Source of the DNA: Streptomyces sp. NBC_01498
GTDB taxonomy: Bacteria; Actinomycetota; Actinomycetes; Streptomycetales; Streptomycetaceae
Length of the DNA: 64,000 bases
Assembly (NCBI RefSeq): GCF_036327775.1
Contig: NZ_CP109598.1
Coordinates: 7,173,501-7,237,500 of the forward strand
Direction of reading: 5' to 3'
Shown here: positions 1 to 64,000 of the stretch, one piece after another
Layout: every line of letters begins with the position of its first letter
Position numbering within the stretch: position 1 is the first letter of the stretch
Made by a program: the position numbers and the translations under genes
The notes under the pieces: generated by a model
What the model was told of the DNA's origin: nothing
What the model saw: only the letters and a program-made list of their open reading frames with translations
Databases searched by the model: none

Positions 1-2
1 CT

Positions 3-959
3 GCCCTCGCGTCCTCGGTCGTGACGGTGCTCTTCCTCCTGGTCGCCGCCGGGGTGGTGGCGCTGATCGCGGTCCCCGTGGCGTCCCAGTCGGGTGAGCT
101 GACGACCGGCGTCACCGACGGCATCGGCAAGGTGCGCGAGTGGGCGGCGGGGCCGCCGCTGAACATCGGCGACGACCAGATCACCGGCGCCCTGGACACC
201 GGGGCCTCCCGGCTCCAGGACAGCGTCGGCAGCGTCGTCACCGCGGCCGTCACGGGCCTCAGCACCGTGGTCAACGGGGTCGTCACCGCCGTCCTGGCGC
301 TCTTCCTGATGTTCTTCTTCCTCAAGGACGGGCCGAAGTTCCTGCCCTGGCTGACCCGCCAGCTGCCCGGCCGGCTCGCCACCGACCTGCCGATCGTCAC
401 CGCCCGCAGCTGGGACACGCTGGGCGCGTTCGTACGGTCCCAGGCGTTCGTCGGTCTGCTCGACGCGGTCTTCATCGGACTCGGTCTGTGGATCGTGGGA
501 GTGCCGCTGGTCCTGCCGCTGGCGGTGCTGACCTTCGTGTCGGCCTTCGTGCCCATCGTCGGCGCCCTGTTCGCCGGATTCGTCGCCGTCCTCATCGCGC
601 TGGTGTCGAACGGCCCCATGGACGCCCTGATCGTGCTGGGCATCATCGTCCTGGTCCAGCAGCTCGAAGGGAACGTCTTCCAGCCCATGATCCAGAGCCG
701 GGGGCTCGGCCTGCACGCGGCGGTCGTCCTGCTGGCGGTGACACTGGGGGCGAGCCTGGCCGGCATCGTGGGCAGTCTCCTCGCGGTGCCCGTCGCCGCG
801 CTGATCGGGGTGGGCTGGACCTACGTACGCGAACAGCTCAGCGACGAGCGGCCGGAGCCGGACCGGGAGCCCGACGCCGACCCGGACGCCCAGCCCGGCC
901 CCGACCCGGATCCGGAGCCCGCGACCGTACACCCGCAGGGCGGACCCGCCGTTTCGTAG
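3..959 (+). CDS. AI-2E family (PerM-type) transporter, 5' end outside window
   Basis: The reading frame is already open at the left edge, so the N-terminus is missing; the first visible GTG at 21 is internal to a hydrophobic segment and need not be the start. The remaining ~318 residues show several membrane segments, including a long one ending in FFFLKDGPKFLPWL, followed by a QQLEGNVFQPMIQSR stretch typical of the AI-2E/UPF0118 exporter family. The C-terminal ~45 residues are a hydrophilic Asp/Pro/Glu-rich tail, probably cytoplasmic. The substrate cannot be told from sequence. It ends 32 bp before a convergent transporter gene. Confidence 0.85.
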   Translation, partial: ALASSVVTVLFLLVAAGVVALIAVPVASQSGELTTGVTDGIGKVREWAAGPPLNIGDDQITGALDTGASRLQDSVGSVVTAAVTGLSTVVNGVVTAVLALFLMFFFLKDGPKFLPWLTRQLPGRLATDLPIVTARSWDTLGAFVRSQAFVGLLDAVFIGLGLWIVGVPLVLPLAVLTFVSAFVPIVGALFAGFVAVLIALVSNGPMDALIVLGIIVLVQQLEGNVFQPMIQSRGLGLHAAVVLLAVTLGASLAGIVGSLLAVPVAALIGVGWTYVREQLSDERPEPDREPDADPDAQPGPDPDPEPATVHPQGGPAVS

Positions 960-991
960 CCGCTGCCGCTGCCGCTGCCGCCGCCGCCCCG

Positions 992-1864
992 TCAGCGGGC
1001 GCGCGGCTTCGGCGGCGCGGTGCCTCCCGCCAGCGGGGAGCGGGCCAGTTCGACGCAGCCCGCCCCGATCAGGACGAGCGCGAGGAGCTCCGGCAGCAGC
1101 CACCACCCGGTCCGCACGCCCTCGCCGAACAGCGTCACCCCGTAGGTGATGCTGATCAGCGCGTCCCCGAGCGTCAGCATCGGCTGGGACGCCACCAGGG
1201 AGCCCGCCTGGAGGGCGTTCTGGAGGAGGAACAGCGCACCGATCCCGGCCACGGCCGTGGCGTACAGCTGCCAGGACGTGAAGAAGGCGACGGCCCCCGC
1301 CCCGTCGTCGATCCGCGCCACCGCGTCCTTGAGCAGCGCGGCCGTCAGGGCGTAGGCGCAGGCCGCCGCGAGCGCGAACAGCGCGGCGCGGGCGTTGCCC
1401 CGCGCCCGCCGCCCGGCGGCGATCACCAGGACCTCGAAGACACCGGTGACGATCAGGGCCGGGACCCAGGCGAGCGTGTCCACGGTCTCCTTGCCGCCGT
1501 ACGGCGCCGCCGCCCCGAGGCCCAGCACCAGACCGATGGTCACCGCGGCGACGCCGAACCAGCCTGCGAACGGCAGCCGGGTCCGGAAGACATGACTCGC
1601 GATCAGCAGGGTCAGGGGCAGCTCGATGACGAAGATCGGCTGCACGATGGTGATGGGCCCGGTCGCCAGCGCCACGGCCTGGCAGAACGCGGCCACGATC
1701 ACCAGCCCGATCCCGGCCAGCCAGACGCGCTTGCGCAGCAGATGCCGGATCAGCGACAGGCGGAGCGTCGCGGAGTCGGGCACCGTCGAGGCGGCGCGCC
1801 GCTGGAGCACGGCCGCGGAGCCGTTGCTGAGGGCGGTCAGCACGGCGAACAGGACACTGATCAC
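992..1864 (-). CDS. DMT (EamA-like) family transporter
   Basis: A 290-residue hydrophobic protein with about ten predicted membrane helices and the two-fold internal layout of drug/metabolite transporters; it starts with GTG (VISVLFAVLTALSNGSAAVL). The frame continues upstream but loses hydrophobic and family character there, so the GTG at 1864 is preferred. The C-terminus is a short basic/proline tail. It lies downstream of the MFS gene on the same strand with about 146 bp between them. Substrate unknown. Confidence 0.75.
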   Translation of the reverse strand: MISVLFAVLTALSNGSAAVLQRRAASTVPDSATLRLSLIRHLLRKRVWLAGIGLVIVAAFCQAVALATGPITIVQPIFVIELPLTLLIASHVFRTRLPFAGWFGVAAVTIGLVLGLGAAAPYGGKETVDTLAWVPALIVTGVFEVLVIAAGRRARGNARAALFALAAACAYALTAALLKDAVARIDDGAGAVAFFTSWQLYATAVAGIGALFLLQNALQAGSLVASQPMLTLGDALISITYGVTLFGEGVRTGWWLLPELLALVLIGAGCVELARSPLAGGTAPPKPRAR

Positions 1865-2010
1865 GGCCCCATCATGCGGGCGGCTCCGCCGGTGCCGTCG
1901 GTCATCGCGGGCGATGCGGCCAGGTGGGGGCCGAACGGACCAACCGCAGGTCACGGGCCCCGGTCCGGCCACCGCGTCGGCCCGGTCCACGCACCCCGTC
2001 GGGCGGTCCG

Positions 2011-3594
2011 TCAGGCGGCCGGCCCCGGTGCCGTCCCGCTCGCGGCCGCCTCCTCCGCCGCGCGGGCCCGCGGCGAGCGGCCGTTGATCAGCACGGCGCC
2101 GATGACCGCGGCGGCCAGGAGGATGATCGCCGCCCAGGTGATGGCGACGGTGAAACCGTGCACCGTGCCGGTGTTCACGATCCGGGTCCGGTCGGCCGGG
2201 GACAGGGCGCCCTGCCGGGTCGCCGCCGCGAGATGACTGGCCACATAGGTGGCCGTGGCGGTCGTCGCGATCGTGTTCAGCAGCGACGTACCGATGGAAC
2301 CGCCCACCTGCTGCGCGGTGTTGACCGTCGCCGAGGTGACCCCCGAGTCCTGGGTGGCGACGCCCATCGTGGCCGTCGAGATCACGGGCAGGAACGTCAG
2401 CCCGAGCCCGAAGCCCAGCAGCAGCGTGCCGGGCAGGATGTGCCCCGCGTAACTGGAGTGGATGTCGAGGAAGGTCAGCGAGAACATGCCCCCGGCGCTC
2501 AGCAGCAGCCCGGGTACCAGCAGGAAACGCGGCGGTACGAGGGGGAGCAGCCGGGCGGAGATCTGCGTCGAGCCGATGATGATGCCGGCCGACAGCGGCA
2601 GGAACGCCAGGCCGGCGGTCAGCGGCGAGTAGCCGAGGATCGTCTGGAGGAAGTACGTGAGGAACAGGAACGAGCCGAACAGCCCGATCGTCGCCATCGC
2701 CATCACGATGACCGAGCCGCCGCGATTGCGCTCCCGGATGATGTGCAGCGGCAGCAGCGGGCTCGGCGACCTCGTCTGCCACCAGGTGAACGCGACCAGC
2801 AGCGCGACGCCGACGCTCAGCACGGTCAGGACCTCCGTGGAGGTCCACCCCTTCTGCTCGGCCCGGCTGAACCCGTACACGATCGCGACCAGACCCCCGC
2901 TGCCGAGGATCACCCCCGGGATGTCCAGGCGCGCGCCCTTCGCCCCCGCCCGGTCCCTGAGCAGGGTGAGGGCGCCGATGACGGCGAAGAGGGCGATGGG
3001 GACGTTGACGTACAGGCACCAGCGCCAGCTGAGCCATTCGGTGAGGATGCCGCCCAGCAGCAGACCGATGGCGGAGCCGCCGCCCGCGATGGCGCTGAAG
3101 ATCCCGAACGCCTGCGCGCGTTCCTTGCCGGCGGGGAACGTCGTGGTGAGCAGGGAGAGCGCGGAGGGCGCCAGGAGCGCGGCGAAGGTGCCCTGGAGCG
3201 CGCGGGAGAGATACAGCATCTCCTGCCCGTTGGACGAGCCCCCGAGCGCGGAGGAAGCGGCGAAACCGATGAGGCCGATGATGAAGGTGCGCTTACGGCC
3301 GACCAGGTCGGCGACCCGGCCGCCGAGCAGCAGCAGGCCCCCGAAGGCCAGCGTGTACGCGGTGATCACCCACTGGCGGTTCCCGTTGCTGATGCCGAGG
3401 TCACGCTGGGCGGAGGGGAGCGCGATGTTCACGATCGTCGCGTCGAGCACCACCATGAGCTGCGCGGTCGCGATGACGGCCAGCGCCCACCAGCGGTGCG
3501 GATCGGCCTCCTGCACGGGTTCGGGGGCGGCGGTCCCCGGATCGCCCCCGCGACCTGTGCCGTCCTGCGGGCCGGGCGTCGACGGATCACTCAT
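2011..3594 (-). CDS. DHA2-type MFS multidrug transporter
   Basis: A 527-residue protein with about 14 membrane segments. The first helix carries the LMVVLDATIVNIALPS signature of the EmrB/QacA (DHA2) drug:H+ antiporters, followed by the loop motif LGGRVADLVGRKRTF (MFS motif A) and motif C around the fifth helix (AIGLLLGGILTEWLSWRW). The hydrophilic N-terminus (30 residues rich in Pro/Gly) is ordinary for actinobacterial members. Start ATG at 3594. No adjacent regulator is visible; the divergent side is a 148-bp gap from the ceramidase gene, which is also on the minus strand. Confidence 0.85.
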   Translation of the reverse strand: MSDPSTPGPQDGTGRGGDPGTAAPEPVQEADPHRWWALAVIATAQLMVVLDATIVNIALPSAQRDLGISNGNRQWVITAYTLAFGGLLLLGGRVADLVGRKRTFIIGLIGFAASSALGGSSNGQEMLYLSRALQGTFAALLAPSALSLLTTTFPAGKERAQAFGIFSAIAGGGSAIGLLLGGILTEWLSWRWCLYVNVPIALFAVIGALTLLRDRAGAKGARLDIPGVILGSGGLVAIVYGFSRAEQKGWTSTEVLTVLSVGVALLVAFTWWQTRSPSPLLPLHIIRERNRGGSVIVMAMATIGLFGSFLFLTYFLQTILGYSPLTAGLAFLPLSAGIIIGSTQISARLLPLVPPRFLLVPGLLLSAGGMFSLTFLDIHSSYAGHILPGTLLLGFGLGLTFLPVISTATMGVATQDSGVTSATVNTAQQVGGSIGTSLLNTIATTATATYVASHLAAATRQGALSPADRTRIVNTGTVHGFTVAITWAAIILLAAAVIGAVLINGRSPRARAAEEAAASGTAPGPAA

Positions 3595-3742
3595 CGATGT
3601 CTTCCTTCGCAGTGGACCTCCGCTGCCGCACCTCAGCAGCTCACCGTTCAGGTCAGAACATCATGAATCGGTCATTCCCGCCGGTCTGCGAGGGGTGGGG
3701 CGCGTCGGACCGGCCGCGGCCCGCCCGAGGCGCCCCCGAACC

Positions 3743-5809
3743 TCAGCTCACCGTGAACGAGGAAGACACCCCCGTGAACGGCGTGATCTTCCCGAACAGG
3801 TTCTTCGCGTCGCCGAAGTGCGCGATCCGATAGGTCCCCGGGACCGTGTCCGCCCCGATGTCCCAGCTGATCGTGGCCTTCGACGTGCCCGTGAGCCCGT
3901 TGGTCCGGGTCCACCGGTACTTCGTCCGCCAGTCACCGTCGTCCAGCACCCGCGTCCAGGACCCGTCGACCAGCCGCTGCACCTCCAGGAAGGTGCCGCC
4001 CCGGCGCAGGTTGTTCTTCGGATGCCCGGTGGCGAACTCGACGGTCGCGGTCCGCCCGCGCGCGTACGAGGCGTCCGGCGGGGTCAGCACACCGCCGAAC
4101 GCCTTGCCCGACGGCGGACTGTCGTACACGACACCGGTCTGGAAGTTGAACTGCCGCCCCGACTCGTCCGGCGGCGCCGTCCCGTGCTCCAGCGGGGTGC
4201 CGTCGCGCAGGGACGCCGCGACCCGCGCGTACTCCTGCTGGTAGGCGGGCAGCGTGTAGCGGCCGTAGAGGGTGGAGCCGCCCTCGTACTGCTGGGTGTC
4301 GTACTCCTCCGGCGTCGTCACGTACTGGCTGTAGGAGTTGGCGTACCCCTGGAGCAGCACCCGGTCCAGCGGCACACCGAGCTGCTCCGCGACGGTCCGG
4401 CGGACCCGGAGTCCGGAGGTGATGGTGAACTCGCCCGGCCCCGCGACCAGATGGAGCTCACCGATCTTCATGATCTGGAGCGGCAGGATCTTCGGCGTGA
4501 CCGGGTGGACCTCACTCAGCAGCCCCGTGGGGACCAGGCTCGCCTTCGGGTACTGGCAGGTCGCCAGCCAGGCCGGGGTGTCGACCTGTAGCGCCTCGAT
4601 GATCGCGGCTACCGGAGTCTGCATGCCCTCCTCGAACCCGGGGATCGCCGGGCCGTCCTCGACACTGCCCGCGAGCGTGGACGCGCCCACGACGGCGGGG
4701 CACGTACGGTGCTCCTGCCCGTCCGGGGTGTAGGCGCCGCCGACCGTCACGTTCTCCATGTCGACGTACGCGAGCCGGGAGTCGACCCCGCCGCCGACCG
4801 GCCGGGCGTCCCGGTAGATCTCCCGCGCCTTGTCGAGCTGGCGCCGACCGATGATCCGGGTGTTCTCGAACTCGTCCTCCGTCGGACCGGAACCCGGCCG
4901 CAGATTGAGGTTCGGGGACATGTCACCGGCGTTGGTGTTGGGGAAGGCGGCGACGAACCCCGGGGTGTTGTCGAGATAGCGCACCCCCTCCAGGTCGTGC
5001 TCCCACGCGTAGGAGGCGTAGCCCTTGTTGTCGGGGCTGATGAGGGTGTTCTCGTTGGTGAGCGAGGTGTTGTGGGTGGCGAACCAGCTGATCGCCCCGG
5101 CGTCCTTGTCGCCCTGCCGGAAACGCAGCACCGTCATGGCCGGGTCGATCCCGCCGGGGAACGCCGCCCGGTCGGCGGCCGGGTTGCGGTCGAAGGCGGT
5201 ACGGGAGCGGTTGACGCTCGCGTCGGTGAGCGTGCCGGTGCCCAGGCTGATCGTGCCGGGCCGCAGATCGTCGTGGGCCTCGGCGACGGACTCCACGATG
5301 CCGTCCACGATCGCCCGGTAGGTGGCGCTCTGGAAACCGAGGACGGAGAGGTTGTACGCGACGTCGTGCGAGTAGCCGCCGGGCCCCGAGTGGGTGTGGG
5401 TCGCGGACAGCAGCACGTTCTCCTCGCCGTACAGACTCCCGTACCGCTCCTTGAGGCGGGAGACCACGCCCTGCCGGACGGACTGGAAGATCATCGCGAG
5501 GTCGGCGTTGACGTACACCACGCGCCTGCCGGTCGACGGGTCGGCGACGACGAAGGCCCGGGACCGCTGCCGCTGGTGGATGCCGGAGGTCTTCTGGTCG
5601 AAGCTGGAGTAGCCCATCATGCCGGTCTCGGCGGCCTCGCCGGTGACGTCGGCGATGCCGCGCCCGACGAGATAGGCCCCTCCCTCGGCGGCGGCCGTTC
5701 CGGAGGCCAGCGCCGGGGGAGGGGCGGTGAACGAGGCCGCTCCCAGGGCCGCGACCACGGCGAGGACGGCGAGCCGGCTTCCGGCACGACAGGGGGTGGG
5801 GGGTGGCAT
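3743..5809 (-). CDS. Secreted neutral/alkaline ceramidase
   Basis: A 688-residue protein with an N-terminal signal peptide (positive start, hydrophobic core, cleavage likely near PPALAS-GTAAAE). The mature part matches neutral ceramidase, which hydrolyses the N-acyl bond of ceramide: YLVGRGIADVTGEAAETGMMGY opening in two parts, zinc-ligand region SATHTHSGPGGYSHD, the HNTSLTNENTLIS region and the catalytic serine motif NTNAGDMSPN. The C-terminal ~150 residues form the usual immunoglobulin-like domain. Length is normal for the family. The product should act outside the cell on sphingolipids of eukaryotic origin. Confidence 0.9.
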   Translation of the reverse strand: MPPPTPCRAGSRLAVLAVVAALGAASFTAPPPALASGTAAAEGGAYLVGRGIADVTGEAAETGMMGYSSFDQKTSGIHQRQRSRAFVVADPSTGRRVVYVNADLAMIFQSVRQGVVSRLKERYGSLYGEENVLLSATHTHSGPGGYSHDVAYNLSVLGFQSATYRAIVDGIVESVAEAHDDLRPGTISLGTGTLTDASVNRSRTAFDRNPAADRAAFPGGIDPAMTVLRFRQGDKDAGAISWFATHNTSLTNENTLISPDNKGYASYAWEHDLEGVRYLDNTPGFVAAFPNTNAGDMSPNLNLRPGSGPTEDEFENTRIIGRRQLDKAREIYRDARPVGGGVDSRLAYVDMENVTVGGAYTPDGQEHRTCPAVVGASTLAGSVEDGPAIPGFEEGMQTPVAAIIEALQVDTPAWLATCQYPKASLVPTGLLSEVHPVTPKILPLQIMKIGELHLVAGPGEFTITSGLRVRRTVAEQLGVPLDRVLLQGYANSYSQYVTTPEEYDTQQYEGGSTLYGRYTLPAYQQEYARVAASLRDGTPLEHGTAPPDESGRQFNFQTGVVYDSPPSGKAFGGVLTPPDASYARGRTATVEFATGHPKNNLRRGGTFLEVQRLVDGSWTRVLDDGDWRTKYRWTRTNGLTGTSKATISWDIGADTVPGTYRIAHFGDAKNLFGKITPFTGVSSSFTVS

Positions 5810-5929
5810 GGAACCTCCTGGGCGGGAGAGGGACAGGACGCCCGTTCCCGGTCGGCGGTGCGGGGCGTCGGCGGCTCGGGGCGGCGCGTGCCCCGACGGT
5901 AGAGGGCCCGGCCTCCGCCGTACAGATCT

Positions 5930-7234
5930 CTACCGGCCAGTAAGTCCCTTGGGGGGAGACACGGATGCCCGGGGAGGGGTGAGCAGCAGCTCCTCGTACG
6001 CGTGGTGGTGGCGGGCGGTGGAGCGCTCGCGCAGCAGGGCCGCCGCGCGGGCGTGCTGCCCGGTGTCGACGAGGGCGCGGGCCAGGGTGTCCTGGACGAT
6101 CTCCCGCTCCACGCGTACGCCGCCGATCCGCCCGGTCCGCCCGCCCAGCGCCGTGAGCAGGTCGACCGCCGCCCGTGGCCGGCCCGCGGTGATCGCGGCG
6201 AGTGCCCGGACCACCGGGGCCAGGACCTCGCGGAAGTCGGGGCGTTCGTCGGCGGCGGCACGGCGGGCCAGCCGCTCCAGGTCGTCGGTCGCGGCCTCCA
6301 CGGCCAGTGCGAGGGCGAGGTTGAAGGTGTGGAAGACCTCCGCCGTACCGCCCGGTGCGGCGAGCAGCTCCCGCACCAGGAGCGGGTCGCTGCGCCCGGC
6401 CGGGGCCTGCCCGACCAGCAGGAGACGCCAGTTGGTGGCCGCCCGCATGCCGACGTCCACCGGGGGGAGCGCCGCGTCGGCGCGGCGCCGGGCGTCGGCG
6501 AAGTCGCCGCAGGCGATCGCCTGGAGCGCGGCGTGCCAGCTCAGATGCCGGGTCTGGAGGGCCCCCGGGTCGCCCGCCAGCCACCCGTCCAGGAACGCGG
6601 TCGACGCGGGTCCGGCCCCCAGCTCGTGCTGGGCGTGGGCGAGGGCGTGGGCGGCGACACCCGAGCGGGGGAAGAGGGTCAGCGCCCGCTCCGCCAGCCC
6701 GTGTGCCTCGCGGACCCGTCCCTGCTCGGCACGGAAGGTGGCGAGCCAGGCCGTCCACGCCCAGTTGCCGGGGCCGGCCAGTGCGGCCTGCTCCTCGACC
6801 AGGGTGTCGCCGAGCGCCCGGTACGCGGGGTCGTCGCAGGACGGGAAGGCGCCCAGCATCAGCCCGGCCTGTTCGTCGGCCGGCCAGCGTGCGAAGTGCG
6901 TCAGGAGATGGTCGGCGGCCAGTCGGTGGTGGCGGTGCGTGAACAGGAACACCCCGTACACCACACTGGCCTCGCGCTCACCGGCCGCCCGCGCGTCCCG
7001 GTGGGCGGTCACCAGCTGCTCCCGGAGGACGGTGTCGTCCAGCCGGTCGCCGGTCGCCAGGGTCAGCAGGCCCCGTGCCAGACCGCAGCCGGGATCGGCG
7101 CCCACCCACCGCCGCAGCAGGGTCAGGGTCCGGCCGCCCTGCGCGAGCAGTTCCACCAGCGCCCGGTTCCGGGCCGTGACCGCCGTCGCCTGCCCGGCCT
7201 CGGCGGTGCCGGTCGCCGTCTCCCCGGCCGTCAC
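5930..7234 (-). CDS. TTC38-like tetratricopeptide protein
   Basis: A 434-residue soluble protein made of helical repeats. The central region (AAHALAHAQHELG, FLDGW, then HLSWHAALQAIACGDFADA) matches the TTC38 family core, in which His and Trp residues recur around a TPR-like scaffold. No signal peptide or membrane segment. Function is not known for bacterial members. It follows the small secreted gene at 7278-7583 on the same strand with a 43-bp gap and may be co-transcribed with it. Confidence 0.7.
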   Translation of the reverse strand: MTAGETATGTAEAGQATAVTARNRALVELLAQGGRTLTLLRRWVGADPGCGLARGLLTLATGDRLDDTVLREQLVTAHRDARAAGEREASVVYGVFLFTHRHHRLAADHLLTHFARWPADEQAGLMLGAFPSCDDPAYRALGDTLVEEQAALAGPGNWAWTAWLATFRAEQGRVREAHGLAERALTLFPRSGVAAHALAHAQHELGAGPASTAFLDGWLAGDPGALQTRHLSWHAALQAIACGDFADARRRADAALPPVDVGMRAATNWRLLLVGQAPAGRSDPLLVRELLAAPGGTAEVFHTFNLALALAVEAATDDLERLARRAAADERPDFREVLAPVVRALAAITAGRPRAAVDLLTALGGRTGRIGGVRVEREIVQDTLARALVDTGQHARAAALLRERSTARHHHAYEELLLTPPRASVSPPKGLTGR

Positions 7235-7277
7235 GCCTCTCCTCGGCCGACACCGCCGCCCGTAGGCCGGTGCCCCG

Positions 7278-7583
7278 TCACACGCTGGACCGGAAGAGAG
7301 CGGTGCAGACGATGCCGCTGTTGCCGCAGTGATTACGCGTGAGGCTCAGCGGCAGTCCTGCGGAGTTCCCGCTGCCCAGACCGCTGCCCGACACCGTGGA
7401 GCCTGCCGCCCGCGCCTCGCTCCCGTTCACGCACGTGTTGCCGAACACCGCGTTCCCGACCCCGACGACACTCGCCTGGGCCGTACCGGCCGGAAGGAGC
7501 GCCGCCCCGGCCACGGCGCCCAGCACCGCCACCCGCATCCCCGCGTTCCGCGCGCCGCTCACGTCCCGTGTCTCCACGCTCAT
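7278..7583 (-). CDS. Small secreted protein, chaplin-like
   Basis: 101 residues with a signal peptide (MRVAVLGAVAGAALLPAGTAQA) after a short N-terminal extension. The ~55-residue mature part contains GVGNAVFGNTCVN, reminiscent of the end of a chaplin domain, and a second Cys pair region (NHCGNSGIVC), with Gly/Ser-rich spacing. ATG at 7583 is preferred because GGAGGAGAA lies just upstream. Chaplins are cell-surface amyloid-forming proteins of aerial hyphae; this one does not show a full chaplin domain, so the assignment is tentative and it could be another Streptomyces small secreted family. Confidence 0.6.
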   Translation of the reverse strand: MSVETRDVSGARNAGMRVAVLGAVAGAALLPAGTAQASVVGVGNAVFGNTCVNGSEARAAGSTVSGSGLGSGNSAGLPLSLTRNHCGNSGIVCTALFRSSV

Positions 7584-7919
7584 CGCGCTTCTCCTCCACC
7601 CGGATCCGATCCGGGCCGTCGACCGATCACCCCGGCCGGAGGCCCCGGCCGCACTCCACCAACGACGCGTCGCACCGTTCGACACGCGGCCTCACCAGGG
7701 AGATCATCAGGAACGATTCTGCTTCCGCCGCGAGGGCCCGGTCGGCCGCCTCGGGAATTTCATTGCATAAGCGGTTAAAGTGAACATATCGCCCGTATGG
7801 GGGTGAGAGTGGATCCGCGAGGCCCGTCCGTACGCCCCGGCGCAGGACGCGCCGGCGGGAACGGCCCCCGGGCCGCCGACCGACGGTCGGCGTCGCGCGA
7901 CGCCGAGAGGGTGAGGCGT
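7584..7919. promoter_or_regulatory. 336-bp divergent intergenic region
   Basis: Separates the secreted-protein gene (minus) from the SpoIIE-type gene (plus). The stretch 7755-7790 is clearly AT-richer than its surroundings and is the likely promoter region for the plus-strand gene; no clean consensus hexamer pair could be assigned. No gene is seen in it. Confidence 0.4.
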
Positions 7920-10139
7920 ATGGAACGCCCCGTGAGCGCGTCGACCGACGGCCGAGCCTGGATCCAGCAGCTCGAAGACACCCTGGCCGAGGCCATGGGA
8001 CGGACCGGCTCCCCCGTGAGCCTGGTCTACATGCTCCCCCAGGGAGAACAGGTCCTGCGCCTCGTCCTGCTGGGCGGCCTGCCCTGGGACCTCGCCGCCC
8101 CCTGGGCCCGGGTCCCCCTGGAGACCGCGACCCCGGTGGCCGACGCCGTCCGCGAGGAACGGCTGGTCTGGCTCGGCGGCCAGGAGGAGATCGCCCGCCA
8201 CTACCCCCAGCTGGGAATGCTGCTCCCGTACGACTTCGTCCTCGCCTCCGCACCCGTGACCGGCGGACCGATCCGCGGCGGGATCGTCCTCGCATGGCCC
8301 GTCTGGCACCGGCCCGAGCCCAGCGAGGAGGAACGCGAGGCCATCGCGCTCTGCTCCCGGCGCGTGGGACAGGTCCTCGGGCACGCGGTCACCGGCCGGA
8401 CGTCCCTCCATTTCGACAAACCGCGCATCATGGCCCCGACCCGCCCGCCCGACCCCGACCCCACCCAGGCCAGGGCCGCGTACGAGTTCGCCGAACGGCT
8501 GCCCACCGGGTGCTGCGCCCTGGACCTGGACGGCCGCGTCACCTTCTACAACCCCGCCGCCCTCGACCTGGTCGGCGGCGGTGGCACCCTCGTACTCGGC
8601 CAGCGCCCCTGGGAGACTCTGTCCTGGCTGCGCGACCCGGTCTTCGAGGACAGCTTCCGCGAGACGGTGATCGCCCGCCGGCCCACCACCTTCACCGCGG
8701 TCCGACCATCCGGCACCCGCCTCGACTTCACCCTCCACCCGGGCGACCACGGCATCAGCGTCTCCCTGACACCCGCGGACGCGCTCACGGCCCCGCCCGC
8801 CGCCCCGCCCGCCACGGCGGAACAGGGCCCCGGCAGCGCGTCGCGGCCACCGGCCGCCCAGACCCCGTCCCGACGACAGGCCACCGTGCTCGGCGAGCCG
8901 GTCGGCGCGACAGCCCTCTACCACCTCACCCATCTCGCGGTCGCCCTCACCGAGGCCGTCGGCGTCAGGGACGTGGCCCGCATCGTCTGCGACCAGCTCA
9001 TCCCCGGCTTCGGCGCCCAGGGCCTGGTCCTGCTCACCGTGGAGGAGGGCCGGCTGGGCGTCGTCACCCACCGCGGCTACAGCACCGAATTCGTCGAACG
9101 GATCGACAACGAACCCGTGAGCGCCTTCGCCCCCCACCGGGAATCCCTGGCCACCGGCAAACCGATCTTCCTCGCCACGTACGCCGAATTCCGCCGCTCC
9201 TACCCCGACGCGCCCCGCTTCGCCATGCGCAACGCCTGGGCCTTCCTGCCTCTCATCGCCTCCGGGCGGGCCATGGGCTCCCTCGTCCTGTCCTACGACC
9301 GGGCACGGACCTTCCCCCCGTCCGAACGCGCCGTCCTCACCTCGTTGTCCGGCCTGATCGCCCAGGCCCTGGACCGCGCCCGCCTCTACGACGCCAAGCA
9401 GACACTCACCCGCGCCCTCCAGACCGGCCTGCTGCCCCACTCCCTGCCCCACGCCCCCGGCGTGGACGTCGTGGCGCGCTACCTGCCCGCCGGTCCCGAC
9501 ACGGACATCGGCGGCGACTTCTACGACCTCATCCACAGCACGTCCGCACCCGCCACCGTCTCCGCCGTCATCGGTGACGTCGAAGGCCACAACGTGCACG
9601 CCGCCGCCCTCATGGGACAGATACGCATCGCCATCCACGCCCTCGCCACGGCGGGCACCCCGCCCGGCGCCGTTCTCGCCCGGACGAACCGCCTGCTGAC
9701 CGACCTCGAACCCGGCCTCTTCACCAGCTGCCTCATCGCCCACCTCGACCCGCTCCGCCACCGCGCCCGCCTCGCCACCGCCGGACACCCCCCGGCCCTG
9801 CTGCGCCACCCCGACGGCCACACCGACATCCTCGACCTGGCGCCGGGACTGCTGCTCGGCATCGACCCCGGCGGCGAGTACCCCACCACCGAGGTCCCCT
9901 TCCCGCCCGGCAGCCTGCTCGTCCTCTACACGGACGGACTCGTCGAAGTCCCCGGCACCGACATCGAGGACACCACCCGGAGCCTCGCCCAGCAGGTCGC
10001 CCGGGCGGACACAGGGAACCTGGACGAACTCGCCGACGCCCTCGTCCGGCGGGCCAAGCAGGCCGTACCCCGCCACGACGACATCGCCCTGCTGCTCATC
10101 CGCTCGCACCCCGCCCCGGGCACGGACACCCGGCGGTGA
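7920..10139 (+). CDS. Multisensor PP2C-type (SpoIIE) serine phosphatase
   Basis: 739 residues in the order N-terminal GAF-like region (~20-150), PAS (~175-285, LPTGCCALDLDGRVTFYNPAA), GAF (~330-490) and a C-terminal SpoIIE/PP2C phosphatase. The phosphatase metal-site motifs are intact: IGGDFYDLI, IGDVEGHNVHAA, LYTDGLVE and RHDDIALLL. Such proteins usually dephosphorylate anti-anti-sigma factors in partner-switching control of alternative sigma factors. The ATG at 7920 (MERPVSAS) is chosen because GAGAGGGTGAGG precedes it; an in-frame GTG at 7911 and an ATG at 7797 are alternatives. It is followed by another sensor of the same class. Confidence 0.85.
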   Translation: MERPVSASTDGRAWIQQLEDTLAEAMGRTGSPVSLVYMLPQGEQVLRLVLLGGLPWDLAAPWARVPLETATPVADAVREERLVWLGGQEEIARHYPQLGMLLPYDFVLASAPVTGGPIRGGIVLAWPVWHRPEPSEEEREAIALCSRRVGQVLGHAVTGRTSLHFDKPRIMAPTRPPDPDPTQARAAYEFAERLPTGCCALDLDGRVTFYNPAALDLVGGGGTLVLGQRPWETLSWLRDPVFEDSFRETVIARRPTTFTAVRPSGTRLDFTLHPGDHGISVSLTPADALTAPPAAPPATAEQGPGSASRPPAAQTPSRRQATVLGEPVGATALYHLTHLAVALTEAVGVRDVARIVCDQLIPGFGAQGLVLLTVEEGRLGVVTHRGYSTEFVERIDNEPVSAFAPHRESLATGKPIFLATYAEFRRSYPDAPRFAMRNAWAFLPLIASGRAMGSLVLSYDRARTFPPSERAVLTSLSGLIAQALDRARLYDAKQTLTRALQTGLLPHSLPHAPGVDVVARYLPAGPDTDIGGDFYDLIHSTSAPATVSAVIGDVEGHNVHAAALMGQIRIAIHALATAGTPPGAVLARTNRLLTDLEPGLFTSCLIAHLDPLRHRARLATAGHPPALLRHPDGHTDILDLAPGLLLGIDPGGEYPTTEVPFPPGSLLVLYTDGLVEVPGTDIEDTTRSLAQQVARADTGNLDELADALVRRAKQAVPRHDDIALLLIRSHPAPGTDTRR

Positions 10140-10389
10140 CGCCGACCGTGATCCGGCACCCGGGCTCCCCGGTCCGGCGGGCGGGCCCGTCACCGGTCCC
10201 CGTTCGCGTCGGCACCCCGGATCGCCCACACTCGGTGGTGCGGGACCGACGGGACGGGCCGCGGCGACACGGCCGGACCGGGCCGCGGGTCCGGGCCCCG
10301 ACCGGCGAACGACAGGGTGCGTACGAGTCCTCACGCGCACAGCCGGACGAGTGGACCACCACCGGGGGAGGCTGCGCGAGGAGGTGCCG

Positions 10390-12669
10390 ATGATGGCACG
10401 GGAAAGCTCATTCACCATCGACGGGGGCGGGAACGTCTCCGAGTGGCACGACGCGGCCCACAACTACCCGGACATCACCTCGCGCGACATCGTCGGCGTC
10501 CCCGCCGGGGTGGCCCTCGACCGGCTCCTCGGCCGGCTCACCGACGCAAACGGGAGCCCCGGGCCCGCCGCCCTGCTGCTCAGCGCCTGCCGCGACCGGG
10601 CCGAGACCGTCGTGTCCCTGCGCGGCACCGCGCCCAGCCTCCACGCCGCGCAGGTCGAGGCGGCCTTCGACAGCTCGGCGTTCGAGCGGTCCACCGCGGG
10701 TCTGGAGGTCTACGACACCGACCTGAGCGTCCTGCGCGCCAACGCCGCCGCCCTCGCCATGCGCGGACGCCCGGCGGCCCGCGTACTGCGTCACCGGGTG
10801 GGAAACCTCGGCTCGCGAGTGCCGCTCGCCCCCTTCCTGCGGAAGGTCCTCGACGGCGACGAGACGGCCGCCCAGGGACGGATCGACGGACACGACGGCC
10901 ACGGCGGGTCCCGCGTCTTCGCCGTCACCGCGTTCCAGCTGCGGGACGAGCGGGAGGTCATCGGCGCCGGGGCGGTGATCCACGACGTCACCGAACAGGA
11001 CCGCGCAGAAAGGGCCGCGCGGCTCCTGCGCCGGGCCCACCAGGAGATCGGCACCAGACTCGACGCCCCCCGGACCGCGCGCGAACTCGCCACCGTCGCC
11101 ACCCGGGACTTCGCCGACGCCGTCTCGGTCGACCTCGTCGACGCGGTCCTGCACGGCGGCGAGGCACCTCTCCCGCCGGTGGGCACCGACGTCGTCCTGC
11201 GCCGCGCCGCCTTCGAGGCCCCCGGCGGCCTGCGCGCCACCCACGCCGTCGGGGAGATGAGCTACTACGCCTCCGCCACCCCGTACTCGCAGGTGTTCAC
11301 CGACCTCACACCCCGGCTGCTGGACCCCACCACCTCGCCCTCCGACTGGCTGATGCACGACGCCGCCCGCGCGGGCGCCCTCCGGGACGCCGGAATCCAC
11401 TCGATGATCGTGGCCCCCCTCTCCTCGCACGGACGTGTACTGGGACTGGTCGGCTTCTACCGGGGACCACGCCACCCCGTGCCCTTCGAGGAGGCCGACG
11501 TGAGCCTCGCCGAGCAGGTGAGCGCACGGGCGTCCGTGCACATCGAGAACGCCCGCACCTACGCGCGGGAGCACACCATGGCCGTCACGCTGCGGCGCAA
11601 CCTGCTGCCCCGCACGTTCCCGGACCTGTCCGCCGTGACCACGGCGCACTTCTGCGCACCGGACGTCCAGGACAAGGTCTGGTTCGACGTCATCGCGCTG
11701 TCCGGCGCCCGCGTCGGCCTGGCCATCGGAGAGGTGCCCCAGCAGGGCCTCGACGCCGCGGTGGCCACCGGCCAGTACCGTACGGCGCTGGACACACTGG
11801 CCGCCCTCGACCTCCCCCCGGACGAACTGCTCGCCCATCTCGACGACGCCACCGGCCAGTTCCTCTCCCGGCACGGCGGTCCACCGGGCGCGAACGCGCC
11901 CCCGGCCGAGGACTCCCCGCGCTGCCTGTACGCCGTCTACGACCCGGTGACCGGCGAGCTGTCCGCCGCCTCCGCGGGATGGCCCGCCCCGCTGCTGACC
12001 ACCCCCGACGGCGAGGTCGCCCCCGTGGACCTGCCGATCGGCCCGCCGCTGGGCAGGGGCGCCAGCTACGAACTGGCCCGCCGGACCGTCCCGCCCGAGA
12101 GCGTGCTGACCCTGTGCTCCCACGCGTTCCCGGACACCGGAATCGACCTGGAGGAACGCGTCGCCCTGCTGCGGCGGTCCGCGGCAGAGGTCGGCCGCGA
12201 CCCGAAGGCCCTCTGCGACAGCGTCGTCCAGGGCCTGCTGACCCGCGGATCCGGCGAGGGGGCCGCCATGCTCGCGGCCCTCACCCACCGGCTGCCCGAG
12301 GACAGCGTCGCCACCTGGGCGGGAGACCAGGACCCCGGAGTGGTCGCCGCGTCCCGGGACCGGGCCGGCCGGCAACTGGAGGACTGGGGCCTGGCGGCCC
12401 AGGTGTTCACGACGGAGATGGTGGTGAGCGAGCTCGTCACCAACGTGATCCGGCACGCCGGCGGCAACCCGCTGGTACGCCTCATCCGCGACCGCGCGCT
12501 GACGGTCGAGGTCTCGGACAACACGACCACCTCGCCCCACCTGCGTCACGCCCGTGCCCAGGACGAGAACGGCCGCGGCCTCATGATCATCGCCGCCCTC
12601 GCCCGCCGGTGGGGGACCCGCTACACCCCGAGCGGGAAGACCATCTGGGTCGAGCAGGATCTCGACTGA
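10390..12669 (+). CDS. PAS-GAF-PP2C-like-HATPase protein with eroded phosphatase site
   Basis: 759 residues: PAS (~95-220), GAF (~225-395), a SpoIIE/PP2C-like domain (~410-620) and a C-terminal GHKL ATPase of the anti-sigma/RsbW type (~640-755; N box ELVTNVIRHAGG, later ENGRGLMII). Start ATG at 10390 follows GAGGAGG. The phosphatase motifs are degraded: where active relatives have GGDWFDVI it reads DKVWFDVI, GDVxGHG is GEVPQQG, YTDGLVE is CSHAFPD and the terminal DD is absent. The phosphatase is therefore probably inactive, leaving sensing plus kinase/anti-sigma function. This is inference from motif loss. Confidence 0.8.
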   Translation: MMARESSFTIDGGGNVSEWHDAAHNYPDITSRDIVGVPAGVALDRLLGRLTDANGSPGPAALLLSACRDRAETVVSLRGTAPSLHAAQVEAAFDSSAFERSTAGLEVYDTDLSVLRANAAALAMRGRPAARVLRHRVGNLGSRVPLAPFLRKVLDGDETAAQGRIDGHDGHGGSRVFAVTAFQLRDEREVIGAGAVIHDVTEQDRAERAARLLRRAHQEIGTRLDAPRTARELATVATRDFADAVSVDLVDAVLHGGEAPLPPVGTDVVLRRAAFEAPGGLRATHAVGEMSYYASATPYSQVFTDLTPRLLDPTTSPSDWLMHDAARAGALRDAGIHSMIVAPLSSHGRVLGLVGFYRGPRHPVPFEEADVSLAEQVSARASVHIENARTYAREHTMAVTLRRNLLPRTFPDLSAVTTAHFCAPDVQDKVWFDVIALSGARVGLAIGEVPQQGLDAAVATGQYRTALDTLAALDLPPDELLAHLDDATGQFLSRHGGPPGANAPPAEDSPRCLYAVYDPVTGELSAASAGWPAPLLTTPDGEVAPVDLPIGPPLGRGASYELARRTVPPESVLTLCSHAFPDTGIDLEERVALLRRSAAEVGRDPKALCDSVVQGLLTRGSGEGAAMLAALTHRLPEDSVATWAGDQDPGVVAASRDRAGRQLEDWGLAAQVFTTEMVVSELVTNVIRHAGGNPLVRLIRDRALTVEVSDNTTTSPHLRHARAQDENGRGLMIIAALARRWGTRYTPSGKTIWVEQDLD

Positions 12670-12808
12670 GTCCTGTCCCGCGAACCACGACACGGCGACG
12701 GGCGGACACCGGGGTACGGGTCGCGCACGCGGCATCCGCCCCCGGAGCGAAAGGCCCCAACAGGCGCTATGTCCGGGGAAGTTGGGCTATTCGCGGCCCC
12801 GACGCCCC

Positions 12809-12820
12809 TAATCTGGGGGC
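12809..12820 (+). promoter_or_regulatory. Candidate -10 (TAATCT) immediately before LuxR gene
   Basis: TAATCT at 12809-12814 sits seven bases before the ATG at 12821. That spacing suggests a leaderless or nearly leaderless transcript, which is common in Streptomyces. No convincing -35 at 16-18 bp spacing was found, so this is only a candidate. Confidence 0.3.
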
Positions 12821-13999
12821 ATGTCTGACAATGGGGAACGCGCGCGTCTCGGCAGGATCCTGGACGAAGCGGTGCGGGTGGCCAGGGCCGCCCGCACGGT
12901 CGAGGGGATGTTCGCCGGGGTGATGCGGGCCGTGACCCCGGTGCTGCCGTCCGACGTGTGGGCGGGCGTCACGGTCGACCCGTGGACGCTGATGAACACG
13001 GGGGGCGACTACCGCGACGGGGTGCCGGCCCGGCTGATGCCCCGGATGCTCGACATCGAATACCGGGAGGGCGACGTCAACTCCCTCCCCGAGCTGGCAC
13101 GAAGACCCGTGCCCGTCGGTCTGCTCAGCCAGGAGAGCGGCGGCCGGCCCGAGCGCAGTCCGCGCTACCGGGACATCATGGGACCGCTCGGCCAGAAGGA
13201 CGAACTGCGGGTCGTCCTGCGCGACTCCCGCGACGCCTGGGGCGCCCTGATCATCGGTGTCGGCGACACGGCGCCGGTCGGGCCGGACGTCCTGGCCCTC
13301 GCCGGGGCCCTGTCCCGTCCCCTCGGCGAGGAGTTGCGCAGGATCCACCTCATCGACCGGGTCCGGCGGGAACCGTCACCCGCCTCCCCGGCCCTCGTGC
13401 TGCTGGACTCCGGCTACCGGGCCCTGCACCTCACGTCCTCGGCCGCGGCCTGGTTCGACGACCTCCTGCCGCACGCCCGTCCGGTACGCCGCCCCGGCTC
13501 CTCCAGGCGTCCGCCGGCGGACCTGCCACCGGCCGTGTACGCGGTCGCCGCCGCCGTCCGGGCCCCCGGCGCGGCTGACTCCCTCTCGTCCCTGCTGCGC
13601 AGCCGGTCGCGCGGTCTGGTCCGGCTGCACGCCTGGCGACTGGGCGATCAGCCGCCGGCCACCGTCGCCGTCTCGATCGAACCCGCCGGACCGGGCGAAC
13701 ACGCCGCCCACATCGTCGCCGCCTACGCGCTGACCCGCCGCGAACGCGACATCGTCTCGCTCGTCCTGCGCGGTCACTCCACGGCCGCGATCAGCCAGCA
13801 GGTCCGGCTCTCCCCGCACACGGTGCAGGACCATCTCAAGTCGATCTTCGACAAGACGGGGGTCCGCAGCCGCCGCGACCTGGTCGCGACGCTGTTCGCA
13901 CGCCACTACCAGCCCGGTCTGATCCCGCCCGTCCACGGTCCGGACGCAGCCCCCCGGCCCCGCCCGCCCGCCGCACCCGGAGCTCCCGGAGTGCTCTGA
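12821..13999 (+). CDS. LuxR-family transcriptional regulator with sensor-like N-terminus
   Basis: 392 residues. The C-terminal part (~300-360) is a LuxR/NarL helix-turn-helix: LTRRERDIVSLVLRGHSTAA followed by ISQQVRLSPHTVQDHLKSIF. The N-terminal ~180 residues resemble a GAF-like sensor without a recognised ligand motif, and the middle is a poorly conserved linker. No receiver aspartate is present, so it is not a classical response regulator. It follows the two multisensor proteins on the same strand and could act in the same stress pathway, though no partner is proven. Confidence 0.8.
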   Translation: MSDNGERARLGRILDEAVRVARAARTVEGMFAGVMRAVTPVLPSDVWAGVTVDPWTLMNTGGDYRDGVPARLMPRMLDIEYREGDVNSLPELARRPVPVGLLSQESGGRPERSPRYRDIMGPLGQKDELRVVLRDSRDAWGALIIGVGDTAPVGPDVLALAGALSRPLGEELRRIHLIDRVRREPSPASPALVLLDSGYRALHLTSSAAAWFDDLLPHARPVRRPGSSRRPPADLPPAVYAVAAAVRAPGAADSLSSLLRSRSRGLVRLHAWRLGDQPPATVAVSIEPAGPGEHAAHIVAAYALTRRERDIVSLVLRGHSTAAISQQVRLSPHTVQDHLKSIFDKTGVRSRRDLVATLFARHYQPGLIPPVHGPDAAPRPRPPAAPGAPGVL

Positions 14000-14130
14000 A
14001 CCCCGGCCGCGTGCCGGCTGTGGCCGCCGGGCCCCTCGCTCTGTTCACCCGCAGGGGGTCGCGCGTTCCCCGCGACGAGGGAGCGGTCAGGTCTCGGAGC
14101 CCGTACTCCGACTCGTTCGTCCAGTCCCCC

Positions 14131-14159
14131 TTGATGCTCTGGTCCAGGGGGGCTAGACT
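14131..14159 (+). promoter_or_regulatory. Sigma-70-type promoter TTGATG-N17-TAGACT
   Basis: TTGATG at 14131-14136 and TAGACT at 14154-14159 are separated by exactly 17 bp, close to the streptomycete housekeeping (HrdB) consensus. The predicted transcript start falls near 14166, about 23 bases before the GTG of the HTH gene and just before its ribosome binding site. Confidence 0.6.
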
Positions 14160-14188
14160 GAGTGCCCGTCCCCGAAAGAGGTGTCGAA

Positions 14189-14581
14189 GTGTCGGCAATG
14201 GACCTGCCCCGGGTCGTGGCCCACCGGATCGACGACGGCTGGAAGCTCGTCATGGAAGGACTGGAACCGGCCTACGTACCCCGGCTGAGCGAAGCCGCGA
14301 GGCGCGGTCGGGCGCTGATGGAGGCCGCGCGTGTCCCCGGGGCCGATCGCGGCGTCCAGGTCAGCGTGGACCTGGGGGAGGAACTCAACCGCCACGTCAA
14401 GGCGTCGACCCAGGCGACCGTCGACGCCCACCGGGCGCAACTGAAGGCGGCGGCCTACCTCCGCCGGACCGCCGACGCCCTCAAGGCCCAGGGCCTGACG
14501 GGCCGTGACATCGCCCACGTCCTCGGCGTATCACCCCAACGCGTCTCCCAACTCCTCGCCGCTCGCGACTCGTCGGGATGA
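14189..14581 (+). CDS. Small helix-turn-helix protein, first of a coupled pair
   Basis: 130 residues. The N-terminal half begins VSAMDLPRVVAHRIDDGWKL and looks like a short HicB-type or otherwise uncharacterised fold; the C-terminus is a clear HTH (LKAQGLTGRDIAHVLGVSPQ then RVSQLL). The GTG at 14189 is chosen because AAAGAGGTG lies 6-7 bases upstream; ATG 14198 is the alternative. The stop overlaps the start of the next gene as ATGA, so the two are translationally coupled. A toxin-antitoxin-like or regulator/kinase arrangement is possible, but I do not recognise a named system. Confidence 0.65.
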   Translation: MSAMDLPRVVAHRIDDGWKLVMEGLEPAYVPRLSEAARRGRALMEAARVPGADRGVQVSVDLGEELNRHVKASTQATVDAHRAQLKAAAYLRRTADALKAQGLTGRDIAHVLGVSPQRVSQLLAARDSSG

Positions 14582-15087
14582 CGCGGGTGGGCCCGCGACT
14601 GATCCTCCTGTGCGGTCTCCCGGGTGCGGGCAGGACGACGGAGGCGAAACGCCTGGCCCGGAGTCTCCCGGCCGTCCGTCTCTGTCCCGACGAGTGGCTC
14701 TCGGCCCTGGGCTTGGACTTGTTCGACGAGACGGCGCGGGAGCGGGTCGAGCGTCAACTGTGGTCGCACGCGCAGGACTTGCTGGCGAGGGGAGAGATCG
14801 TGATTCTGGAGAACGGCTTCTGGGAACGGGCGGAACGGGACGAGAAGCGGCAACGGGCCCACGAACTCGGTGCGGCAGTGGAACTGCGCTACCTCGCCGT
14901 GCCGACGGCCGAACTGAATCGGCGGATCGCCCCGCGCAACCGCACGCCGGGAGCCGCGATCATCACGCCCGGCCTGATCGCGCGGTACGAAGCGCTTTTC
15001 GAGGCCCCGACCGAGTCCGAGCGGGCCCTGTTCGATCCACCGGTGGAACTCAGCGACCCTCGCCCGGGCTCAGGGCCTCCAGGATGA
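14578..15087 (+). CDS. AAA/P-loop kinase-like protein with altered Walker A
   Basis: 169 residues of a small P-loop family (LILLCGLPGAGRTTEAKRLA, then LCPDEWLSALGLDLFDE, and ILENGFWERAERD). Related proteins have GLPGxGKT; here the essential Walker A lysine is arginine (codon AGG instead of AAG), which usually weakens or abolishes nucleotide hydrolysis. The rest of the fold looks intact. It is coupled by ATGA to the HTH gene upstream, and its 3' end overlaps the convergent TetR gene by 38 bp. Substrate unknown; kinase or ATPase functions have been proposed for similar proteins. Confidence 0.7.
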   Translation: MTRVGPRLILLCGLPGAGRTTEAKRLARSLPAVRLCPDEWLSALGLDLFDETARERVERQLWSHAQDLLARGEIVILENGFWERAERDEKRQRAHELGAAVELRYLAVPTAELNRRIAPRNRTPGAAIITPGLIARYEALFEAPTESERALFDPPVELSDPRPGSGPPG

Positions 15088-15736
15088 GGTTCAGGCCGTA
15101 GGCGAACTCGTCGGCGTAGGCGTAGCCGGGCTGGAGGACGTGTTCGGTGACGAGTTCCATCAGGTGGGGGTACGCGTCGGCGGGCATCTCCCGCACGATG
15201 CCGTCCGCGACCGCGTCCAGCTCCGCCGTGTTGCTGAACGGCAGGCTCAACTCCTGCATCACGAAGCCGTACAGGTAGCTGTCGATCAGCGAGAACGCGT
15301 GCGCCGCCGCCGGTACGGAGAGCCCTCCGGCGCGAAGTGCGCCGAGGACGGCGTCGTGATGGCGCAGGGTCGCGGGGCCGGGCCGGGTGCGCGAGTCCAT
15401 CAGCGCGACGGCCCAGGGATGGCGCCGGAGCACGGCGCGGGCCGACTCGGCGCGGCGCCGCATCGCGCTCTTCCAGTCCGTGTCGAGGGGCGGCAGCTCG
15501 ATCTCGGCGAACACGGCGTCCACCATGCCGTCGAGCACGTCCTCCCTGCCCGCCACATGGTGGTACAGGGACATCGCTTCCACGCCCAGCGGTTCCGCGA
15601 TGGCGCGCATGGTGAGCGCCGCCGATCCCTTGCTGTCGGCGACCGCCACCGCCGTACGGATCACCCGCTCGCGGCTCAGCGGCGCGCGCGCCGACCCTCC
15701 GCGCCGTCCCTTGCCCCCTTCGCGCACCCGCCGCAC
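15050..15736 (-). CDS. TetR-family repressor
   Basis: About 228 residues. The N-terminal HTH reads SRERVIRTAVAVADSKGSAA, LTMRAIAEPLGVEAMSLYHH, which is the TetR/AcrR DNA-binding core with the TetR_C-type ligand domain after it. The frame is open further upstream; GTG 15736 is chosen because AGAGGCGAAGAG precedes it, and upstream codons overlap the operator region. It is divergent from the NAD(P)-binding oxidoreductase gene, with two palindromes between them, so it probably represses both. Confidence 0.8.
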   Translation of the reverse strand: MRRVREGGKGRRGGSARAPLSRERVIRTAVAVADSKGSAALTMRAIAEPLGVEAMSLYHHVAGREDVLDGMVDAVFAEIELPPLDTDWKSAMRRRAESARAVLRRHPWAVALMDSRTRPGPATLRHHDAVLGALRAGGLSVPAAAHAFSLIDSYLYGFVMQELSLPFSNTAELDAVADGIVREMPADAYPHLMELVTEHVLQPGYAYADEFAYGLNLILEALSPGEGR

Positions 15737-15767
15737 CTCTTCGCCTCTCCGCACACCCGTTGACCGA

Positions 15768-15804
15768 CTTACGGTGTAAGGATAACGTGCCTTACAACAT
15801 AAGG
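15768..15804. promoter_or_regulatory. Paired palindromes, probable TetR operator
   Basis: Two short palindromes sit between the divergent genes: CTTAC-GGT-GTAAG (15768-15780) and CCTTA-CAACA-TAAGG (15790-15804). They share the TTA/TAA half-site pattern and are spaced one helical turn apart, which suits binding of two TetR dimers. The second lies six bases before the GTG of the oxidoreductase gene. Confidence 0.55.
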
Positions 15805-15809
15805 TAGAC

Positions 15810-16562
15810 GTGTCGCGCAAAGGGGGCCGCGCTGTGAGCGGTGATCGTGTGAAGAGGGTCTGCGTCGTCGGTGCCTCGGGAAAACTCGGGCAGTACATGG
15901 TGCGGCACGCGCTGGACCGGGGCTACGAGGTGGTCGGCGTGTGCCGTGAGTGCAGCGTGCCGAAGCTGGCCGCGTTCGACGGGCGTATCACCGTGGTCCC
16001 GGGGCCCACCAACGACCCGGAGGTGATCCGGCGCGCGGTGGCGGACTGCGACGGCGTGCTGACGGTGCTGGTGCCGTGGCGGGTGCAGCGGTACGCGTCG
16101 GGTACGGCGCGGGCGGTGCTCGACCACGCGAGGCCGGGCGCGCGGCTGATCTTCTCGTGCGGCTGGCACATCACCCGTGACGGCAAGGACCGCTACGCGT
16201 GGTGGTTCACCGCGGGCATCCGGATCGCCACCGTGCTGGCCAGGCTCGTCCGCTTCGCCGAGATCGACGACCAGGTGGAGGCATGCCGCCGGGTGTTCGC
16301 CAGCGACACCCGGTGGACCGTGGTGCGCGGCAGCGATCTGGAGGAGGGGGAGAGCGAGGGCCTGCCGGTGTGGAGCAGGCACGTGGGCGACCCGGTGCTG
16401 GCCGGGAACCTGACCCGCCGGGTGGACTTCGCCCTGTTCATGGTCCACGCGCTCACCGACGACACGCTCGTCCGGGAGGCGCCGGCCATCGTCGGCTGCC
16501 GTACCCCCGGCGCCCTCGCCCACACCGGGGCCCACCCCGGCGCCCCCGTCGACCGCGCCTGA
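15810..16562 (+). CDS. NAD(P)-binding (NmrA-like) oxidoreductase
   Basis: About 250 residues. VCVVGASGKLGQYMVRHALD is a Rossmann GxxGxxG nucleotide-binding motif near the N-terminus, followed by the atypical short-chain dehydrogenase/NmrA layout (VIRRAVADCDGVLTVLVPWR, TVVRGSDLEEGES). No Tyr-x3-Lys catalytic pair is evident, so it may be a redox sensor or isomerase-like member. Either GTG 15810 or GTG 15834 (VSGDRVKRV) may be the true start. It is divergent from and probably controlled by the adjacent TetR protein. Confidence 0.75.
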   Translation: MSRKGGRAVSGDRVKRVCVVGASGKLGQYMVRHALDRGYEVVGVCRECSVPKLAAFDGRITVVPGPTNDPEVIRRAVADCDGVLTVLVPWRVQRYASGTARAVLDHARPGARLIFSCGWHITRDGKDRYAWWFTAGIRIATVLARLVRFAEIDDQVEACRRVFASDTRWTVVRGSDLEEGESEGLPVWSRHVGDPVLAGNLTRRVDFALFMVHALTDDTLVREAPAIVGCRTPGALAHTGAHPGAPVDRA

Positions 16563-16627
16563 GCCCGGCGGCGCTCACCCCGGCGCCGGACCGTGTACGC
16601 CGCCGGGCGAGCCCTGCGCGCGGCGCC

Positions 16628-17308
16628 TCACGGCGGGGGACCGGTGTCCGACCCGGGGACCGACCGCCGGGGCCGGACGATCACCTCACTTCCCAGCGGA
16701 CGGAATCCGGCCGCCAGAAACGCCCGCAGCGAGCGGGCGTTTCCGGGCGCGACAGCGGCGAACACCGGCTCACCGGCCGGGGACAGGCTGAGGGAGTCCC
16801 GCAGCAGCGACCGCCCCAGCCCGGCTCCGGTGCCTCCACCCGTGGCGTCGGGCTCGTCCAGTTCGACGCTCGTCTCACGCCGCCCCGCCAGACCGTCGGC
16901 CAGGGTGACCAGCCCGCGTTCGTCGCCGTGGACGCGGACATCGCCGCGCAGGGACCGGGCGTGGCGGACACGCGGGTGGTCGTCGAGATCGAACCGCTCG
17001 GCCAGACACGGGGGCCCCGCCGAGCCGCGCGCGACGAGCACGAGGTCGAGGGTGTCGATCCAGCCCCCGCGCCCCGCCAGAAACCTCAGGAAGTCGGGAG
17101 CCAGCGAGGCCCCGTAGCCGTCGGGTCCCCGGGCCTCGACCTCCGAGGCGGACAGCGCCGTGGCGACCACGGCGTGCCCGGTGAAGGCGACCGAGCACTC
17201 CAGCCCGCCCGGCAGCGCGGGGAGCACCGTCACCCGGCCGTCCACGGGCGGGAAACGCCCGTCGGCGGCGTCGAGGAACGTCGTCAGCAAGGGGTGGGAC
17301 GCGGGCAT
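16628..17308 (-). CDS. GNAT-like N-acetyltransferase
   Basis: 226 residues. The C-terminal half has the GNAT pattern: GAGLGRSLLRDSL (acetyl-CoA pyrophosphate loop), FAAVAPGNARSLRAFLAAGF (beta 4/alpha 4 with the Asn-Ala-Arg-Ser motif) and a final strand. The N-terminal half is less conserved and may recognise substrate. It is convergent with the oxidoreductase gene. Substrate not predictable. Confidence 0.65.
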   Translation of the reverse strand: MPASHPLLTTFLDAADGRFPPVDGRVTVLPALPGGLECSVAFTGHAVVATALSASEVEARGPDGYGASLAPDFLRFLAGRGGWIDTLDLVLVARGSAGPPCLAERFDLDDHPRVRHARSLRGDVRVHGDERGLVTLADGLAGRRETSVELDEPDATGGGTGAGLGRSLLRDSLSLSPAGEPVFAAVAPGNARSLRAFLAAGFRPLGSEVIVRPRRSVPGSDTGPPP

Positions 17309-17332
17309 GGCGCCCCACCCTACAAGTCACCG

Positions 17333-17773
17333 TCAGAGAGCGCCCTCGCCGACCGGCGGCACGGCGGGCCGCGCGGGGGACGGCACGACCGGGAGCCCAC
17401 CGGCCGGCCGGAGCGCCCCGCCGTCGGGCGCCCGGTCTCCGGGCGTACGGTCTTCGGCCGCGGCGGGCGGCGGCACCCGTCCCGCCAGACGGCAGCCCGC
17501 ACAGCCGGGATGCCCCGTCCGGGCCTCGATGTCCCGGATCCGCCAGTCCCACTGCTCGCGCGGACGCGGACCGGCCGGTTTGCCCCAGCCCACGAGATGC
17601 AGAACCCAGGTGACCACCACGGCCAGCGCGCAGATCGCGAGCCCCAGCGGGATCCCGGGGCGCCACACGCACATCCCCACCCCGGCGACGGCCGTACCCG
17701 TCAGGGCCAGGGCCCAGCCCGTCCAGCCCGCGAGGGTGTGTCCGAGGTCGACGTCCTCGTGCAGTCGGCTCAC
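17333..17773 (-). CDS. HGxxPAAW-like small membrane protein
   Basis: 146 residues with an N-terminal HTLAGWTG motif, two adjacent membrane helices (ALALTGTAVAGVGMCVW and LGLAICALAVVVTWVLHLVGW) and a long Pro/Ala-rich hydrophilic tail. The helix arrangement matches a Streptomyces family of small membrane proteins of unknown function; the motif is altered (HTLAGW rather than HGxxPAAW). It is divergent from the MarR gene. Confidence 0.6.
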   Translation of the reverse strand: MSRLHEDVDLGHTLAGWTGWALALTGTAVAGVGMCVWRPGIPLGLAICALAVVVTWVLHLVGWGKPAGPRPREQWDWRIRDIEARTGHPGCAGCRLAGRVPPPAAAEDRTPGDRAPDGGALRPAGGLPVVPSPARPAVPPVGEGAL

Positions 17774-17856
17774 GGTCTCTCCTCGCTCACGGCGTCACGC
17801 GGCACCCACGTCGGCGGATAGGGTCGGATCAGCAAGGTCATTCATGAACTAAACCT

Positions 17857-17869
17857 CTTAGATACTAAG
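17857..17869. promoter_or_regulatory. MarR-type palindrome overlapping ribosome binding site
   Basis: CTTAG-ATA-CTAAG is a perfect inverted repeat directly before the MarR gene, and its right arm runs into the AAGGAG ribosome binding site (17867-17872). A second palindrome TTCATGAA lies at 17841-17848. The first resembles known MarR-family operators and would allow autorepression at the level of transcription start or initiation. Confidence 0.5.
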
Positions 17870-17879
17870 GAGACTATCC

Positions 17880-18395
17880 GTGGGAGGCAAGGAGCGCCCG
17901 GCGGCGACCCCCGCCGAGGCACTGGCCGCCATGGACCGTCTGATCGCCACCAGCCTGGTGGCGCAGCACGCCGTGGCGCAGCGGCTGGGTCTGAACATCA
18001 CCGACCTCACCTGCATGGGGCACATCCTCGGCGCGGGCCCCGACCCGATGACCGCGGGCGAACTCGCCGTACGCGCGGACGTGACCACCGGCGCGATCAC
18101 CGGGGTCGTCAACCGGCTGGAGAGCGCCGGATACGTCGTCCGCCGTGCCGATCCCGCCGACCGCCGCCGGGTCCGCGTCGTCGCACGCGAGAGCGCCGCC
18201 GAGCGGATCCGGGCGGTCTACGAACCGTTCTACGCCCGCCTCGGAGAGGTCTTCACCGACTACTCGCCCGACGAAGTCGCCGTCCTCGCCGAGTGGTTGA
18301 GCCGCACCGGAAGTCTCATGAGCGGCTACCTCGCCGAACTGAGGGAGCGCGAGGCCACCTGCCCACCCGTTGCTCCCGCGTCCCCGGCCCCCTGA
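17880..18395 (+). CDS. MarR-family transcriptional regulator
   Basis: 171 residues starting with GTG after AAGGAG. The winged helix is clear: [56 protein letters not shown] with the DRR wing motif. Dimerisation helices are at both ends. It may control itself through the palindrome over its ribosome binding site, and possibly the divergent HGxxPAAW gene or the downstream hydrolase. Confidence 0.85.
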
Positions 18396-18661
18396 CGCCG
18401 GGATCGCGGAACGTACGCGGCAGGACACGCGCTCACCCCCGCCGACCGGCGAGAACGGTCGACGCGCCCGCGTGCCGTACCTCCGGTAGCGTGGGGGGGA
18501 CGACGTGCTCACGCGCCGGGCCGCCGCATCTCGCCGCCGGCCCCTCCGTCGATTCATCCGTGCGTCGGGTGCCGGTTCCACGGCGCGCCTCCCGGACTCC
18601 GGCCGGGCGCCGAACTCCACGGCACACACGGACCGGTGGATCAGTCCGAAAGGAACGCGCC

Positions 18662-19489
18662 ATGCCCTTCGTCGGCACCAAGGACGGCACAGAGATCTAC
18701 TACAAGGACTGGGGCTGGGGGCAGCCGGTCGTCTTCTCCCACGGCTGGCCGCTCGTCGCCGACGCCTGGGACCCCCAGATGCAGCTCATGGCCGACCACG
18801 GCTACCGGGCCGTCGCCCACGACCGGCGCGGCGGCGGACGCTCCGGCCAGCCCTGGGACGGCAACGACCTCGACACGTACGCCGACGACCTGGCGGCGCT
18901 CATCGAGGCCCTCGACCTGCGCGACGTCATCCTGGTCGGCCACTCGACCGGCGGCGGTGAGATCACCCGCTACATGGGCCGGCACGGCACCGGCCGGGTC
19001 GCCAAGGCGGTCCTGCTGGGGGCGATCCCCCCGCTCATGCTCCGGACGGACGCGAACCCCGAAGGACTCCCGATGGAGGTGTTCGACGAGATCCGGGACG
19101 GCGTCCAGAAGGACCGCTCGCAGTACTACCGGGACCTCAGCGCCCCCTTCTACGGCGCCAATCGCGACGGGTCCCCCGTCACACCGGGGACCCGCGACGA
19201 GTTCTGGCTGTGGGGAATGTCGGTCGGCGTCAAGGGCGCGTACGACTGCGTCAAGGCGTTCTCCGAGACCGACCTCACCGACGACCTCGGGACGATCGAC
19301 GTCCCCACGCTGATCGTGCACGGCGACGACGACCAGATCGTCCCCATCGTGGCCGCCGGTGACAAGTCCTCGCAGCTCGTCAAGGACGTGACGTACAAGG
19401 TCTACGCGGGCGCGCCGCACGGCCTCGCGATGGTCCCGGAGTACGCCGAGCGGTTCAACGCCGACCTCCTCGCCTTCGCACGAGGCTGA
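18662..19489 (+). CDS. Alpha/beta hydrolase, cofactor-free haloperoxidase type
   Basis: 275 residues. Motifs in order: oxyanion loop FSHGWPL, nucleophile elbow VGHSTGGGE (Ser), Asp region [12 protein letters not shown] and the terminal His ([12 protein letters not shown]). This is the layout of the non-haem chloroperoxidase/perhydrolase group, which acts as esterase and perhydrolase. A GAAAGGAACGCGCC ribosome site precedes the ATG. An 18-bp tandem duplication begins inside the last codons and repeats just after the stop (19473-19508). Confidence 0.85.
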
Positions 19490-19508
19490 ACCTTCGCACG
19501 AGGCTGAA
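19473..19508 (+). repeat. 18-bp perfect tandem duplication across the stop codon
   Basis: CCTTCGCACGAGGCTGAA occurs at 19473-19490 and again at 19491-19508 without spacer. The first copy encodes the last residues and the TGA of the hydrolase, so the second copy duplicates the gene's 3' end outside the coding sequence. It looks like a recent slippage event. Confidence 0.9.
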
Positions 19509-19687
19509 CCTCCGGGTGTGGATGACCCTCCGGGGCTGAACTCCGGGGACGGTGCGACGCGGCGCCTGCGGGATCCGCGTCGGCTCCGACCGGTACGGGA
19601 CCGGTGGCCGAGGTGACCCCCACCCCGGCGAACGTTCCCGCGGCCGCCGTCCGCAATATGGGCAAAAGGGGAAGTAGCGCACGGGGT

Positions 19688-19725
19688 GGACTGTTGTCGG
19701 GAGAACAGCCCTCGCAGAACAGTCC
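19688..19725. promoter_or_regulatory. Inverted repeat upstream of SpoIIE-type gene
   Basis: GGACTGTT (19688-19695) and AACAGTCC (19718-19725) form a perfect 8-bp inverted repeat with a further internal AACAG copy at 19704-19708. It lies 35 bp before the chosen ATG and could be an operator or a leader hairpin. Confidence 0.35.
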
Positions 19726-19759
19726 CGGCACAGCCCCGGCACACCCGAAGGTCGCCACC

Positions 19760-21616
19760 ATGGCAGCACAGGCCCCACGCCCCGGAATCCCCGGCACCGC
19801 GAACGCCCACACGGCAGTGAACACCGCCGCGGCCCTGCACGGCCTGGTGAACGGGTCCGGGCTGGGGCTCGCCGTCTGGGACACCGGCCTGCGCTGCGTC
19901 TGGGCCAACGAGGCGCTCACCGGCTACGACGGCATCCCCGTGGCCGCCCGTCTGGGCCGCCCGCCACGGGAAGCACTGGCGGGCGACGCCGACGACACGG
20001 AGACCACCGTACGGAGGGTGCTGGCCACCGGCGCCCCCGTCACCGGCCGCGAGTTCCGCGTGCCGACCACCGGCGGACAGGGGGACCGGCACGGCGTACT
20101 GTCGGCGTCCTACCTGCGCCTCGACGACGCCGACGGCCGCCCGCTCGGGGTGTGCCTGCTCGTCCTGCCCGTCGGAGGCCGCTGGTGGGCCGGGGACCGC
20201 CTCGCGGTGGTCAGCGAGGCGGGAGCCCGTATCGGCACCTCCCTGGACGTGATGCGTACGGCGCAGGAGCTGGCCGACTTCACGGTGCCGCTGATCGCCG
20301 ACTACGTGACCGTCGATCTGACGGAGGCCGTACGGCTCGGTGAGGAGCCCCTGGAACGGTTCGGGCCGTCCCGGGGACGCGTCCCGACGTTCCGGCGGGC
20401 GGGCAGGGCGTCGATCCACACCGGTTCGCCCGAGTCGCTGTGGGGCAGCGGTGAAGTGGTCTACGTCCCGGAGGACTCGCCGTTCATGGAAGTCCTCGCC
20501 TCGGGCCGCCCCGTACTCCAGCCGCTGCTCGACGCCGACCACGACGCCTGGCTGGAGAAGGACCCCGCACGGGCCGAGAAGATCCGCGAGTTCGGCATGC
20601 ACTCGCTGCTGATCGTCCCGGTCCAGGCGCGCGGCGTCCTGCTGGGGGTCGCGGTGTTCGTACGGACCCGGAACCCCACCCCGTTCGACGAGAGCGACGA
20701 ACTGCTCGCCGAGGAACTGGTGGCCAGGGCCGCGCTGACCCTGGACAACGCCCGCCGCTACACGCGCGAACGCACCGCCGCGCTCGCCCTCCAGCACAGC
20801 CTGCTGCCGCGCCGGGTCAGCGGCGGACGGGCCATGGACGTGGCCACCCGCTACCTCCCCGCCGACGACGAGTACAACGTCGGCGGCGACTGGTTCGACG
20901 TCATCGGCCTGCCCGGCGGCCGACTGGCCCTCGTCGTCGGGGACGTGGTGGGCCACGGCATCAACGCCGCGGCCACCATGGGACGGCTGCGCACGGCCAT
21001 CCGTACGCTGGCCGATCTGGACCTGCCACCCGGCGAGCTCCTGACGCGGCTGGACCGGACGTTCGTCGGGCTGGCCGAGGAGAACGACGACGACGGCGCC
21101 GCGACGGAGCCGTCGCCGGGGGCGACCTGCGCCTACGCCGTGTACGAGCCGGCCACCCGGACCTGCACCGTGGCGCTGGCGGGCCATCCGCCGCCCGCCG
21201 TGGTGGACCCGGACGGCGGCGTCACCTTCCCGGACCTGCCGCACGGCACGTCCCTCGGCGTCGCGCTGCTCCCGTACGAGTCCGGGGAGGTGCGACTGCC
21301 CGAGAACGGCGTGATCGCCTTCTACACCGACGGTCTGGTCGAGGACCGCCGGCACGACATCGACATCGGGATGGCGCGGCTGAGTGACGCGCTCGGGCGG
21401 CGCGCCGCGTCGCTGGAGGAGCTCTGCGCGGCGGTGATCGACACGCTGCCGACCACGACCCCGGCCGACGACGTCACCCTGCTGCTGGCCCGCGACCGCC
21501 GGGACCGACCGCCCGCCGCGGATCCTCCTGCGCCGCCCGGCGCCGACCTTCCACTGCCGCCCACGGGACCGACCGGAGACGTGTCCTGCCGCCCCGGGCG
21601 CCACGTCGACGGCTAG
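19760..21616 (+). CDS. PAS-GAF-SpoIIE phosphatase
   Basis: 618 residues: PAS-like region (~25-140, WDTGLRCVWANEALTGYDG), GAF (~155-335) and SpoIIE/PP2C phosphatase (~350-590) with intact metal-site motifs VGGDWFDVI, VGDVVGHGINAA, FYTDGLVED and ADDVTLLL. The ATG at 19760 follows GAAGG; the frame is open back to 19604 but that part overlaps an inverted repeat and lacks family character. Likely role is dephosphorylating an anti-sigma antagonist in response to a small-molecule or redox signal. The K+ channel gene starts 9 bp after it and is probably co-transcribed. Confidence 0.85.
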   Translation: MAAQAPRPGIPGTANAHTAVNTAAALHGLVNGSGLGLAVWDTGLRCVWANEALTGYDGIPVAARLGRPPREALAGDADDTETTVRRVLATGAPVTGREFRVPTTGGQGDRHGVLSASYLRLDDADGRPLGVCLLVLPVGGRWWAGDRLAVVSEAGARIGTSLDVMRTAQELADFTVPLIADYVTVDLTEAVRLGEEPLERFGPSRGRVPTFRRAGRASIHTGSPESLWGSGEVVYVPEDSPFMEVLASGRPVLQPLLDADHDAWLEKDPARAEKIREFGMHSLLIVPVQARGVLLGVAVFVRTRNPTPFDESDELLAEELVARAALTLDNARRYTRERTAALALQHSLLPRRVSGGRAMDVATRYLPADDEYNVGGDWFDVIGLPGGRLALVVGDVVGHGINAAATMGRLRTAIRTLADLDLPPGELLTRLDRTFVGLAEENDDDGAATEPSPGATCAYAVYEPATRTCTVALAGHPPPAVVDPDGGVTFPDLPHGTSLGVALLPYESGEVRLPENGVIAFYTDGLVEDRRHDIDIGMARLSDALGRRAASLEELCAAVIDTLPTTTPADDVTLLLARDRRDRPPAADPPAPPGADLPLPPTGPTGDVSCRPGRHVDG

Positions 21617-21625
21617 TTTCGGTCC

Positions 21626-22150
21626 ATGCCACCGTTCTCGCCCGCCTACCTCCTCCACAAGCTGCTGGGCAACGAGCGGTGGCGGCGGCTGCACGTCAAG
21701 GCGTCGCTGTGGGCGGCCGTCGGCGTCGTCGTGGTACTGCTCCTCGGCTCCTGGATCATCGTCCCCTGCGAGGAGTCCGCGCCCCGGGCCACGATCACCT
21801 CGTTCCCGCTGGCCCTGTGGTGGTCCGTCGAGACCGCCACCACCGTCGGATACGGGGACCTGTACCCGGTCACCCCGGCCGGACGGGTCGTCGCGGTGGT
21901 CGTGATGCTCGTCGGGATCGCCATGTTCAGCATCGTCACCGCCTCCCTGGCCACCTGGTTCGTCGGCAGCGCCGCACGCCGCGCCCGGCGAGTGGCTCAC
22001 GCGGTCGAACACGCCGAGGTACGGGGGAGGACCGACGCAGATCAGGAACTGGCCGCGCTGCACGCCCGCTTCGACCGGCTGGAGCGCCTGATCACCCACG
22101 AGGGCGGCCCCGGCGCCCGTCCCTCACCCGGTCCGGGAGCGGGCCGCTGA
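21626..22150 (+). CDS. Two-helix potassium channel
   Basis: 174 residues. Two membrane helices flank a pore loop with the K+ selectivity filter TTVGYGD (SVETATTVGYGDLYPVTPAG). The C-terminal cytoplasmic segment (~110-165) is charged and helical, probably a tetramerisation coiled coil (LAALHARFDRLERLI). No RCK domain is present. Starting 9 bp after the phosphatase gene, it may be part of an osmotic or membrane-potential response. Confidence 0.85.
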   Translation: MPPFSPAYLLHKLLGNERWRRLHVKASLWAAVGVVVVLLLGSWIIVPCEESAPRATITSFPLALWWSVETATTVGYGDLYPVTPAGRVVAVVVMLVGIAMFSIVTASLATWFVGSAARRARRVAHAVEHAEVRGRTDADQELAALHARFDRLERLITHEGGPGARPSPGPGAGR

Positions 22151-22306
22151 CCCCGGGCCGCGTCCCCCCGCCCAACTGCCGCCTCTACTCAGGCCGTTTG
22201 AGTGCCGGTACTCACGCCCGTCGCACCCCGCGGAGCGAGGATCTACATACCGGCGCGGCCAAGAGCGCCGGTTCGATCCCGCTGAGACGATGGTGGAGAG
22301 CCTCCT

Positions 22307-22759
22307 ATGTCCCGACGTACCGTTCTGTCCGTGACCGCCGCGCTCGCCGTCCTCGGAGGCGCGGGCGCGTTCGCCCTCGCCCACGCCGAGGAACAGCCTC
22401 CCTCGCTGGCACACAGCACCGCCCGCTACACCGCCCCCGAGGGTGACCGCGACGGCTCACTGGCGTTCACCACCGACGTCACGGCGTCCTCCGGCGTGAC
22501 CGGCCTCAAGGTCCTTGCCTGGCCCGAGGATTCGGCCTTCGCCGACCGCGAGCTGACCACCAAGGACATGTCCGCCGCGGAACCGGCCGTGTGCGAACCC
22601 TCCGGCGACTCCACGGTCCGCTGCTCCTACACCGTCCCCGTCACCCGCACCGACGCCGAGGACTCCCCGCGCGGCACCTGGCACGTCGCCACCCTGGCCA
22701 CCGCCGAGGACGGCACCACGACCCTGGACGCCAAGGCGGCGGATTTCACCGTGAGGTGA
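22307..22759 (+). CDS. Secreted DUF5707-like protein
   Basis: 150 residues with a signal peptide (MSRRTVLSVTAALAVLGGAG then AFALAHA) and one all-beta domain containing a conserved Cys pair (AVCEPSGDSTVRCSYTVPV). The pattern matches DUF5707, a Streptomyces family of unknown function; I recall the family by its layout, not by a search. Start follows GGAGAGCC. It stands alone between the channel gene and a convergent NIPSNAP gene. Confidence 0.65.
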   Translation: MSRRTVLSVTAALAVLGGAGAFALAHAEEQPPSLAHSTARYTAPEGDRDGSLAFTTDVTASSGVTGLKVLAWPEDSAFADRELTTKDMSAAEPAVCEPSGDSTVRCSYTVPVTRTDAEDSPRGTWHVATLATAEDGTTTLDAKAADFTVR

Positions 22760-22853
22760 CGGGGGCGGGGCCGGCGCCGGTCGTACGGCGCCGACGCGTC
22801 GGAAGCCCGTGCCGGACACCGGGATTTCTGAGTCCCCGGTGGACCCGGGCGGG

Positions 22854-23594
22854 TCAGCGGAGGAGCGAGCGGCCGGTGGGTGCCAGGCGCAGTGTCCGGG
22901 GGGCCGTCGTCCGCTCCCGCTCGATGCCCGGCAGGATCTCGTCCCGAGCGACCGGATGGGCCAGGACATCGGCGACGTGTTGCCGGTACGTGCTCTCGTC
23001 GGGGTACGAGGTCAGGATCGCGGCGACGTTCTCCCCGCTGCGGACGGGCAGCCTGGGGAACGTGTTGGGCGCGGTCTCGGTGGTGAGGGCGGCGAGCGGT
23101 GCGGGCCCCGTCGTGTGCAGGAGGGGAAGGAGTCCGTCCCGGATCAGTGCGGCGCCGTCGGAACGTCCGGGAGGGAACGACCACACGGTGGCCGAGACGA
23201 ATCGGTCCGGCGCGGGGGCACCGGTCCGGGGGCGTGCGGACGGGGAGAGAGCGAAGCCGTTCTTGTCCGCGAGGGGGCGCAGGAGCAGGACGTCGTCGGA
23301 GTCGAGCATGGTGGCGTTCGCCCGGGGGCCGTACTCGGCCCAGACCGGGCCGTCGTAGAAGGCTGCCAGCGCGCGGCGTCGTGCCGCCATGTCCCGGAAC
23401 CCGCGCAGCCAGACGAAGCGGTCCGGGTCGTCGAGGTCCCGGAACTGGCCGAGCACCGACATCCCCGCCTCTTCCTGGGTTTCGACGAACTCCCGGTCGA
23501 ACAGCTCGATCAGTTCGTCGCGCCGGCCGGGACGCAGCGTGTACTGGCGAAGTTCGATCACGGCGATGCTGTCGGGGGGATCGGTAGGCGGCAC
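22854..23594 (-). CDS. NIPSNAP-family protein
   Basis: 246 residues. The first domain has the NIPSNAP ferredoxin-like pattern (IELRQYTLRPGRRDELIELF, FRDLDDPDRFVWLRGFRDM) and a second related half follows. GTG 23594 is chosen because AGGAG lies seven bases upstream, although the frame is open further. It is divergent from a WYL-type regulator, the usual genomic partner of such one-gene functions. Biochemical role unknown. Confidence 0.75.
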   Translation of the reverse strand: MPPTDPPDSIAVIELRQYTLRPGRRDELIELFDREFVETQEEAGMSVLGQFRDLDDPDRFVWLRGFRDMAARRRALAAFYDGPVWAEYGPRANATMLDSDDVLLLRPLADKNGFALSPSARPRTGAPAPDRFVSATVWSFPPGRSDGAALIRDGLLPLLHTTGPAPLAALTTETAPNTFPRLPVRSGENVAAILTSYPDESTYRQHVADVLAHPVARDEILPGIERERTTAPRTLRLAPTGRSLLR

Positions 23595-23721
23595 GGCGGG
23601 CTCCTGTTCGGCACGGTGCTTCCGGTTCGTTCCCGGCTCGTTCGCCGGGATCCGGGCACGGACCCGACGGTAGGGCGGCCGTGTGCCAGGGGCTGTCAGG
23701 GTTTCCGGGCAGAATGTGACC

Positions 23722-24699
23722 ATGTCCGCTGGTCGACTGCTGTCGGTGCTGCTCCTGCTCCAATCGCGTGGCCGCATGTCCGCGCGCGAGGTCGCCGACG
23801 AGCTGGGTGTGTCCGTGCGTACCGCGTACCGTGACCTGGCACGTCTTCAGGTCGCGGGTATCCCGGTCTACGCCGAGACGGGCCGGGGCGGCGGCTACCG
23901 GCTGCTCGAGGGCTACCGCACCCGCCTGACCGGGATGAGCGAGGGCGAGGCACGGGCGCTGTTCCTCGCCGGACTGCCCGGCCCCGCCGCCGATCTGGGG
24001 TTCGCGTCGGAGGTCGCGGGTGCCCGGCTGAAACTGCTGGCCGCGCTGCCGGCGGCACTGCGCGAGGAAGCGGCGCGGACCGCGGAGGTGTTCCACCTGG
24101 ACGCCCCGGCCTGGTACCGGGAGCCCGAACAGGCGCCGTACCTCGGCCTGTTCGTCGACGCGGTGCTCACCCGGAGAGTGGTGGAGGTGCGCTACCGGCG
24201 GTGGCGCGCTCCGCAGGAGGTGGACCGCCGCCTCCGCCCCTACGGGCTGGTCCTCAAGTCGGGCGTCTGGTATCTCGTCGCCGCGTCGGACAGCCGGATC
24301 GCGACCTACCGCATCACCCAGGTCCTCGACGCGACGCTCGGTGACGAGCGCTTCGACCGACCGCCGGACTTCGACCTCGGCGCGTACTGGACCTCCTACC
24401 TGGACGATTTCCAGTCCCGCCGTTACAGCGGCCGAGCCACCGTCCGGTTCTCCCCGCGCGGGCTCCGACGCCTGCCGGACAACCTTCCGCCCGAGGTGGT
24501 GCGGGCGGTCGAGTCCACGGCGAGCGCTGTCGGCGACGACGGATGGGTGGAGGCGGTCATCCCGACCGAGAGCCCCCAGCACGCGTGCGGTGAGCTGCTG
24601 CGGCTCGGTGTCGACGTCGAGGTCGTCGCGCCGCCGGAACTCCGTCGGGCCATGGCCGACACGGTGGGCGTCCTGGCGCGACGGTACGGAAGCACCTGA
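23722..24699 (+). CDS. YafY/WYL-domain transcriptional regulator
   Basis: 325 residues: N-terminal HTH_11 (LSVLLLLQSRGRMSAREVAD, ELGVSVRTAYRDLARL), then a WYL ligand domain (VVEVRYRRW, LRPYGLVLKSGVWYLVAASD) and a WCX C-terminal extension. Such proteins respond to nucleic-acid or metabolite signals. It is divergent from the NIPSNAP gene with a 127-bp gap and is its likely regulator. Confidence 0.85.
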   Translation: MSAGRLLSVLLLLQSRGRMSAREVADELGVSVRTAYRDLARLQVAGIPVYAETGRGGGYRLLEGYRTRLTGMSEGEARALFLAGLPGPAADLGFASEVAGARLKLLAALPAALREEAARTAEVFHLDAPAWYREPEQAPYLGLFVDAVLTRRVVEVRYRRWRAPQEVDRRLRPYGLVLKSGVWYLVAASDSRIATYRITQVLDATLGDERFDRPPDFDLGAYWTSYLDDFQSRRYSGRATVRFSPRGLRRLPDNLPPEVVRAVESTASAVGDDGWVEAVIPTESPQHACGELLRLGVDVEVVAPPELRRAMADTVGVLARRYGST

Positions 24700-24770
24700 C
24701 CCGCGCCACGAGCCACCTCCGGCGGACGCAGGGACCCCGCATCGATCCGGCCGCGACCGGACCGGCACGC

Positions 24771-24830
24771 GGTCGTGAGCCCTACGGTCGTGGGTCTCAC
24801 GGTCGTAGGGCTCACGATCGATGGGCCGTG
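24771..24830. repeat. Four 15-bp tandem repeats
   Basis: Units GGTCGTGAGCCCTAC, GGTCGTGGGTCTCAC, GGTCGTAGGGCTCAC and GATCGATGGGCCGTG follow each other directly at 24771, 24786, 24801 and 24816. The first and third also form a perfect 12-bp inverted repeat (24775-24786 with 24804-24815). They lie in the 260-bp gap between the WYL gene and the VOC gene. Confidence 0.85.
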
Positions 24831-24879
24831 CACCTATGGGCCGATGCCGCGCCGGCCCGCTCCCGCGTACGCTGCCGCA

Positions 24880-24943
24880 GCCGGAACATGATTCAGCCGG
24901 AACATGACGGAGGCAGAATCCGATGGAGCCGGAACGTGATTGA
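24880..24943. repeat. Four 16-bp tandem repeats before VOC gene
   Basis: Imperfect units of 16 bp: GCCGGAACATGATTCA (24880), GCCGGAACATGACGGA (24896), GGCAGAATCCGATGGA (24912) and GCCGGAACGTGATTGA (24928). The array ends 16 bp before the VOC start codon, so it lies in the promoter or leader of that gene. It is a different repeat from the 15-bp array 50 bp upstream. Confidence 0.85.
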
Positions 24944-24959
24944 GGACGAGGAGCATTCC

Positions 24960-25352
24960 ATGCCCGCCACCGGCCAGAACCATATCCGCATCGCACGGCC
25001 CTCACGCGACCTCGCCTCGGCGGAACGTTTCTGGGTCGGCGGCCTCGGACTGGACGTACTGTTCCGGACGGAGGGCACGGGCCATGACCTGCTGATGGTC
25101 GGCTGGCCGGACGCCTCCTGGCACCTCGAACTCGTCCACGACGCCGCCGTCGAACCCCGGCCCACCGAGGAGGACCTGCTCGTCGTCTACCTCGACGAGC
25201 CGGTGCCCGACACACTGCTCTCACGCCTGGAAGCCCATGGCGGCAAGCGTGTGGGGGCCCGTAACCCGTACTGGGACACCTGGGGCGCCAGCGTCGAAGA
25301 CCCGGACGGCTACCGGTTGGTCCTCAGCACGCGCGGCTGGACCAACTCCTGA
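24960..25352 (+). CDS. VOC (glyoxalase-like) protein
   Basis: 130 residues with the vicinal-oxygen-chelate pattern: HIRIARPSRDLASAERFWVG, GLGLDVLFRTEG near the N-terminus and SVEDPDGYRLVLS at the end. ATG 24960 follows GACGAGGAGCATTCC. Typical members are metal-dependent lyases, dioxygenases or antibiotic-binding proteins; the substrate is not predictable. Its leader contains the 16-bp repeat array. Confidence 0.85.
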   Translation: MPATGQNHIRIARPSRDLASAERFWVGGLGLDVLFRTEGTGHDLLMVGWPDASWHLELVHDAAVEPRPTEEDLLVVYLDEPVPDTLLSRLEAHGGKRVGARNPYWDTWGASVEDPDGYRLVLSTRGWTNS

Positions 25353-25431
25353 CCCTCGGAACCTGGAGAATGCACGAGCCTCCGCCCGAGCCGTCCGAGC
25401 CTCCGCCCGAGCCGACGCCTGAAGGACAGGC

Positions 25432-26763
25432 TCAGGCGGGCGGTCCCGCGAGGGTCGCCGGGGTGGGCCCGTCGGGGCGGACCGTCAGGCCGTACGCCGC
25501 CTTCGCCGGGGTCGACCCGAAGGTCACGGTCGGCAGCGGCAGCAGGTGTTCGAGGAGGGCCGTCGATTCACGGAGCGCGAACTGCGCGCCGAGACAGGCC
25601 CGGGGACCCAGACCGAAGGGGAGATACGCGCCGGGGTGGGCGGGCCGCCGGCCCGGGGTGGTGAAGCGGGTGGGATCGAAACGCTCCGGGTCCGGCCACA
25701 GACGGGGATCGCGGTGCGTCAGGTACGGGCAGACCAGGAGGTCCGTGCCGGCCTCGACGCCGTAGCCCGCGAGGATGTCGTCCTCGGCGGCGTGTCGCGG
25801 CAGGATCCAGGCGGACGGATAGAGCCGGAGCGTCTCGTGGACCAGGGCCTGGATCGCCTGTCGGCGCGGCGCCGACCCTTCGTCCCCGGCGGCGAGGACC
25901 TGGTCGCGGGTGTCAGGGTGCCGGTCGAGAAGCAGGAAGAGCCAGGTCAGCGTGGTGGCCGTGGTCTCGTGCCCGGCCGCGAGCAGGGTGACCAGCTCGT
26001 CGCGGATCAGCTGTTCGGTGTACTCGGGACGCTCGGTGGCCGCGTCGGTCAGCACGTGCAGCAGGCCCGGCCCGTCGGGCCCGGCCGACCCGCCACGTGC
26101 CGCCGCGACCGCGCGTTCGGCGACCGCGTCGATCCGGGCGAGGTCGCCGGCGACGGCCTCCCGGGCGTCCGCGACATCGGCGGGGAGCGTCGGGAGGACG
26201 GCCGCCACCGCTGCCACGGCGTCCAGTTCGCGTTCGGTGCCGTCGTCGAGCGGATGCCCGGTCAGCGAGCGCCAGATGGCGTCGAGGGCGAAGCGGCGCA
26301 TCTCCCGCCCCACGTCGAAACTCTCACCGGTACGGGCGTAACCGGCCCAGCGCCCGGCGGTCGTGCGGGCGGCGGCGGTGATCCGCTCCTCGTAACGGCG
26401 CATGCCGGGACCGGTGAACTGGGACTGGAGCAGACGGCGTTGGCGTTTCCACGCGGAGCCCGTGGCGGCGAGGACACCGTCCCCGATCAGCGGCCTCGCG
26501 CGGTGCGAGCGTTTGACGTACCGGTCCGCATGCCGGGCGAGCACGTGCTGGACCGCCTCCGGATCGGTGACCAGGACGGTGGGATCCGCTCCGAGACGGA
26601 ACGCGGCGACACCGCCCACCTGATCGCGGACCCGCGCGAGCAACTGGACCAGTTCCTCTCCCTCCTCCCGCCACCGCCGTACGAGATCGGCCCCCGCCTC
26701 GGGAACCGTCGAAACCGAACCGGCGCCGCGTGAGGGGGAGTTCGCACCGACTGAGGGGTCCAT
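25432..26763 (-). CDS. Cytochrome P450
   Basis: 443 residues with all landmarks: C-helix WKRQRR, I-helix AGHETTATTLTW, K-helix ETLRLYPS, PERFDPTRF and the haem-binding FGLGPRACLG with its Cys ligand. It is longer and closer to eukaryotic-like class IV/CYP102-like sequences in the I-helix than to typical short actinobacterial P450s. ATG 26763 follows GGAGATCATTC. No ferredoxin or reductase gene lies next to it, so electron partners must be elsewhere. Substrate unknown. Confidence 0.9.
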   Translation of the reverse strand: MDPSVGANSPSRGAGSVSTVPEAGADLVRRWREEGEELVQLLARVRDQVGGVAAFRLGADPTVLVTDPEAVQHVLARHADRYVKRSHRARPLIGDGVLAATGSAWKRQRRLLQSQFTGPGMRRYEERITAAARTTAGRWAGYARTGESFDVGREMRRFALDAIWRSLTGHPLDDGTERELDAVAAVAAVLPTLPADVADAREAVAGDLARIDAVAERAVAAARGGSAGPDGPGLLHVLTDAATERPEYTEQLIRDELVTLLAAGHETTATTLTWLFLLLDRHPDTRDQVLAAGDEGSAPRRQAIQALVHETLRLYPSAWILPRHAAEDDILAGYGVEAGTDLLVCPYLTHRDPRLWPDPERFDPTRFTTPGRRPAHPGAYLPFGLGPRACLGAQFALRESTALLEHLLPLPTVTFGSTPAKAAYGLTVRPDGPTPATLAGPPA

Positions 26764-27031
26764 GAATGATCTCCAGGTCAACTGCCGTATCGGCGTGGGC
26801 GGTGACGGCGCACCGGCACGAGGTACTTTACGGCGGCCCTCGGTTCAGGGGCCGCTCCTCGCTCTCCGTACTGCCCGCCCGGCCGGTCAGGTGGGGGGAC
26901 GGCGGCTACGGCAAGGAGCCGTGGCCGCCGCCCGGCGGCACCCCGCGCACCGACGACGTACGAGGCCGGCTCCGGCCCTGCCGACCGGGGGCTCCGGTAC
27001 GGCGAAGGTCCCGTTCCCGGTCGCGGGCCGT
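26764..27031. other. Intergenic region without a supported gene
   Basis: About 268 bp between two minus-strand genes. Open frames here lack ribosome sites, codon bias and recognisable motifs. No repeat or convincing terminator was found. Confidence 0.5.
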
Positions 27032-27631
27032 TCAGTGTCCGATCCGCTCGGCTCCACGGAGGTACGGCGCTAACAGCAGGGACCAGTTGGCCACGGGGAA
27101 GCGGGCGCTCATCAGCCGCCGAAGGCGTGTCGCCGTCCCTTCGTCGGTGTGCGCCGCGTCGGGCCGGAGGTGTACGGGTATGTGCCCGTCCCACGTCGTG
27201 GCCGCGTCGAGGAGATACACCAGGTGCCCGTGCGCGGGCCCCGGGTCCCCGCTCTCCAGCGCGCGGGTGGTGAAGGTGCGCTGCTCGTCCTTCCACACGA
27301 GGTCGGAGGCGTCGACTGAGGCTCGGACCAGCTCCGCCCAGTAGCTCTCGTCGTGCACGCCCGTGCGCTGGCGCAGATGCCGTGCGGCGAACCGCGTCAT
27401 GACTCCCGCGTCGTCGATCAGCGGCGAGAGGACCTGGTCGGACGAGAAGTCGAAGCCGAACCAGAGCCGACGGCCGTCGAGGACCAGCGACTCGACCCCG
27501 CCGATCGCACCGGTGCGGCCGGGCAGCCCGGCGGTCAGGTCCACCGTCCCGTCCACGGCGCTGTCCACCGGCTCGTTCCCGGTCCTGTCCACCGTCGGTG
27601 GTGGGCCCGTCGGTGTCCCGTCGACTGCCAT
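27032..27631 (-). CDS. Hypothetical protein under a damage-type promoter
   Basis: 199 residues, soluble, no signal peptide or recognised domain. The middle (SLVLDGRRLWFGFDFSSDQV, FAARHLRQRTGVHDESYWAE) and the C-terminal AARFPVANWSLLLAP-like part have normal coding bias. ATG 27631 follows GAGGGAGCGGCC. Upstream is a TGTCAGTG-N8-TAGACA element, the signature of RecA-independent (PafBC-type) damage-inducible promoters in actinobacteria, about 35 bases before the start. A role in DNA-damage response is therefore inferred from the promoter only. Confidence 0.6.
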   Translation of the reverse strand: MAVDGTPTGPPPTVDRTGNEPVDSAVDGTVDLTAGLPGRTGAIGGVESLVLDGRRLWFGFDFSSDQVLSPLIDDAGVMTRFAARHLRQRTGVHDESYWAELVRASVDASDLVWKDEQRTFTTRALESGDPGPAHGHLVYLLDAATTWDGHIPVHLRPDAAHTDEGTATRLRRLMSARFPVANWSLLLAPYLRGAERIGH

Positions 27632-27660
27632 GGCCGCTCCCTCGTCGTCGTACCGCCGCG

Positions 27661-27695
27661 CTGTCAGTGGAATGTCTATCGCACGCCACTGACAG
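27661..27695. promoter_or_regulatory. RecA-NDp/PafBC-like element, symmetric
   Basis: CTGTCAGTGG (27661-27670) and CCACTGACAG (27686-27695) form a perfect 10-bp inverted repeat. On the minus strand TGTCAGTG is followed at 8 bp by TAGACA (27673-27678), close to the known RecA_NDp consensus TTGTCRGTG-N8-TAnnnT; on the plus strand TGTCAGTG is followed at 7 bp by TATCGC, a poorer match. It could drive both divergent genes. Confidence 0.55.
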
Positions 27696-27751
27696 TCGGC
27701 CCGGTCCCCGCCGGGAACGCCGACCTGGCGGCATAACGTGATGAGATGGAA

Positions 27752-27782
27752 CAATTCGCATGTAGGCGAAAGAGACGAATTG
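27752..27782. promoter_or_regulatory. Inverted repeat before FMN reductase
   Basis: CAATTCG (27752-27758) and CGAATTG (27776-27782) are perfect inverted arms with a 17-bp centre, ending 24 bp before the reductase ATG. A regulator site is possible but unidentified. Confidence 0.35.
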
Positions 27783-27806
27783 ATTCCAGACCCGGAAGAA
27801 GTGGCC

Positions 27807-28364
27807 ATGCTCAAGATCGGGATCATTCTCGGCAGCACCCGCCCCGGACGTGTCGGTGAGGTCGTAGCCCGCTGGGTGGCCGAGGTGGCGTCCCAGCGCG
27901 ACGACGCCGATTTCCCGCTGATCGACGTCGCGGAAGCGGGTCTGCCGCTGCTCGACGAAGAGACACCTCCGATGGGCAGGCGGTACACCCAGCAGCACAC
28001 CAAGGACTGGTCCGCCGCCATCGCCGACCTCGACTCCTTCGTTTTCGTGACACCCGAGTACAACCACTCGATGCCGGCCAGCCTCAAGAACGCGATCGAC
28101 TTCCTCCACTACGAGTGGCACAACAAGGCGGCCGGGTTCGTGAGTTACGGCGCCGCGAGCGGACTTCGCGCCGTCGAGCACCTGCGGCTCGTACTCGCGG
28201 AACTCAAGGTCGCCACGGTCCGGGCCCAGGTTTCTCTGAACTCCTACACCGACTTCGAGGAATTCACCACGGTGAAGCCGACCGAGCGCCTGGTCGCCGA
28301 ACTGAACGGAATGATCGACGAGGTCGTGGAGTGGGGCGAGGCGCTGCGCCCGCTGCGACGCTGA
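27807..28364 (+). CDS. NAD(P)H-dependent FMN reductase
   Basis: 185 residues. The flavodoxin-like fold of the NADPH-dependent FMN reductase family is marked by GIILGSTRPGRVGEVVARW (phosphate loop) and VFVTPEYNHSMPASLKNAID. ATG 27807 is chosen over upstream codons because GGAAGAAG lies before it. It could supply reduced flavin or reduce quinones or chromate. It is divergent from the damage-promoter hypothetical gene and convergent with the MDR reductase. Confidence 0.88.
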   Translation: MLKIGIILGSTRPGRVGEVVARWVAEVASQRDDADFPLIDVAEAGLPLLDEETPPMGRRYTQQHTKDWSAAIADLDSFVFVTPEYNHSMPASLKNAIDFLHYEWHNKAAGFVSYGAASGLRAVEHLRLVLAELKVATVRAQVSLNSYTDFEEFTTVKPTERLVAELNGMIDEVVEWGEALRPLRR

Positions 28365-28416
28365 CCCGATGCCGCCCCAGCAGCTCAACAGCCCTTCAGC
28401 CGTTCAGCTGTCGGAT

Positions 28417-29436
28417 CTAACCGATCCTCGCGATCATTTTCCCCATGACGCGGCCCTGGAACATCTCCGGGAACGCGGCGGGGATGTTCTCGAGCCCCTC
28501 GACGACGTGTTCGGCGTACCGCAGCTCACCGCGAGCCAGCGCCGGTGCCAGCTCGGCGAGAAGGTCCGGGTAGCTGTCGAAGTGGTCGGGTACGGAGAAA
28601 CCGCGAATCGTGAGGTCCTTGTACATGACGGCGCTCAGCAGATCCGGCAGGCGGTCGGGTCCCTCGAACGCCTCCGTCCGGGTGATCTGTGACATCACGC
28701 CGCCCACGGCGAACTGGGCCTTGAGGTTCAGGTGAGGCAACAGTGCCTCGAACATGGAGGCACCCACGTTCTCGTACACCGTGTCGATCCCGTCGGGTAC
28801 GGCGGCGGCGAGCCGCCGCGCGAAGTCCGGCGCCCGGTGGTCGACGGCGGCGTCCAGGCCGAGGTCCTCCAACAGATGGCGTGTCTTCCCGGAGCCTCCG
28901 GCGATTCCGACGACCCGCAGCCCGCGGAGTTTGCCGATCTGGGCCGCGGCCGTTCCGACGGCCCCGGCGGCGGCCGTGACCACGAGCGTTCCGCCCGGCT
29001 TCGGTTCGATGATCTTCGTCAGTCCCACCCACGCGGTGAGTCCCGTCATCCCGAGCACGCCGAGATTCGCCGACAGCGGCGCCGCGTCCGGATCGATCTT
29101 CCTGAGGTCCGTGCCGTCGGACACCGCGTAGTCCTGCCAGCCGGACATGCCGGCGACATGGTCGCCGACCGCGAAGGCGGGATGGTCGCTCTCCTCGACC
29201 ACCGCGATCGTGAAGCCGAACATCGGGTCACCGATGCCGATGGCCGGCTGGTCGCTGTTCGCGTTGCCCATGATGATGCGGTTGTACGGGTCGAGCGAGA
29301 CCAGGATGTTCCGTAGCAGCGCCTGACCTCTGCCCGGTACCGGCAGCGGCCCTTCGACCACGGCGAAGTCGCTTTCCTTCGGGTCCCCGTGCGGCCGGGC
29401 CGCAAGGACGATCCGGCGATTCACCTGTGCGCTCAT
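28417..29436 (-). CDS. MDR-family NADP-dependent oxidoreductase (CurA-like)
   Basis: 339 residues of a zinc-free medium-chain reductase: substrate-domain pattern LVSLDPYNRIIMG, nucleotide-binding VVTAAAGAVGTAAAQIGKLR and the tail pattern YAEHVVEGLENIPAAF followed by MFQGRVMGKMI. No zinc-ligand cysteines. This matches the leukotriene B4 dehydrogenase/curcumin reductase subgroup that reduces enone double bonds. ATG 29436 follows GGAGAGACA. It is divergent from an XRE regulator. Confidence 0.88.
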   Translation of the reverse strand: MSAQVNRRIVLAARPHGDPKESDFAVVEGPLPVPGRGQALLRNILVSLDPYNRIIMGNANSDQPAIGIGDPMFGFTIAVVEESDHPAFAVGDHVAGMSGWQDYAVSDGTDLRKIDPDAAPLSANLGVLGMTGLTAWVGLTKIIEPKPGGTLVVTAAAGAVGTAAAQIGKLRGLRVVGIAGGSGKTRHLLEDLGLDAAVDHRAPDFARRLAAAVPDGIDTVYENVGASMFEALLPHLNLKAQFAVGGVMSQITRTEAFEGPDRLPDLLSAVMYKDLTIRGFSVPDHFDSYPDLLAELAPALARGELRYAEHVVEGLENIPAAFPEMFQGRVMGKMIARIG

Positions 29437-29577
29437 GGAAATGTCTCTCCTGTCGGGTCGGGCGGAACTGCCTCGGGCCAAGAGAAACGCGCGTGCGGAA
29501 TCCGGGCCAGGGCCCCCGTGAGCCAGGTAGTGGCAGGGCCCCTCTCACCGTTGTTCCCGCCGATTACCCTGGGCCGC

Positions 29578-30468
29578 ATGACGGACAGGCCGAACCAGCT
29601 GGGCGAGTACCTCCGTGCCCGCCGTGCGCGCGTGTCGCCCGGACAGGCGGGCGTCGCCGATCTCGGTGGGCGGCGGGTGCCCGGTCTGCGGCGCGAGGAG
29701 GTCGCCACACTGGCCGGCATCAGCGTCGACTACTACCTGCGCCTCGAACGGGGAAGCGACCGCAATCCGTCCGCGCAGGTTCTCCGGTCCCTCGCGCGCG
29801 TGCTTCAGCTCGACGACGAGAACACGGCGCATCTGCTGAGCCTGGTCACGGACCGGCCCCGCCCGACGCTTCGCCGGCCCCGCGCGGAGACCGTGCCGGC
29901 CGGCATCGTCACGCTCCTGTCGACGCTGCCGCATCCCGCCTTCGTAGAAGGCCGCTACTTCGACATCCTGGCCGTGAACTCCCTTGCGACCGCGCTCTCG
30001 CCGCGCCTCTCCGTAGGAGGCAACGGGTTGCTCGACGTGTTCCTCGATCCTGCCGAGCGGGCCTTCCACCTCGACTGGGACGGCACCACCGAGTGCTACG
30101 TCGCGAGCCTCCGCCGCGCCGTCGGCGTCGACACGGACGATCGTCGCTTCATCGAGCTCGTCGGTGAGCTCTCCCTGGCGAGCCCCCGCTTCCGTGCCCT
30201 GTGGCACCGCCACGACGTGCGCTCCCAGCGCGGCGCGCCCGTCCGGTTCGACCACCCACAGGTCGGTGAACTGCGTCTCCACCGCGAGAGGCTCGCGATC
30301 AGCGGGGCGGGCGGGCCCCATCTGGTCATCCATCACGCCACGCCCGGCTCGGCGGACGCCGACAGCCTGATGCTCCTGGCCTCGTCCGCGCTGACGCCGA
30401 CCGGCCCGACCAGGGCGCCGGACACCCCCGGGGACGTCCTTCGCGCCTCACGACACCAGGACCACTGA
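29578..30468 (+). CDS. XRE-family regulator with MmyB-like ligand domain
   Basis: 296 residues. N-terminal helix-turn-helix (LGEYLRARRARVSPGQAG, then VPGLRREEVATLAGISVDYY and LRLERGSDRNPS), followed by the MmyB-type ligand-binding domain (~110-270, RYFDILAVNSLATAL, LVGELSLASPRFRALWHRHD). This family typically regulates an adjacent divergent reductase or dehydrogenase, here the MDR gene 141 bp away. Confidence 0.88.
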   Translation: MTDRPNQLGEYLRARRARVSPGQAGVADLGGRRVPGLRREEVATLAGISVDYYLRLERGSDRNPSAQVLRSLARVLQLDDENTAHLLSLVTDRPRPTLRRPRAETVPAGIVTLLSTLPHPAFVEGRYFDILAVNSLATALSPRLSVGGNGLLDVFLDPAERAFHLDWDGTTECYVASLRRAVGVDTDDRRFIELVGELSLASPRFRALWHRHDVRSQRGAPVRFDHPQVGELRLHRERLAISGAGGPHLVIHHATPGSADADSLMLLASSALTPTGPTRAPDTPGDVLRASRHQDH

Positions 30469-30759
30469 CTTCCGCGCTTCCGCCGACTCCTGACGCACCG
30501 GCGGTCGGGGCCGGACGCCGGGGATCCGCACCGGCGGAGCCGCCGTCCGCGCCCGACGGCGTGCCGCCCGGCCATTGCCCCCGGCGGTGACCCATTCGAG
30601 GGCCATTCCACGGCGGCGCCTCCGCCCTCGACGGCCGGACCGCCGCGGCGGGCTAGCGTGGCGGCCCGGGTGCGGGTGCCGACGGCACCCCCGGCGAGCG
30701 GCGTGAACGGCCGCCCGCGCCCTGGTGGTCCCCCGGCGAGCGAGCAGAGGAAACCCGAC

Positions 30760-31779
30760 ATGTCCAATCACTTCACCGGCCTCAGTCTCGGGCCGCCGCT
30801 CGGCGACCAGCGCCTCGATCTGTGCGACCTGTACGTCTTCGGGGCGCCCGGCGACCCGAGCCGGACCGTTCTCCTTCTCAACGCCAACCCCAACGCGGAC
30901 GCGATGCACCCCGACGCCGTGTACCGCCTGAACATCGACAACGACGGCGACGACCTGACCGACATCGCCTTCAGCTGGGTCTTCGCCCCGCCGGCGGCCG
31001 ACGGCTCACAGACCTACAGCGTCTTCATGGCGACGGGCGCGGAGTCCCGCAAGCCCGAGGCCGTCGGCACCAGGATCGTGACGGACGCCGCCGTCTCCTT
31101 CGACACCAAGGCCAACGTGGTCGTCAGCGGCGACTACAGAGTGGCCGCCGGCAGCCGCAGCGATGCCTTCTACTTCGACTTCGACGGCGTCCAGAACCTG
31201 TTCGACACCAGCGGCAACCGGAACTTCACCGTCCCGCATCTCGGCGGGGACTCCCCGTGGACCGGCGTCGACTCCAACAGCACGGCCAACGTGTTCTCCA
31301 TGGCCGTCGAAGTACCGACCGCGACGCTGGCGCCCGACCCCGACCTGCGCGTCTGGGGCCGGTGCAGCGTCCTGCGCGACGGTGAACTCGTACACGCGGA
31401 CCGCGCCGGGCACCCGTCGGTGAGCAGCTTCTTCAACACCGACGACACCAAGGAGGAGTACAACGCGAGCGAGCCCGCCGACGACCGGGCCCGGTGGACG
31501 GATCAGTTCGTCCACCTGCTTGGCCACACCGGCGGCTACTCGCGCGAGGAGGCGATCGCCGCACTCGACGAGTACGGCATCCTCCCGGACGTGCTGCGCT
31601 TCGACCCGGCCAGGCCCGCCGCGTACCCCAACGGCCGTACCTTCACCGAGGACGTCATCGACATCCGGCTGGCCTTCCTCACCAGGAACGAGGCACCGCC
31701 CACCGGCCTGTCACCGCACGCCGACACCCTCGACCACTTCCCCTACCTCGGCGACCCGCACCCCGCGACCGCCTCCTGA
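30760..31779 (+). CDS. DUF4331-family protein
   Basis: 339 residues: SNHFTGLSLGPPLGDQRLDL, then CDLYVFGAPGDPSRTVLLLN and YRLNIDNDGDDLTDIAFSW match DUF4331, a large calcium-binding-like beta protein family. Unlike many members there is no signal peptide here, and one beta module is present. ATG 30760 follows GCAGAGGAAA. Function unknown. Convergent with the PadR gene. Confidence 0.8.
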   Translation: MSNHFTGLSLGPPLGDQRLDLCDLYVFGAPGDPSRTVLLLNANPNADAMHPDAVYRLNIDNDGDDLTDIAFSWVFAPPAADGSQTYSVFMATGAESRKPEAVGTRIVTDAAVSFDTKANVVVSGDYRVAAGSRSDAFYFDFDGVQNLFDTSGNRNFTVPHLGGDSPWTGVDSNSTANVFSMAVEVPTATLAPDPDLRVWGRCSVLRDGELVHADRAGHPSVSSFFNTDDTKEEYNASEPADDRARWTDQFVHLLGHTGGYSREEAIAALDEYGILPDVLRFDPARPAAYPNGRTFTEDVIDIRLAFLTRNEAPPTGLSPHADTLDHFPYLGDPHPATAS

Positions 31780-31902
31780 CCGAGGCCGACACCGGACCCG
31801 GGCAGCGACGCGACCCCGCCTACGAGGTCGACGCGGCATGGACGGCGGATTCACCGTTCGCCCGGGGCGGGGGACCGGGCAGGGGTGGGGCGGCCCAGGT
31901 GT

Positions 31903-32472
31903 TCACCGTTCGGTGGGAGCCGTCCGCCTGTCCTTCAGGACGGCCGCGATCCGCCGGCACCAGTCGTGGTGTTCCTGTTCGAAGGCGAGGCCGCGCAGAC
32001 AGGTCAGGTACGGGCCGATGCGCTCGCCCCGGCGGAGGAACTCCTCCTCGTCCGTATCGCCGCGCAGCTGCCGCAACAGCGTGCCGAGGAGCTCGATCCT
32101 GCCCTCGGCCGCGTGCGCCCGCTCCTCCAGCTGCTCGATCACCGAGGCGGTGCCGACGCGGTCGGCGACCTGGACCTTGACGAGCAGATCGTCGCGGATG
32201 AACGAGGGCCTCGACGGGGCGGCGGCGAATCTCTCCAGTTCGGCGCGGCCGGCGTCGGTGACCGTGAACAGACGTTTGGTGGGCCGGGTCTCCTGGACGA
32301 CCTGCCGGCCGGCGACCAGACCGTTCTTCTCCAGCGTGGCGAGCTCCGCGTACAACTGCTGCGGCAGGGCGTGCCAGAAGTTCGCGACACCGATGTCGAA
32401 CGCCTTCGCCAGCTGGTATCCGCTGTACTCACCGTCCAGCAGTGCCGCCAGTACCGCGTGCCGCAGAGCCAT
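31903..32472 (-). CDS. PadR-family transcriptional regulator
   Basis: 189 residues. The winged helix is clear (LRHAVLAALLDGEYSGYQLA, FWHALPQQLYAELATLEKNG, then LFTVTDAGRAELERF), followed by the helical Vir_act_alpha_C dimerisation domain. ATG 32472 follows GGAAAGGGGC. It is divergent from the NTF2-like gene, with a perfect 36-bp palindrome centred between them, the probable operator for both. Confidence 0.88.
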   Translation of the reverse strand: MALRHAVLAALLDGEYSGYQLAKAFDIGVANFWHALPQQLYAELATLEKNGLVAGRQVVQETRPTKRLFTVTDAGRAELERFAAAPSRPSFIRDDLLVKVQVADRVGTASVIEQLEERAHAAEGRIELLGTLLRQLRGDTDEEEFLRRGERIGPYLTCLRGLAFEQEHHDWCRRIAAVLKDRRTAPTER

Positions 32473-32511
32473 CGAAGCAGCCCCTTTCCTTTCCTCGCCC
32501 GCCCCTGCATC

Positions 32512-32547
32512 ATACTCAAGAAAGTGACTAGTCACTTTCTTGAGTAT
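32512..32547. promoter_or_regulatory. Perfect 36-bp palindrome, probable PadR operator
   Basis: The sequence is fully self-complementary from 32512 to 32547, centred on ACTAGT (32527-32532); each arm of 18 bases reads ATACTCAAGAAAGTGACT. It lies 39 bp upstream of the PadR start and 11 bp before the NTF2-like start, so a bound PadR dimer pair would cover both promoters. Confidence 0.8.
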
Positions 32548-32558
32548 CGGGAGGAATC

Positions 32559-32990
32559 ATGGAGACCGCCGAACGCTTCCGCGCGGCCGTGGAGAAGGGC
32601 GAACACGCCCTGTTCGAGGACCTGTTCACCGACGACATCCGCCTCCACAGCCCCGTGAAGTTCGCTCCCTTCGAGGGCAAGGCCATGGTGCTGGGACTCT
32701 TCGGCGTCCTGCTGCGCACGTTCGAGGACTTCCGCTACATCGGGCACCTCGAAGGCACGGCCGAGTCCACCGCCGACGGCGAGGACACCCCGTCGGCGGT
32801 CCTGCTCTTCCGGGCCACGGTGAACGGCAAACAGATCCACGGCATCGACATGCTCCAGTTCGACGGGGCGGGCCGGATCAAGGAGCTCACGGTGATGGTC
32901 CGTCCCCACTCCGCCGTGCACGCCCTGGGCGAGGCGGTCCTCGCGGGCCTGGTCGCCGACGGCCTCGTGCCCGCGACCGACGGTCGCTAG
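32559..32990 (+). CDS. NTF2/SnoaL-like protein
   Basis: 143 residues of the small cone-shaped NTF2-like fold (ETAERFRAAVEKGEHALFED, then LFTDDIRLHSPVKFAPFEGK, and DMLQFDGAGRIKELTVMVRP). Members act as hydrolases, isomerases or binding proteins on polyketides and other ligands. GGGAGGAATC precedes the ATG. Its pairing with PadR suggests induction by a small phenolic or drug-like molecule. Confidence 0.8.
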   Translation: METAERFRAAVEKGEHALFEDLFTDDIRLHSPVKFAPFEGKAMVLGLFGVLLRTFEDFRYIGHLEGTAESTADGEDTPSAVLLFRATVNGKQIHGIDMLQFDGAGRIKELTVMVRPHSAVHALGEAVLAGLVADGLVPATDGR

Positions 32991-33222
32991 GAGCCGGGAA
33001 TCCGGTGTGCCGCCGCCCCCGGTCCGGTCGCCGTGATCGGCGCGGACACCACCGCCGACCGGCGTGGCAGGGCGCCCTCCGGCCGGCGCCATCGCCACCC
33101 GCTCCGCCGCGTACGGCCCCGTACGCCCGGACCGGACGCGTGCGGACAGGGTCCCGCGGGGGAGCGGATCGACACCGTCGATCTCCGTCGGGTCCATGGG
33201 CGCGCCCGGCCGGGCGGGGGAG

Positions 33223-34710
33223 TCACCCGCCGCGCGACATCCGGTCCGGTCTTCGGTCCTGGACCTTGACGCGGTAGAGCCAGAGCAGGACGGACACGGC
33301 CAGCACGGCCAGGGCGATGCCGAGTTCCTTGTACCCCCCGTAGCCGGTGATCGAGAACCCGGTGGCGCCCACGACGAGGATGACGACGAGCAGCGCCGTG
33401 AGTACCCAGGCCAGCGGGACGAAGAAGCCCGGCAGCCGGATGGGGCGCACCGCGTCCGGCCGGTCGTGGCGCAGCAGCGCGAAGGCGGAGATGGCCAGGA
33501 TGTGCGTGAGGATGTAGCCGAGGTTGCCGGTGACGATGATGGCCAGGGGCGTCTTCAGCACCGTCAGCACCAGGATGTTGATCACCAGCGCGATCACCAG
33601 CGCACGGGCCGGGACACCACGCCGGTTGAGCACACCCACCTGACGTACGGTCAGGCCCTGGCGCCCCATGTCGTACAGCACGCGTGAGCCGTCGGCGAGC
33701 CCGGTGATCATGATGAGCAGCAGGGACGCGACGAGGAAGACCACCATCAGGTCCGCCGCCCCGCCCACCAGGTCCTGGAACGCCTGGACGTAGAACGTGG
33801 TCGGATCGGCGGAAATGGCCTTCTCACCCGTGTAACCCGACAGGGCCAGCGGCAGCAGGATGAAGATGCCGAGGCAGAACAGCACGCCGGCACGCAGGGC
33901 CCGGGAGGTGTCGCGCACGGTGTCCTTGTACTCGGGGGCGAAGGTCGCGCACACCTCCACGCCGAAGGACGTCCAGGCCATCACGTACAGCCAGACGAGG
34001 GCTTCGCGCAGGCCGGCCGCGCCGTGCAGGTTCCAGTGCAGACCGCTCGCGCTCCAGTCGCCGCTGAGGAACGGCGCGACGATGAAGACGGCCAGCGGGA
34101 CGAGCAGCGCGCCGCCGGTGAGATAGACCAGCCACATGGCCACATGCAGTCCGGCCATGGCGGCGGCGAACAGCAGGAGCATCACGGCCAGGCCGACCAC
34201 GATGGGGAAGTTGAGCTCGGCGGGCCCCAGATGCAGCGACCAGTCCTGGCCGGGGAACCACTGGGCCTGCACGAACGCGCCGATGATGCCGGAGTAGACG
34301 GCGAGGGTCGTGGTCCAGGGGAACCAGTAGCCCATGCTGGCGATCGGCCCGATCGCGGGGGCGCGTGAGCGCCAGCCCTCGGCGGCGTACGCGGCGATAC
34401 CGCCCGACGTGTGGGGGAACATCGCGGCCAGCTCGGTGTAGATCCAGTTGGTGCCGGTGGCGAGGATCATGGAAACGGCCCACAGACCGATCGCCCCCCA
34501 GGCGCCGAGCCCGGCTATGGACGCGCCCAGCGACGCGATGAGAGCGGCGGGCATGGTCAGCGACATGGCGAAGCCGTCGTACCAGCGCATCTTCTTGGCG
34601 AGCGCGGGCTGGTCGGACGCCCCGGCGGGTGCGGACACCGCCGACGGACCGGACGGAGCGGGCCGTTCCGGTGGTGTGGATGGCGAGGACTCATTGGCTG
34701 AAAGTGGCAT
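33223..34710 (-). CDS. APC-family amino acid/amine permease
   Basis: 495 residues with a hydrophilic Pro/Ser-rich 40-residue N-terminus and 12 membrane helices. LTMPAALIASLGASIAGLGA and the GGIAAYAAEGW region fit the APC superfamily amino-acid/polyamine branch. It is divergent from an aldehyde dehydrogenase, an amine oxidase and an Lrp regulator, so it probably imports the amine or amino acid that those enzymes degrade. Confidence 0.88.
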   Translation of the reverse strand: MPLSANESSPSTPPERPAPSGPSAVSAPAGASDQPALAKKMRWYDGFAMSLTMPAALIASLGASIAGLGAWGAIGLWAVSMILATGTNWIYTELAAMFPHTSGGIAAYAAEGWRSRAPAIGPIASMGYWFPWTTTLAVYSGIIGAFVQAQWFPGQDWSLHLGPAELNFPIVVGLAVMLLLFAAAMAGLHVAMWLVYLTGGALLVPLAVFIVAPFLSGDWSASGLHWNLHGAAGLREALVWLYVMAWTSFGVEVCATFAPEYKDTVRDTSRALRAGVLFCLGIFILLPLALSGYTGEKAISADPTTFYVQAFQDLVGGAADLMVVFLVASLLLIMITGLADGSRVLYDMGRQGLTVRQVGVLNRRGVPARALVIALVINILVLTVLKTPLAIIVTGNLGYILTHILAISAFALLRHDRPDAVRPIRLPGFFVPLAWVLTALLVVILVVGATGFSITGYGGYKELGIALAVLAVSVLLWLYRVKVQDRRPDRMSRGG

Positions 34711-34737
34711 GCCTTCTTATAGAGCCAGCAAAAACTC

Positions 34738-34803
34738 GGCGTCAAGATGCTCGGATCAACAAGAACCATGGCTTTGCTTTGCTGATCGATGAGTCTTGAC
34801 GTC
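34738..34803. promoter_or_regulatory. AT-rich divergent promoter with imperfect inverted repeat
   Basis: Between the permease and dehydrogenase genes, 34738-34757 and 34784-34803 are inverted to each other with about 14 of 20 matches. TTGACG at 34796 followed by an AT-rich hexamer at 34819 could be the plus-strand promoter. The region is much less GC-rich than its flanks. A candidate Lrp/AsnC site. Confidence 0.4.
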
Positions 34804-34865
34804 TGTTTGTTGTCGATGAATCATCTGGAACACCGACGGCCCGCCCGGACAGAGGAGCCCGCCCC

Positions 34866-36314
34866 ATGACCACCCCGCCCGCCGCGCCACAACAACTGTT
34901 CATCAACGGCGCCTACACCGACGGCACCGGCTCAGCGACCGTCGACGTACTCAGCCCCGCCACGGGCGAGCACGTCGGAACGATCCCTGCGCCCACCCCG
35001 GACGACCTCGACACCGCCGTACGGGCCGCACACGAGGCACAGCGGGCGTGGGCCGGAGTGAACGTCTGGGAACGCGCTGCCGCCTGCCACCGCATCGCGG
35101 ACGAGATCGACGCACGCCGCGACGAACTGGCCCGCCTCCAGACCCTGGAACAGGGAAAACCACTGACCGAGTCCGTCGCCGACGTCACCGAGGCCGCGCT
35201 GCTCTTCCGGCTGCACGCCGAGGACGCCGTACGCCTCAACGGCGAGACACTGCTCTCCCGCGACAACGGCAAGCGGATGTTCACCTTCCACCGCCCGGTC
35301 GGCACCTGGGGCATCATCACGCCCTGGAACTTCCCGCTGCTCATGTTCGCGGAGTTCGCCGCCCCCGGGCTCGCCACCGGCAACGCACTGATCGTCAAAC
35401 CCCCGGCGCACACCCCGTTCACCGTGCTCAAGGCGATGGACGCGGTCGTCGCCGCCGGGCTCCCGGCCGGACTCGTCAGTATCCTCCCCGGCGACGGACC
35501 GTTCGGCGACGCCCTGGTACGCCACCCCGGCATCCACGCCATCGGCTTCATCGGTTCCTCCGCCACCGGAGCAAAGATCACGGCGGCGGCCGGACTCAAG
35601 CGCTCCCTCATGGAGTGCTCCGGCAACGGCCCCGTCGTCGTCCTCGCCGACGCCGACATCGAGGCCGCCGCCAGGGCCGCCGTCGACGGCGCCTACCCCT
35701 GCGCCGGCCAGGTGTGCTGCGCCACCGAGCGCGTCGTCGTCCACACCGACGTCCACGACGCCTTCGTCGAAGCCGTCCTGCGCGAATCCGAACGCGTCGT
35801 CCTCGGCGACCCGCTCGACGCCACCACCCTCCTCGGCCCGCTGAACAACGAAGGCGTCGCCGAGAAGATGGACCGCCACATGGCCGACGCCCGCGCCCGC
35901 GGCGCCCGCATCCTCACCGGCGGCAAGCGCCGCGCCGGCATGCCCACCGACCTCTACTACGAATTCACCGTCGTGGACGGCGTACCCGAGGACAGCCTCC
36001 TCTCCCGCGAGGAATCCTTCGGCCCCGTCGTCCCGATCATCACCGGCCGCGACGAGGACGACCTGCTGCGCATCGCCAACGCCGACGCGCTCGGCCTCCA
36101 GGGAGCCGTCTTCACCCGCAGCATGACCAGCGCGTTCCGTTTCATCGAGGAGATGGAGGTCGGACAGGTCATCGTCAACGACTCCAACAACTGGTGGGAC
36201 ATCAACATGCCGTTCGGCGGCGCGGGCGCCCGGGGGACCGGCTGGGGCCGCATCGGCGGCAAATGGACCCTGATGGACATGACCGACACCAGGACCGGCG
36301 TCATCAGCCTGTGA
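34866..36314 (+). CDS. NAD(P)+-dependent aldehyde dehydrogenase
   Basis: 482 residues. Landmarks: TPWNFPLLMFAEFAAPGLAT, NALIVKPPAHTPFT, GFIGSSATG, the general base in LMECSGNGPVVVLADAD (Glu in place of the more usual ELGG context) and the catalytic Cys in PCAGQVCCATERVVV. Context with an amine oxidase and permease suggests oxidation of an aminoaldehyde or succinate-semialdehyde-like intermediate. Confidence 0.9.
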   Translation: MTTPPAAPQQLFINGAYTDGTGSATVDVLSPATGEHVGTIPAPTPDDLDTAVRAAHEAQRAWAGVNVWERAAACHRIADEIDARRDELARLQTLEQGKPLTESVADVTEAALLFRLHAEDAVRLNGETLLSRDNGKRMFTFHRPVGTWGIITPWNFPLLMFAEFAAPGLATGNALIVKPPAHTPFTVLKAMDAVVAAGLPAGLVSILPGDGPFGDALVRHPGIHAIGFIGSSATGAKITAAAGLKRSLMECSGNGPVVVLADADIEAAARAAVDGAYPCAGQVCCATERVVVHTDVHDAFVEAVLRESERVVLGDPLDATTLLGPLNNEGVAEKMDRHMADARARGARILTGGKRRAGMPTDLYYEFTVVDGVPEDSLLSREESFGPVVPIITGRDEDDLLRIANADALGLQGAVFTRSMTSAFRFIEEMEVGQVIVNDSNNWWDINMPFGGAGARGTGWGRIGGKWTLMDMTDTRTGVISL

Positions 36315-36435
36315 ACCCCGCCGGCCCGGCCCGCGCACCGACGCCGGGCCGGCGGCCCACCCCCACGGCCACCCCCTCCATCGCGCCTCCACCGCCGGGG
36401 CACCACCCCCGCGACACACCCCGCACGAGGAGAAC

Positions 36436-37863
36436 ATGACCACCGTTCCCCGGCGCCCGGTTCCCCGGCGCCCGGACCCCCGCGACCGGCTCGGCCACGC
36501 GGCCCCCGCGCCGTACTGGCTCGACCGTCCCGAACGCCCCCGCGCGGCCCCCCGGCTCACCGCGGACACCTCGTGCGACCTCGCCGTCGTCGGCGGCGGC
36601 TACACCGGCCTGTGGACCGCCCTGCTCGCCAAACGCCGCCATCCGCATCTCGACGTGCTCCTCGTCGAACAGTCCACCTGCGGTCACGCCGCCAGCGGCC
36701 GCAACGGCGGCTTCTGCTCACCGAGCCTCACCCACGGCCTCGCCAACGGCGCCGACCGGTGGCCCGCCGAGATCGGCCTCCTCCAGCGTCTGGGCGCCGC
36801 CAACTTCACCGCCTTCCAGGAGGACCTGGAGACGTACGGCATCGACTGCGGCTTCGCCCGCACCGGCAAGGTCACCGTCGCCGCCACCCCCTGGCAGGCC
36901 ACCGCCCTCCGCGACGCCGCCGCACTCGCCCGCCGGCACGGCGAGAAGGCCACCCTCCTCGACCGCCGGGAACTGGGCGCGTACGTCGACTCGCCGCTCT
37001 GGCACACCGGACTGTTCAGCCCCGACTACGCCCTGCTCGACCCCGCCCGCCTCGTATGGGGACTGCGCGAAGCCTGCCTGGCACAGGGCGTACGCCTCGC
37101 CGAACACACCGAGGTCACCGCCCTCACCACCCGCCCCACCGGCCCCGTCCGGCTGCGCACCCCCTACGCCGCCGTCACCGCCCGCCGCGTCGCACTGGCC
37201 ACCAACATCCACCGCCCCCTGCTGCGCCGGCTCTCCCTCACCATGATCCCCGTCTACGACTACGCCCTGGTCACCGAACCCCTGACGGACAGCCGGCTCG
37301 CCGGCATCGGCTGGAGCGGCGACCACGGCATCACGGACGCCGGGAACCAGTTCCACTACGCGCGCAAGACCGACGACAACCGCATCCTGTGGGGCGGCTA
37401 CGACGCCATCTACCCCTACGGCAGCCGCACGGCCGAGCACCTGACCCAGCGCCCCGAGACCTTCGAACTCCTCGCCGCCCAGTTCGCCGAGGCGTTCCCG
37501 AGCCTCGAAGACGTCCCGTTCAGCCACGCCTGGGGCGGTGTCATCGACTCCACCACCCGCTTCTGCATGTTCGCGGGCACGGCGTCCCGGGGCCGTGTCG
37601 GATACGCGCTCGGCTTCACCGGACTCGGCGTCGGAGCGACCCGCTACGGCGCCGAGGTCATCCTCGACCTGCTCGCCGGCCGCCCCACCGAACGCACCCG
37701 GCCCGCGATGATCCGCCGCCCTCCCGTGCCGTTCCCCCCGGAACCCGTGCGCTACCTCGGCATTCAGGCCACCCGGCGCTCCCTCGCACGCGAGGACGCG
37801 CACGGCCGCCGCGACCGGTGGCTGCGCACCCTCGACGGACTGGGACTGGGCTTCGACTCCTGA
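36436..37863 (+). CDS. FAD-dependent amine oxidase (DadA/PuuB-type)
   Basis: 475 residues. N-terminal dinucleotide motif DLAVVGGGYTGLWTALLAKR, then the HAASGRNGGFCSPS segment typical of gamma-glutamylputrescine oxidase-like enzymes of the DAO family, and a C-terminal FAD segment GYALGFTGLGVGATRYGAE. It oxidises an amine to an aldehyde, which the preceding dehydrogenase would convert to the acid. 121 bp separate the two genes. Confidence 0.88.
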   Translation: MTTVPRRPVPRRPDPRDRLGHAAPAPYWLDRPERPRAAPRLTADTSCDLAVVGGGYTGLWTALLAKRRHPHLDVLLVEQSTCGHAASGRNGGFCSPSLTHGLANGADRWPAEIGLLQRLGAANFTAFQEDLETYGIDCGFARTGKVTVAATPWQATALRDAAALARRHGEKATLLDRRELGAYVDSPLWHTGLFSPDYALLDPARLVWGLREACLAQGVRLAEHTEVTALTTRPTGPVRLRTPYAAVTARRVALATNIHRPLLRRLSLTMIPVYDYALVTEPLTDSRLAGIGWSGDHGITDAGNQFHYARKTDDNRILWGGYDAIYPYGSRTAEHLTQRPETFELLAAQFAEAFPSLEDVPFSHAWGGVIDSTTRFCMFAGTASRGRVGYALGFTGLGVGATRYGAEVILDLLAGRPTERTRPAMIRRPPVPFPPEPVRYLGIQATRRSLAREDAHGRRDRWLRTLDGLGLGFDS

Positions 37864-38016
37864 CCGGCCGTCCCGTGACGGTCCCTCCCACAGCCGCCGG
37901 TCCCCGACCGCCCGTCACCTGCCGGAACCCACCGCCCGCCTGATGAATGATGGAGACCGCGCCACCCGGCTCCGGCCGGAGCACCGACAGCACCGACCCC
38001 GTTCGCGAGAGAGAGC

Positions 38017-38565
38017 ATGAACACCCCCATGGGAAACCAGAGCGGCCATCCGCTCGACGACATCGACCGGCGGATCATCGCCATCCTCCAGGCCGACGGC
38101 CGCCGCCCGTACAGCCAGATCGCGGAGGACCTGGACATCCCGGCGTCCTCGGTCCGCTACCGGGTCCAGCGCCTGGAGGAGAACGGCACCCTCCAGATCG
38201 TCGGCATCGCCAACCCGCTGACCATCGGCTTCGACCGCTTCGCGATGATAGGGCTGAAGGTGAGGCCCGGCACGGCCCGTGAGGTGTGCCGCGAACTGCG
38301 CGAGTATCCGGAGACCTCCTACGTCATCCTGACGGCCGGTCAGTACGACGTGATGGCCGAGGTGATCTGCCGGGACACCGACCACTTCACCGACCTGGTC
38401 AACCAGCGGATGCACCTGATCGAGGGCGTCCTGTCGACGGAGTCGTTCTTCGTTCTCGAGGTGCACAAACTCGCCTACGGGTGGGGCGTGGGCGAGGTCC
38501 AGACCCGGCTGCTGGACGCCCCGGCCCCGGGGACCCCCTCCCGGCGCGGCGACCCCCGCCCGTAA
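38017..38565 (+). CDS. Lrp/AsnC-family regulator
   Basis: 182 residues: winged HTH (LDDIDRRIIAILQADGRRPY, SQIAEDLDIPASSVRYRVQR), then the RAM ligand domain (IGLKVRPGTAREVCRELREY, YDVMAEVICRD). It closes the catabolic set and most likely senses the amino acid or amine imported by the permease, binding the divergent promoter region. Confidence 0.88.
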   Translation: MNTPMGNQSGHPLDDIDRRIIAILQADGRRPYSQIAEDLDIPASSVRYRVQRLEENGTLQIVGIANPLTIGFDRFAMIGLKVRPGTAREVCRELREYPETSYVILTAGQYDVMAEVICRDTDHFTDLVNQRMHLIEGVLSTESFFVLEVHKLAYGWGVGEVQTRLLDAPAPGTPSRRGDPRP

Positions 38566-39225
38566 CGCCCGCGCCGCCCCGGCGACTCGGAACGGCGGCG
38601 CCGCCTGCCCCCTCGCACCGACGCGCCGCGGCACCCCGGCCGCCGGCCGCCGGGCGGCGGCGTCCGTCGACCACGGCCGTCGGACCGGACGGCGGCTTCC
38701 GCCGGACAGCGCCGGACGGGGAGGTGTCGCCTCGGGAGCCGTCCACCTCCGCCACCGGTTGGGCCGTTGGCCGGGCCGCGGTGTTCGGGGCGTGAGTCCC
38801 CGTGAGCCGACGGGCCGACCCACCGATACGACTCGGTCCCGGCCCGATCAGCCGACATCGGAGGGGCACGCGGGCGTTCGCACACGGTCGTGATACCGCC
38901 CGGGAGCCTGCCGCCACGTCCGCGTCGCCGCCGAGCCGGCACCGACGCGGTCCGGCGTGGCGTGCACGGCGGCCAACCGATCTGGCGCGGATTGGTCGAC
39001 CCGCCAGTACCGCACGGCGGTTCCGAGCACCGCGACCGCGACGTTCATCACGAGCATGATCTCCGGCTCGGATCCCAAGGCCGTGACGGACACGACGGGT
39101 CCGTCACCGTGACGGCGTTCTCGCGCACGAGGGTTCGGCAGCGAGCAGACGGAGGCCGAGGTCCGCCGCGCGTGGTCATGACGGCGGCCGGCCGGCGACG
39201 CCGTGGTCACCGTCCGGCGGCCGGC
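38566..39225. other. 660-bp region without a supported gene
   Basis: Several frames are open on both strands but none combines a ribosome site with normal third-position bias or a recognisable motif. A short hydrophobic stretch on the minus strand (near 39040-39070) is not enough to call a gene. No clear terminator or repeat was identified. Confidence 0.5.
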
Positions 39226-39909
39226 TCAGTAACCGGTCGGCCGCACCAGCCCCGTCTCGTACGCGAAGACGGCGACCTGCGTACGGTCACGCAGGCCCAA
39301 CTTGACCAGGATCCGCCCCACATGGGTCTTCACGGTCTGCTCCGCCACCACCAGGGACGCGGCGATCTCCGCGTTCGACAGGCCCTGTGCGACCAAGGAC
39401 AGCACCTCGGTCTCACGTTCCGTCAGATCACCTACCCGGTCGCGGAGTTGGGTGCGGGGCGCCGCGGTCATACGTGAGAACTCGGCGATCAGGCGCTTGG
39501 TGATGTTCGGCGCGAGCAGGGCGTCCCCGGCCGCCACCACCCTTACCGCCTGGGCCAGTTCGGCGGCCGAGGCGTCCTTCAGCAGAAAGCCGGACGCTCC
39601 CGCGCGCAGCGCCTCGTACACGTACTCGTCGAGATCGAAGGTGGTCAGTACGAGCACCTTGACGGTGGCGTCGGCCGGGCCGGTGATACGGCGCGTCGCG
39701 TCGATGCCGCCGACTCCGGGCATCCGTATGTCCATCAGCACCACGTCGGGCGCGAGGTCGGCGGACTTGGCGATCGCGTCGAGACCGTCCACGGCCTGGC
39801 CGACGACCTCGATGTCGGGCTCGGCGTTCAGCAGCACGGTCAGGCCCTGACGGACCATCATCTGATCGTCGGCGATCAGCACGCGGACGCTCGTGCGGGG
39901 GATGGTCAT
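39226..39909 (-). CDS. NarL/LuxR-type response regulator
   Basis: 227 residues. Receiver domain with RVLIADDQMMVRQGL, phospho-acceptor Asp in DVVLMDIRMPGVGG and Lys in LKDASAAE; C-terminal LuxR HTH LTERETEVLSLVAQGLSNAE, LVVAEQTVKTHVGRILVKLG. Its start overlaps the end of the histidine kinase gene by four bases, a standard coupled two-component pair. Confidence 0.93.
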   Translation of the reverse strand: MTIPRTSVRVLIADDQMMVRQGLTVLLNAEPDIEVVGQAVDGLDAIAKSADLAPDVVLMDIRMPGVGGIDATRRITGPADATVKVLVLTTFDLDEYVYEALRAGASGFLLKDASAAELAQAVRVVAAGDALLAPNITKRLIAEFSRMTAAPRTQLRDRVGDLTERETEVLSLVAQGLSNAEIAASLVVAEQTVKTHVGRILVKLGLRDRTQVAVFAYETGLVRPTGY

Positions 39910-41462
39910 ACGGTGTCCTCGATGTTGTCGCTGTCGTCGCCGTCCTCGTCCTCAACAGGTTCGGCGGAAGTGGCACGGCCGGCGTTTCCCGCAGGCCCGG
40001 CGGAGCTGACCGATCCGGCAGGACCGACGGATCCGGCCGGAAGGCGCGTGGGCAGTATCGCCGTCACCTCCCAGCCGCCGTCCGGCGTGGCCCCGGTCGC
40101 CAGCTCGCCGCCCAGCATCGCGGTGCGTTCGCGCATACCGAGCAGTCCATGGCCCGTTTCCGGCGAGGGGGAGGCGGTGGCGGGAGACGAGGACGCGGAT
40201 GTGGACGGGACGGAGGATGAGGAAGCGGAGAGCGCGGGCAGAGCCGTGCGGTCGGGGGCGCTGTTCGTGACCCGGACCGTGACCCCCGTGGGGTGATACC
40301 CGGTCTCCACCCGGACCTCCGCCCCCGGCGCGTGCCGCATCACATTGCTGAGCGCCTCCTGCACGATACGGAACGCCGACAGCCCGACGCCCGGCGGCAG
40401 CGGACGCGCTTTCCCGACCGTACGTGTGGTGATGCCGACCCCGGCGGCGCGCACATTGCCGATGAGCTCGTCCAGCCGTTCGAGACTGGGCTGCGGAGCG
40501 TGCCGCGCGCCGTCGGCGAGGGCGTCCTCGGAGCGCAGTACGCCGAGCACCCGGCGCAGTTCGGTGAGTGCCTCGACCGCGTTCTCCCGGATGCCGGCGA
40601 GATTCTCCCTCAGCTCCTCGGACGGGTTCTCGGCCAGATGCGGGGCGGCCTGGGCCTGGATGGAGATCACCGACATGTGGTGCGCGACCACGTCGTGCAG
40701 CTCCCGCGCGATCCGGTTGCGCTCCTCCAGGAGGGTGCGCCGCGCCCGTTCCTCGGCGGTGATCTCCTCCTGTACGACCAGTTCCGTACGGGCCACCTGA
40801 CGGCCGCGCAGCGCGGCCCCGACCACCACCGCGATCACCAGGATCGCGATCACCGAGCCGGTGTCCTGGAGCCTGGGCGCGAGCGCGCCGCAGAGCACGA
40901 CCGCCAGAACGCTGAACGCCAGCACCTTGGCGGCGATCCGGAGGCGGGCCCGCAGCGCGACCATGAACACCGCCAGGACCTGGACGGCGAATCCGTTGTC
41001 GGTCCAGGACATCGAGCTGCCGAGGACGGGGTGGGCCAGCGACGTGACCACGACCAGGGCGATCGTCGAGGCCCACCACGCCAGCACCGGCAGGAACGGG
41101 GCGGTGACCAGCGACGCCGACTGGAGTACGGCGAGCAGGACACCGATCGGCACACCGATCCGGTAGTCGAAGGCGTACTGGTTCGTGTTGATCACGAACA
41201 GGAGCGGCGCGAGCACCACGAGCGGTGACACGAGCGCGGGCCGCCACTCCAGCCAGCGGGGCCGCCCCTCACGCGACGGTGGAACGGCGGCCGTCCGCCA
41301 CAGATCCGAGCCCAGCGCCCGCGCCGCCGCGCGTACGGTCCGCGCCGCCCCGCCCCGCGCGTACCACTGCGTCCCGATCTTCCCGCTCGTCGGCCTCTCC
41401 GGCCTTTTCCGCCTCTTGGCGGAACTCTCCGCTGGATTCACCACGGGATTCACCTTAGGCAC
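39906..41462 (-). CDS. Sensor histidine kinase (HisKA_3 type)
   Basis: 518 residues. Six or so membrane helices (~75-210), dimerisation/phosphotransfer motif RNRIARELHDVVAHHMSVIS with the His, then a GHKL ATPase domain (FRIVQEALSNVMRHAPGAEV; GHGLLGMRERTAMLGG). GTG 41462 is chosen because GGAGG lies before it and because it overlaps the upstream gene's stop. A low-complexity Ser/Ala segment lies between ATPase motifs and another near the C-terminus. Confidence 0.9.
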   Translation of the reverse strand: MPKVNPVVNPAESSAKRRKRPERPTSGKIGTQWYARGGAARTVRAAARALGSDLWRTAAVPPSREGRPRWLEWRPALVSPLVVLAPLLFVINTNQYAFDYRIGVPIGVLLAVLQSASLVTAPFLPVLAWWASTIALVVVTSLAHPVLGSSMSWTDNGFAVQVLAVFMVALRARLRIAAKVLAFSVLAVVLCGALAPRLQDTGSVIAILVIAVVVGAALRGRQVARTELVVQEEITAEERARRTLLEERNRIARELHDVVAHHMSVISIQAQAAPHLAENPSEELRENLAGIRENAVEALTELRRVLGVLRSEDALADGARHAPQPSLERLDELIGNVRAAGVGITTRTVGKARPLPPGVGLSAFRIVQEALSNVMRHAPGAEVRVETGYHPTGVTVRVTNSAPDRTALPALSASSSSVPSTSASSSPATASPSPETGHGLLGMRERTAMLGGELATGATPDGGWEVTAILPTRLPAGSVGPAGSVSSAGPAGNAGRATSAEPVEDEDGDDSDNIEDTV

Positions 41463-42762
41463 GTCGCGCCTCCGCTTCCGCTTCCGGGGCGGGACGCCCC
41501 TCACCCACGGCCCGGCAGGGCTGCCTCGGCCGTCCTTCTCCGTGCTGACGAGGCAGTTCCCGCTCGTTCGACCGGGGCCGCCCCCGCTCGTAGGTACGGA
41601 ACGCCGCCCAGCACACGAGCAGTGCCACCGCGAACACCGGCAGCCAGCAGAGCCGGGCGAGCACCCAGCCCGTTCCGTCCGGCACGGTGTGCAGTCCGGG
41701 CAGGGCGCCGCCCGCCCACAGCCCGAGCGCGGTGACCGCGATCATCGCGGTCTGGTGCCACAGGAAGACCGTCATCGCGGACAGGTTCAGCAGTGCCACC
41801 GCCGCCCAGGCTCCCGGCCGTACCAGCCACCGGCGCAGCGGGCCGAGCAGCAGGAGCGCCGCGCCGCACTGGGCCAGACCGAACGTGACGGCCGCCAGCG
41901 TCGGGGGGTCGAGGTTGGAGATCCCGGCGCCGGGCACACCGACCATCGACGCCGGGTAGCCGGCGAACAGGATCAGCAGGGCGGTCGCGGTGCCACCGCC
42001 GACCAGGAGCGCCCATCCCGTTCTCCGCCCCGGCACGCCGCGTCGTGCCCAGAGCGCGCCGAGGCAGTACGGCACGAGCCAGCCGGCGGCCACATTGAGC
42101 CACCCCAGCCAGTGCGGGCTGCCGCCGAGCTGGTCCAGCCAGTCCGGGCGGACGGTGCCGACCGGACCCCCGGAGCTTGAGCCGGAGCCCGTGCCGTCGG
42201 TGCCGGTGCCGGTCGGGCCGAACCGGAGCAGGTCGACGTGCAGTACGACGGCGAGCGGCCACAGCGGGTGCAACCGCGTGACCAGCGGGGTCGCGGCGGT
42301 CAGGGCCGCGAAGACCAGCAGAAACCAGAGCGGCGAGAGAATCAGCCGGTCGAGGGTCCGTACGGTCTCGAAGCCGACTCCCGAGGCCAGCATCGCGCCC
42401 GTCGCCGTCGCCCACACCACCAGCACGACGGCGACCGGTCGGAACAGCCGTGCCATCCGGGTACCGAGCCACTGCCCGTAGGTCGTCCCCCGGGCACGGG
42501 CCGACGCGTAACTCTTCGCGCCCACCTGCCCGCCGACCAGGAAGAAGACAGCGAGGGTCTGGAACACCCAGGATATTGGCGCCAGTCGGGGCATGTACCG
42601 GAGCGGACTGCTGCCGCGCAGGGTGCCGCTGTCGGCGACCAGGGCGGTCACCAGCCAGTGCCCGAGCACCACACCGAGGATGGCGAAGGCCCGCAGCGCG
42701 TCGACGGCCCGGTCCCGGTCGGGCGGGGTGGCGGAGTCGATCCGCCGGACGATCTCACGCAT
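41455..42762 (-). CDS. Acyltransferase family 3 membrane protein
   Basis: 435 residues with about ten membrane helices. DRAVDALRAFAILGVVLGHW near the N-terminus contains the conserved Arg and His of O-acyltransferase family 3, and RYMPRLAPISWVFQTLAVFF follows. Its end overlaps the kinase start by 8 bp, and its start overlaps the hydrolase end by 8 bp, so it is part of one operon. It probably acylates a cell-surface polymer or lipid-linked sugar. Confidence 0.85.
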   Translation of the reverse strand: MREIVRRIDSATPPDRDRAVDALRAFAILGVVLGHWLVTALVADSGTLRGSSPLRYMPRLAPISWVFQTLAVFFLVGGQVGAKSYASARARGTTYGQWLGTRMARLFRPVAVVLVVWATATGAMLASGVGFETVRTLDRLILSPLWFLLVFAALTAATPLVTRLHPLWPLAVVLHVDLLRFGPTGTGTDGTGSGSSSGGPVGTVRPDWLDQLGGSPHWLGWLNVAAGWLVPYCLGALWARRGVPGRRTGWALLVGGGTATALLILFAGYPASMVGVPGAGISNLDPPTLAAVTFGLAQCGAALLLLGPLRRWLVRPGAWAAVALLNLSAMTVFLWHQTAMIAVTALGLWAGGALPGLHTVPDGTGWVLARLCWLPVFAVALLVCWAAFRTYERGRPRSNERELPRQHGEGRPRQPCRAVGEGRPAPEAEAEARRA

Positions 42763-43822
42763 GACGGCCGTCCTCGGAAACGGTCCGGTCCGAAGGGCCG
42801 GCAGGTGCGGGCGAGCCCCCGGAGACGATCAGGGCGAGGTTCCGCAGCGACACGGAACCGGGCTTGAGATAGTCGCTGTGTCCGCCCGTCCCCGCGTCGA
42901 AGACATGGGCGCCGAACTCCTCCGACACCGGATCGGGCCCGAACCCGACGGTGGCGAAGGGCAGTTGGAGCCGGACATGCGGGACGTCGGCGATCCAGTC
43001 ACGGGCGCCGCGGCCCGCCCAGACGGTGGCCGTCGTGTGCAGGTCTCCGACCGTGTCGACTCCGGTGCCGGGGCTGCCGTACAGGACGATGGCCGCCGCT
43101 CCCGCGGCTCCCCGTGCGGCCGGCGCGCAGACCGCCGAGCCGTAGGAGTGACAGAGCAGCGTGGTCCGCGCTTCGGGCTTGGCCACGCTCAACTCACGGA
43201 GGAAGGCGCGGAGTTCAGGCGCCGCGTCGTGAGCGCGCCCTGGTGTCAGGGCCTCGGGGCTCACCGTGCCGGGCGTCCGGTAGCCGAGCCAGGCGATGAC
43301 CGCCGCCTCTTCACCCAGTTCGCGTCGCAGCGCGACGGCTCCGGCGCGGAAGCGCTCGTACCGGTCGAGCCCGGTGTCCGAACCCGGCACCAGCACGGCG
43401 ATCCGCCCGGCGGCCGCCAGATCGCCGAAAACCTCGGCGGTACGTCCGCCGTCGCGGCCGTCGAAGGAGAGGAAACGCCGTCCCGCGTCGGCCATGGTGC
43501 GCAGCGAGGCGGCCCGTCTTCGGTCGCCGCGGGCGGCGGCCATCCGTTCGGCCGCGCGGATGCCGACAAGGTTGGCCGCGTACCGCGCCTCAAGTGCGGC
43601 GCCGAGCACGGCGGGATCCGCCGCCGTCAGCGGCGCGAGCTGCGCGGGGACCGGCGCCGGCGCCGGTACGGCCGCCGGACGGGCGGCGCCGGACACCGGC
43701 ACCGCCACCGACGCGGTGACCAGCACGGCGAGCAGAGTACGCCGGGCACGGCCGGGGCGGGGACGGCTGCCGGGGGAGCCGCTGATACGCGAACGGCTGC
43801 TGCTGCGCGGGCGGGGCGCCAT
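42755..43822 (-). CDS. Secreted alpha/beta hydrolase (DUF1023 type)
   Basis: 355 residues with a basic N-terminal leader and signal peptide (TLLAVLVTASVAVPVSGAA). The hydrolase domain (~110-340) has nucleophile motif TTLLCHSYGSAVCAPA (Ser in CHSYGS), an Asp region and a late His (GGHSDYLKPGS). DUF1023 enzymes are secreted esterase-like proteins common in actinobacteria. First gene of the four-gene operon that includes the two-component system. Confidence 0.85.
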   Translation of the reverse strand: MAPRPRSSSRSRISGSPGSRPRPGRARRTLLAVLVTASVAVPVSGAARPAAVPAPAPVPAQLAPLTAADPAVLGAALEARYAANLVGIRAAERMAAARGDRRRAASLRTMADAGRRFLSFDGRDGGRTAEVFGDLAAAGRIAVLVPGSDTGLDRYERFRAGAVALRRELGEEAAVIAWLGYRTPGTVSPEALTPGRAHDAAPELRAFLRELSVAKPEARTTLLCHSYGSAVCAPAARGAAGAAAIVLYGSPGTGVDTVGDLHTTATVWAGRGARDWIADVPHVRLQLPFATVGFGPDPVSEEFGAHVFDAGTGGHSDYLKPGSVSLRNLALIVSGGSPAPAGPSDRTVSEDGRHA

Positions 43823-44169
43823 GGAGGGTCCTTCCGTACCGGATGTGCGTCGTGCGTCTGGTACGGAAGATAGGGACCGCGTCCTGTGGTCGGCGTCCCG
43901 CCGGGGAGCTCATCTCACGCCTGGCTCTGAGGTATTACGGGTAGGGGGTACGCCCCGGCGCCGGGCCGACAGCACCTGCGGACCAGGCCGGATCCGCCGG
44001 GCCTGTCCCCGCCCGGCCCGGTTGATCACCGCCGGGGCAGCCGCGCGCCGCTCCCCGGGGGCCGCGCGACGCGCTTCCGCCCGGCCCGGCCGACCGACTC
44101 GGCGATGTCGCCCTCGACCCCTCCCCACCGGACCCGGACGTGAACCCGGGCGTGAACCGGGTCCGGGTG
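43823..44169. other. Intergenic region without a supported gene
   Basis: About 347 bp between the hydrolase start and the oxidoreductase remnant. Very GC-rich, with no frame showing motifs. The hydrolase promoter should lie near 43850-43890; a tentative AT-richer stretch is at 43920-43945. Confidence 0.4.
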
Positions 44170-44704
44170 TGAGGCCAGTTGGAGAGCGAGGTGCCCCACG
44201 CCGCCCGCCGCGCCGTTGACGAGCACCGTCGTGTCGGGGCCGAGTGGCGTCGGGCGATGCCGTGCCCGCTGGAAGGGCGCCCATGTCATCGCGGTGGCAT
44301 CGGGCGCGCACGAATCGTTCCTGAAGGAGCTCGGCGCCGACCGGTTCATCGACTACACGAAGAGTCGTCCCGAGGAAGTCGTCCACGACATCGACCTCGT
44401 CCTCGACACCGTCGGCGGCCCCGGCAGCAGCCGCTTCCTGCGCACACTCAAACGCGGCGGCTCTCAGTTCGCCGTACTTCCGGGGGAGTTCGAGGAAGAA
44501 CAGACCGCGAAGCTGGGCGTCACGGTCTCCAGCGCACAGGTCCGCTCGAACGGCGCGCAACTCGACGAACTGGCCCGCCTTCTCGACGCGGGCACGATCC
44601 GCGTCGCGATCGACAGCACATTCCCACTGGCGGACGCCCGAGCGGCCCACGAACGCGCCGCCCGAGGACATGTCCAGGGAAAGATCGTCCTCAAAGTCGC
44701 TTAA
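44170..44704 (+). pseudogene. Quinone oxidoreductase (MDR) remnant with internal inversion
   Basis: From 44276 the plus strand encodes the C-terminal half of an MDR/quinone reductase (GAHVIAVASGAHESFLKELG, ADRFIDYTKSRPEEVVHD, LVLDTVGG, to the stop). The segment that should precede it, the nucleotide-binding loop VLVNGAAGGVGHLALQLA, is present next door but on the minus strand (44244 down to 44170). A short inversion and loss of the N-terminal domain therefore broke this gene. No ribosome site serves the remaining part. Confidence 0.75.
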
Positions 44705-45048
44705 TACCTGTTGTCGACTCCAAGGTTTTGAGCAGCTTTGGGGCCTGGGCCGGCTGGGTGTCCGAGGACGCCGGGCAAGCCGGAGATCGGGTGTGCGGGG
44801 GCGGTGATGAGCGGCTGAAGCCGGGGCCCGGCCCGGGGCGGTTTACCGCTCGGCGCCATGTCGTTCCAGGCAGCGGCGCCGGGACGCCGGTTGCGAACGC
44901 GGGTGGCTGCGGAGTTGAGCGGTGCCGACCGGGCCAAGTGCCCCGAGTGCGGGGCCACTTGGATGGCGGGGTGGACCGGCGCTCGTACGCCGTCTCTGCG
45001 TAGCCGGCGGTGGGCCGCCGGCCTCGACTGTGCTCCGGGTGGGGCCGA
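44705..45048. other. 344-bp region without a supported gene
   Basis: Follows the broken oxidoreductase. Frames here show no family motifs or ribosome sites. It may be debris of the same rearrangement. Confidence 0.45.
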
Positions 45049-46989
45049 TCACCGGTCTGCGGCGACGCACGCTTCGGCCTCGGTGAGATAGCGCTCCACT
45101 GGGCCAAGGGTGAGCATGCCACTGGCGGCGCCGGCGTGTTCGGCGCGGGCGTCGCGCAGGGGAACGGCAGCGCGCGCGGCGATCTCGGGTTCGTCGAGGC
45201 GCGCGGCGGCGTGGGCGGTGAGGCACCACAGGGCTTCCTGGAGGTGGTCACGGGGTGGTTCGGGTGTGGCGGCGAGGGCGGCGCGGGCGTCTTCCACCCT
45301 GCCCTGGGCGAGGAGTACCAGGGGCGTTGCCCAGGGCAGGTACGGCCCCCAGTCCAGCTGTGAGTCGGTGGGGGCGGGGCGATTGTGCAGCAGGCGCAGG
45401 CCGAGCAGGGCCAGCGGGAGCAGGCCGTGGTGGAGCCCCGGCATTCCGGCTGTCGCGAGGGCGTCGTCGGCGGCGCGGTATGCCGCCGCGGCGGCCGCGG
45501 GGCTCGGGCCGCCGGGTTCGGTGCTGCGGGCGGCGGTGACCCGCGCTCCGAACCATGCGGTCAGGACCGTGACCAGTGGGGACTCGTGGGCGGCGGCAAG
45601 GTCGTCTGCGGCGGCCGCGTGCGCGGCGGCGGTCTCGAGATCGCCGAGAGCGGACGCGGATTGCAGGCGCACGAGTCGGCCCAGAATGGCGAAGGTCGGC
45701 AACCCGTGCCGCGTGGACAGCGAGACGAGTTCGGCTCCGATCGTGTCGCGTTGCGATGCCAGGCCGGGGCGCGCGAAGGACTGTAGGAACACCCCGTTGA
45801 GCGCGAAGGCCAGCAGTGGGGGGTCGTTGAGGCCACGGGCCAGGGCCTCGGCCTTGTGCGCGTCCCTCAGCGTGGTGTCGCGGGTGGCGTCGCCGCGGCT
45901 CTCGACGGCGACGGTGGCCAGCAGCCGGGCCCTCAGGTCGGTGGGGCCGCCTGGCCCGAGCGCGGTGAGGGCGCGCCCGGCAGCCGCCACCACGGCGCGG
46001 GACTGCCTGGGATCATCGGCTCGGCTCCAGATCGCGGGTACGTCGTAGGCGCCGATGACCCTGGCGGTCAGAGCGACGTCCCCTGTTTGTTCGGCCGCCT
46101 GGACAGCCGCGAGGCGGTCGCGCCGTGAGGAGACCAGGGCATCGCCGCCGACGAGCGCGAGAGTGCGGGCCAGGTCCACGGTCGTGCGCGGGCCCAGCCG
46201 GGCGCCGGTTCCCGACCAGGGACGGGGTACCGGTGCGCGGTTCGGCTCGAGGGTGGCGGACCTGGTGAGGATGTCCGTCTCCAGGCGTTGAAGATCAGGA
46301 CTGGGGTCGAGCGCGAGTTGTTCCACGAGCATCGTGCGCGCCCGGCGCAGTGCGGCCAGGGCGTCGGCCTGGCGTCCGTCGCGGTACAGGGCACGCGCGA
46401 GCAGACCCCAGGCCGGCTCGCGCCAGGGGTGCTCGGCGACGTGCGTGCCGAGATCGGCGACCAGGGCGGCCCCCTCGCCGGAATCGAGGAGGATGCCCGC
46501 CCGCAGTTCCACGCCCTGCAACCGCAGCTCCTGGAGCCGGGCCCGCTCGCGCTGGGCCCACGCGGCCTCGGGCAGGTCGGCGTAGGCCGGCCCCCGCCAC
46601 AGGGCGAGCGCTTCACCAAGGCCCACCACGCCGTCGTGGCAGTGGCGGGCCTTGGCCAGGGCGTCCTGGAACCGGCCGACATCCGTGGCGCCGCGGGGCA
46701 GGCGCAGTGCGTAACCGGGTCCTTGCGTGATGAGCACACGGGGCGGTGTGCGGGGCGGCCGCTCGGGTTCGATGGCGCGACGCAGCGCGGCGACGAAGGT
46801 GCGCAGCGCACCCAGGGAGCCGGTCCTCGCCTGCGACCACAGGTCCTCGATGAGGGTGTCGGTGGGGACCATCCGCCCTTCCGCGGCGACCAGGCGCGCG
46901 AGTACCTCGCGGTGCCGTGGTCCGCCCAGGTCGATCGGGCTGCCGTCGTCACGCCGCGCCTGCACTGTACCGAGCACATCGATCCGCAT
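45049..46989 (-). CDS. SARP/BTAD transcriptional regulator with C-terminal repeat domain
   Basis: 646 residues. OmpR-type winged helix at the N-terminus (MRIDVLGTVQARRDDGSPID, LGGPRHREVLARLVAAEGRM), bacterial transcriptional activator domain (~100-245; VGLGEALALWRGPAYADLPE, RALYRDGRQADALAALRRAR) and a long TPR-like C-terminal part (~300-640) without an AAA domain. ATG 46989 follows GGAGGATAGGGAGC. It is divergent from a dehalogenase-like hydrolase and likely controls it. Confidence 0.85.
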   Translation of the reverse strand: MRIDVLGTVQARRDDGSPIDLGGPRHREVLARLVAAEGRMVPTDTLIEDLWSQARTGSLGALRTFVAALRRAIEPERPPRTPPRVLITQGPGYALRLPRGATDVGRFQDALAKARHCHDGVVGLGEALALWRGPAYADLPEAAWAQRERARLQELRLQGVELRAGILLDSGEGAALVADLGTHVAEHPWREPAWGLLARALYRDGRQADALAALRRARTMLVEQLALDPSPDLQRLETDILTRSATLEPNRAPVPRPWSGTGARLGPRTTVDLARTLALVGGDALVSSRRDRLAAVQAAEQTGDVALTARVIGAYDVPAIWSRADDPRQSRAVVAAAGRALTALGPGGPTDLRARLLATVAVESRGDATRDTTLRDAHKAEALARGLNDPPLLAFALNGVFLQSFARPGLASQRDTIGAELVSLSTRHGLPTFAILGRLVRLQSASALGDLETAAAHAAAADDLAAAHESPLVTVLTAWFGARVTAARSTEPGGPSPAAAAAAYRAADDALATAGMPGLHHGLLPLALLGLRLLHNRPAPTDSQLDWGPYLPWATPLVLLAQGRVEDARAALAATPEPPRDHLQEALWCLTAHAAARLDEPEIAARAAVPLRDARAEHAGAASGMLTLGPVERYLTEAEACVAADR

Positions 46990-47102
46990 GCTCCCTATCC
47001 TCCGTGCGCGGGCCCGGATCCGCGGTGTCGTACTGACTGGCTGCTCATCGGTGTCGTGCACGTTGGAGCGGTCAGCCAGCCGACACGGAGAGTAGGACTG
47101 TC

Positions 47103-47981
47103 ATGGCACTCACGATTCCTGGTTTCGAGTACACCCGCCTGCCCGGTGCGGGCGGGGTGAAGCTGTCCGCTGCGATCGGTGGCAGCGGCAGCCCGGTCGT
47201 ACTGCTGCACGGCTTTCCCCAGACCCACCTGATGTGGCGCCACGTCGCCGAGCAGTTGGCCACCGAGCACACGGTGATCTGTCCCGACCTGCGCGGCTAC
47301 GGGGCGAGCGACAAGCCGGCGGCCGCGGACGAGCATGTCTATTCGAAGCGGACGATGGCCGCCGACATCGTGTCGACGATGGCCGGGCTCGGCCATGAGC
47401 AGTTCGCCCTGGTCGGCCACGACCGTGGTGCCCTGGTCGCGTTCCGGGCCGGGCTGGACCACCCGGAGGCCGTCACGCATCTGGGCATCCTCGACGTCGT
47501 ACCGACGCTGGACATGTGGAAGGTGCTGAAGGGTGTGTCGGCGGCGGTGGGCTACCACCTCTTCCTGATGGCGCAGCCTGCGGGCCTGCCGGAGACGATG
47601 ATCGCCAACAGTGCGGACGCGTTCTTCGGCTCGTTCTTCGACACGTGGGCCAAGGACCCGGACGCGATTCCGGAACAGGTGCGCGCCGAGTACCTGCGGG
47701 CGAGCGCGGCCGCGGTGGACTCCATCGTCGCCGACTACCGTGCCTCCGCGGGTGTCGACGTCGCCCACGACCGGGCGGACCTTGATGCCGGATCGCAGTT
47801 CGCGATGCCCGTCACAGTCATCCAGCAGGACTGGGGCGCCCAACTCGGCTACGACGCCGCCCAGGTATGGAGGACGTGGGTCCCGGAGCTCGACCATCGC
47901 CTGACGAACGCGGGGCACTTCATGGCCGAGGAAGCCCCGGACGAGATCACGGGAGCGATCCGAGACCTGCTGGCACGCTGA
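47103..47981 (+). CDS. Alpha/beta hydrolase, haloacetate dehalogenase/epoxide hydrolase type
   Basis: 292 residues. Landmarks: LLHGFPQTHLMWRHVAEQLA (oxyanion HGFP), CPDLRGYGASDKP, nucleophile elbow LVGHDRGALVAFR with Asp instead of Ser, acidic residue near IQQDWGAQ and the catalytic His in LTNAGHFMAEEAP. An Asp nucleophile marks dehalogenases and epoxide hydrolases rather than esterases. The fluoroacetate/haloacetate dehalogenase branch is the closest by motif. Followed by a strong hairpin at 48004-48064. Confidence 0.85.
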   Translation: MALTIPGFEYTRLPGAGGVKLSAAIGGSGSPVVLLHGFPQTHLMWRHVAEQLATEHTVICPDLRGYGASDKPAAADEHVYSKRTMAADIVSTMAGLGHEQFALVGHDRGALVAFRAGLDHPEAVTHLGILDVVPTLDMWKVLKGVSAAVGYHLFLMAQPAGLPETMIANSADAFFGSFFDTWAKDPDAIPEQVRAEYLRASAAAVDSIVADYRASAGVDVAHDRADLDAGSQFAMPVTVIQQDWGAQLGYDAAQVWRTWVPELDHRLTNAGHFMAEEAPDEITGAIRDLLAR

Positions 47982-48003
47982 CCCCACGAAGTGACCCTTG
48001 AAC

Positions 48004-48064
48004 TTGTCGTTTGTGGTCCGATTGTCGTTTGTGGTCCGACGACCCGTCGGACCACAAACGACAA
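48004..48064. repeat. Two direct and one inverted 18-bp repeat forming a strong hairpin
   Basis: TTGTCGTTTGTGGTCCGA occurs at 48004-48021 and 48022-48039, and its inverse (GTCGGACCACAAACGACAA) at 48046-48064. The second copy plus one base forms a perfect 19-bp stem with the inverse around GACCC. Short TTGAAC/GTTCAA arms extend the symmetry outward. It starts 22 bp after the hydrolase stop and could terminate transcription, but the extra direct copy also suits a recombination or mobile-element end. Confidence 0.75.
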
Positions 48065-48469
48065 CTTCAGCTTGTTGTTCAACCAGCTCCTCGGGTTTGG
48101 TAGCGGCGTTGTGGTCGATCGGTCCCTGGCGTACCTCGCACGACCGAGCAGCCGCAGGCTCGACGATCTCTTCCGCTCGCCGGGACGCACCCCGCGACCG
48201 TGCTGCAAGCACTCGGTGGCGGCGGAGGCCACGCGGACGGCGGGCTGTCGTCCGGCGTGATGTGGATCATCGTGGTGATCGCCGTGCTCATGGCCGTGGC
48301 GCTGTCCGGACCTTCAGGCGGCGGTATCCCGGGGCCGGTGCGGCGGCGGCTTCGCCGCCCGGGGTGTGAGCGGACCGCGCCGCGCGGTGCGGTGGCACCG
48401 CGCGGCGGCCGGCGTCACATGGCGGTGGGCAGGGCCGTGGCGAGGCAGCTGGGCGTTGCCCGCGACGCC
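48065..48469. other. No supported gene
   Basis: About 405 bp of mixed composition after the hairpin. No open frame shows convincing coding features; a hydrophobic stretch on the plus strand (near 48257-48303) could be chance. Confidence 0.4.
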
Positions 48470-48812
48470 GCCGGGGCCGGTGAGCCACCGCAGCACGATC
48501 GCCAGCACTTGCGGATCGTCGAACAGCAGGGTCCTCGCGTGTTTCGGAACGACGAGCATCTCCAGTGCGGTGGACATCACTTCTGTGGGGCTGTCGCCGC
48601 CGTACACCCCGGGCGGCGTAGCTGCCGCAGTCGTCTCCGCGGGCGGGATAGGCCGGCACCACGGACCGGTACGCGCATTCCTTCGCGAGCGTGATGTCCG
48701 TGGTCCCCGGGTGCAGCGGCAGCAGGGTGTCGCCCCCGCCCGCCACGGCATGCCGGCCCTTCAACAGCCGCATGAGGTCGAGCCAGCAGCCGAGGGGCAG
48801 CACGTTCTCCGA
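48470..48812 (-). pseudogene. Frameshifted remnant of a larger protein
   Basis: On the minus strand the frame ending near 48620 (SENVLPLGCWLDLMRLLKGR, DTLLPLHPGTTDITLAKECA, PAYPARGDDCGSYAA) continues in the next frame (PGVYGGDSPTEVMSTALEML, HARTLLFDDPQVLAIVLRWL). A single extra base in a C/G run near 48612-48620 explains the switch. Both ends are lost. The family was not recognised. Confidence 0.45.
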
Positions 48813-49336
48813 TCGCGCCGTACGCCGGCCGGGCTGCCGTTACCGATGTCGGCGAACGGCCGGTACCCGCCGTCTCACTGTGGTTGCGGCAGGACGCCAC
48901 CACGGTCCCGGACCGTTCGTCCTGCCAGACCTACTTGCCAGACCTACGGCCGCGGCGAGGCCGACCATCAGAAGATGCCCGGCCGACCGTCCTCGATCGT
49001 GGCCGCGCCGGAGGCCGGCCGCACCTCCCGGGCGGCCTGCCGGTACAGCTCCCCGGTCGGCTCACCCGCGAACGGCCCGGCGCGGGGTCAGGAACCTCCG
49101 GACGAGAGTGGGTTCTCCGGCCGGTGTGCCAAAGCCCACCGGCCGCCCCCGGCCGCCCGCCCGGCTCGAAGAAACGCCGATCGCCACCCGTCATCACGTG
49201 GGCGGATTCCTCGCGACCGGCGAGGCTTCGCCCCCTGTCGCGCCTCGTGGCCGGTGTCGCCCCTCGTCGCGCCGGGACATGCCGCGAAGTCCCCTCGACG
49301 ATGTCGGCGGCCGGCCATCAACGTTGAACGGCAGGC
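48813..49336. other. No supported gene
   Basis: About 524 bp between the remnant and the DHFR-like gene. Frames lack ribosome sites and motifs; probably further debris of the remnant's upstream part. Confidence 0.4.
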
Positions 49337-49915
49337 TCAGGCGTGCAGCGTGGGGCGGTAGACGAGCTCCTGGATGTGGCCGTCGAGCGTCCGGTGCCCG
49401 ATCAGCTCCAGGTCGAAGTCGGCCGCACCCCGGAAGATCGAATCGAGCCCGCTCCGACCGGTGATCACGGGGAAGAGCGTCACCTGGACGCGGTCGACCA
49501 GCCCGGCGGCCATCAGCGCGCGGTTCATCGACAGACTGCCGTGCGAGCGCAACGGAACCTCCGACTCCTCCTTGAGCCGCCTGACAGCATCCACGGCATC
49601 CCCGTCCGCAAGGGTCGCGTCCGGCCAGTCGAGCGTCCCCTTCAAGGTGGTCGACACCACCGTCGCCGGCAGGCTCCTCATACGGGTGACCCAGGGGTCG
49701 CGTACATCGGATTCTTCGGTGCTGTCGGCCAGCATCCGCGCGAACGCCCGGTACGTGTTGGCCCCGAAGACCATCCGCTGCTCCTCGCCGTACTGGGCGA
49801 GACGGTGGTCGAGGAGCTCGGGACCTTGCTTGCCCCAGTAGCCGGTCCAGTCGCCGCCGGCGGCACCGAAGCCGTCGAGGCTTGAGAACACATCGAATGT
49901 GTACCTGGCAGACAT
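49337..49915 (-). CDS. Dihydrofolate reductase/RibD C-terminal-like protein
   Basis: 192 residues with the RibD_C/DHFR-like fold (ARYTFDVFSSLDGFGAAGGD, RMVFGANTYRAFARM, VPLRSHGSLSMNRALMAAGL, DRVQVTLFPVITGRSG). Many actinobacterial members are one-gene functions of unknown substrate using NADPH. ATG 49915 follows CCAGGAGCATC. No folate genes lie nearby. Confidence 0.82.
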   Translation of the reverse strand: MSARYTFDVFSSLDGFGAAGGDWTGYWGKQGPELLDHRLAQYGEEQRMVFGANTYRAFARMLADSTEESDVRDPWVTRMRSLPATVVSTTLKGTLDWPDATLADGDAVDAVRRLKEESEVPLRSHGSLSMNRALMAAGLVDRVQVTLFPVITGRSGLDSIFRGAADFDLELIGHRTLDGHIQELVYRPTLHA

Positions 49916-50198
49916 GATGCTCCTGGACTCCGATTCCGACCCCGACGCGGATGACGACGAGATGCCGCTCAAGGCGGAAGCGACCCTGCGGGCCCTGCCG
50001 CGGGCGAGGGTCCCGGAACCGTAGCCGCCGCGGGCCCGATCGTCGGCCTCCCACGCGGTCGGCAGCGGCGGCGATCACGGTCGCCCCGGCGCGACCCGTT
50101 GCCACCGTCCCCGACAACGGGCCGACCCCGCCACCCCGGTGCCCCGCGCGACCGGGCCGCCCCGCCGACGACAACCGGGGCACGGTACCGGCACGGCC

Positions 50199-50378
50199 CT
50201 ACCGCAGCTGGGGCAGGGAAAGGTTGTTGATCAGGGGGCCCTCGATCGTGAGCGCTTCCGTGATCAGGGACTCGGCGGGAGCCAGGGGGGAGGGGTTGGC
50301 CGCTGCCTGGGCCGGGACGGTGTACACAGCCGCCAGAGCGACCGTTGCGCATACGAGGGCGGCGAAGCGATGACGCAT
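50199..50378 (-). CDS. Small secreted peptide (59 residues)
   Basis: An ORF with a strong ribosome site (AAAGGAGCCAGCG before ATG 50378) encodes a signal peptide (MRHRFAALVCATVALAAVYT then VPAQAAA) and a mature part of about 32 residues (NPSPLAPAESLITEALTIEG, PLINNLSLPQLR). Signal, ribosome site and codon bias make it a real gene. No family is recognised. It lies about 300 bp upstream of and divergent from the tandem trypsin-nSTAND genes. Confidence 0.7.
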   Translation of the reverse strand: MRHRFAALVCATVALAAVYTVPAQAAANPSPLAPAESLITEALTIEGPLINNLSLPQLR

Positions 50379-50672
50379 CGCTGGCTCCTTTCGAGGGGGC
50401 GAAGTGGATCACGGTGATCAACGCCGCATCCGCCCATCGGTCACTGCTCACCGGCCACTGTCCACCTGGACCACACCGATGCCGACCCCGATGCCGAGCC
50501 CGCCCGAGCCCCGCACCCTCCCGGGCGGGCACGAGCGGAGCCAGGAGCACCTGCCCTCCTGCCCGGTGGAGCCGACTCCGTATGGGGACGATTCGAGACG
50601 GTTCGGTCCCGGCATGCCGTGGAATCGGTAGGGTACGGAGCCGTCACCGCAGGTGTCGCGAAGGGGGAAAGC
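50379..50672. promoter_or_regulatory. Divergent region before the trypsin-nSTAND cluster
   Basis: About 294 bp between the small peptide gene and the first Trypco1-like gene. TAGGGT at 50629-50634 is a plausible -10 for the plus-strand operon, and GGGTAC at 50631-50636 would also fit a sigma-B-type -10; no good -35 was found. No gene is seen. Confidence 0.35.
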
Positions 50673-51077
50673 ATGGCGTACCTGGTCGAGTTGCCCGTGT
50701 CCGGGGCGAGCGGCGCGAGAACGGGAGGCGAGGGGACGGAGTCCGCCCCGTCGGACGCCACCGGCATCGTCAAGGTCCAGATCGACGAGGTCGAGGACGG
50801 GCTGGTACAGGTCGCGCGTCCCGGGCAGGTCGTGGCGCGGGCGACCCGGTCGCTGAACGACATGCTGGCCGGAATCCGGCCGGTCGCCGAGGACTTCGTC
50901 GACGGATTCCGCGACATGGCTCGGCAACCCGACGAGATCGGCATCGAGTTCGGCCTGTCCCTGTCGGCCGAGGCGGACGTGGTGATCTCCCGGACCACCG
51001 GACAGGCCAACTTCAAGGTCACCCTGACCTGGCGCAATCCCTCGTCCGGCGAACCGGCGGCGGACGCGACGGGATGA
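50673..51077 (+). CDS. Trypsin-co-occurring (Trypco1-like) protein, copy 1
   Basis: 134 residues: MAYLVELPVSG start, a central region (VEDGLVQVARPGQVVARATR, SLNDMLAGIRPVAEDFVDGF) and the conserved end IGIEFGLSLSAEADVVISRT, ANFKVTLTWRN. This is the Trypco1 domain found next to trypsin-like peptidases in bacterial conflict systems. ATG 50673 follows AAGGGGGAAAGC. The stop overlaps the next start as ATGA, so it is made in step with the giant protein and probably binds or restrains its protease. Confidence 0.8.
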   Translation: MAYLVELPVSGASGARTGGEGTESAPSDATGIVKVQIDEVEDGLVQVARPGQVVARATRSLNDMLAGIRPVAEDFVDGFRDMARQPDEIGIEFGLSLSAEADVVISRTTGQANFKVTLTWRNPSSGEPAADATG

Positions 51078-54000
51078 CGGAGCCCGCGTTACCGCCCGAG
51101 CGTCCGGTGGCCCACGGCCCGCAGTCGCTCGACACGGCCGTCCTGCGGGTCCGGGACAGCCGAGGGCAGCCCGTCGGCGTCGCCTTCCTGGTCTCCGACA
51201 CGCTCGCCCTGACCTGCGCGCACGTGGTCCACGCGGCCCTGGGTACGACAGGACAGGCGGCGCCTCCCGCGTCCGCCCGCATCCAGGTCGACCTCCCCCT
51301 CGTACCCGCCCGGCCGCGCGACGGCGCCGCACCCGCGACCATGGCCAGGGTCGACCACTGGGTACCGCCCCGGGCACCCGACGGGCCCTCGACGCCACCC
51401 GCGCCCGCCGATGTCGCCGTACTTCACCTGGAGACACGGCTTCCGGGAGCGGCACCGGTGCGCCTGGTCGACGCGGACGAGCTGTGGGGGCACCGCGTAC
51501 GGGCGTTCGGGTTGCCGGCCGGTCGTCCGGGTGGGGTGTGGCACGCGGGGATCCTGCGGGGTCGGCAGGCCGACGGCTGGGTACAGGCCGATCTCGTCGG
51601 CGAGGGCTACCCGGTGTCGCGGGGCTTCAGCGGCGGCCCCGTGTGGGACGAGCGGCTGTCGGGCGTGGTGGGCATGGTCACGGTGGCCGAGTCCGGGCAG
51701 CCGCCCGTCAGTTACCTCATCCCCACCGGCGGGCTCCTCACCGCCCGGCCCGAACTGCGCACGATCACCCTGCCCCCGTCGCCGTTCCGGGCCCTCTCCG
51801 CGTTCCAGGAAACGGACGCCGCCCTCTTCCACGGCAGGCGGGCCGAAACCGACGAAGTGGCGCGGGCACTCTCCGCCGCGCCCCGGGTCACCCTCGTGGG
51901 CCCCTCGGGATCCGGCAAGTCGTCGCTGGCCCTGGCCGGTGTGGCACCCCGGCTCCGCGCGGAAGGCGCCCAGGTGCTGGTGGTACGGCCGACGCCCGGC
52001 ACCCGTCCGCTCACCGCCTTCGCGGCGGCGGCGCTGCCGCTCCTGGAACCCGAACTGCCCGAGACGGAGCGCCCCGAGCGGATCACGGAACTCCTCGACG
52101 TGCTGCGCCGCCACGGTCCCGCGGACGTCGTGGCCCGGCTGCTCCACCTGCGGCGCGGCAGCCGAATCCTCGTCGTGGTCGACCAGTTCGAGGAGGTCCT
52201 CGGGCTGGAACCGGCCGCCGTCGACGAACTGGCCGACCTGCTCACGGGCGACACCCTGCCCGACACCGTCCGCGTACTGATCACGCTGCGCGCGGACTTC
52301 CTGGAGCCGGTCCTCGCCCATCCCCGGCTCGGCCCCGAGATCGCCGGACACCTGCACGCACTCGCCCCGCCGGCCCCGGAACGCCTGCGCGAGATCGTGA
52401 CCGCACCCGTCGAGGCCGTTCCCGGCGTGTCCTACGAACCCCATCTCGCCGAGCGCATCCTCGCCGACACCGGCCCGGGACCGAGCGCCCTGCCGCTCCT
52501 CGCCCTCACCCTCGACCTGCTGTGGCGGCGACAGCGCGGCGGGCTCCTGACACACCGGGCGTACGAGGAACTCGGCGGTGTCACCGGCGCGTTGGGCGAA
52601 CACGCCGACCAGGTCTGGGACGCGTGCGTGCCACCCGGGGACGAGGAGGCGGCCCGGCGGCTGTTCACCCGGCTCGTCCGGGTCCCGGCCGGCATGCCCG
52701 CACCCGTGCGGCGGGTCGTACCGCGTACCGAACTGCGCCCCGAGGAATGGCGGATCGCACAACGCCTCGCCGGAACACGGCTGTTGACGACCGGCCGCGA
52801 CGCCGAGGGCACCGAGACCGTGGAACTCGCGCACGAGGCACTGATCAGCGACTGGGAGCAACTCGCCGACTGGACCACCGCGGACCGTGCCTTCCTGGAA
52901 TGGCGGGCCGCTCTGCAACAGGACAAGGACCGCTGGGAGCACGCCGAACGCCCCTCGCAGCTGCTCCCGACACCCCTCCAGGCCGCCCGCTCCGAACAGT
53001 GGCTCGGCGAACGCGGCGACGAACTGACCGACGCCGAACGGCACTACCTGAACGCCGGCCGTGCCCACCGCCGCACGAAGTCCCGCCGCCGCCGGACCGC
53101 GCTCTCGGCCGTCGTTCTCGTCGTGTCCCTGGCCCTGGTCGCACTGTCACTGCTCGGCGCCGCACGGCAGGAGAGCCGGGAACGCGCGGCCGAAGCCGCC
53201 TCCCGCGCCCTCGCGGTGGCCGCGGAGGACGACGCGCGCACCGAACCCGCCCTCGGCGTGCTGAAGGCGATCGCCGCCCACCGCACGGCGCCGACACAGG
53301 AGGCCCGCAACGTACTCCTGCGGCAGTACCTGCGCCATCAGAACTACGACCGGATGCTGTCCGGCGTACTGGGCACGGTCAGGGACTTCGCCGCCGGCGC
53401 GAACGGCGACGTCGTGCTGGCCACCTCGCAACTGGGCCGGGCCGTCCTCTACACCGGCGCCGCCTCCGGGCGGGTCCGCAGCGCCCAGGTCCCCTCGACC
53501 GGGCAGGTCGCGGACGTCGCGGTGTCCGCGGACGGCACACGCGGCGCGTACATCCAGACGGACGGCGAAGCCGTGTGGTTCGACGTGGACACCGATGCCG
53601 CCGGACTCCTCGGCCCGGTGCGCCGACTGCCCGACGCGCCGGGCCGCGGCGTCAGCCGGGATCCCCTGGTGCGCCCCGCGATCTCGGCGGACGGCCGCAT
53701 GCTCGCCGCCCGCGTCCGGGGCCGCCTCGTGTGGTGGAACCTCGACCGCGCCACCCTCGCCGGTGCCGTGCCGGCACCGTCCGCCATGAACACCGCCCTG
53801 TGGTTCGGCCCGGACGGCCGTACCCTGCTGACGAACGTCTACACGGCATCGGGCGCGCAGGCCCTGAAGTCCGTGGACATGCGCACCGGCCGCGCCACGC
53901 GAGTCCTGCCCGGGTCCCAGGAGATCCTCCTGTCCGGGGACCGCCGCACCGCGGTCGTCTGCCGCGAGGAGGGCGAGCAGTCCGTCGTCAGCCGCCACCG

Positions 54001-55402
54001 GACCTCCGACGGCGCCGCCGTCGGCCGCCCCTACCGGGAGCAAGAAGACGAGTACCGCACGGACCTGTGCACCGTGGTGGCCGTCGACACGACCGGGCGG
54101 CGCGTCGCACTGCGCTGGGGCTCCGAGGTGCGCGTCGTGGACCTGGACAGGGGCGAGGCGATCTCCGGCGTCCCCCTGCCGGAACTCGCCGACCTGCGAT
54201 TCACACCCGCCCCCTTCCTCTCCGAGTCGCGCGGCAGGCTCTTCTACACCGGCCGCCAGGGGTCGATGATCACCCGCGTGCGCCTGACTCCCCGCGAGCG
54301 GCAGCCGAAGGCCGCCCAGCGCCGGCTCTCCGCCGACGGCACGCGCACGATCACCGTCCTCCAGGACGGCTCCCGCACGGAACTGCGCCCGGCCGACCCG
54401 AAACGAAGCGGGCGGATCCTCGCACGGGCGGCGCGCGCCAAGCCGTACTGGGTACCCGCCGAGACCGACCTGCCCGTCTTCGACGGCACCGGCGGACTCC
54501 TCGCCGACCGCGAGGCCCGCGACACGGTCGTCGTCCGCGACACGTCGACGCTGCGGAAGGTCGCCACCGTGACCACGGTCCAGCCGCCGAAGACCCGGCC
54601 CGGCACCCGCACGGTCCGGGACCCGGACATCAGCGGGGCGCTCACCTGGCACGACCAGGAGTACGAATTCCGCTACTACTTCGACCACACCGGCCACCTG
54701 CTGACCGTCTCCGGCACCGTCCTCCAGCAGTGGGACCCGCGCACGGGCCGGCAGACCGCCCGCTTCGACGCCGGCACGCTGCGCCCCGACGGCGCCCCGG
54801 ACGCGCTCCTGACGATCGCCCCGTACCCGGACCGGAACAAGGTCTCCGTGATCGTGCGGGGCCGGCCCGGCATCCGTGTCGTCGACTTCACCGACGGACG
54901 CGTCACGGACGTCGTACGCACCGAGGGCGACATCCTCTCCGTCCAATTCGGCCCCGGCGCCCACTACTTCGCGCTCATGCGCCGCGATACGGGACTGGAG
55001 GTACGGCGCCGCGAAGACCCCGCCCGCAGGGTGATCGGCCCGCTGAGCGGCGTCGGCGACAGCGATCTCACCCCGTACCGCGCCGTGTTCCTCGGCGACG
55101 ACCGCTTCCTGATCGCCGACGACAACGCCGTACGCGTCCACCGGTTGGGCCGGCGCGGCTACGACGACGTGTATCTGTTCGCCGATGCGACCGCCACGAC
55201 GGGGGACCAGTCGTTCCTGGACGTGTCCGAGGACGGGAGGACCGTACTCCAGGGCACGCCGGAGGAGCCCGGCCGGGCCCTCGTCCTCGATCCGGAGCTG
55301 TGGAGACGGGAGTTGTGCCACGTCATCGGCGACCGCGCGTTCACGGCGGACGAACGCGACGACCTCCCCGCGGAGGCACGGACCCGGCAACTGTGCCCGT
55401 AG
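51074..55402 (+). CDS. Trypsin-nSTAND NTPase-beta-propeller conflict protein, copy 1
   Basis: 1442 residues. Trypsin-like protease (1-225) with triad His50 (ALTCAHVV), Asp113 (PADVAVLHL) and Ser186 (GFSGGPVW); nSTAND1 NTPase starting at PFRALSAFQETDAALFHGRR with Walker A GPSGSGKS (Lys282) and Walker B ILVVVDQFEEV; one membrane helix at about 673-695 (ALSAVVLVVSLALVALSLLG); then ~700 residues of WD40/TolB-like beta-propeller. Known members of this architecture are thought to be anti-phage or self-killing switches in which a sensed ligand triggers NTP-driven oligomerisation and proteolysis. Coupled to the preceding Trypco1-like gene. Confidence 0.88.
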   Translation: MTEPALPPERPVAHGPQSLDTAVLRVRDSRGQPVGVAFLVSDTLALTCAHVVHAALGTTGQAAPPASARIQVDLPLVPARPRDGAAPATMARVDHWVPPRAPDGPSTPPAPADVAVLHLETRLPGAAPVRLVDADELWGHRVRAFGLPAGRPGGVWHAGILRGRQADGWVQADLVGEGYPVSRGFSGGPVWDERLSGVVGMVTVAESGQPPVSYLIPTGGLLTARPELRTITLPPSPFRALSAFQETDAALFHGRRAETDEVARALSAAPRVTLVGPSGSGKSSLALAGVAPRLRAEGAQVLVVRPTPGTRPLTAFAAAALPLLEPELPETERPERITELLDVLRRHGPADVVARLLHLRRGSRILVVVDQFEEVLGLEPAAVDELADLLTGDTLPDTVRVLITLRADFLEPVLAHPRLGPEIAGHLHALAPPAPERLREIVTAPVEAVPGVSYEPHLAERILADTGPGPSALPLLALTLDLLWRRQRGGLLTHRAYEELGGVTGALGEHADQVWDACVPPGDEEAARRLFTRLVRVPAGMPAPVRRVVPRTELRPEEWRIAQRLAGTRLLTTGRDAEGTETVELAHEALISDWEQLADWTTADRAFLEWRAALQQDKDRWEHAERPSQLLPTPLQAARSEQWLGERGDELTDAERHYLNAGRAHRRTKSRRRRTALSAVVLVVSLALVALSLLGAARQESRERAAEAASRALAVAAEDDARTEPALGVLKAIAAHRTAPTQEARNVLLRQYLRHQNYDRMLSGVLGTVRDFAAGANGDVVLATSQLGRAVLYTGAASGRVRSAQVPSTGQVADVAVSADGTRGAYIQTDGEAVWFDVDTDAAGLLGPVRRLPDAPGRGVSRDPLVRPAISADGRMLAARVRGRLVWWNLDRATLAGAVPAPSAMNTALWFGPDGRTLLTNVYTASGAQALKSVDMRTGRATRVLPGSQEILLSGDRRTAVVCREEGEQSVVSRHRTSDGAAVGRPYREQEDEYRTDLCTVVAVDTTGRRVALRWGSEVRVVDLDRGEAISGVPLPELADLRFTPAPFLSESRGRLFYTGRQGSMITRVRLTPRERQPKAAQRRLSADGTRTITVLQDGSRTELRPADPKRSGRILARAARAKPYWVPAETDLPVFDGTGGLLADREARDTVVVRDTSTLRKVATVTTVQPPKTRPGTRTVRDPDISGALTWHDQEYEFRYYFDHTGHLLTVSGTVLQQWDPRTGRQTARFDAGTLRPDGAPDALLTIAPYPDRNKVSVIVRGRPGIRVVDFTDGRVTDVVRTEGDILSVQFGPGAHYFALMRRDTGLEVRRREDPARRVIGPLSGVGDSDLTPYRAVFLGDDRFLIADDNAVRVHRLGRRGYDDVYLFADATATTGDQSFLDVSEDGRTVLQGTPEEPGRALVLDPELWRRELCHVIGDRAFTADERDDLPAEARTRQLCP

Positions 55403-55457
55403 CGAAGGATGTTGACCGGTACGGGCGGACCACGGAGTCCGGGCGAGGGGAGAACAC

Positions 55458-55847
55458 ATGACGTACCCGGTCGAACCGACCGCGCCCGTGGTCCGTGGCG
55501 TCGGCCACGCCGGGGATGCCGACGCTGCCGCGCCGCGCGGACGGCGGGACGAGACCCGGACGCGGACCGGGGAAGTGGTCGACAGACTGGTCGGGGCGGC
55601 GAGTCCGGGGCGGGTCGTGACGCGGGCGACCCGGACGCCGAACAACATGCCCGCCGGTATCCGGCACGTCCCGGAGGACTTCCTGACCGCCGTCCGCGAC
55701 ATGCCCGACGGCCCCGGCACCATCGGCGTGGCGTTGGGCCGGACCCTTGTCGCCGACGCGGGCCCGGTGATCTCCCGTACGACCGGGCGGCCCGGCTGCA
55801 CGGTGACCCCGACCTGGCGACGCCCGCCGGACCGGACGGCACGATGA
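55458..55847 (+). CDS. Trypco1-like protein, diverged copy 2
   Basis: 129 residues aligned end to end with copy 1 (RVVTRATRTPNNMPAGIRHV, PEDFLTAVRDMPDGPGTIGV, then TLVADAGPVISRTTGRPGCT and VTPTWRR), but the N-terminal 40 residues and several hydrophobic core positions differ and an extra Arg-rich stretch is present. It keeps the ATGA coupling to the next gene. It may have a different partner preference or be decaying. Confidence 0.7.
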   Translation: MTYPVEPTAPVVRGVGHAGDADAAAPRGRRDETRTRTGEVVDRLVGAASPGRVVTRATRTPNNMPAGIRHVPEDFLTAVRDMPDGPGTIGVALGRTLVADAGPVISRTTGRPGCTVTPTWRRPPDRTAR

Positions 55848-58800
55848 CGCCGGCCCGGGGACCGGAACAGCGACCGGCGGCAGGCGGCCCGAAGCCCCTG
55901 GACGGCGCGCTGCTGCGCATCCTGGACACGTCCGGGCGACCCGTCGGCGTGGGCTTTCTGGTGTCCGACACACTTGCCCTGACCTGCGCGCACGTGGTCT
56001 CCGCGGCCCTCGGTACGCCGGCCGGCACACCACCGGAACCCGGCGCCCGCGTCTCGGCCGACCTGCCTCTCGTGCCCCACACGCCCCGTACGGACGCCGC
56101 CGTCGACGTGTGGGTGCCACCGCGGGGGCCGGACGGTACGGCATCGGGCGCGGCGTCCGCAGTGACTTCCGGCACGGCGGATGTCGCCGTGCTGCGGTTC
56201 CCGGCTCCGTTGCCCGGCGCCGGTCCGGTGCGGCTGGTCGACGCGGACGGACCGATGGTCGTGGACAGGTCGACGGTCGCGGGCGGACCGTCCGCCGCGT
56301 CCGCCACCGACGCGACGGGCGCGCTGTGGGGGCACCGGGTGCGTGCGTTCGGGTTGCCGGCCGGTCGTCCGGGTGGGGTGTGGCACGCGGGGGTCCTGCG
56401 GGGTCGGCAGGCCGACGGCTGGGTACAGGCGGATCTCGTCGGTGAGGGCTACCCGGTGTCGCGGGGCTTCAGCGGCGGCCCCGTGTGGGACGAGCGGCTG
56501 TCCGGCGTGGTCGGCATGGTCACGGTGGCCGAATCCGGGCAGCCCCACGTCAGTTACCTGATCCCCACCCGCGCCCTCGTGGCCGCCCGACCCGAACTGC
56601 GCGCCCTCGTGGCACCCGCCTCGCCGTTCCGCGGACTCGCCGCCTACGAGGAGGCCGACGCGCACCTCTTCCACGGCAGGCGGCACGAGAGCGAGCGGAT
56701 CGCCCGCACACTCGGCGAACACCGGTGGGTCACCCTCGTGGGCCCCTCGGGCTCCGGCAAATCGTCACTGGCCCTGGCCGGCGTGGCCCCCCGACTGCGG
56801 GCACGCGGCGCCCGCGTCGTCGTCATGCGCCCCGCGTCCGGCAGCAGCCCCCTCGCGGCCCTCGCCTCCGCGCTGCTCCCGCACCTGGAACCCGACCTCC
56901 CCGAGACCCGACGGCTCGCCCGCCTCCCCGAACTCTCCGACGAGCTGCGCCGCCACGGCCTCACCGCCCCGGCCGACCGCCTGCTCCGGCTCCAGGGCGC
57001 CCGCCAACTCCTCCTGATCGTTGACCAGTTGGAGGAACTGCTTCCGCAACACCCGGACGCCGTGCGCGACCTGGCCGACGTACTGTTCGCCCCCGACGCC
57101 CTGCCGTCCGCCGTTCGCGTCCTCACCACCCTGCGCGCCGACTTCCTCGAACCCGTCCTCGGCCACCCCCACCTCGGACCCGTCGCCGCCCGCCACCTGC
57201 ACGCCCTCGCCCCCCTCGGCCGGGACGGCCTGCGCGACATCGTCACCACCCCCGTCGACACCCTCCCCGGCGTCTCCTACGAGCCCCACCTCGCCGAACG
57301 CATCCTCACCGACACCGGCACCGAACCCGGCGCCCTGCCCCTCCTCGCCCTCACCCTCGATCTCCTGTGGCAGCGGCAGACGGACGGAGTGCTCACCCAC
57401 CACGCGTACGACGAACTCGGCGGCGTCACCGGCGCCCTCGGCAACCACGCCGACCGGGTGTGGGCCGCACACGTACCACCCGGCGACGAGGCGACCGCCC
57501 GCCTGCTGTTCACCCACCTCGTCCGGCTGCTCCTCGGCGCCGCCGCGGGCACCCGACGGCTCGCCCGGCGCGCCGACCTCGGCGAGGACCGGTGGCGCGT
57601 CGCCCAACACCTCGCCGCGCACACCCGGCTCCTCGTCACCGACCGCGGCGCCGACGGCACCGAGACCGTGGAACTCACCCACGAGGCGCTGATCGGCGCG
57701 TGGGACAGACTCGCCGCATGGGTGGCCGAGGACCGGTCCTTCCTCGGCTGGCGGGAGACCGTACGACACGAGAAGGACCGCTGGCAGGAAGCGGACCGGG
57801 CCCCCGAACACCTGCCGACCACCGCGACGGCGGCCGGCGCCGACCAGTGGCTCCCGGAACGCGCCGCCGTGCTGACCGCGGCCGAGCGGGACTACCTGAC
57901 GGCCGGCCGCACCCACCGCCGCGCGAAGGTCCGCCGTCGCCGGGCCCTGTTCACCGTTCTGGTCACGGTCCTGACGTCCGCCCTGGTACTCGGCGGCCTC
58001 TCCCTCGCCGAACGCCACAACAGCCGGGAACGCGCCGCCTTCGGCGCCTCCCGCGCCCTCGCCCAGGCCGCCCAGGAGGCGACCGGCACCGACCCCGCCC
58101 GCGCCGCACTGCTCTCCCTCGCCGCCTACCACAGATCACCCACACAGGAGGCCGAGAACGAACTGCTGCGCCAGTACCTCCAGTACACGGACTACGACCG
58201 GGTGCTCTCCGGCGAACTCGGCGACACCGCCTTCGACCGGAGCCACGACGGCGACGTGGTCCTCGCGACGTCCAAGCGCTCCGGGGTCACCCTGTTCGTG
58301 GCCGCCCTGACCGGACCGGTACGCACCGTGCGCGTGCCGTCCACCGACAAGGTCCAGTACGTGATGGTGTCCGCCGACGGGTCACGCGCCGCCTACGTGC
58401 AACACGACGGCAGGGCCGTGTGGTTCGCCGTACGCCCCGACGCGAAACACCCCGCCGGGCCCCTGCACCGGCTCCCCGACGCCCCCGGCATCGGCACCAA
58501 CTGGAGCGACACCGTCACCCCCGCGATGTCCCTCGACGGCACGATGATCGTCGCGCACGTCCGCGAACGCATCGTCCGGTGGAACCTGGACAGCGGCCCG
58601 CACGGCGCCCTCGCGGGAAATCTCCCCGCGCCGAAGGGCCTGGAGTTCCGCATGTGGCCGGCCCCCGACAACCGGACGCTGCTGGTCCCCGTCTACAAGC
58701 GGTTCCGCGCCTTCGGGGAGGGCGAGAAGGGCAGCCTCCTCGCACTCGACCTCGTGACGGGCAGGAGCCGGCTCGTACTGCGCGCCGACGCCGACCAGAT

Positions 58801-60298
58801 CCGCGTCTCCGGCGACCGGACCCGCGCCGTCCTGTGCCATGTGCGGGGCGACACCACCGAGATCACCGTCCACCGGGTCACCGACGGCTCACGGGAGGGC
58901 ATCGCCTACCGCGAGAAGAACGCGGACTTCACGTCGAGCACCTGCGGGGCGCAGTCCGTCGACCGTTCCGGCCTCCGCGTCGCCCTCAGCTCCCCCAAGG
59001 GCCTCAGCGTCGTCGACATGCGCGACGGCACGGTCCTCTCCCGCAACGGCCTGCCCGCCTCGACCTCCTCCCTGGCCAGGAGCAGCCCCTGGCTCGTGGA
59101 GAGGGACGGCCGGCTCTACTACCTCCGCCACGACGAGTCGATGATCGGCTACGTCCGACTGCGCCCCGGCCACTGGTTCCTCGACGTCGCCCAGCAACTC
59201 CTCACCCGCGACGGCACGTACACCATCAGCGTCCTGGCGGACGGCTCCCGCATACAGCGGCACCACGCGCGCAAAGCCGCCCCCCGCGCCGTCGCCGACG
59301 TGCCGCGCCGCAGGCCCCACTGGGTGCCCGAACGCAGCGAACCCCTCGCCCTCGACCGCACCGGACGGCTCGTCGCCGACCGCGAGGGCGCGAACATCGT
59401 CACCGTCCGCGACACCACCACCCTGCGCCGCACCACGACCGTCACCACCGTCCCGCCCCCACGCCTGTCCGGCTCCGCGCCCTCGATCGCGGACATCGGC
59501 GGCGGCGGCGACGGCGGTGCCGAACGGCCGGCGTACGACTTCACCTACTTCTTCGACCACTCCGGCAACCTCGTCACCGTCTCGGGAACCGTCGTCGAAC
59601 AGTGGGACCCACACACCGGCCGACGGCTCACACGTTTCGACGCGGCGGCCGTCCGCTCCCGGGCCGGAGGCGCGAAGGACTCGGACCTGATGATCGGCCC
59701 CTACCCGGCGAGGAACCGGGTTGCCGTCGTCGTCCTGGACCGGCCCGGCATCCACATCGTCGACATCACCACCGGACGCACCACCGAGACCGTGAAGACC
59801 GGCGACGACATCCTCGCCTCCCACTTCGACGCCACCGGAACATACGTCGCCATCCTGCGCCGGGGCTCGGTGCTCGAACTCTGGCGGAACGGCGACCCGC
59901 CCCACAAGGAGATCGGCCCCCTGCGCAGCATCGCCGAGTCGGACTCCACGCCGTACGCCGCCGGATTCCTGGACGGCGGAGGCCGCTACCTCCTCGCGGC
60001 GAACAACGCCGTACGCGTCTACCGCATGGGCCGGCCCGGCTACGAGACCTTCTACTCCTTCACCGGCCCCCGCGACAGCGCACTCGACGGCCGGCACGCC
60101 TTCATGGGCGCCTCCGCGGACGGCGGCACCGTCCTCCACATCGGCCCCGACGGCATCGGCGGACCACTCCACCTGGCGCCCGACCGCTGGTACCGCGAAC
60201 TGTGCGCCATCATCGGCGACCGACAACTCACCCCCGGCGAAGTGGACCTGCTGCCCGCCGACCCGGGAACCCGGAAACCCTGTGCCGAAACCGACTGA
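55844..60298 (+). CDS. Trypsin-nSTAND NTPase-beta-propeller conflict protein, copy 2
   Basis: 1484 residues with the same order as copy 1: protease with His50, Asp113 and Ser210 (GFSGGPVW), nSTAND1 (PFRGLAAYEEADAHLFHGRR; Walker A Lys306; Walker B LLLIVDQLEELL), membrane helix ~699-722 (LFTVLVTVLTSALVLGGLSL) and a beta-propeller. A 24-residue insertion (GPMVVDRSTVAGGPSAASAT and four more) lies in the protease before the Ser. All catalytic residues are intact, so both copies are likely active. The propeller is the most diverged part, as expected if it is the sensor. Confidence 0.88.
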   Translation: MTPARGPEQRPAAGGPKPLDGALLRILDTSGRPVGVGFLVSDTLALTCAHVVSAALGTPAGTPPEPGARVSADLPLVPHTPRTDAAVDVWVPPRGPDGTASGAASAVTSGTADVAVLRFPAPLPGAGPVRLVDADGPMVVDRSTVAGGPSAASATDATGALWGHRVRAFGLPAGRPGGVWHAGVLRGRQADGWVQADLVGEGYPVSRGFSGGPVWDERLSGVVGMVTVAESGQPHVSYLIPTRALVAARPELRALVAPASPFRGLAAYEEADAHLFHGRRHESERIARTLGEHRWVTLVGPSGSGKSSLALAGVAPRLRARGARVVVMRPASGSSPLAALASALLPHLEPDLPETRRLARLPELSDELRRHGLTAPADRLLRLQGARQLLLIVDQLEELLPQHPDAVRDLADVLFAPDALPSAVRVLTTLRADFLEPVLGHPHLGPVAARHLHALAPLGRDGLRDIVTTPVDTLPGVSYEPHLAERILTDTGTEPGALPLLALTLDLLWQRQTDGVLTHHAYDELGGVTGALGNHADRVWAAHVPPGDEATARLLFTHLVRLLLGAAAGTRRLARRADLGEDRWRVAQHLAAHTRLLVTDRGADGTETVELTHEALIGAWDRLAAWVAEDRSFLGWRETVRHEKDRWQEADRAPEHLPTTATAAGADQWLPERAAVLTAAERDYLTAGRTHRRAKVRRRRALFTVLVTVLTSALVLGGLSLAERHNSRERAAFGASRALAQAAQEATGTDPARAALLSLAAYHRSPTQEAENELLRQYLQYTDYDRVLSGELGDTAFDRSHDGDVVLATSKRSGVTLFVAALTGPVRTVRVPSTDKVQYVMVSADGSRAAYVQHDGRAVWFAVRPDAKHPAGPLHRLPDAPGIGTNWSDTVTPAMSLDGTMIVAHVRERIVRWNLDSGPHGALAGNLPAPKGLEFRMWPAPDNRTLLVPVYKRFRAFGEGEKGSLLALDLVTGRSRLVLRADADQIRVSGDRTRAVLCHVRGDTTEITVHRVTDGSREGIAYREKNADFTSSTCGAQSVDRSGLRVALSSPKGLSVVDMRDGTVLSRNGLPASTSSLARSSPWLVERDGRLYYLRHDESMIGYVRLRPGHWFLDVAQQLLTRDGTYTISVLADGSRIQRHHARKAAPRAVADVPRRRPHWVPERSEPLALDRTGRLVADREGANIVTVRDTTTLRRTTTVTTVPPPRLSGSAPSIADIGGGGDGGAERPAYDFTYFFDHSGNLVTVSGTVVEQWDPHTGRRLTRFDAAAVRSRAGGAKDSDLMIGPYPARNRVAVVVLDRPGIHIVDITTGRTTETVKTGDDILASHFDATGTYVAILRRGSVLELWRNGDPPHKEIGPLRSIAESDSTPYAAGFLDGGGRYLLAANNAVRVYRMGRPGYETFYSFTGPRDSALDGRHAFMGASADGGTVLHIGPDGIGGPLHLAPDRWYRELCAIIGDRQLTPGEVDLLPADPGTRKPCAETD

Positions 60299-60386
60299 GT
60301 ACCAGCCGCCGTCGGTTCACAGCCGGCGACGAGATTTCCGGCCTGTTCCTGTTCTTACCTGGTGAGCGCCAAGGAGGAGGCAGAAG

Positions 60387-60935
60387 ATGAGCAGGACCGC
60401 CCGCATCACACAGGCGACCACGATCGGGATGCGCGTCACCGATGAGCAGCAGGCAATCGAGTTCCACGTCGGTGAGCTCGGCTTCGAAGTACGCCGGGAC
60501 GTGCCCTCCGGAGTCGCTTGGTGCCGCACAGCACCGGGTCCTGTGACCGCCGCCGACACGCCATCGACGCAGTCTCGAAGTCACGAGGCATCATCAGGGG
60601 TTCACCCGCGTTCGCCCGTTCAGCCTTTCCTTCGCCCGTTGCTCCCCGATGGCCGAGGTGCCCTCGGGTTCGAACGCGCCGCTTCACACCCCGCCGTTAC
60701 CAGTGACGCAGGGGAGCGGGGGCGGGCCCTCGACGCCGGCCCGAAGGTCAGCCTGTCGCTACCCCCTTCACATGACTGGACTCACCTACCTGGAGCGACC
60801 TCGTGTCGCGCACTGGACACGTCAGTTGGCGGGATTCACCAGGTGAAGTGCGCTCACGCTTCGGCACACTGGCCACCCGCCCGCGTCGATGCCGCAGTGG
60901 GACCGCACAGGCCGAGGCCGACTACGCTCCCCTGA
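60387..60935 (+). pseudogene. Truncated VOC/glyoxalase gene
   Basis: A good ribosome site (AAGGAGGAGGCAGAAG) precedes ATG 60387, and the first ~45 residues are a VOC N-terminus (ITQATTIGMRVTDEQQAIEF, HVGELGFEVRRDVP). After about 60525 the reading frame continues without family similarity, so the gene has been cut by a rearrangement. The sequence 60540-60960 holds no recognisable gene. Confidence 0.6.
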
Positions 60936-60991
60936 GCCACGTCGCTACCGGACTCGCCGACCGCGCGCCGCGAGGCAGGAACGGGGGAGGC

Positions 60992-61186
60992 ATGGTTGTG
61001 GAGCCACTCATAGCAGCGGTGCGGAGCGGGGACGCGCGGGCGGTGGACGCGCTGCTGGCAGCGGGCGCCGACGCCGAAACGGTCGACGAGTTCGGCGCCT
61101 CCGCACTGTGTGTGGCGGTGGACGCCTTCGACCTGAGGGTCGTCGAGGCTCTGATCGTGGCCTGGGCCAACGCCACCTCAACCTGA
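60992..61186 (+). pseudogene. Ankyrin-repeat gene fragment
   Basis: 64 residues beginning MVVEPLIAAVRSGDARAVDA, LLAAGADAETVDEFGASALC, with two ankyrin repeats, then lost at about 61160 where IS5-type transposase sequence begins. ATG 60992 follows GGGGGAGG. The downstream repeats are missing. Confidence 0.6.
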
Positions 61187-61416
61187 CGATCAAGACCGTC
61201 AGCCGGCCCAAGGACACCTCCGGCTTCATCGTCCTGCCCCGCCGCTGGGTCGTTCAACGGTCCCTGGCCTGGATGATGAACGCCCGCCGCCATGCCCGGG
61301 ACTACGAACGGCTCATCCAGCACTCCGAGACGCTGATCACCTGGGACGCCATCACACTCATGACTCGCCGCCTCAGCCGTGGAGCGGGACGCCCCTCACG
61401 TCATCGTTCGCAGTGA
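61177..61416 (+). mobile_element. IS5-family transposase C-terminal fragment
   Basis: The frame encodes SGFIVLPRRWVVQRSLAWMM, NARRHARDYERLIQHSETLI and ends MTRRLSRGA..., the C-terminal block of DDE transposases of the IS5/IS1182-like group (ERTFGWLxxHRRLxRDYE pattern with its catalytic Glu position changed to Gln). The N-terminus, the first two acidic residues and both terminal repeats are absent. It abuts the truncated ankyrin gene. Confidence 0.75.
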
Positions 61417-61582
61417 GCCCGGCCCGGTCCGCACCCAAAAATGATTTGCCCGTGCGTCCGCGTTGCCGACAGGATCCGCCCATGACCACGACTATCGCCT
61501 TCCTGCCGCTGACTTCCACCGCCCGGTCGGTGCGAGTCCAGCAGCAGCCGGGCCGACTGCGAAGGCCTAGCTTCCCTCGCTC

Positions 61583-62215
61583 GTGATCACCGTACTGATC
61601 GCGGGGCTCCTCGCGGGTTACGGCATTGCCATGCCAGTGGGAGCGGTCGCGACATACCTGGTGGCTCTGACAGCCCGGACGTCTCTGAGAATTGGTGTGT
61701 TCGCCGCACTGGGTGTCGCAACCGCTGACGGCCTTTACGCATTGATCGCCGTGACCGGGGGCTCCACGATTGCTCCCCTCATCGAGCCAGTCCTGCTTCC
61801 TCTGCGATGGGCTTCCGCCTCGGTGCTCATCGTGCTGGCCCTCTGGATGGGTGCCACGGCCATCCGCCAGTTCCGCAAGCGGCGGACGGCGATCCGAACC
61901 GATAAGACGCCTCTCACGCCTGTTCGGGCCTACGCGGCATTGCTGACGATCACGATGATGAACCCCATGACCGTGATTTACTTCGCGGCACTCGTGCTCG
62001 GCAGTGACATCGCAACTGCTGCCACCCACGTGGAGCAGGCCCTATTCGTCTTCGCCGCGTTCGCGGCTTCCACCAGCTGGCAGTTGTTGCTCGCCGGCGG
62101 CGGAGCACTGCTGGGCCGAACGTTGACTGGCAGCCGCGGTCGGCTCATTACCACCGTGGTCTCCAGCAGCCTGATTACCGCACTCGCCATTCACCTCGTC
62201 ATCTCACCGTCCTGA
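61583..62215 (+). CDS. LysE/RhtB-type exporter
   Basis: 210 residues and six membrane helices. The first helix has the LysE signature LLAGYGIAMPVGAVATYLVA, and MMNPMTVIYFAALVLG matches the conserved NP motif in helix 4. Base composition is less GC-rich and codon choice less biased than the neighbours, suggesting transfer or relaxed selection. GTG start; no strong ribosome site, so start certainty is modest. Probable amino acid or metabolite exporter. Confidence 0.8.
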   Translation: MITVLIAGLLAGYGIAMPVGAVATYLVALTARTSLRIGVFAALGVATADGLYALIAVTGGSTIAPLIEPVLLPLRWASASVLIVLALWMGATAIRQFRKRRTAIRTDKTPLTPVRAYAALLTITMMNPMTVIYFAALVLGSDIATAATHVEQALFVFAAFAASTSWQLLLAGGGALLGRTLTGSRGRLITTVVSSSLITALAIHLVISPS

Positions 62216-62254
62216 CGCGACTCGACCGCTGAGAACACCACTCAGCGAATTCCC

Positions 62255-62289
62255 GAGGCCGCTGGCCAGCAAGACTGACCAGCGGCCTC
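62255..62289. terminator. Hairpin downstream of LysE gene
   Basis: GAGGCCGCTGGCCAG (62255-62269) and CTGACCAGCGGCCTC (62275-62289) form a 15-bp stem with one mismatch around CAAGA, 40 bp after the stop. No T run follows, as is usual for actinobacterial terminators. Confidence 0.65.
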
Positions 62290-62738
62290 CGTCGTCTTCA
62301 TGGCACAGCCTTCAGAAACAGGCACGAGCGTCCACTCCACCGCCTGCCGCGCCCATCAGCATGCGGCCGGGGCCCGGAGGCGGGGTGACCTGCGCAGAAG
62401 GAGCCGCCACCTTCCGGGTGTGAGCCGGACCTGTCACCGTCCCCGCCGGGTCCGGCGGGAGAATCCCGAGGCCACGATGACCACCACCCCCGTTCCGCGC
62501 GCCCCGCACCCGACCAGATCAGGAGCGCCCCGGCCCCCAAGCCGACGAAGCGAACCATCTCCGCATCTGCGTGGAGCATCGCGACCCGGTGCACTAGGCG
62601 AAGCACGAGACGGGGAGATGCCCCGTGCGGCCTGACCTGCGACCGGGAACGCTCACCGGGTTGAGTGGTCCGGCCGCAGTGGGCAGAACCTGCCGCCTGC
62701 CCCCCTGCGCTTCCCGCGCCCGCGGGCCGGAACGTGAC
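62290..62738. other. No supported gene
   Basis: About 450 bp between the two hairpins. Open frames lack ribosome sites and motifs. Confidence 0.45.
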
Positions 62739-62771
62739 GGAGCCCGAGAGCATGTCCAGCTCCCGGGCTCC
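62739..62771 (-). terminator. Hairpin ending the permuted-tRNA unit
   Basis: GGAGCCCG-A-GAGC and GCTC-C-CGGGCTCC form a 12-bp stem with one internal mismatch. On the minus strand it follows the second permuted tRNA-like gene by about 50 bases and probably ends that transcript. Confidence 0.55.
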
Positions 62772-62823
62772 AGCTTGCCACCCATTTGCGCACACCGGCG
62801 GCGTTTAAGAACCGCAGGTCATG

Positions 62824-62900
62824 TTGAGATCGACGTGTTCTGCCTTTGAACTACAGCGCCACGAGAGAGGCGCCGGGGGGACTTGAACCCCCATCCGTCG
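62824..62900 (-). tRNA. Permuted tRNA-like gene B (3' half before 5' half)
   Basis: Minus strand, in order: anticodon-stem 3' strand CGACG (62900-62896), short variable part GAT, T arm GGGGG-TTCAAGT-CCCCC, acceptor 3' strand CGGCGCC (62875-62869), an 8-base linker, then acceptor 5' strand GGCGCTG (62860-62854), TA, D arm GTTC-AAAGGCA-GAAC, A, anticodon-stem 5' strand CGTCG (62835-62831) and loop ATCTCAA, giving anticodon CTC. All helices pair fully (one G-T) only in permuted order. Joined length about 70 plus CCA is normal. No usual-order partner for either half lies nearby. Confidence 0.7.
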
Positions 62901-62966
62901 ATTTTCGCCCGCGCTCGGTCGATCCGGTGTTCGGCGGCGAATACTGAGACTGGAGCGAGAATCTGA

Positions 62967-63050
62967 GTTTCACGGGGCCGCCTCTGCCAGGCTTGGGCCA
63001 CCCCCGCACGTGGTGCGGGGAGAGGGATTCGAACCCCCAACTGACACCCC
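62967..63050 (-). tRNA. Permuted tRNA-like gene A (3' half before 5' half)
   Basis: Minus strand, in order: anticodon-stem 3' strand GGGGT (63050-63046), variable GTCAGTT, T arm GGGGG-TTCGAAT-CCCTC, acceptor 3' strand TCCCCGC (63021-63015), A and an encoded CCA (63013-63011), linker CGT, then acceptor 5' strand GCGGGGG (63007-63001), TG, D arm GCC...GGC, G, anticodon-stem 5' strand GCCCC (62978-62974) and loop GTGAAAC, giving anticodon GAA. Acceptor and anticodon stems pair 7/7 and 5/5 with one wobble each. The D loop is long (13) and the variable loop has 7 bases. It is not similar to the host tRNA-Phe type. Confidence 0.65.
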
Positions 63051-63092
63051 TCATCAGCTTCAACATCAGTTTCAGCTTGCGCTCATCGCGCA

Positions 63093-63113
63093 CCCTCCGC
63101 TCGCGACGGAGGG
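63093..63113 (-). terminator. Hairpin between coding gene and permuted tRNAs
   Basis: CCCTCCG (63093-63099) and CGGAGGG (63107-63113) form a perfect 7-bp stem with a 7-base loop, 13 bp after the stop of the upstream gene. It may be a terminator, an attenuator or an RNA-processing signal separating the mRNA from the tRNA-like part. Confidence 0.5.
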
Positions 63114-63125
63114 CGTATGTGGGGG

Positions 63126-63857
63126 CTACCGGAAGAGGTAGCCGAATACCGCGTCGCCGACCCGCTGGTCGGTGACCTCGGTGTTGTTCGCTTCCTCGCG
63201 GGCGAACTTGACGGACTGCTGGAGCTTCTCGACGCGGTCGAGGAGCTCGTTGACCCGCCGGGCGGGCAGCGCGCCGGAGAACTTCACCGTGGTCCAGTAA
63301 CCGACCGGGACGTCCTCGTAGTACACCTCGACCTGCGCCGGGTGCTTCTCCGTGGCCTCGGCCTTCACGTGATTGCGCGGAACCTTCTTCGTGCGGATGG
63401 TCCGCACCGGGTCCGTCTTCCACGAGTCGGTCGAGGGATCCAGGTTCCACGACTCGGAGGCGTCGAGCACCGGCAGCTTGCGCACGAAGGTGTGCAGGTC
63501 CGTGAGTTGCTTCTCCAGGAACAACAGGTACGGCACGGGCACCTGGGTCAACAGCACCGTACCGTCGACCACCACGTCCGCGACCGCGGACCGGTTCGCC
63601 CAGTCCTTCGTCGCAGTCACGTCGAAGAGCCGCGTCAGTGTCCCGGCGGTCGCCCGCAGAGCGTCCTCGGCCTTGATCTGCACCCGCGTGGACTCGGGCG
63701 GCAGCTGCTCACCCTCCTCGTCCTTGGGCTGGTAGGTCCGGGAGATGCCGGCCAGCAGGGCGGGCTTCTGCACGTCCTGGTGAGCCTGGGTAAGCTCCTG
63801 GAGGGCCTTGGACTTGACGCCCTTTTCGACAGCGATGATCTGATTCAGCTTCGGCAC
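63126..63857 (-). CDS. Conserved actinobacterial protein of unknown function (DUF7873-like)
   Basis: 243 residues starting with GTG (PKLNQIIAVEKGVKSKALQE), soluble, rich in charged residues. Conserved-looking blocks include QKPALLAGISRTYQPKDEEG, DVTATKDWANRSAVADVVVD, LLFLEKQLTDLHTFVRKLPV and VKFSGALPARRVNELLDRVE. I recall this as a conserved protein of actinobacteria and some of their phages, possibly DUF7873; no function is known to me. The two permuted tRNA-like genes follow on the same strand within 300 bp, which makes a shared function an attractive inference. Confidence 0.7.
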   Translation of the reverse strand: MPKLNQIIAVEKGVKSKALQELTQAHQDVQKPALLAGISRTYQPKDEEGEQLPPESTRVQIKAEDALRATAGTLTRLFDVTATKDWANRSAVADVVVDGTVLLTQVPVPYLLFLEKQLTDLHTFVRKLPVLDASESWNLDPSTDSWKTDPVRTIRTKKVPRNHVKAEATEKHPAQVEVYYEDVPVGYWTTVKFSGALPARRVNELLDRVEKLQQSVKFAREEANNTEVTDQRVGDAVFGYLFR

Positions 63858-63860
63858 ACG

Positions 63861-64000
63861 GCGAACCTAACAACCCTGCGTCGCACGCACATCCGATTAA
63901 ACGCGAACGGTCGCCGACCCGCAGGCGGCCGCCCCTCCGGCGACCCGTGCGGCGCATCGCAAGACGGAGGGTCACGGCTCCTGCCGGACGTACCTCGGTG
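63861..64000. other. Right window edge
   Basis: About 140 bp upstream of the unknown-function gene. It should contain that gene's promoter (the TTTAATCGGATG region near 63887-63900 on the minus strand is AT-rich). No other feature is seen. Confidence 0.35.

Follow-up and report, generated by a model that had tools for sequence, protein, structure and literature searches.

On the minus strand of a Streptomyces chromosome, directly 3' of a gene for a DUF7873 protein, two tRNA-like sequences lie side by side with their halves in reversed order: are these permuted tRNA genes, as an earlier note on this DNA had read them, or are they components of something else?

The locus and its two tRNA-like domains

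In the 64-kb window (the whole stretch of DNA analysed, 64,000 nt), both tRNA-like domains (TLDs) begin with the T arm, followed by the 3' strand of the acceptor, a linker, the 5' strand of the acceptor and the D arm. The permuted order, the strands and the 7-8-nt linkers that the earlier note had claimed are all present in 63050-62824 of the minus strand, and the stems CGTCG/CGACG and CCCC/GGGG do pair, as it held, solely in the rearranged order. TLD1 consists of a T arm (63038-63022), TCCCCGC (63021-63015), a 7-nt linker, GCGGGGG (63007-63001) and a D arm (GCC/GGC); TLD2 of a T arm (62892-62876), CGGCGCC (62875-62869), an 8-nt linker, GGCGCTG (62860-62854) and a D arm (GTTC/GAAC). Each sits on a long bulged stem, and both are parts of one predicted RNA, the gene for which is probably transcribed and comprises the following features (percentages are paired cells in alignments of homologues):

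63126..63857, minus: DUF7873 gene (PF25283), 243 aa, 402.9 bits
62739..63115, minus: predicted gene for an RNA of about 375 nt, its termini predicted from the flanking hairpins
63089..63115, minus: 5' hairpin of the RNA, directly 3' of the DUF7873 stop codon (from sequence and fold)
62944..63075, minus: arm 1, carrying TLD1 (from the homologue alignment)
63075-63067/62952-62944, minus: arm 1 outer helix, 82.4%
63061-63054/62966-62959, minus: arm 1 inner helix, 78.1%
62958-62953, minus: conserved TCGCTC of arm 1
62974..63050, minus: TLD1 and its closing stem GGGG/CCCC; T helix 100%, acceptor 98.8% (49 sequences)
63001..63021, minus: TLD1 acceptor, namely TCCCCGC, discriminator A, encoded CCA, CGT and GCGGGGG
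62792..62930, minus: arm 2, carrying TLD2 (from the homologue alignment)
62930-62924/62798-62792, minus: arm 2 helix P1, 99.3% (47 sequences)
62923-62917, minus: ATCGACC of arm 2, between P1 and P2 on the 5' side
62916-62908/62818-62809, minus: arm 2 helix P2, 89.8% (47 sequences)
62808-62802, minus: TTAAACG of arm 2
62829..62902, minus: TLD2 and its closing stem ATCGACG/CGTCGAT; T helix 99.6%, acceptor 99.7% (47 sequences)
62739..62771, minus: 13-bp hairpin with no run of Ts, probably the 3' end or a terminator (from sequence and fold)

The last of these hairpins is absent from the output of a scan for terminators with T runs. Two covariance models, R1 for arm 2 (147 positions, 47 sequences) and R2 for arm 1, match the RNA of the window over their full length at 149 and 142.2 bits, respectively, the window sequence being part of both training sets.

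Conservation and covariation across homologues

The earlier note had argued that two such structures side by side were not the work of chance and had proposed looking for helix compensation in homologous loci. Such compensation is pervasive. In arm 2 (47 sequences), 95.5% of the cells are paired, 29 of the 31 pairs are altered on both sides, and double changes occur in 306 cells where shuffles give 75.3; in arm 1 (49 sequences), 89.7% are paired, 21 of the 30 pairs are altered on both sides, and the double-changed cells number 122 against 33.8, the shuffles ignoring kinship and the structures being drawn from the same alignments in which the pairs were counted. Sliding the partners leaves 41.6-47.6% of the cells paired in arm 2 and 29.7-47.4% in arm 1. 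Because the homologues keep their pairing through compensatory change, a chance origin is excluded. The layout of arm 2 runs from P1 through an internal loop (ATCGA on one side, TTAAACG on the other), P2 and the closing stem to TLD2. When the window RNA is folded by minimum energy, the T and acceptor helices of the TLDs are recovered, but P1 and P2 of arm 2 are not. The outer and inner helices of arm 1 covary more weakly than TLD1 itself; both strands of this arm (63075-63054 and 62966-62944) display a 6-nt period of near-invariant U-A/A-U pairs with variable and often mismatched bases in between.

For the traits of the TLDs themselves we compared 77 dissimilar loci, drawn from the 100 of 154 loci in which a TLD pair was present. 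The elbow and acceptor traits are kept: U8 (in all 77 TLD1s and 75 of the 77 TLD2s, though the search descriptor does not require it), the TTC loop and mostly G1. The discriminator is A in 66/77 TLD1s and U in 57/77 TLD2s, and it is followed by an encoded CCA in 32 and 12 of them, respectively. The sequences of the acceptor pairs vary freely, which would speak against an identity for aminoacyl-tRNA synthetases and for proteins that read the elbow. TLD1 appears to be dispensable in some lineages: in several loci, L043, L044, L082 and L083 among them, a plain hairpin stands at its site by visual inspection, with the arm strands kept, and in 5 of the 33 loci of related genomes (G010, G011, G023, G027 and G034) the arm-1 match is only 78-104 nt long and yet runs end to end on the model.

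tRNA genes, a 3' untranslated region or an RNA in its own right

If the two sequences were true permuted tRNA genes, yielding tRNAs via circular or spliced intermediates, an anticodon arm should be kept alongside the acceptor. The permuted order, the acceptor ends with their encoded CCA and an RtcB ligase encoded in the same genome would suit such genes. However, U33, which the earlier note had rightly seen in the window, is not retained in the homologues (22/77 TLD1s and 29/77 TLD2s); positions 34-36 hold 38 different triplets in TLD1 and 29 in TLD2; and a perfect 5-bp anticodon stem is found in just 34 and 43 of the 77, respectively. Plain hairpins replace TLD1 in the relatives described above, and the tRNA splicing endonuclease family (PF01974) is without a match in the genome (among 14 control genomes, four match, all of them archaea), in line with the note's own remark that the maturing enzyme would be wanting. 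Hence we reject functional permuted tRNA genes as exceedingly improbable: of the note's overall reading, two genuine and conserved permuted tRNA-like structures survive, and what falls is their maturation to tRNAs, the domains being parts of a larger RNA linked to DUF7873. ARAGORN calls no tRNA at 63050-62824. Elsewhere in the window it calls a 97-nt tRNA-His (59695-59791, minus) inside an opposite-strand nSTAND1/Trypsin_2 frame (55409-60298), likely a false positive. The RNA might also be a cis-acting element of the 3' untranslated region that controls the expression of DUF7873 or the decay of its mRNA, for it usually lies directly 3' of the gene on the same strand, with a median distance of 99.5 nt between the end of the gene and the first T arm (100 loci). 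This, too, we deem highly unlikely, as in L199 the RNA is upstream of DUF7873 with a T-tailed hairpin in between, in L197 the two are encoded on opposite strands, and in L126 a HEARO element and a further gene separate it from DUF7873. The first two arrangements in particular imply that the RNA is a unit of its own and not the 3' tail of the DUF7873 mRNA.

Linkage with DUF7873 in bacteria

The RNA and DUF7873 are tightly linked in the bacteria sampled. Among 61 related genomes, 32 encode DUF7873 (33 genes), and R1 matches adjoin all 33 genes, 31 of them at full length with at least 117 bits and two, in G010 and G051, in part (56.8 and 55.9 bits); four of these 32 genomes (G000, the own genome of the window, with G044, G047 and G050) had contributed to the training of R1, and other training strains may overlap too. 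In contrast, the 29 genomes devoid of DUF7873 have no end-to-end R1 match. Their best match, at 50.8 bits, covers the TLD part alone; several such TLD-only matches adjoin Ro60, and the others (at most 44.9 bits, model positions 27-124) have as their equivalent in the own genome a tandem tRNA-Asn pair. The co-occurrence yields a Fisher probability of 4.6e-18 over the 61 genomes, kinship being ignored. Within the genus, 20 of the 37 genomes carry both DUF7873 and the RNA. In a set of 110 such loci, all have at least one match to a descriptor of the permuted TLD and 76 have at least two, chance matches included. Across the compared loci, DUF7873 is the sole gene found to be conserved beside the RNA.

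Linkage in viruses and phages

The same linkage extends to viruses. Of 91 viral loci, 78 are non-duplicate with at least 500 nt 3' of the gene, and within 900 nt of the gene 49 of these have two or more descriptor matches, 19 have one and 10 none. Of 1560 dinucleotide shuffles of these regions, which together gave 31 matches, only one had two or more, and the regions upstream of viral DUF7873 genes gave two matches in 2 of 89. Some of the second descriptor matches look like chance (e.g., those in L180 and L223, although both loci match R1). When 28 of the 29 viral loci with fewer than two descriptor matches were searched with R1, 26 matched at an E value of 0.01 or better; L153 and L185 have no significant match to R1 or R2 in the available viral DNA, and L137, the remaining one, scored 53.5 bits with R1. 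Thus, two TLD matches or an R1 match are found near viral DUF7873 genes in 75 of 77 loci without L137, or in 76 of 78 with it.

All 11 phage records that were read have at least one TLD by descriptor or model, and the RNA-bearing phages infect Actinobacteria, cyanobacteria, Rhizobium, Vibrio and Klebsiella. Among the first seven annotated phage loci, five have two TLDs by descriptor. TLD1 of the Fryberger phage was detected by model (R2, 69.3 bits), as was the copy of a Microcoleus phage (R2, 55.0 bits; R1, 38.1 bits), tandem tRNAs scoring at least as high with R1 as the latter does, whereas its R2 score exceeds theirs. Four more phages (two of Rhizobium, one of Vibrio and one of Pseudanabaena) each have at least one TLD with all seven acceptor pairs formed; those of Rhizobium and Vibrio have a single TLD with a linker of 24-29 nt. 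In six of the seven annotated phage genomes, the RNA accounts for a gap of about 400-1160 nt that follows DUF7873 and carries no annotation; in the seventh, a HEARO element occupies this stretch, with the RNA beyond it. The HEARO element between DUF7873 and the RNA of the Microcoleus phage (L126, 3950-4159) scores 129.1 bits. For 32 of 60 viral loci (out of the 91), ARAGORN finds at least one gene within flanks of roughly 2.5 kb, a raw count without a background rate, and such genes near many viral copies fit a tRNA-related task. Upstream of DUF7873 on the viral contig of L183 (976-1373), it calls a tmRNA.

The DUF7873 protein

The protein encoded beside the RNA matches DUF7873 (PF25283) over residues 1-242 with the 402.9 bits listed above, far beyond the Pfam gathering score of 27 bits, and its nearest relatives, at 98-99% identity, are from Streptomyces. 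A protein search scored 7998 candidates, of which 7499 passed, so that this family of no assigned function numbers at least 7,499 proteins; we found no paper on it in the open full-text literature. Relatives are encoded in 73 of 50,697 phage records, in 4 of 72,556 plasmid records and in 312 viral stretches, of which the best 80 were retained. Of the 14 control genomes, only that of Deinobacterium chartae encodes DUF7873, and it alone has a TROVE match. The structure of the protein is modelled confidently, and no reliable match to it was found among known folds; its pI is slightly acidic (6.51 here, 5.55-5.84 in four others). Since the protein is neither basic nor confidently related to a known fold, it is the genomic linkage that points to binding of the RNA.

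A candidate Y-RNA-like ribonucleoprotein

To our knowledge, permuted tRNA-like domains in bacteria are known solely from Y RNAs, themselves tied to Ro60. The best Rfam matches of the TLD region are to the bacterial Y RNA YrlA (RF02553), at 28.5 and 21.0 bits over the full length, where the gathering score is 69; the 64-kb window contains no match at gathering level in Rfam 15. Such scores are no proof of kinship, because ordinary tandem tRNAs of the same genome reach 39 bits with the YrlA model. The Rfam structure line of YrlA shows the identical permuted order, and thus the topology itself was already known. The own genome encodes a Ro60 1.44 Mb away from the RNA, together with its own single-TLD RNA, which R1 matches over the TLD part alone (47-103 of 147 positions). 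In that locus (L003), the Ro60/TROVE gene is at about 7749-9329 and the YrlA-like RNA directly upstream at about 7590-7712, scoring 33.8 bits, below the threshold.

On balance, and with a confidence only slightly past even, we propose that the locus encodes a noncoding RNA with two permuted TLDs on bulged arms, which likely binds DUF7873 to form a Y-RNA-like ribonucleoprotein independent of Ro60. In PMC8394870, the base stem of YrlA is described as holding Rsr, its tRNA-like domain as binding PNPase and as a substrate of tRNA-modifying enzymes, and bacterial Y RNA as a ligand of Ro60 with a tether to PNPase. By analogy, arms 1 and 2 would hold DUF7873, whereas the TLDs might serve as docking sites for enzymes that recognise the elbow and acceptor of tRNA, such as PNPase (reported for YrlA), RNase P or modification enzymes; the particle could then steer the docked enzymes towards tRNAs or keep them off tRNAs.

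Two other readings grant the structures described above and differ as to their partner or purpose. The RNA could be a true, if distant, YrlA that binds Ro60 (Rsr) although its gene is not beside rsr, DUF7873 being an accessory. The order of the TLD is that of the Rfam consensus, the sub-threshold matches are full length, the own genome has a Ro60, and over the 61 genomes Ro60 is present in 23 of 32 with DUF7873 as against 11 of 29 without (p 0.01). We attribute this association to kinship, though it could reflect either kinship or a real tie; within the genus, the figures are 13 of 20 with and 10 of 17 without (p 0.74). Moreover, nine of the 32 genomes with DUF7873 lack a TROVE match and yet have a full-length RNA; a Ro60-like frame is found in the flanks of only one of 214 DUF7873 loci (tblastn with the own Ro60, flanks of 1.5-3 kb); tandem tRNAs equal or outscore the RNA with the YrlA model; and the own Ro60-linked RNA matches R1 over its TLD alone. 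Accordingly, the identification as a YrlA is quite unlikely, and the RNA does not appear to need Ro60. The single Ro60-like frame (L187, 5143-5733; 43% identity over 204 aa) is about 2 kb from DUF7873 and the RNA on a viral contig.

Alternatively, the TLDs might act as tRNA decoys that titrate nucleases, toxins or modification enzymes and so protect the translation of phage or host during infection, with DUF7873 stabilising or delivering the decoy. Many phages carry the RNA, often near tRNA genes, the TLD retains the elbow and acceptor, and a role as competitive inhibitor is proposed for the domain of YrlA in PMC7790460. Against this, a TLD without an anticodon loop cannot mimic the targets of anticodon nucleases; P1 of arm 2, which is outside the TLD, is paired as well as the TLD; the RNA is carried by those 20 of 37 same-genus genomes, be the copies of viral origin or not; and the three DUF7873 proteins tested have no match in PADLOC. 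We regard a decoy as conceivable but rather improbable.

Returning to the DUF7873 ribonucleoprotein, its wider implication, which we hold by a similarly narrow preponderance, would be a new Ro60-independent class of particles in bacteria and phages (with hosts from at least three phyla), in which back-to-front mimics capture tRNA-handling enzymes. DUF7873 thereby gains an RNA partner that can be tested, and the idea of tRNA mimics is widened beyond Ro60, the RNA ranging from streptomycete chromosomes to phages of Klebsiella, Vibrio, Rhizobium and cyanobacteria. No title on this RNA was found in the open full-text literature; it may have been listed earlier in the main papers on Y RNAs.

Comparison with known systems

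The large ornate phage RNAs GOLLD and ROOL are found close to tRNA genes. The RNA described here is like them a long structured RNA of phages; we set it apart from them tentatively, the window being without a gathering-level Rfam match. In two-piece (permuted) tmRNA, the acceptor strands are likewise in reversed order around a linker. In contrast to these, the present RNA has a canonical D arm and no consistent open frame: the frames of arm 1 are not consistently open across 49 sequences, and the tmRNA model (RF00023) gives 16.7 and 10.5 bits where 47 are needed. Permuted tmRNA genes are mentioned in PMC10085705. With the circularly permuted tRNA genes of algae and archaea, as presented in PMC3978253, it shares the 3' half placed first, the short acceptor linker and sometimes an encoded CCA; unlike them, it has no conserved anticodon loop or U33 and no endonuclease match, and its domains are set inside a larger conserved RNA. 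The nearest known kind is YrlA, which has the same permuted TLD with T arm, acceptor and D arm, a stem with internal loops and the mimicry of tRNA. However, the RNA here is of about 375 nt and usually has two TLDs, scores below the gathering threshold, is paired with DUF7873 rather than placed beside Ro60, and has arm motifs of its own (ATCGA, TTAAACG and TCGCTC). We therefore read it as a Y-RNA-like kind that is probably not a member of YrlA.
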